A stretch of 19,536 nt of DNA from Candidatus Latescibacterota bacterium (GTDB lineage: Bacteria; JAAXHH01; JABIQT01). How positions within the stretch are numbered: the first letter of the stretch is position 1; the number at the start of each line of letters is the position of its first letter. Under the pieces are notes generated by a model. The model saw nothing but the letters and a program-made list of their open reading frames with translations, searched no databases and was not told the DNA's origin. The DNA is taken from assembly GCA_018667995.1 (NCBI GenBank), contig JABIQT010000311.1:1-19536 (forward strand), in the 5' to 3' direction. Below, in pieces: positions 1-19,536 of the stretch. A program made the translations under genes and the position numbers.

Positions 1-581
1 GTAACCACATCAGGATGATCGACCTGACCTGGAATTCCCATGGATCCGCTCAGATCCATAGGGCCGATCGCGATAGCGTCCAATCCTTCGATTCGAACAA
101 TGTCGTCCAATGCTTCACAAGCTTCTATGTGCTCAATCTGAACCGAAACAAAAATATCTGAATTCATGGTCTCGATATATTCGTCGCCACCGAAGCGTCC
201 GTAGTTCGAGGGTCTTCGCGGACCAAATCCTCTATTGCCCTGAGGTGGATATCGGCAATCGTTGACCACATTCTGGACTTCCTTGGCGGTTCGAACTTGT
301 GGTACGATAACGCCATCCGCTCCACTATCCAATACCCGCTTCAGATAAGGCGTATCGCTGGCCGGTACCCGGACCAGGGCTGCGGTATTGCAGGCCCGAG
401 CCGCGATAAGGTGGCCGGTTACAGACTCCAGGCTCATAGGGTTGTGCTCGGTATCTATCCATAGAAAATCAGAGGAATCGCACAGGGCTTCCGTTACAGT
501 AGGATCATTGAAGGTAATGCTGGAGCCAATACAGAGGGTGTCTGATGCGAGCTTCTCGCGAAACTGCCGGATGGCGTGCAT
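1..581 (-). CDS. HpcH/HpaI family aldolase (partial, C-terminus beyond left edge)
   Basis: Class II, metal-dependent pyruvate aldolase of the HpcH/HpaI/GarL/YfaU family, which cleaves 2-keto-3-deoxy sugar acids or 2-keto-4-hydroxy acids to pyruvate plus an aldehyde in the cytoplasm. 193 codons are visible out of a usual 250-260. I read the protein by hand from an ATG at 581; an in-frame stop lies eight codons upstream and an AAAGG ribosome-binding site sits 8 nt before it. The residues known from HpcH all align with an offset of +1: D43 and H46 (DTEHNP), R71, and the metal ligands E150 (VQIEH) and D176 (IGPMDLSGS). The GADGVIVPQV strand and the PPQGNRGFGPRR loop are also typical. It lies 151 bp downstream of hmgA, so co-transcription is uncertain. 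The family is safe; the substrate is not. It could serve sugar-acid catabolism rather than aromatic catabolism. Confidence 0.93.
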   Translation of the reverse strand, partial: MHAIRQFREKLASDTLCIGSSITFNDPTVTEALCDSSDFLWIDTEHNPMSLESVTGHLIAARACNTAALVRVPASDTPYLKRVLDSGADGVIVPQVRTAKEVQNVVNDCRYPPQGNRGFGPRRPSNYGRFGGDEYIETMNSDIFVSVQIEHIEACEALDDIVRIEGLDAIAIGPMDLSGSMGIPGQVDHPDVV

Positions 582-600
582 GGGAGCGACCTTTGAAGGT

Positions 601-637
601 CCCCGCTATCTAGTGACGTATCGTTCAATAGCCGGGG
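601..637 (-). repeat. Imperfect inverted repeat in the hmgA-aldolase intergenic gap
   Basis: CCCCGCTAT (601-609) pairs with ATAGCCGGGG (628-637) apart from one bulged base, leaving an 18-nt loop. It lies about 20 nt before the aldolase start and about 95 nt after the hmgA stop. There is no T-run after it on the minus strand, so it is a poor candidate for an intrinsic terminator. It might be a leader hairpin or chance pairing. Confidence 0.25.
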
Positions 638-732
638 TCTAATGGTGGAGGCACAAAGAATCTGGCCTTGATCTGTGAAAGATAATATGAAACGGTTCTA
701 TGATTACCGACGAGCCAGATTAGGTAGGTTTC

Positions 733-1884
733 TCATGTTTGCCAGCTGAAAGGGTATCCGGGATCTTCCATTTTCAGTGCTACCTTGGTAATTTTGAGGG
801 GATGGAACGTATCGACCATAACCGCCAGTTCGGTAGTCTCCGTCTTGCCCAGGCTTGCTTCCGTGGCTCCTGGCTGCGGTCCATGGGGAATTCCCGCGGG
901 ATGCAGGGTCACGGATCCTTCCTCTATACCGCGACGACTGGCAAATCTGTCATTGGCGTAATATATCATCTCGTCGCTGTCGATATTGCTATGATTGTAC
1001 GGAGCCGGAACAGCGTCAGGATGGTAGTCGAGCATTCGTGGAACGAACGAGCAGATCACATAGCCTTTCGCCTCGAAAGTCTGATGAATCGGGGGTGGAA
1101 GGTGTATCTGGCCGGTGATGGGCTGAAAGTGATTGATATTGAAGGCGTATGGATACACATATCCATCCCATCCAATCAGATCGAATGGGTGGAAGTCATA
1201 ATAGTATGCATGCATTTTTCCGCGTGCAAGTATGCGCACTTCGTGCCGGCCGCTTTCTTCAATCATGTCCAGACTCTCTGGCACCCTGATATCGCGTTCG
1301 CGATAGGGAGCGTCCTCAAGAAGTTGTCCATACTCGTTACGATATCGTTTGGGGACCTCAATAGGACTGGCCGACTCTACCACCAGAATACGCGTGCCCG
1401 GTTCATCCTCTGACAGTCGATAAATCGTTCCGCGTGGAATGACAAGATAGTCGCCTGGTCCATATCGAAGTGTGCCAAAGATGGATTCCAGCGTACCCGA
1501 GCCCTTATGGATATACAAGGCCTCGTCACCATCGGCATTCTTGAAGAAGTACGGCATAGGCTCCGCCGTATTGGCATAGGCTATGATGACGTCACTATTA
1601 TACATCATGGCAATTCGACCGGAAATGGCATTGCCTGAAGGGGGTAAATCTCTCGTCTTCAGGTGTCGATGTTGAAGCCGGTCGTCGTCAGCTGGCACAG
1701 GAGGCCGGTCCTCAAGGCGATCTATGGCCGCCACCTGAGTGGGTAGGTATTTGTGGTATAGCGTTGAAGATCGACCAGAAAACCCGCGAGTACCGAATAG
1801 TTCTTCCCGATACAGTGTGCCATCGGGTTGTCTGAATTGTACGTGGTGCTTCTGAGGCATTTCGCCGAGTCGAACATATCGCAT
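733..1884 (-). CDS. hmgA: Homogentisate 1,2-dioxygenase
   Basis: Cytoplasmic non-haem Fe(II) cupin dioxygenase that opens the ring of homogentisate to 4-maleylacetoacetate, the second step of the homogentisate branch of tyrosine degradation. 383 residues, the shorter bacterial form (the human/Pseudomonas form is about 430-445). Visible iron ligands are H298 and E305 in NHSNIDSDE and H334 in HPAGIPHGP. The E-to-H spacing of 29 is close to the 30 of the human enzyme, but the H-to-E spacing is 7 instead of 6. An upstream cupin strand GPGDYLVIPRGTIYRL lies at 142-157. The ATG at 1884 has AGGAG 9 nt upstream. It starts only 30 bp after the hpd stop, so the two form an operon and catalyse consecutive steps. 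Maleylacetoacetate isomerase and fumarylacetoacetase are absent from the window. Confidence 0.95.
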   Translation of the reverse strand: MRYVRLGEMPQKHHVQFRQPDGTLYREELFGTRGFSGRSSTLYHKYLPTQVAAIDRLEDRPPVPADDDRLQHRHLKTRDLPPSGNAISGRIAMMYNSDVIIAYANTAEPMPYFFKNADGDEALYIHKGSGTLESIFGTLRYGPGDYLVIPRGTIYRLSEDEPGTRILVVESASPIEVPKRYRNEYGQLLEDAPYRERDIRVPESLDMIEESGRHEVRILARGKMHAYYYDFHPFDLIGWDGYVYPYAFNINHFQPITGQIHLPPPIHQTFEAKGYVICSFVPRMLDYHPDAVPAPYNHSNIDSDEMIYYANDRFASRRGIEEGSVTLHPAGIPHGPQPGATEASLGKTETTELAVMVDTFHPLKITKVALKMEDPGYPFSWQT

Positions 1885-1914
1885 GGCACTGACTCCTAAG
1901 TCCTGCGGATTTAC

Positions 1915-3021
1915 CTACAGCGTTCCGCGGATATCTTGCTCCCGTTCTATTGCTTCGAAGAGCGCCTTGAAGTTGCCCACACCAAAGCCCCGCGATCCAT
2001 GTCGTTGGATCACTTCAAAGAACACCGTAGGTCGGTCCTCCACCGGCTTGGTGAAGATCTGCAATAGGTAGCCCTCTTCGTCCCGGTCCACCAGGATACC
2101 GAGTTCCGCCACTCGTGCCATATCCTCGTCAATATTCCCGATTCGGTCTTGCAGGGCATCGTAGTACGAGTCTGGCACAAACAGGAAACTCACATCATTG
2201 TCCGCCATGGCAGACACGGTCTCGATGATATCCCCCGTAATCATGGCTATATGCTGGACACCTGGACCGTTGTAGAAGTCAAGATACTCGTCGATCTGAG
2301 ACTTCCTGACTCCATGGGCTGGTTCGTTGATGGGGAATTTGATCCGACCGTTCCCGTTCTGGACCACCTTGGACATGAGCGCACTGTATTCGGTGCTTAT
2401 ATCATTGTCGTCGAAATGGACAAGTTGGGTAAACCCCATAACGTGTTCGTAGAAGTGCACCCATTCATCCATTTTACCGAGTTCTACGTTGCCGACGATA
2501 TGGTCAATTGCCTTGAGTCCCACGGGCCTTCGGGTTTCTTCTCTGTATCGGGCGGGATCGATGGGACGGTAGCCGGGAGCGAACACTCCCTTGTATTGGT
2601 CGTGGTTGACAAAGGTGTGTCTGGTATCGCCGTAGGTCATTATAGTGGCATATTCATAGATTCCATCATCGTCCTGGATTACGGTGGGCTCGACCACACT
2701 CGTCGCACCCCGGCTGATGGTTGCCTCGTAGGCGGCACCCACATTCTCCACTTCCAGCGCCACATCCTTTACGCCGTCCCCGTGCAACATCAGACGATCG
2801 TTTTCAGGATGATCGCTGTTCAGCGGTGACACGAGGACTAGTGTGATGTGTCCTTGTCTGAGCACATATCCGGCTTCGTTTTTCATACCGGTTTCGAGAC
2901 CCCCGTATCCGATTACATCGAAACCGAAGGCGTTGCGGTAGAAGTAGGCGGACTGTCGTGCATTTCCAACAAAGAATTTGACATAGTCAATGCGTCGTAA
3001 CGGAAGATGATCAGCTGCCAT
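1915..3021 (-). CDS. hpd: 4-hydroxyphenylpyruvate dioxygenase
   Basis: Fe(II)-dependent enzyme that converts 4-hydroxyphenylpyruvate (from tyrosine transamination) to homogentisate, releasing CO2. 368 residues, normal for bacterial HPPD. Two vicinal-oxygen-chelate domains are seen: an N-terminal one (about 10-140) without metal ligands and a C-terminal one (about 170-345). The iron triad is H174 (AIDHIVGNV), H257 (GPGVQHIAM) and E336 (TVFFEVIQR). The C-terminal gate region GFGVGNFKALFEAIEREQ is intact. The ATG at 3021 has a strong GGAGG six nt upstream (GGAGGAATAAC-ATG). It is followed after 30 bp by hmgA, its pathway successor. The alternative in this superfamily, hydroxymandelate synthase, cannot be fully excluded from sequence, but the hmgA neighbour makes HPPD far more likely. 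Confidence 0.97.
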   Translation of the reverse strand: MAADHLPLRRIDYVKFFVGNARQSAYFYRNAFGFDVIGYGGLETGMKNEAGYVLRQGHITLVLVSPLNSDHPENDRLMLHGDGVKDVALEVENVGAAYEATISRGATSVVEPTVIQDDDGIYEYATIMTYGDTRHTFVNHDQYKGVFAPGYRPIDPARYREETRRPVGLKAIDHIVGNVELGKMDEWVHFYEHVMGFTQLVHFDDNDISTEYSALMSKVVQNGNGRIKFPINEPAHGVRKSQIDEYLDFYNGPGVQHIAMITGDIIETVSAMADNDVSFLFVPDSYYDALQDRIGNIDEDMARVAELGILVDRDEEGYLLQIFTKPVEDRPTVFFEVIQRHGSRGFGVGNFKALFEAIEREQDIRGTL

Positions 3022-3117
3022 GTTATTCCTCCGGAGTTCGGCAATATGTGGTCGGTCGATTTCGATGGATCTTACTCACTGGATAGGCGGCTTGCCCTAT
3101 CAACTCTTACCTGGATA

Positions 3118-4518
3118 CTAAATAGCGCCTTGATGCCAGGGTCCCCAGATGGCATAAGTCAGGCCCGGTCTCTGCATGTTAACGAAGAGCGTCTCTCCAT
3201 CCGGGCTGAACGTGGCACCGGCGAATTCGCCTCGCACCTCTATGCCTGCAAGATCCTTGGCCACATCGAAGACCCGACCTTCGCTAGTAAGGCCACGGAC
3301 ATAGACCGAAGGCGCGCTGTCTTCACAGATTACAAGGCCACCTCGTGGACTCACACAGATATTGTCAGGCGCCCGCAGCAGAGCCTTATCGGGAGACTCA
3401 AAGAGCAGTTTTAGAATTCCGTCGCCTGCGCCTGCGGGTGCGTACTGCCACACCTGTCCAAGTTTCTGGTCTCCGCCATTGGTCGAAGTGAAGAATATGT
3501 TCCCATCCCCATACCAGCAGCCTTCCAGGCGATTGAACGAGGCCCCACCCTTTGCGTGACCTTGTTTGAATACTGATGAGGCGTCGGTGCTGGCGTCTGA
3601 TGGATCGGGCTCGTCGATTGTTACCCAGGTGACTGGAAGTTCGGCGCCCATGACCTGGTCGATCCTCGTATCATATCCGGATTTGGACTTGATCGCCAGC
3701 ATCTGCAGTTTGCCTCCACGAGCCAATTGTTGCGGCACATCTGGGATATAGCGGTAGAAACCCGAGCCGTCCGGATAATTATGATCCTCGGTTTCGTAAA
3801 CGATGCTGGTGGCGGGGTCCACTGCGATGGCCTCGTGGACAAAACGCCCCATGCTTCGTATGGGGCGAGCTTCCTGAGGACCGCTGGCCATTGCATCGAC
3901 CTCGATGCAATACCCGTGGTCCTGATCGAAACCGCCAGTCTCACTTTTGTTCTTCTTGTTTACTACTATGGTGCGTCCCATAGTGGTTTCTTCACAGGTG
4001 ATCCAAGTCCCCCAGGGCGTGGGGCCTCCCGCACAATTATGTAGCGATCCGTTAAGACTGACGAAGTCCTCAATGAGTTCGCGGTTTGAGGGATCGATTA
4101 CCAGAGTAGTAGTTCCACCGCCAGCAGAATGGTCATAGCCCGGGGCATTACCAGCAATGGAGGCACCCGGCTGTCCACGTTGGTTGTTGATTTCGTGATT
4201 CCTAACCAGTCGTATGGTATCTCCGTCCGAGAAGGCGGCCATACCGTCGTGGGCGCGCGGAGTGGGATTCCCATCAGACATGATGGATCCCGTTCGTCCC
4301 AGCACGGTGTAGCGAAAGCCCTGGGGTAGCTCCAGGCAAAGCTCCCCTGTGTTGGCCGAGCGCGTGGGATACAGCTCTCCGTAGCCTCCATCGCCCAGAC
4401 CCGCCTGTAGATGGCCGTACGCCCCCTTCGCACTTCGCGCACCCAGCCCCGAAATTGCCACGGCGCCCGCCGCAATGGCGGTATGCTTCAAGAATGATCG
4501 TCGATCAAGATTGGACAC
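3118..4518 (-). CDS. Tat-exported PhoX-like phosphatase (DUF839)
   Basis: 466-residue member of the DUF839/PhoX family, whose characterised members are calcium- and iron-dependent alkaline phosphatases that release phosphate from monoesters in the periplasm. Residues 1-32 are a Tat signal: the twin arginine is in RRSFLK (6-11), followed by a hydrophobic AIAAGAVAISGLGA stretch and a predicted cut near residue 30. Family signatures present are NHEINN (107-112), NCAGGPTPWGTWITCEET (161-178), GRFVHEAIAVDP (224-235) and ETEDHNYPDGSGFYRYIPD. The start is GTG at 4518, supported by GGAG six nt upstream. It lies 114 bp after the OPA-type antiporter gene, so release of phosphate from an ester next to an organophosphate/phosphate exchanger makes functional sense. 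Alkaline phosphatase activity is inferred; DUF839 also contains uncharacterised members. Confidence 0.85.
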   Translation of the reverse strand: MSNLDRRSFLKHTAIAAGAVAISGLGARSAKGAYGHLQAGLGDGGYGELYPTRSANTGELCLELPQGFRYTVLGRTGSIMSDGNPTPRAHDGMAAFSDGDTIRLVRNHEINNQRGQPGASIAGNAPGYDHSAGGGTTTLVIDPSNRELIEDFVSLNGSLHNCAGGPTPWGTWITCEETTMGRTIVVNKKNKSETGGFDQDHGYCIEVDAMASGPQEARPIRSMGRFVHEAIAVDPATSIVYETEDHNYPDGSGFYRYIPDVPQQLARGGKLQMLAIKSKSGYDTRIDQVMGAELPVTWVTIDEPDPSDASTDASSVFKQGHAKGGASFNRLEGCWYGDGNIFFTSTNGGDQKLGQVWQYAPAGAGDGILKLLFESPDKALLRAPDNICVSPRGGLVICEDSAPSVYVRGLTSEGRVFDVAKDLAGIEVRGEFAGATFSPDGETLFVNMQRPGLTYAIWGPWHQGAI

Positions 4519-4525
4519 TGTACAC

Positions 4526-4560
4526 TCCGTTGTTGCGATTTTCGGATTTGATCCGTTGTT
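4526..4560. repeat. Short direct repeat upstream of the PhoX-like gene
   Basis: The 9-mer TCCGTTGTT occurs at 4526-4534 and again at 4552-4560, a spacing of 26 bp, between the antiporter stop and the PhoX-like start. Two same-orientation sites a few helical turns apart can be an activator site (PhoB boxes are direct repeats), but this motif is not the classical Pho box and the length is close to chance. Confidence 0.2.
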
Positions 4561-4632
4561 AAGATTGCTTGACGATTTAGTTTTCTAGGGTAAGTCGCGT
4601 CTTATGTACCTATTTGGCACTTGGACGTCGGC

Positions 4633-5973
4633 TCAATGCAACAACTCTCTCCTGTAGTCTCTGCTCATCATATACGCCGTCCCCGTGGCCACAAAAGCGA
4701 AGAGAGAAAGTATGAGGAAAACCTGGCTCCATCCCATACTATCCGATAGTATACCCGCTCCCAGAGTAGCCAGTGCAGCACCTATATAACCCACCCCATC
4801 AATCATACCCGTACAACTCCCCGCTCCTTCAGATCCCGATATGTCCAGCGTGATACAGCCCGAGCTCATGGAATAGGGACCAAGGAGGCAGAAACTGCTC
4901 AATGCCAATAGGACGACTATTGGTATATGGGCAGAAGGACCGGCATCCGCCAGAAATGCAACGGCCAACAGACAGAACCCAAGGCCGGAGAGCATAATCC
5001 ACATGGCCCTCGCCCGATCACCATCGCGTGCATATCTGTCGGTATACCATCCAAGAAGCACAGTTCCAAGGACGCCCAGTGTGGCTATGACGGCAGTTCT
5101 TACCTGTGCATCCACGTTCAACATGCCAATATCTACGAGAAATTTAGTGATCCACGTAATGAACACCGATCTCAACATGGTTGTCAGCAGACTGAAAACA
5201 AGGAGATGTCGGAAGATTGAGAGACCGAAGAGCGTCTTAATAATCTGCGTAACGCGGGGTGACTCTCCGTCGACAGAGAACTCCGCGATCTGATGATGGG
5301 GTTCACTCGCTGTGACCTCGTAGTGGGCGCCCTCAACCACCGATCGCGGCGCCTCACGCGAGGCGAGATACGACCAGATCCAGATAACACTGAGCACGGC
5401 AGCCGGATACAGAAACAATCCCTGCCAACCTATACCCTGAGCCACGAGAAACCCTGCAAACAGTGCTGCCGCCACACCTCCAAACTGAAAATTGATGCTT
5501 ACCAAGCCCATAATGGTACCATGCCGGTGCGGAGGATACCAAGCTCCTATGGTCTTGGCAATTCCGCCCCATCCCATGGACAGAAAATACCTACATACGC
5601 ACCAGACAACAATAAAGGAAATCAGGCCCGACGAAGTTGCGAATATGATATTGGCTACTAAGGCTCCGCCCATGCCCAGGAGGAAGATCTTACGTCCTCC
5701 AAATCGGTCCGCCAAAGGGCCGTTTACAAACTTTCCCAAGGCATACGCCAACGTTGACCAACCAGCAATAAGGCCAAGATCTGTGTTGGAGTAGCCGAAG
5801 GCGTCGCTGAGCTGTGGAAACGCCGCCGAGAGATTACCTCGGCAAAGATAATAGCCTACATAACCAAGGAGCATCACCCAGAACGTGGAAACGCGCCATC
5901 GGCCTAATCGGGACGTTTCATCCGCACCGAGCGCTCTCGTTCTGCCGCCAGAGGTTACAACCAGCGTGGACAC
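4633..5973 (-). CDS. MFS transporter, organophosphate:phosphate antiporter (GlpT/UhpT-like) family
   Basis: 446-residue 12-helix major facilitator of the OPA type, in the inner membrane. Characterised members swap glycerol-3-phosphate or hexose-6-phosphate for inorganic phosphate. Evidence: R45 in YYLCRGNLSAAFP falls exactly where GlpT has R45, K81 in GKFVNGPLADRFGGRK matches GlpT K80, and R268 (TTMLRSVF) matches GlpT R269; the two arginines bind substrate phosphate. The third GlpT residue, H165, appears to be replaced: the local sequence is SINFQFGG. The two six-helix halves are joined by a hydrophilic loop at about 206-245. The start is GTG at 5973 with AGGGAG five nt upstream. It precedes the PhoX-like gene and may share its transcript. 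The substrate is unknown; the His replacement argues against simple GlpT function. Confidence 0.88.
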   Translation of the reverse strand: MSTLVVTSGGRTRALGADETSRLGRWRVSTFWVMLLGYVGYYLCRGNLSAAFPQLSDAFGYSNTDLGLIAGWSTLAYALGKFVNGPLADRFGGRKIFLLGMGGALVANIIFATSSGLISFIVVWCVCRYFLSMGWGGIAKTIGAWYPPHRHGTIMGLVSINFQFGGVAAALFAGFLVAQGIGWQGLFLYPAAVLSVIWIWSYLASREAPRSVVEGAHYEVTASEPHHQIAEFSVDGESPRVTQIIKTLFGLSIFRHLLVFSLLTTMLRSVFITWITKFLVDIGMLNVDAQVRTAVIATLGVLGTVLLGWYTDRYARDGDRARAMWIMLSGLGFCLLAVAFLADAGPSAHIPIVVLLALSSFCLLGPYSMSSGCITLDISGSEGAGSCTGMIDGVGYIGAALATLGAGILSDSMGWSQVFLILSLFAFVATGTAYMMSRDYRRELLH

Positions 5974-6170
5974 ATGAACTCCCTGGCCAGAATGAATATA
6001 GGTCGGTCAGTGATTTGAGGCAATTCAGGCTGGACTCAGAACCCCTTAGTCCGCACCCGGCGTACCGCAAACAGGGACCGAATCTGGAATGCGTACATCG
6101 GAGCGATCTACGTTCGATGTTTTAATACAAGATAGTCCGATTTGCGTTACCGAATGCCTTTCAAGCCGTC

Positions 6171-7400
6171 TCAGTCCAGAACGATGACAGTATCTACCGG
6201 ATCGGGCTGTTTCGCAGGAAGATTGAGCGTCAGCTTGGTGCCGTTTTGTTGCACCGCTATTTCCTCGCCACTGCTTAAATGCCGTGCCGTAGTCTTACCC
6301 GGTACATCAACCGTGATATCTCCAACAGGAAAGTCTAGGATATGTAAAAATACCCGACCGGACGTGGGATTGTGGACCATATATCCCCATTCCTGCTTCG
6401 GCATCGGGCCCGGCCGTGTGCCATAGATGGAGTCGGCGTGCTTTTTGACCCAGGTTCCAAGGCCCTGCATTCGGGCCGAGTGTTCCGGCTGGATTGTACC
6501 CATAGGCGTGGGGCCAACGTTCAAAAGAAGGTTGCTGCCGCGGCCGATACACTCAACGAGAAATGTGATCAATTCCGACGTGGATTTGTGGTTTCCATCA
6601 TTGGGATTGTAGCCCCAATTGCCGTTAATCGTGAGACATGATTCAAGGGGCCGGTTTCCCACGGATCCCGTATTAAAGCCGGCACTGTTTTCCCCCGGGA
6701 GATCCTGCTCATACATCTGAAAATCCTCGCCCTTCAGCGGCGATACGTGGTGGTTGTTTCCGATTAGGGCGTCTGGCTGCAGTTGGTGAATCATGTCATA
6801 GGTTTCAGATAGTTGCCACGGCCCACCTTCGACGAAATAATCGGCCGGTGGTTCATGTTCAGGCCAGTATCCATCGAACCATATCATATTGATGTCACCG
6901 TACCGGGTGCACAATTCACGAACTTGGCCCTGGTAATAGGCCACATAGGCCGGCCAATCGGTCCGGTATGCCGGGTGATGCCAGTCCAGCAGCGAATAGT
7001 AGAAACCCAGCTTCAGGTCACGCTTGGCAAAAGCATATGCCAGTTGTTCAATGGGGTCAGACTGGAATGCCGTGTTGGTAATCTTGTAGTCCGTCAGGGA
7101 GGAATCGTACATGCAGAAACCATCATGGTGTTTGCTCGTGATTACCATGTATTTCTGTCCTGTATCGACCATGAGCTTGGCCCATTCCTCCGCATTGAAC
7201 TGTGAGGGGTTGAACCGTTGCGGAAGTTTCTCGTATTCGGCAACAGGAATCTGCTCTGTATGCATTACCCATTCACCGTGCCCAATCATGGCATAGAGAC
7301 CCCAATGCACAAACATCCCGAGACGCATGTCCTGGTAGCGCTTGACGGCAGCGACAGAAGCCTGACGACGAACACCTGACATATCTTCGATTGTGCGCAT
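6171..7400 (-). CDS. GH29 alpha-L-fucosidase
   Basis: 409-residue glycoside hydrolase of family 29, a retaining exo-enzyme that removes alpha-linked L-fucose. The catalytic barrel shows GMFVHWGLYAMIGHGEW (28-44), TSKHHDGFCMYDS (88-100) and the nucleophile region NMIWFDGYWP with D176. The conserved PLESCLTINGNWGYN segment (251-265) carries E253, a candidate acid/base. A small beta-sandwich follows from about 335. No signal peptide: the protein begins MRTIEDMSGVRR and enters the barrel by residue 25, so it is probably cytoplasmic and acts on imported oligosaccharides. The ATG at 7400 has GAGGAG 7 nt upstream. It sits between a small RDD gene and the antiporter gene, with 197 bp before the latter. 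GH29 also includes enzymes on other substrates, so fucose release is likely but not certain. Confidence 0.92.
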   Translation of the reverse strand: MRTIEDMSGVRRQASVAAVKRYQDMRLGMFVHWGLYAMIGHGEWVMHTEQIPVAEYEKLPQRFNPSQFNAEEWAKLMVDTGQKYMVITSKHHDGFCMYDSSLTDYKITNTAFQSDPIEQLAYAFAKRDLKLGFYYSLLDWHHPAYRTDWPAYVAYYQGQVRELCTRYGDINMIWFDGYWPEHEPPADYFVEGGPWQLSETYDMIHQLQPDALIGNNHHVSPLKGEDFQMYEQDLPGENSAGFNTGSVGNRPLESCLTINGNWGYNPNDGNHKSTSELITFLVECIGRGSNLLLNVGPTPMGTIQPEHSARMQGLGTWVKKHADSIYGTRPGPMPKQEWGYMVHNPTSGRVFLHILDFPVGDITVDVPGKTTARHLSSGEEIAVQQNGTKLTLNLPAKQPDPVDTVIVLD

Positions 7401-7452
7401 TTCGCTGCTCCTCTATGGCGGACGGGATTGTGCCAGCTACTGAAGGTGACTC

Positions 7453-7878
7453 TCAGTCGGTGCTCACAGTTACAATCGAACCAGATACGACATCGTGAAG
7501 GGCCTGGCGGCGCGCGGAGAAGAGCGCGAGCAGGAATCCCAGGCCGAGACTGCCTATTTTTACAGCTGCCCGTACCCCGGCCCGGCCAAAGGAGATCTGT
7601 TTTCCGTCACGATCCGTTACCTCGATGTTCATCATCGTTTTCCCCAATGTTCCTTTCCTGGACGAGCTCTCCATGGTCGTGAAATAGAACCAGGGAATCA
7701 TGAGCCAGAATATAAGCACGCGAGGTCCTTCATCAGGGGAACTAGGGTCTATACCAGAGACATATATAAGAAAAATAACGGAGAGATTCAGTATGAGGGC
7801 ATCCACCATTGCTGCAAGACATCGCTGGCCTATGCCCGCAAACTGAAATGACAGGGAATAATTGGATAGGAGGGTCAT
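7453..7878 (-). CDS. RDD family membrane protein
   Basis: 141-residue integral membrane protein with the RDD domain, a family of mostly unknown function, some members of which are linked to ion or solute transport. The arginine and aspartate that name the family are visible as R19 and D26 (GQRCLAAMVDAL), then the cytoplasmic TLGKTMMNIEVTDRDG loop, and a final D in RRQALHDVVSG. Membrane segments are near 24-42, 52-68 and 105-123. I place the start at the ATG at 7878 because AGGGG sits 4-5 nt upstream. A longer reading to 7977 would run through the hairpin at 7898-7928 and into the preceding gene, and would add a non-family N-terminus. It lies between the ManD-like and fucosidase genes, 52 bp before the fucosidase start. 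Role in this locus unknown. Confidence 0.85.
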   Translation of the reverse strand: MTLLSNYSLSFQFAGIGQRCLAAMVDALILNLSVIFLIYVSGIDPSSPDEGPRVLIFWLMIPWFYFTTMESSSRKGTLGKTMMNIEVTDRDGKQISFGRAGVRAAVKIGSLGLGFLLALFSARRQALHDVVSGSIVTVSTD

Positions 7879-7897
7879 GTTCCCCTGACAGACGAAA

Positions 7898-7928
7898 TCC
7901 GGATGTGCCAGGCTGTGGCACATCCGGA
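7898..7928 (-). terminator. Perfect 13-bp hairpin after the ManD-like gene
   Basis: TCCGGATGTGCCA (7898-7910) and TGGCACATCCGGA (7916-7928) are exact reverse complements around a 5-nt GGCTG loop. The hairpin begins 27 nt after the stop of the ManD-like gene and ends 20 nt before the RDD start. The minus-strand sequence after it is ATTTCGTC, only three consecutive T, so as an intrinsic terminator it is strong in stem and weak in tail. It also argues against the longer RDD reading frame. It could instead be a transcript-stabilising 3' structure. Confidence 0.7.
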
Positions 7929-7954
7929 ATAGTGAAAGATGAGTCTTAAGATCT

Positions 7955-9160
7955 CTATGGGCGTACCGGACCGCCATCCGGAGTCCTGGTCTGTGTCCAT
8001 TCTTCGATGGTGGACTCAGCCGGATACTTGGCAGCGAGTTTCTCGTCTATATCGATTCCGAGACCGGGTTTCTCGTTGGGATAGAGGTAACCGTTTCGGA
8101 CCTCAGGCGTGCCAGGGAACATCTCATAGACCAATTCATTGAATCGGCACCACTCTTGAACGCCGCAGTTAGGAGCCCACAGGTCGAGGTGGAGATTGGC
8201 TGCATGCCCTATTGGAGACACATCGCCCGGACCATGCCATGCTGTTCGGATACCGTACATATTGGCCATGGCGGCCACATTTCTCGCCGGAGTAATTCCG
8301 CCCATTTGACTGATATGCATACGGAGGAAATCGATAAGGCGGCCTTCAATCAACGGAAGCCATTCTCCAGGATTGTTGAAGAGCTCTCCCATGGCTATCG
8401 GGGTGGCGCATACCTGACGTATGTGGCGAAACCATTCAATATCCTCGGGCGCAAGAGGATCCTCAAGGAAGAACAGTTTGAACTGTTCCACGTCCTTGGC
8501 GAACCCAACGGCGTCTATAGGGCGTAGCCTTTCGTGTATATCATGCAGCAACTCAACTTCGGGTCCAGCTTCCTTACGGACATGTTCGATCATCTGTAAA
8601 GAACGGCGCACGTAGTCACGCTGATCGAAGTAGGCACCTGGCTGGATGCCCTCGGGATGCTGCATTGCTGTTGCTTTGCCGCCGTAACCTCCCTGCTGGA
8701 TCCGCACATATCGATAGCCCTCTCCCATGAATCTACGCACGTTGTCGGCGACCTCTTCCTTGGTGGCTCCGTCGGCGTGCGAATAGACAGGAGCGGCTTC
8801 TCTGCATTTGCCGCCCAAGAGCTGGTACACGGGCATCCCGGCACGTTTACCTTTGATATCCCATAGTGCCATGTCCATTCCCGATATGGCATTGTTCAAT
8901 ACGGGACCGTTGCGCCAGTAGCTGTGGACCATGCCTGTTTGAAAGAGATCTTCGATACGATCGACATCCCGACCAATCAGGAAGGGCCGCAGGTGTTCGT
9001 GTATGGCTGCGTACACGGCGTGGAAGCGTTGTGTGAAGGTGGCGCAGCCCAGTCCATAAAGTCCGGGTTCGGAAGTGATGATCTTTACGACGATCAAACG
9101 CGATCCGGCAGGCTGCGTCAAAATTGTCTGCACATCTTTGATAGTAACAGGTTTAGACAT
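7955..9160 (-). CDS. Enolase-superfamily sugar-acid dehydratase, ManD/RspA subgroup
   Basis: 401 residues, matching the ManD subgroup (about 400), whose members dehydrate D-mannonate or D-gluconate to 2-keto-3-deoxygluconate, or have lost that activity (RspA-like). The N-terminal capping domain carries WRNGPVLNNAISGMDMALWD (82-101). The barrel has the three Mg ligands D207 (LLHDIHERL), E233 (FFLEDPLAPED) and E259 (MGELFNNPGEW), and the acid/base pair H209 and H309 (WHGPGD). All fall at a constant offset of -3 from the characterised ManD numbering. The position equivalent to 314 is P311; as I recall, Pro there marks low- or no-activity members and Ala marks efficient mannonate dehydratases. 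Start ATG at 9160 with a weak AAAGA site. The gene ends before the perfect hairpin. The SDR gene lies 131 bp upstream and may be functionally linked. Confidence 0.88.
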   Translation of the reverse strand: MSKPVTIKDVQTILTQPAGSRLIVVKIITSEPGLYGLGCATFTQRFHAVYAAIHEHLRPFLIGRDVDRIEDLFQTGMVHSYWRNGPVLNNAISGMDMALWDIKGKRAGMPVYQLLGGKCREAAPVYSHADGATKEEVADNVRRFMGEGYRYVRIQQGGYGGKATAMQHPEGIQPGAYFDQRDYVRRSLQMIEHVRKEAGPEVELLHDIHERLRPIDAVGFAKDVEQFKLFFLEDPLAPEDIEWFRHIRQVCATPIAMGELFNNPGEWLPLIEGRLIDFLRMHISQMGGITPARNVAAMANMYGIRTAWHGPGDVSPIGHAANLHLDLWAPNCGVQEWCRFNELVYEMFPGTPEVRNGYLYPNEKPGLGIDIDEKLAAKYPAESTIEEWTQTRTPDGGPVRP

Positions 9161-9291
9161 GTGTAGTCTTTCGATGTTGGTTCGGCGGGAGGAAGTACTC
9201 TGGCCGGTGTCCTATGGCCATGGCTGCGTCAATTTTCCTGGGCTTATTTAGAGAGATTCCTCGCCGGAAATAGATACTCGATATGGGATGA

Positions 9292-10086
9292 TTACCAGTC
9301 CCGATGATAGCTTGTGATCCAGCCTCCGTCAACCGGAATAACGACGCCTGTGATGTAGGATGCGGCGGGCGAAACAAGGAAGAGAACGGTGTGTGCTATT
9401 TCCTCGGGTTGACCGGGTCTACCCAGGGGAATATGTGAAATCAGGCTTTGCGCCTTTTCATTGTAGGTTTTGCCGTCCGGGCCGTAGAAAAGGTCCTCTG
9501 TGCCTCGTGTCAGGGTGGAGCCCGGCGCTACTGCATTCACTCGAATACTATGCTCCCCGAGTTCCGACGCCATGGCCCTGCTGAGATGAGCGACGCCTGC
9601 CTTGGCGGCGTCATAGGCGCTTTGAAGCTTCAGAGGCGCGAGTCCTGCTATGGAGCTGATGTTTACGATACTGCCTCCGCCCTGCGCTATCATCGCGGGA
9701 ATCACAGCTTTACTCATCTGAAAGACGCCGGTCAGGTCGATATCCAAGACCTTATTCCACATTTCAATGGACTGTTCATGAATCGGAACCCTGTCGGGAT
9801 TACCAATTCCTGCATTGTTGACGAGAATATCAATGTGTTGATACGCATCGTAGATCTCGCCTACCGCGCGTTCTACGTCTTTTGGATCGGCCACGTCAGC
9901 TGAAATGCCGATGGCGGTGCCGCCTGCCTCTTCGATCTCGCGCGCGGCTTGACTGCATGCTTCACCATTAATGTCGAGCAGGGCAAGATGTGCGCCGTTG
10001 TCCGAAAGATCCTGCGCGATTGCCCGTCCAATTCCCTGTGCTCCGCCTGTAACCACAGCCACTTTATTACCAAGATTGACCTGCAT
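9292..10086 (-). CDS. SDR family NAD(H)-dependent oxidoreductase
   Basis: 264-residue classical short-chain dehydrogenase/reductase. The cofactor motif TGGAQGIG is at 13-20, and D38 at the end of the second strand (LALLDIN) predicts NAD rather than NADP. NNAG is at 90-93. The catalytic set is S145, Y158 and K162 (SAYDAAKAG), with N116 as the probable fourth residue of the tetrad region. The C-terminal PVDGGW ends the fold. The substrate cannot be read from sequence. Relatives include sugar dehydrogenases and 2-keto-3-deoxy-L-fuconate dehydrogenases, which would suit the nearby fucosidase and sugar-acid dehydratases. The ATG at 10086 has a perfect AAGGAG six nt upstream. It follows the PhyH-like gene after 73 bp and probably shares its transcript. 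Confidence 0.92.
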   Translation of the reverse strand: MQVNLGNKVAVVTGGAQGIGRAIAQDLSDNGAHLALLDINGEACSQAAREIEEAGGTAIGISADVADPKDVERAVGEIYDAYQHIDILVNNAGIGNPDRVPIHEQSIEMWNKVLDIDLTGVFQMSKAVIPAMIAQGGGSIVNISSIAGLAPLKLQSAYDAAKAGVAHLSRAMASELGEHSIRVNAVAPGSTLTRGTEDLFYGPDGKTYNEKAQSLISHIPLGRPGQPEEIAHTVLFLVSPAASYITGVVIPVDGGWITSYHRDW

Positions 10087-10159
10087 GAACGGCTCCTTAG
10101 ATGTTCAGACAACGCTGTCCAAAGGTTGATTGAACGGTAGATCAAAGGCCCCAAAAAAC

Positions 10160-11023
10160 TCAACCAGCTCTCCGCTGGAAAGTGGATTGGTCCAATACTG
10201 ATTGGTTTTCATAGATCGATCCAGCTCGTTCGGCTCCCGGAAGTGGCATGCGGACCGGTACGTCCCTGAGACGCGGCTGATTCGTTGGTTCCCCACGCAG
10301 GATGTTGCTGTTGAAAGCCTCCCAATCGCCACCTCCGGTCAACGGCCATGCATCGATTGCGCAGTATTGAAAGAGTAGCAGTCGCCGAGGCGCGCCAGAT
10401 GTGTTGGGTGCGGAACCATGGAAAGCACGGGCATGATGAATCGAAATGCCGCCGGCGGGCACCTCCACCGAGACCGCCGCCTCATCTGAAAAGGAAGGAT
10501 CCGTTACGGCGCCACAGAATCTGCCGTCCTGGTGGTGGTCCAGTGTAGGGCCCTTGTGTGAACCCGGTATCACCAGTAGGGCGCCGTTCTCAATGGTCAT
10601 GTCATCTATGCATACTCCAACCGCCAGAAGGTCATCATTGGTATGAGGGTAGAATGCCCAATCCTGATGCCACTCCACGGGGCTACCGTACGAGGCGGAC
10701 TTCATGTTCAGCTTGTTTCCATTTGTTCTGATACCCGGGCCGATCAGTTGCGCCACCACATCGAGGATGCCGTCATGACGCAACGTGCTGGCGTACACGT
10801 CATGATGGTCGATTGGGCCCTTCAAACGACGCAACATAGGGCTCTCTGGCGTGTGTCCCGGTTCCAGATCGAAGAGATCTGTATGATCAGTGACTTCCCG
10901 TGACTTCTCTACGAACTCATCCGTCACGCGTCGCAGTTCTTCCACCTCGTGTTCCGACAGCACATTTTCAACCGAAAGATATCCGTTTTCATGGTATGAG
11001 TTGATGCGATCTTGGCTGAGCAT
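10160..11023 (-). CDS. Phytanoyl-CoA dioxygenase (PhyH) family protein
   Basis: 287-residue Fe(II)/2-oxoglutarate-dependent oxygenase. The facial triad is H119 and D121 (VEWHQDWAFYPHT) with H202 (ARAFHGSAPNTSG), and R213 or R214 eleven to twelve residues later should bind 2-oxoglutarate. The N-terminus DRINSYHENGYLSVENVLS is the standard PhyH opening. Bacterial members hydroxylate very varied small molecules, from ectoine to secondary metabolites; real phytanoyl-CoA activity should not be assumed. The ATG at 11023 has GAGGAGG five nt upstream. Upstream is the GH172 gene (138 bp gap); downstream is the SDR. A hydroxylase followed by a dehydrogenase could act in sequence on one substrate, which is inference. 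Confidence 0.9.
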   Translation of the reverse strand: MLSQDRINSYHENGYLSVENVLSEHEVEELRRVTDEFVEKSREVTDHTDLFDLEPGHTPESPMLRRLKGPIDHHDVYASTLRHDGILDVVAQLIGPGIRTNGNKLNMKSASYGSPVEWHQDWAFYPHTNDDLLAVGVCIDDMTIENGALLVIPGSHKGPTLDHHQDGRFCGAVTDPSFSDEAAVSVEVPAGGISIHHARAFHGSAPNTSGAPRRLLLFQYCAIDAWPLTGGGDWEAFNSNILRGEPTNQPRLRDVPVRMPLPGAERAGSIYENQSVLDQSTFQRRAG

Positions 11024-11161
11024 CCCAGCCTCCTCTTGATTTGGTACATCGATGCCGGCGTCCGGGGTGTGGAAAAATCATGTGGGGCCGGTGGTCAGGC
11101 GAGACAGGTGCAATTCTGCCGGCGTACTAGCAGGACACCAATCTCTCAATGCCACATTGAT

Positions 11162-12247
11162 TCAGTCGCCTACGTACCTTTCCTCATTCGGTAGTGGTAA
11201 CCGAGCCTCTACTGGCGGCAATGGCGGACCGCCCTGCACCGGTTCAGTCAGATAGTAATAAGACGTACTCGAATAGTCGTTGCTTAGTTTGTTGGCATGA
11301 CCGTGCTCTATCGACATGCGGAAGCTCTTGGTAAATCGAATGGGGTCCTCTACATGGTACCGGTAGACTGTATTCTTCCCTTTCCATCGCCAATCCTCGG
11401 TACCACTGTATAGAATAATACCATGGTACGGGGCGTTATACTCCTGGGTGGGGCAGTAGGCGCAATGGTACCAATCTTCCGTGCCAGTTCCGTGCAACGA
11501 CGGCGGCCAGGACTCGCCGTCGATTACCATCATGTCATCTCCTTCGCCGTACCAATCATTCGGATTCCGCTGGTAGCAGTCGATATCCAGGTGCGCGCCG
11601 CAATATATGCCGCTTCCGACCGCATCGCACATCACGTAGTTTTCGGCATCACTCAAATTCTGCCATCGGTCATCCTCACGATATGCATCTGACGTCAAAT
11701 GTTCCTCGTGAGCCCATCCTTGCGTATTGAGCTCCCGATTCCATTGAACGTGAAAGAAAGCCTGATCTTCGACCGCTGACCGGCTACGATACGATTCATA
11801 GTCGATATAGAAATAGTGAGCATATCCCTCTTCGCCCTGATTCTCAATTTCGATGATTGCCTGCTCTTTGAAAGGCATGTGCCACCAGGAATTGAAGCCT
11901 TTTCCATTCTGTGGGCTCATCTGTAAAGGCGCTGTGATGAAGTTCTTGCGCATACCGTGTCCCAAGCCGAAAAAATCACCAATGGGGCATTCGATGCTCG
12001 GCTTATCCGCCCCATCCCAGAAAATCCGCATTACAATTCGGCGACAGTAGTCTTCCTGGGGAATCCCGAGCGTCATCCAGAGGTGTTTGATGCAGCCGGG
12101 ACCGTTGATTCTGGCAATGGTCTTCCTTTCACCGGCCTCTATACGCCAGAAATCGGCGTTGCCTCCTGACGTATCGTAACTGGAAATACGATGACTGGTG
12201 TACTCCCGTAGCGAGGGTAATGTGGCAAGGCTGGTCTGTCCGATCAT
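11162..12247 (-). CDS. DUF2961 / glycoside hydrolase family 172 protein
   Basis: 361 residues. DUF2961 was reclassified as GH172 after members were found to cleave or rearrange alpha-D-fructofuranosides and D-arabinofuranosides. Signatures seen (numbering from this start): SSYDTSGGNADF near 22-33, RINGPGCIKHLWMT, PIGDFFGLGHG, FNSWWHMPF, then WYGEGDDMMVIDGE with E235 and HGTGTEDWY with E257. The 22-residue spacing of these two glutamates fits the reported GH172 catalytic pair. I chose the ATG at 12247 (MIGQTS) because AAAGGAA lies about 8 nt upstream; the frame stays open to 12358 but the added 37 residues do not look like family sequence. No signal peptide, so probably cytoplasmic. It lies 155 bp after the MBL gene. 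Exact sugar specificity unknown. Confidence 0.88.
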   Translation of the reverse strand: MIGQTSLATLPSLREYTSHRISSYDTSGGNADFWRIEAGERKTIARINGPGCIKHLWMTLGIPQEDYCRRIVMRIFWDGADKPSIECPIGDFFGLGHGMRKNFITAPLQMSPQNGKGFNSWWHMPFKEQAIIEIENQGEEGYAHYFYIDYESYRSRSAVEDQAFFHVQWNRELNTQGWAHEEHLTSDAYREDDRWQNLSDAENYVMCDAVGSGIYCGAHLDIDCYQRNPNDWYGEGDDMMVIDGESWPPSLHGTGTEDWYHCAYCPTQEYNAPYHGIILYSGTEDWRWKGKNTVYRYHVEDPIRFTKSFRMSIEHGHANKLSNDYSSTSYYYLTEPVQGGPPLPPVEARLPLPNEERYVGD

Positions 12248-12402
12248 GGCTGCTTTCCTTTGTGCAAATGATCCCGTGGGATCACATGTTTGCGAAATCC
12301 ACCGGAATGTGGTCTGAGATTCGTAAAGACAATCCTTGGCTATCGCTGATACAGACACCGTTCAATATCGTCATGCAGACAGTCTTGGAAGAGGATCCCC
12401 AT

Positions 12403-14295
12403 TCAGAATTTTGGCAGACCAATCGTCACCAGAGCTTCCGCCACCTGACCAAAGGGTCGTCCGCCAACGGTGAGGTCAAGGGATACAGGGAGCCGGCGGC
12501 ACCGTTCATCCGAGGGTGGCGTGATCCCCACCTTGATCGATTTCTTCTCCCTTGGCCCAAGGATGATCTCCTGTGGATCGGAATGCCAACCTGGAGGTCC
12601 CACAAGTGAAATTCGGGCAGTCTGGGTACTTGGGAATGGGTTCAGGATCCACCCATGGAATTCGATGGGGCCAGCCATGGGAGCATGCGCGCGGTAGGGT
12701 TTGAGTTTTCCGCCCTGAGACTCAGCGCCAAAATGAACGCCATTCTCATCTAACAACATGAGCACGTCGTGTACGTCGTCGAAGGCCTGTGCACCGCGCG
12801 CCACCTCTTCGTACCACTCCGGGCAGGTTCGATAGGGCTGGGTGTGGCCGGTCAGGACCAGTTCGGGTTGGAAATGCTGCAGATCGTCTAGCGTTTTAAG
12901 ATAGCACCCTACGTCCAATCCATTCTTGTAAACGTGATTGGTGAATAACTGTGCACCTGGCTTATACCCCATACCATCATCAGAGGAGAAGAAGATCTGG
13001 TCACCGGTATGAGCTACTCTGGTTCCATCGATTTTCATGCATATGAGGGTAGCGAATCTTGTATGCCCGGACATAGGATAGAGGGTAATGGGTATGTTCT
13101 CCCAGTATATGGTCTCTCTATTGGAAATATGCTTGGATACGGTTATCGGTTCATGCCAGAGGCAAGGTCTGTCGTAGACGGAAGGATGTTCCAAAAGATC
13201 GCTGAACTCCTCTCCTGCCCATACCTCTGTATTAAATACCCGCTGCAAGAGGGGAATGCCATTGACATGGTCGTCATGGAAATGAGACACCAGCACGGTA
13301 TCTATCTTGTCAACGCCAAAGCGCCGTTTCAGACCGCGGAGACCGTGCAGAAAAGGTCTCCTGTTCGATAGATGCTGCTTGCTTGGTGAGAAATAGACCG
13401 ATGTGTTGTAGCCATAATCTATGGCCAGTACGCGACCTGATTCACTAATGACAAAGTGAGTCTCGGCCACCGCGCTCTTGGATCTGTAAAGATGTGGTAG
13501 AACCTCTTCAATGTCATCGTCATCAGGATCACACATTTCCTGCTCCACACCGGCCTGGATCTCACTAAGGCGCCGCAGGTTCGTCTTGTATGTCGCAATG
13601 GCTGAAGCGGGCTCATCCACCGGTTCGCCCAGACTGGGAAATAGTCGATCCGTATTCGCGTCGCGCAATGCGTTGGCCGAATGGTAGAGGTTCTTTGCGC
13701 CCGTAAAGTCATTATAGTCATATTGAAGGGGAGCCAGGCGGGTTGTCTTTCCATTTCCACAGATTACTTCGCCCACAAATCCGAGTTTGCGATCGCCCAG
13801 GTTAACGATGTAGCTGCTGGCGCCGTTGGTTTGGCCAGGCGTTGGAACAACCTCCCAGGTCAACCCACCTATGTCCCGTGTCTCCAGATCCATCATCCAA
13901 TCATCGATTGGCAGGGGACGGATGGGCGAGAAGCGATCCCAGCGGTTGTCGTAGGAATTCCAGTTCTGGCGTTCCCTGAAATGCTGATCAGGATCCGTCA
14001 GATATTCCTGGTCCCAGTAGGGTCCGATTACCTTGACGCCTTTTGCCTTGAGTCGTATTGCGCCATCCGTGTGGTCACGAAAGTGGTGAGTTAGAAGTAA
14101 TGTGACATCCAGCCCCCTGGATATTTCGTCGAGATGATCGGATGCCAAACCTGTCCCTGCATTGACCAGAACAGTCCCAGTCGGCCCTAGGACAGCGTAT
14201 ACGAGACAGCTGTCCTGAAGGCGAAATACTCCGTCCTCAAGTCGTTCCCACGGGGATGTAATGGCCTTGCTCCTTTCGAATTGTAGAGGATCCAT
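12403..14295 (-). CDS. Tandem metallo-beta-lactamase-fold hydrolase with C-terminal beta-sandwich
   Basis: About 630 residues with two MBL folds. Numbering from the ATG at 14295: domain 1 spans about 15-245, domain 2 about 265-505, and a C-terminal Ig-like beta-rich region about 540-630. Domain 2 has a complete ligand set: SHFHDDH (337-343), SGHT with H411, TGDQIF with D432, and TGHT with H484. Domain 1 has THHFRDH where HxHxDH is expected, so the second His is Phe; its TPGQTNG has Gln for the metal His and VGEVIC has Glu for the bridging Asp. It is probably a non-catalytic or differently loaded copy. The frame is open to a TTG at 14313, but ATG is preferred although its ribosome site is weak. 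Substrate unknown; it lies between the HAD and GH172 genes. Confidence 0.85.
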   Translation of the reverse strand: MDPLQFERSKAITSPWERLEDGVFRLQDSCLVYAVLGPTGTVLVNAGTGLASDHLDEISRGLDVTLLLTHHFRDHTDGAIRLKAKGVKVIGPYWDQEYLTDPDQHFRERQNWNSYDNRWDRFSPIRPLPIDDWMMDLETRDIGGLTWEVVPTPGQTNGASSYIVNLGDRKLGFVGEVICGNGKTTRLAPLQYDYNDFTGAKNLYHSANALRDANTDRLFPSLGEPVDEPASAIATYKTNLRRLSEIQAGVEQEMCDPDDDDIEEVLPHLYRSKSAVAETHFVISESGRVLAIDYGYNTSVYFSPSKQHLSNRRPFLHGLRGLKRRFGVDKIDTVLVSHFHDDHVNGIPLLQRVFNTEVWAGEEFSDLLEHPSVYDRPCLWHEPITVSKHISNRETIYWENIPITLYPMSGHTRFATLICMKIDGTRVAHTGDQIFFSSDDGMGYKPGAQLFTNHVYKNGLDVGCYLKTLDDLQHFQPELVLTGHTQPYRTCPEWYEEVARGAQAFDDVHDVLMLLDENGVHFGAESQGGKLKPYRAHAPMAGPIEFHGWILNPFPSTQTARISLVGPPGWHSDPQEIILGPREKKSIKVGITPPSDERCRRLPVSLDLTVGGRPFGQVAEALVTIGLPKF

Positions 14296-14355
14296 TCGAG
14301 AAATGACCTGCAAATTACGTTTCGAATGGTCGGTCCCTGAATTTGGCCGGTTCCA

Positions 14356-15012
14356 CTACAACAGGTCCAAAAGTTCCAGTGGTTGAGCGATCAGTGTTTT
14401 TGCACCTGCATCGGTCAGCTCTCCGGACGATCGGAAACCCCACAGTACTCCTACGGGATACATACCGGCGGCCACGGCTGTCTGCATATCTGTATTGGTG
14501 TCTCCCACATATAGGAACGATTCCGGCGCAATGTCAAGATCGGATGCGATCTTCAGTGCTCCAGCCGGATCCGGTTTTTTCGGTACACCCTCCAGCGCTC
14601 CGACGACACGATTGAAGCTCCAATCGGGCAGGAGCGTGGATATGACCTTCCGCGTAAAGACATCCGGTTTGTTGGAAAAGACCGTTAATGGGATGCTTCG
14701 CTCAGATAGTGCCGTCAAGAGTTCTGGAATGCCCTTGTAAGCGGTGGATCTATACCAACGTTTTTCGTATTCGGATTCCATTCCTTCTACGCACAGCTTG
14801 ATCGTCTGTGCATCTTGCCGGTTGTCGGGCAGTACCCTACGCGCCAGGATCTCGATTCCATCGCCTACGTGGTATTTGTACGATGCCACGTCATGCGGTG
14901 GAAGATGCAGTTTCTCAAGGACGGCATTCATCGAGTCTGCGAGATCTTTTATCGTATCCAGAAGCGTACCATCGAGGTCGAACATTACTGCCGAGAAGCG
15001 ATTATTCGACAT
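14356..15012 (-). CDS. HAD-superfamily hydrolase, phosphoglycolate phosphatase-like
   Basis: 218-residue cytoplasmic haloacid-dehalogenase phosphatase with an alpha-helical cap of the Gph type. All four motifs are present: I, VMFDLDGTLLDT with nucleophile D12 and acid/base D14; II, VFSNKP with S113; III, K145/K146 in GVPKKPDP; IV, VGDTNTD with D171 and D175. Gph relatives remove phosphate from 2-phosphoglycolate, but the HAD family is promiscuous and the true substrate may be a sugar phosphate. The ATG at 15012 has AGGA about 7 nt upstream. It stands 213 bp after the propeller gene, the largest gap in the window, and 60 bp before the MBL gene, so it may begin a transcript with that gene. Confidence 0.9.
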   Translation of the reverse strand: MSNNRFSAVMFDLDGTLLDTIKDLADSMNAVLEKLHLPPHDVASYKYHVGDGIEILARRVLPDNRQDAQTIKLCVEGMESEYEKRWYRSTAYKGIPELLTALSERSIPLTVFSNKPDVFTRKVISTLLPDWSFNRVVGALEGVPKKPDPAGALKIASDLDIAPESFLYVGDTNTDMQTAVAAGMYPVGVLWGFRSSGELTDAGAKTLIAQPLELLDLL

Positions 15013-15225
15013 GTGAAATCCTATAGTTGTGGTGTAGCTAAGATATGGGCCTCGTCACCGCATGCCGTCTCGAAGAACCGTGTAGCGAGACACCCAGCAG
15101 TCAGATTCGCCGCAAGATGTTGTGTACGATTGATAGGCTCTGATCTCGTTTCTCGAACCGGTCTAGAATTGCCTGATGGTATTGGCGGTTGTCGCGCCTA
15201 TCGCAACACTGTTTTGACAGCACAT

Positions 15226-16353
15226 TCATTCCGCCCAGATGGGGTGGTCCGCACCTTTGCCGTCATAACCCCCTGTCAGCATGTGGGCATTGCCCCCATT
15301 GGCGTCCATGATCCAGAGGCCGGCGGGTTCTCCGACTGGCGCACGGCAAAATGCGATCCATTTGCCATCCGAAGACCACGACGTGCGAAAATCCCAAACA
15401 CGATCTTCAGACGTGGTCAGTTCGGTGATGTCTCCCGTAAACGGGCTAAGAAGACAGATCTGTGAGCCGCCTTGTGCCCGGTCAGGATGATAATCCCGGT
15501 TGAAGTGATCTTCGTCGGGTCGATGAGATTGGTAGGGCCAAGCAGTGCGTGAGTCTGGCTGCGAGCGGGTGTACGTCACGAACTCGCCGTTCGGTGACCA
15601 GCTCGACATGTTTGATCCACCACCTCGACTGTCTGGAGCCCCGTAAGAAGTACCAAACCAATGGCTCTGGCTGCTGGTAATGATGTGATGCTCTGTGCCA
15701 TCCGGGCGCCCCAGACACAAGTCTGCCCAATCATGCCCGGGATCCGTCTGGTGATGGCAGTCCTGATATATGAGCCAGGAACCATCAGGTGACCAGGCGG
15801 GGCCGAAATAGAGATGGTCCGCGTGTCCTGCGATTTCTGTACGATGGCCGCCGTCAATATCGGCGGTAAAGACGCGATAACCGGATTGACCGGGAATCAT
15901 GGTGGCGTGAAAGGCCAGTCTGCTGAAGTCGGGAGCGTGCGTTACGCAGTACGTAAATCCGTCTTGGGCACTCGTTACCTGGTGGGAATCGGAGCCGTCG
16001 ATATTCATCGACCACACCTGCTGTATTCCGTCGATGATTGGGTTGGCCAATAAGCGCTTTTCTCCGGGGAGAATCGCGGAGCAAGACATAAAGGGGGCGG
16101 GCCTATCCTCGGTCGCAATTTCTGCAAGTAACCGGTCGGCTATCCGATCATACAGCCACAGATGTGTGCGTACATTGCCTTCCCAGGATTTCCCCTCTTC
16201 ATAGCTGACCAAAATGACGTGCCGGTTGTCGGCGAATTGGGGACCGAATCCCCAGCTAACCTGTTCCGGAATATCAAAACTCAGATATCTTTCGTGGGAG
16301 CCATCGAAATTGATGACACCTAGGCGCCCTCTCGAATTAAATAACAATTCCAT
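15226..16353 (-). CDS. TolB-type beta-propeller protein, related to oligogalacturonate lyase (PL22) family
   Basis: About 375 residues made of repeated WD40-like/PD40 blades. Blade signatures include PAWSPDGSWLIYQ, SSWSPNGEFVTYTR, TSWSSDGKWIAFCR, VWSMNIDGSDSHQVT and LWIMDANGGNAHMLTGG. This architecture is shared by TolB, protein translocation-associated propellers and the PL22 oligogalacturonide lyases, which hold Mn with His residues at the propeller centre. Histidines such as those in YQDCHHQTDPGHDW and HFNRDYHPD could serve, but I cannot match the PL22 ligand set, so lyase activity is a suggestion. There is no signal peptide. The frame opens at a GTG at 16431 that would overlap the asparaginase gene by 29 bases with GGAGG touching the start. 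I prefer the ATG at 16353, where propeller sequence begins, but the start is uncertain. Probably translated from the asparaginase transcript. Confidence 0.75.
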   Translation of the reverse strand: MELLFNSRGRLGVINFDGSHERYLSFDIPEQVSWGFGPQFADNRHVILVSYEEGKSWEGNVRTHLWLYDRIADRLLAEIATEDRPAPFMSCSAILPGEKRLLANPIIDGIQQVWSMNIDGSDSHQVTSAQDGFTYCVTHAPDFSRLAFHATMIPGQSGYRVFTADIDGGHRTEIAGHADHLYFGPAWSPDGSWLIYQDCHHQTDPGHDWADLCLGRPDGTEHHIITSSQSHWFGTSYGAPDSRGGGSNMSSWSPNGEFVTYTRSQPDSRTAWPYQSHRPDEDHFNRDYHPDRAQGGSQICLLSPFTGDITELTTSEDRVWDFRTSWSSDGKWIAFCRAPVGEPAGLWIMDANGGNAHMLTGGYDGKGADHPIWAE

Positions 16354-16402
16354 GGTTCGGGTAGCCACCGGAAGGGAGTAGTGACGACGGTTCGTAGCAT
16401 CG

Positions 16403-17335
16403 TCAGCTGCCTTCGTATGGCACCGCAACACCCTCCACAGTCTCGGGAGCGTCCATTTCAGGCGTCATGAATATATGTCGCCCTTTAGCCTCACCGGTAT
16501 TTCCCGAATAGTGAGAACCGTCTGCTCCCATGGCGATGACATTCACGCCCCCGATTCGTTGGGCAGTAAGCTCATTGAGATCTTTGGTCGCCTCGGTCGT
16601 TGCCTCCACAAGCGTCATGCCTGTCTTGAGGTAAGTCACCAGACTACGCGCAGTACCGGCGCGAATGCACAACTCACCCGTACCGGTGCACGCCGCCGCA
16701 CCATAGCGATTGTCGGCATATCCGCCTGCGCTGATCACCGGTGAGTCACCCAGCCGTCCCGGGTACTTCCAGCCCCATCCGCTGGTACTGACGCCCACAC
16801 AGATGTCTCCGTTTCCGTCGCGAGCTATGAAGTTTGTGGTTCCTCCCGCCTTCTGAGGATCCACAGCCAGGTGACTCAGTTTCCACAGTTCGGTCGAGTC
16901 ATGAAGGGTGTTCGGATCGTCAATATCGAGTTTCTCCCGAATGTATTTCTCGTATATATCTCTCATCTCGGGATCTTCGTAGGTGCTCTTGGCATGGCCC
17001 ATTTCACTGGCGAACCTCTCGGCACCCTCCGCAACCAGGAATACATGAATGAGCTTTTCCATGACCCCACGTGCGACAGAAATCGGATGATCGTACCCTT
17101 TGATGGCACCTACGGCGCCTACATTCCGGGTTCGACCGTCCATGATCAAGGCGTCCAATTCGGCGACCCCCAGAATGTTCGGATAACCGTGAATGCCCAC
17201 ACTTCGATCCTTACGGTTCAGTTCTACCTCTCTAATTCCAATTTCTACGGCGTCAACTGCTGTTTTGCCCTGCTTGAGTGCTTCTGTGGCCTGGCAGATT
17301 CCTACATCGCCATTGCTCGTAGCCATAACTATCAT
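16403..17335 (-). CDS. Glycosylasparaginase-type Ntn hydrolase (N4-(beta-N-acetylglucosaminyl)-L-asparaginase family)
   Basis: 310-residue self-cleaving N-terminal nucleophile hydrolase. The predicted autocleavage site precedes T166 in AGGTTNFIARDG, giving an alpha chain of about 165 and a beta chain of about 145 residues. Compared with the Flavobacterium enzyme, the nucleophile T152 maps to T166, and the substrate residues R180, D183, T203 and G204 map to R194, D197 (YPGRLGDSP), T217 and G218, all at a constant offset of 14. The usual HDT before cleavage is GGT here, which also resembles isoaspartyl peptidases. Glycosylasparaginases hydrolyse the GlcNAc-Asn bond left from N-glycoproteins. 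No signal peptide is seen, unlike lysosomal or periplasmic forms. The ATG at 17335 has AGGAG six nt upstream. Glycan role is plausible beside a fucosidase; dipeptide hydrolysis is the alternative. Confidence 0.88.
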   Translation of the reverse strand: MIVMATSNGDVGICQATEALKQGKTAVDAVEIGIREVELNRKDRSVGIHGYPNILGVAELDALIMDGRTRNVGAVGAIKGYDHPISVARGVMEKLIHVFLVAEGAERFASEMGHAKSTYEDPEMRDIYEKYIREKLDIDDPNTLHDSTELWKLSHLAVDPQKAGGTTNFIARDGNGDICVGVSTSGWGWKYPGRLGDSPVISAGGYADNRYGAAACTGTGELCIRAGTARSLVTYLKTGMTLVEATTEATKDLNELTAQRIGGVNVIAMGADGSHYSGNTGEAKGRHIFMTPEMDAPETVEGVAVPYEGS

Positions 17336-17373
17336 CTTGAGCTCCTGTTAGTTCGGCAAAAGCCGTTACTTGC

Positions 17374-17391
17374 ACGGTTAAATTAGACCGT
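17374..17391. promoter_or_regulatory. Operator-like palindrome upstream of the asparaginase gene
   Basis: ACGGT and ACCGT form an inverted repeat around an AT-rich 8-bp centre (ACGGTTAAATTAGACCGT), centred 47 bp before the asparaginase start. A second small inverted repeat, CGGC-AAAA-GCCG, lies at 17354-17365 in the same leader. Dyads of this size and position are typical of repressor sites, but only five bases per arm match and no regulator is encoded nearby. Confidence 0.25.
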
Positions 17392-17534
17392 TGGAATATG
17401 CCCGGTCCCATGTGTAAAGCAAGGATTTTTCAAGAGCATTCCGAGTCGATGAAATGCGACGTTCACCACGTAGATCGAGCATCTATCTGTGGTAAGAATC
17501 GATTTGATACAACGGTAATCCTGGTGCAGGAATC

Positions 17535-18686
17535 TTACCCCGTTTTCCAGCGTCTCTCGCTTGACCGGTACTTGCTCTCATACATGGGCTCATCAATCTC
17601 CAGGCCCCAGCCTGGCATGTCGGAGACCGTATGTGCCCCATTCGCAAATGTGAATCCGGTGGGGCGATAGGCGTCAGGTTCATAGGCAGGTACTTCGTTA
17701 GTGAGGAAATTCGGAATGGCCTTCGCCAGGTGGGCCGTAGCATATACGGCGAATCGAGATGCCCATGTATGTGGTGCGCTCTGCAATTCATAGCGGTCGC
17801 ACATATCCGCCAGTTGCCACCATGCACTCAAGCCGATAGTGGTGGTGTCGAGTTGTACCACATCGATCAGTCTTTGCTCTATAAATGGATAGAGGGGACT
17901 AGGCTCCGACAGCGTTTCCCCGTCGGCAATCAGAGTGTCCAGTCCACGGCGTTCGAGGAACGTTCGAAATCTTGAGTAGTCCTCAATGGTTTCCGGAAAC
18001 ATCTCTTCGGCCCAGAATATATCCTGATCGCCAACAAGGTCCATAAGCGTCTCCGCGCCCTCCACATCGAATCCATTGTTGCCGTCGATCATCAGTTTTG
18101 TGCCCGGACCGATGATCTGCCGGACGAGGCGAATAGCTTGCACATCACGATCGAGTCCCTCTTTGGGCGGCATCCACATGTGCCCTCTGCCGACCTTCAT
18201 TTTGATGGCGTTAAATCCGGCCTCCATACTCTGGGCCGTTTCCTCTTCAATGCGCTTGAGGCCCTGGTCGGGATAGAGGATATCGCAAAAGTACAGACCA
18301 CCATCATAGGCTTCAACAACGTCGCGCCGGCTCTCTCCGAGCAATGCATACACGGGCTTACCCGTGATCTTCCCGATCAGATCCCAGAGCGCGTGCTCGA
18401 TTCCGTAGAGCACGATACCATTTTGGGGGTCAAGAAGCGATATGGGATTGGCACCCAGTGCTGGGGCTATTTCGTGTTCCTCAATGGCATTTGCATCTGC
18501 GCGGGTGACGCCAAAGCCTTCATGGCCGGAGTTCGTAAAGACCCGGACCAGGCGTTCTTTAGACGTGATACCGTGGTTGTCTTTTCGGGCGTTCCGTCCG
18601 ATCATTTTAGGGCTGGTATTCACTATCTCTGTATGAGTGATGCTTGAGATAGTTACATCGTCTGGAAATTCCGGTATCGTGAACAT
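17535..18686 (-). CDS. Mandelate racemase/muconate lactonizing enzyme family protein
   Basis: 383-residue enolase-superfamily enzyme of the MR subgroup, which abstracts the alpha proton of a carboxylate, most often to dehydrate a sugar acid. Numbering from 18686: the KxK base K162/K164 (AIKMKVGRG), Mg ligands D201 (LMIDGNNG), E227 (WAEEMFP) and E257 (IADGETLS), and H306 (SAPHTW) on the opposite face. The N-terminal cap ends in EHALWDLIGKITGKPVY. The ATG at 18686 is chosen because GGGAGG sits 6 nt upstream; the frame is open to a TTG at 18710, but that codon precedes the ribosome site. It starts 68 bp after the membrane transporter gene, so the two are probably co-expressed and the transporter may import its substrate. 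Candidates include L-fuconate, galactonate or another aldonate; sequence alone does not decide. Confidence 0.9.
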   Translation of the reverse strand: MFTIPEFPDDVTISSITHTEIVNTSPKMIGRNARKDNHGITSKERLVRVFTNSGHEGFGVTRADANAIEEHEIAPALGANPISLLDPQNGIVLYGIEHALWDLIGKITGKPVYALLGESRRDVVEAYDGGLYFCDILYPDQGLKRIEEETAQSMEAGFNAIKMKVGRGHMWMPPKEGLDRDVQAIRLVRQIIGPGTKLMIDGNNGFDVEGAETLMDLVGDQDIFWAEEMFPETIEDYSRFRTFLERRGLDTLIADGETLSEPSPLYPFIEQRLIDVVQLDTTTIGLSAWWQLADMCDRYELQSAPHTWASRFAVYATAHLAKAIPNFLTNEVPAYEPDAYRPTGFTFANGAHTVSDMPGWGLEIDEPMYESKYRSSERRWKTG

Positions 18687-18754
18687 GATTTCCTCCCTTG
18701 TTAGTTCCAAAGCTGAATTCGCCCCATGGCCAATTCTTCATCGAACAGACGTAC

Positions 18755-19536
18755 TTACCATCCATGTACCCAGTGGCCCTGACCGGGGAACCAGATACTG
18801 TCCACGAAGGCGGAGGCGCCTATACTTGTGGCATATCCTACCAGCAACCCGAGAAAGAAAGGCTGTATTTTGCGGAAAAGACCGATTCCACCAATGCGCA
18901 GGATGAGCAGTTTGATCAGCCATGCGAGAAATGCGCTGAACTGAAAGATCCGCACCCCCTGTGTGTTTTGGAAGGCGAGCCCAACGGGGTGCAGCGGCCA
19001 CCAGGAAAGATGGGCTCGCAAAGCGGCCATAGAAAGGACTTCCCCCATGCCGGCCAACCATACCATCAACTTGGAGAAATCGGGAGCGGTACGTGCGGCT
19101 GGGTTTATATCCGAGTGGAGGGTATAGAAGACGTTGGTATTGCCAGTCACGAGGGTATAAGTGCCCAAGGTGACGCCTCCTTCTGTGTAGCAGAGGTGCA
19201 GAATATATGCGAATGAGGCGCCCACGCCCGCGGCAATGGCAATCCAGATGGAAGGTAGTAGTCGGTGACCGTTTGCCGCATTGGCCATCAGTTTTACGTA
19301 ATGGGGTAACATGGGTATGCCAAGGAGCCTACTTCCTCCCACAAATGCCCCGCTGTTATGCAACTGAATACCAATTAGCTGTTCGTTTGTAAGACCTGCT
19401 GTTCCCATGAGTGTCTTCGTGAGACCGCCTCCGTTGACATCTGGTGGGAACAGGTAGGCGAAGCCGCTAGCGGCGAGAAACTTCGTAACTGCGAAGTAGG
19501 CCAGGCACATGAGAATCGAGGTAACAAAAGCGATGA
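18755..19536 (-). CDS. DUF6785/DUF6784-type (OPT-like) membrane protein, partial
   Basis: The frame stays open to the right edge with no start needed, so this is the C-terminal 260 residues of a protein that usually exceeds 600. About six hydrophobic segments are visible. The C-terminal signature WWPLHPVGLAF, then FLAWLIKLLILRIGG and PFFLGLLVG, is what I recognise as the DUF6784 end of DUF6785 proteins, which are distantly related to oligopeptide transporters. A loop of about 30 residues (TEGGVTLGTYTLVTG and onward) separates the helices. The gene lies directly upstream of a mandelate-racemase-like gene, and such transporters are recurrently found in carbohydrate or carboxylate gene clusters. 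Substrate unknown; the family name rests on remembered patterns, so certainty is moderate, but an integral membrane protein is clear. Confidence 0.7.
   Translation of the reverse strand, partial: IAFVTSILMCLAYFAVTKFLAASGFAYLFPPDVNGGGLTKTLMGTAGLTNEQLIGIQLHNSGAFVGGSRLLGIPMLPHYVKLMANAANGHRLLPSIWIAIAAGVGASFAYILHLCYTEGGVTLGTYTLVTGNTNVFYTLHSDINPAARTAPDFSKLMVWLAGMGEVLSMAALRAHLSWWPLHPVGLAFQNTQGVRIFQFSAFLAWLIKLLILRIGGIGLFRKIQPFFLGLLVGYATSIGASAFVDSIWFPGQGHWVHGW

Follow-up and report, generated by a model that had tools for sequence, protein, structure and literature searches.

The window analysed here, a stretch of 19,536 nucleotides from the Candidatus Latescibacterota contig JABIQT010000311.1, carries a gene for a 630-residue protein in which two metallo-beta-lactamase (MBL) domains, D1 and D2, precede an immunoglobulin (Ig)-like beta-sandwich (Table 1). 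The frame lies on the minus strand, with an ATG at 14295 and a stop at 12403-12405; an alternative TTG start at 14313 would lengthen the product by 6 residues. The plus strand across the same interval is crowded with stops. The protein is probably intracellular, since no signal peptide was apparent when its sequence was inspected by eye. The gene belongs to a minus-strand run, with a HAD-type hydrolase gene upstream and, downstream, genes for DUF2961, PhyH, SDR, enolase-superfamily, RDD, alpha-L-fucosidase, MFS and PhoX proteins. Because only ~45 bases separate it from each of the neighbouring genes, co-transcription with them is likely. Elsewhere in the window, positions 733-3021 hold a match to the N-terminal domain of homogentisate 1,2-dioxygenase and a gene with two glyoxalase/dioxygenase domains resembling 4-hydroxyphenylpyruvate dioxygenase, a pair that possibly serves tyrosine degradation and lies near the sugar genes.

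Table 1. Features of the tandem MBL gene and its downstream neighbours, in window coordinates.
Feature	Position	Strand	Basis
Whole gene, tandem MBL protein, 630 aa	12403..14295	minus	open frame; full-length homologues
D1, residues 12-250, MBL fold with lost ligands	13546..14262	minus	AlphaFold2 model; PDB alignments; profile match to D2
D1 motif T69-H70-H71-F72-R73-D74-H75, HxHxDH position, Phe for second His	14071..14091	minus	translation; homologue alignment
D1 loop, residues 97-124	13924..14007	minus	entropy; pLDDT
D1 TPGQT, residues 152-156, His196 position = Gln, variable in orthologues	13828..13842	minus	homologue alignment
D1 G175-E176, bridging Asp221 position, Glu fixed in window's clade	13768..13773	minus	homologue alignment
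D1 P220-S-L222-G223, His263 position = Leu	13627..13638	minus	homologue alignment
D2, residues 260-512, MBL fold with complete ligand set	12760..13518	minus	Pfam PF00753; AlphaFold2; structural alignment
D2 H338-F-H340-D-D342-H343	13267..13284	minus	invariant 106/106
D2 H411, His196 position; Gln in 75/86 relatives outside window's clade	13063..13065	minus	alignment
D2 D432, bridging Asp	13000..13002	minus	invariant 106/106
D2 H484, His263 position	12844..12846	minus	invariant 106/106
C-terminal Ig-like beta-sandwich, residues 515-630	12406..12753	minus	separate model; Foldseek; weak NPCBM_assoc/NEW3 match
Downstream neighbour, DUF2961 (PF11175)	11162..12358	minus	profile match; synteny
Second neighbour, PhyH-type dioxygenase (PF05721)	10160..11023	minus	profile match; same order in related genomes

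The initial annotation had described a ligand-poor MBL domain joined to a complete one and followed by a beta-sandwich, and had proposed structure prediction as a check. Residues, alignments and folds all agree with that description. AlphaFold2, run on an input alignment of 58 family members, returned a confident whole-chain model (pLDDT 91.8, pTM 0.90) with two MBL folds and then the Ig-like sandwich. Both halves align to MBL enzymes in the PDB at Z ~20 (residues 11-255 and 259-512, the latter on L1), and Pfam PF00753 matches D2 with an E value of 1.3e-14. A comparison of the D1 and D2 profiles extended over 222 columns (probability 99.9, E 6e-34) and kept the ligand motifs in register, a result consistent with tandem duplication of one MBL domain. 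Modelled alone, the C-terminal 117 residues again gave a beta-sandwich (pLDDT 91.9), with strands between residues 529 and 625 and a conserved HFGAESQGGKL at its start. Foldseek searches with this domain retrieved Ig-like domains, one of them from a sialidase chain (TM 0.68), and pointed to no specific family; the match to NPCBM_assoc/NEW3 (PF10633) reached 14.1 bits (E 0.054), below the cut-off of 24.4.

In a standard MBL site, metal 2 is bound by D120 and H121, and Asp221 serves as the bridging residue. D2 has the fold and the HxHxDH/H/D/H set that define the superfamily, with all seven standard ligands in place (H338, H340, D342, H343, H411, D432 and H484), as the initial annotation had read. 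For D1 the ligand columns were assigned by homologue alignment and not by motif-guessing. H116, D120 and H121 correspond to H70, D74 and H75, the last of these a novelty of the window's clade, and the other four of the seven positions are replaced (H118 by Phe72, H196 by Gln155, D221 by Glu176 and H263 by Leu222), so that D1 is a member of the MBL fold that lacks the complete ligand set. The first three replacements had been recognised at the outset; the fourth, which appears as PSLG where relatives carry PSHG, had been missed. Among 86 relatives outside the window's clade, the standard residues predominate in D1, with His70 in 82, His72 in 81, Asp or Glu74 in 83, His155 in 74, Asp176 in 78 and His222 in 77.

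The history of these changes was followed on a tree of 106 proteins, built by a quick method under LG+G4 with the ligand columns excluded and containing some long branches. Of the seven D2 ligands, six are the same in every one of the 106 proteins; the seventh position, 411, carries Gln in 75 of them and His in the other 31, with two changes on the tree. By comparison, at least one of six D1 ligands (H116, H118, D/E120, H196, D221 and H263) is lost in 39 of the 106 rows, which by parsimony requires at least six changes. The window's clade is fixed (20/20) for H70, F72, D74, H75 and E176 in D1, and neither His at 75 nor Glu at 176 occurs in any of the 86 relatives outside it. The question raised by the initial annotation, whether the replacements are conserved, is thus answered positively for Phe72 and Glu176 and negatively for Gln155, the latter position being free to vary within the clade (V, A, M, C, P or Q); position 222 is L, M or T. 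Because a sister pair, L013/L063, has Phe72 in common with this clade, lacks D120 and H121 and yet retains D221 and H263, the D1 losses must have been stepwise. The Deinococcus pair lost another subset of D1 ligands, and its sister in Nonomuraea kept D1. Distant members (L152, L153, L174, L176 and L180) show other losses, for example Q, N or D for the first His, and these fall on branches apart from the window's clade. Separate trees for D1 and D2 give the same clades, and that for the C-terminal domain nearly so, which rules out a domain swap as the origin of the odd D1. We also considered a rule that D1 ligands are lost where D2 position 411 is His; loss was seen in 24 of 31 rows with His versus 15 of 75 with Gln, and with no independent pair on the tree to support it the association was set aside as phylogenetic. 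Two orthologues have interrupted frames: in a Latescibacterota metagenome-assembled genome (L038:6013-7860) the D1 region is broken by a stop into frames of 188 and 410 aa, which may reflect either faulty sequencing or a disrupted gene, and the L043 orthologue shifts frame near residue 202.

The window protein belongs to a family whose members share common ancestry, the two MBL domains and the C-terminal sandwich. In searches covering a subset of species, full-length relatives were found in 79 of 84 Poribacteria genomes and 13 of 16 Latescibacterota genomes sampled, both phyla being assigned from matching contigs. Two other phyla had such relatives in 24 of 64 and in 19 of 343 genomes. Homologues in named records come from Deinococcus, Nonomuraea, Mesorhizobium, Sinorhizobium and the archaeon Haladaptatus. 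The architecture, initially thought unusual, is therefore not rare, occurring in cultured bacteria and archaea as well as in Poribacteria. The window's own genome encodes two paralogues (L019 and L021) in which the D1 ligands are present apart from H121. The Nonomuraea record NZ_LT559118.1 (L130) is filed as a plasmid, yet at 11.85 Mb, and with only 10 listed features, it is probably a chromosome.

Gene context provides an indication of the substrate. In related Latescibacterota the orthologue is followed by a DUF2961 gene (~75% identical), usually twice, and then by PhyH, as read by tblastn in those genomes with flanks long enough. The DUF2961 gene is a tandem duplicate beside the orthologue in L023-L028 and L041, and single in the window. 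This neighbour is informative because the genome of the window has only six DUF2961 matches and the DUF2961/GH172 family includes glycoside hydrolases (PMC8605356, PMC10115798). The PhyH dioxygenase family (PF05721) is very greatly expanded, with 154 matches in the same 6 Mb genome and any match in only 1 of 14 control genomes; given that number, adjacency to a PhyH gene was rejected as a functional clue. Homologues in Deinococcus are flanked by GH38, GH2, GH100, aldolase and sugar-kinase genes, that in Haladaptatus lies near enolase-superfamily and SMP-30 genes, and that in Sinorhizobium adjoins genes of fatty-acid type, so that neighbours differ among lineages. A search with PADLOC for a role in defence systems gave no match. 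Overall, the context, to which the alpha-L-fucosidase, enolase-superfamily and MFS genes of the window also contribute, suggests carbohydrate or sugar-acid catabolism, and on this basis the likeliest substrates are sugar-derived esters, lactones or phosphoesters.

According to the initial annotation, random variation of D1 among homologues would have indicated plain decay. Instead, the replacements are not random and D1 is under purifying selection equal to that on D2, the dN/dS ratio (omega) being 0.102 for D1, 0.099 for D2 and 0.099 for the C-terminal domain (55 pairs from 11 close genomes of one genus). D1 thus appears to be kept for a purpose other than standard two-metal chemistry. In a non-redundant set of the window's clade, the lowest mean entropy in the protein (0.13) belongs to D1 residues 109-120 (RQxWNSYDNRWD), where 11 of 12 positions are invariant; the HxHxDH block of D2 is next, at 0.14. 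Residues 101-120 are modelled by AlphaFold2 at pLDDT 64-74, the lowest confidence in D1 except for the N-terminal tail. That a flexible-looking loop should be invariant despite low model confidence suggests that it contacts a ligand.

From the duplication, the loss of ligands, the invariance of the D2 core, the conservation of D1 and the predicted folds, all of which were computed, we infer catalysis by D2, a role for D1 and a class of substrate. The explanation we favour, and consider rather better than an even bet, is that D2 is a hydrolase and D1 a retained pseudo-MBL domain that aids substrate binding, with a sugar-derived substrate the likeliest. D2 would be the catalytic centre, its complete ligand set predicting a dinuclear metal site. 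D1 probably packs on D2 much as one subunit of an MBL dimer packs on the other, and its invariant loop may help to bind and position the substrate, by analogy with the action of the tRNase ZL N-domain on tRNA. The clade-only H75 and E176 count against this explanation, since they hint at a remodelled site and not at simple loss, and so do the differing neighbours among lineages.

The remodelling of D1 could have left a site in which one metal is bound in a Zn2-like position by H70, D74, H75 and Glu176, beside a normal dinuclear D2. We regard this as possible, although distinctly less probable than a binding role. The four residues are invariant in the 20 proteins of the clade, the last two being peculiar to it, and they place possible ligands at three of the four standard metal 2 or bridging positions. 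However, H263 has been replaced by Leu, Met or Thr, two of the three Zn1 ligands are absent, and the lack of D120 and H121 in L013/L063 implies that such a site was not ancestral to the ligand-poor forms. A more speculative extension, to which we give somewhat less credence, is that H70, D74, His75 and Glu176 were rebuilt into a mononuclear or acid-base site coupled to the invariant loop for substrate, so that a single duplicated MBL fold would have yielded two unlike active sites in one bifunctional enzyme. It is unlikely that D1 is purely the structural half of an intramolecular pseudo-dimer, devoid of chemistry or binding. MBL enzymes are often dimers, and the repeated loss of ligands on the tree would fit such a role, but the most conserved block of the protein is the lower-confidence D1 loop and not a core strand, and H70, D74, H75 and E176 are retained at ligand positions. 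Decay of D1 under relaxed selection after D2 took over would also account for ligand loss in several lineages; it is very improbable in view of an omega equal to that of D2, replacements fixed across the clade and orthologue identity that matches that of D2. We give least weight of all to the idea that the protein is the bacterial equivalent of long tRNase Z, or a different MBL of the CPSF type that acts on nucleic acids, for although the inactive-plus-active layout is the same (PMC3714273) and profiles of RNase Z and CPSF chains match weakly around the HxHxDH motif, the carbohydrate context, the Ig-like domain and an RNase Z score (TIGR02651) of 18.6 bits against a cut-off of 292.95 all argue otherwise.

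The family forms a natural series, in which paralogues within the same genome keep the D1 ligands, different subsets are missing from sister lineages and the D2 core stays constant. It permits a direct test of how a duplicated enzyme domain abandons standard catalysis and why it is kept, in a setting other than eukaryotic tRNase Z, the best-known example. These proteins also point to a presumed family of hydrolases, as yet uncharacterised, which almost every Poribacteria genome sampled encodes; this phylum is prominent in marine sponges.

A limited literature search of open-access papers found no description of a bacterial tandem MBL protein. The initial annotation had recognised no described enzyme with this layout, but a chain of one inactive and one active MBL domain is known in eukaryotic tRNase ZL (ELAC2) and yeast Trz1 (PMC7785958, PMC3714273). 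As in the window protein, a tandem duplication was followed there by loss of the N-domain ligands, with those of the C-domain kept. The N-domain of tRNase ZL, devoid of metal-binding residues, keeps the substrate arm (PMC3714273), and the inactive half of tRNase ZL/Trz1 is retained for substrate binding (PMC3714273, PMC7785958). Unlike tRNase ZL, the present family is bacterial and archaeal, ends in an Ig-like sandwich and occurs in a context of sugar catabolism, and D1 of the window's clade has clade-specific His and Glu at ligand positions, a His75/Glu176 pattern confined to that clade among the sequences compared. Glyoxalase II and subclass B3 metallo-beta-lactamases provide the nearest curated models and the nearest folds (Z ~20), but these enzymes are single-domain and the protein falls far short of either model (TIGR03413 for GloB, 39.6 bits against a cut-off of 200.8; NF033105, 48.4 against 240). 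Also among the best structural matches is the HARLDQ-motif MBL-fold protein (Cronobacter, PDB 6dn4, and others), in which several ligand positions are replaced; it differs in being a single domain with other replacements and no active partner in the chain. Further counterparts are proteins recorded as 'MBL fold metallo-hydrolase' in Deinococcus, Mesorhizobium, Sinorhizobium and Haladaptatus, which share the tandem layout over most of their length at 25-32% identity. Unlike the window protein, the rhizobial and archaeal homologues keep the D1 ligands other than H121, whereas those of Deinococcus show different D1 losses (Q/P, G/S and partly L).
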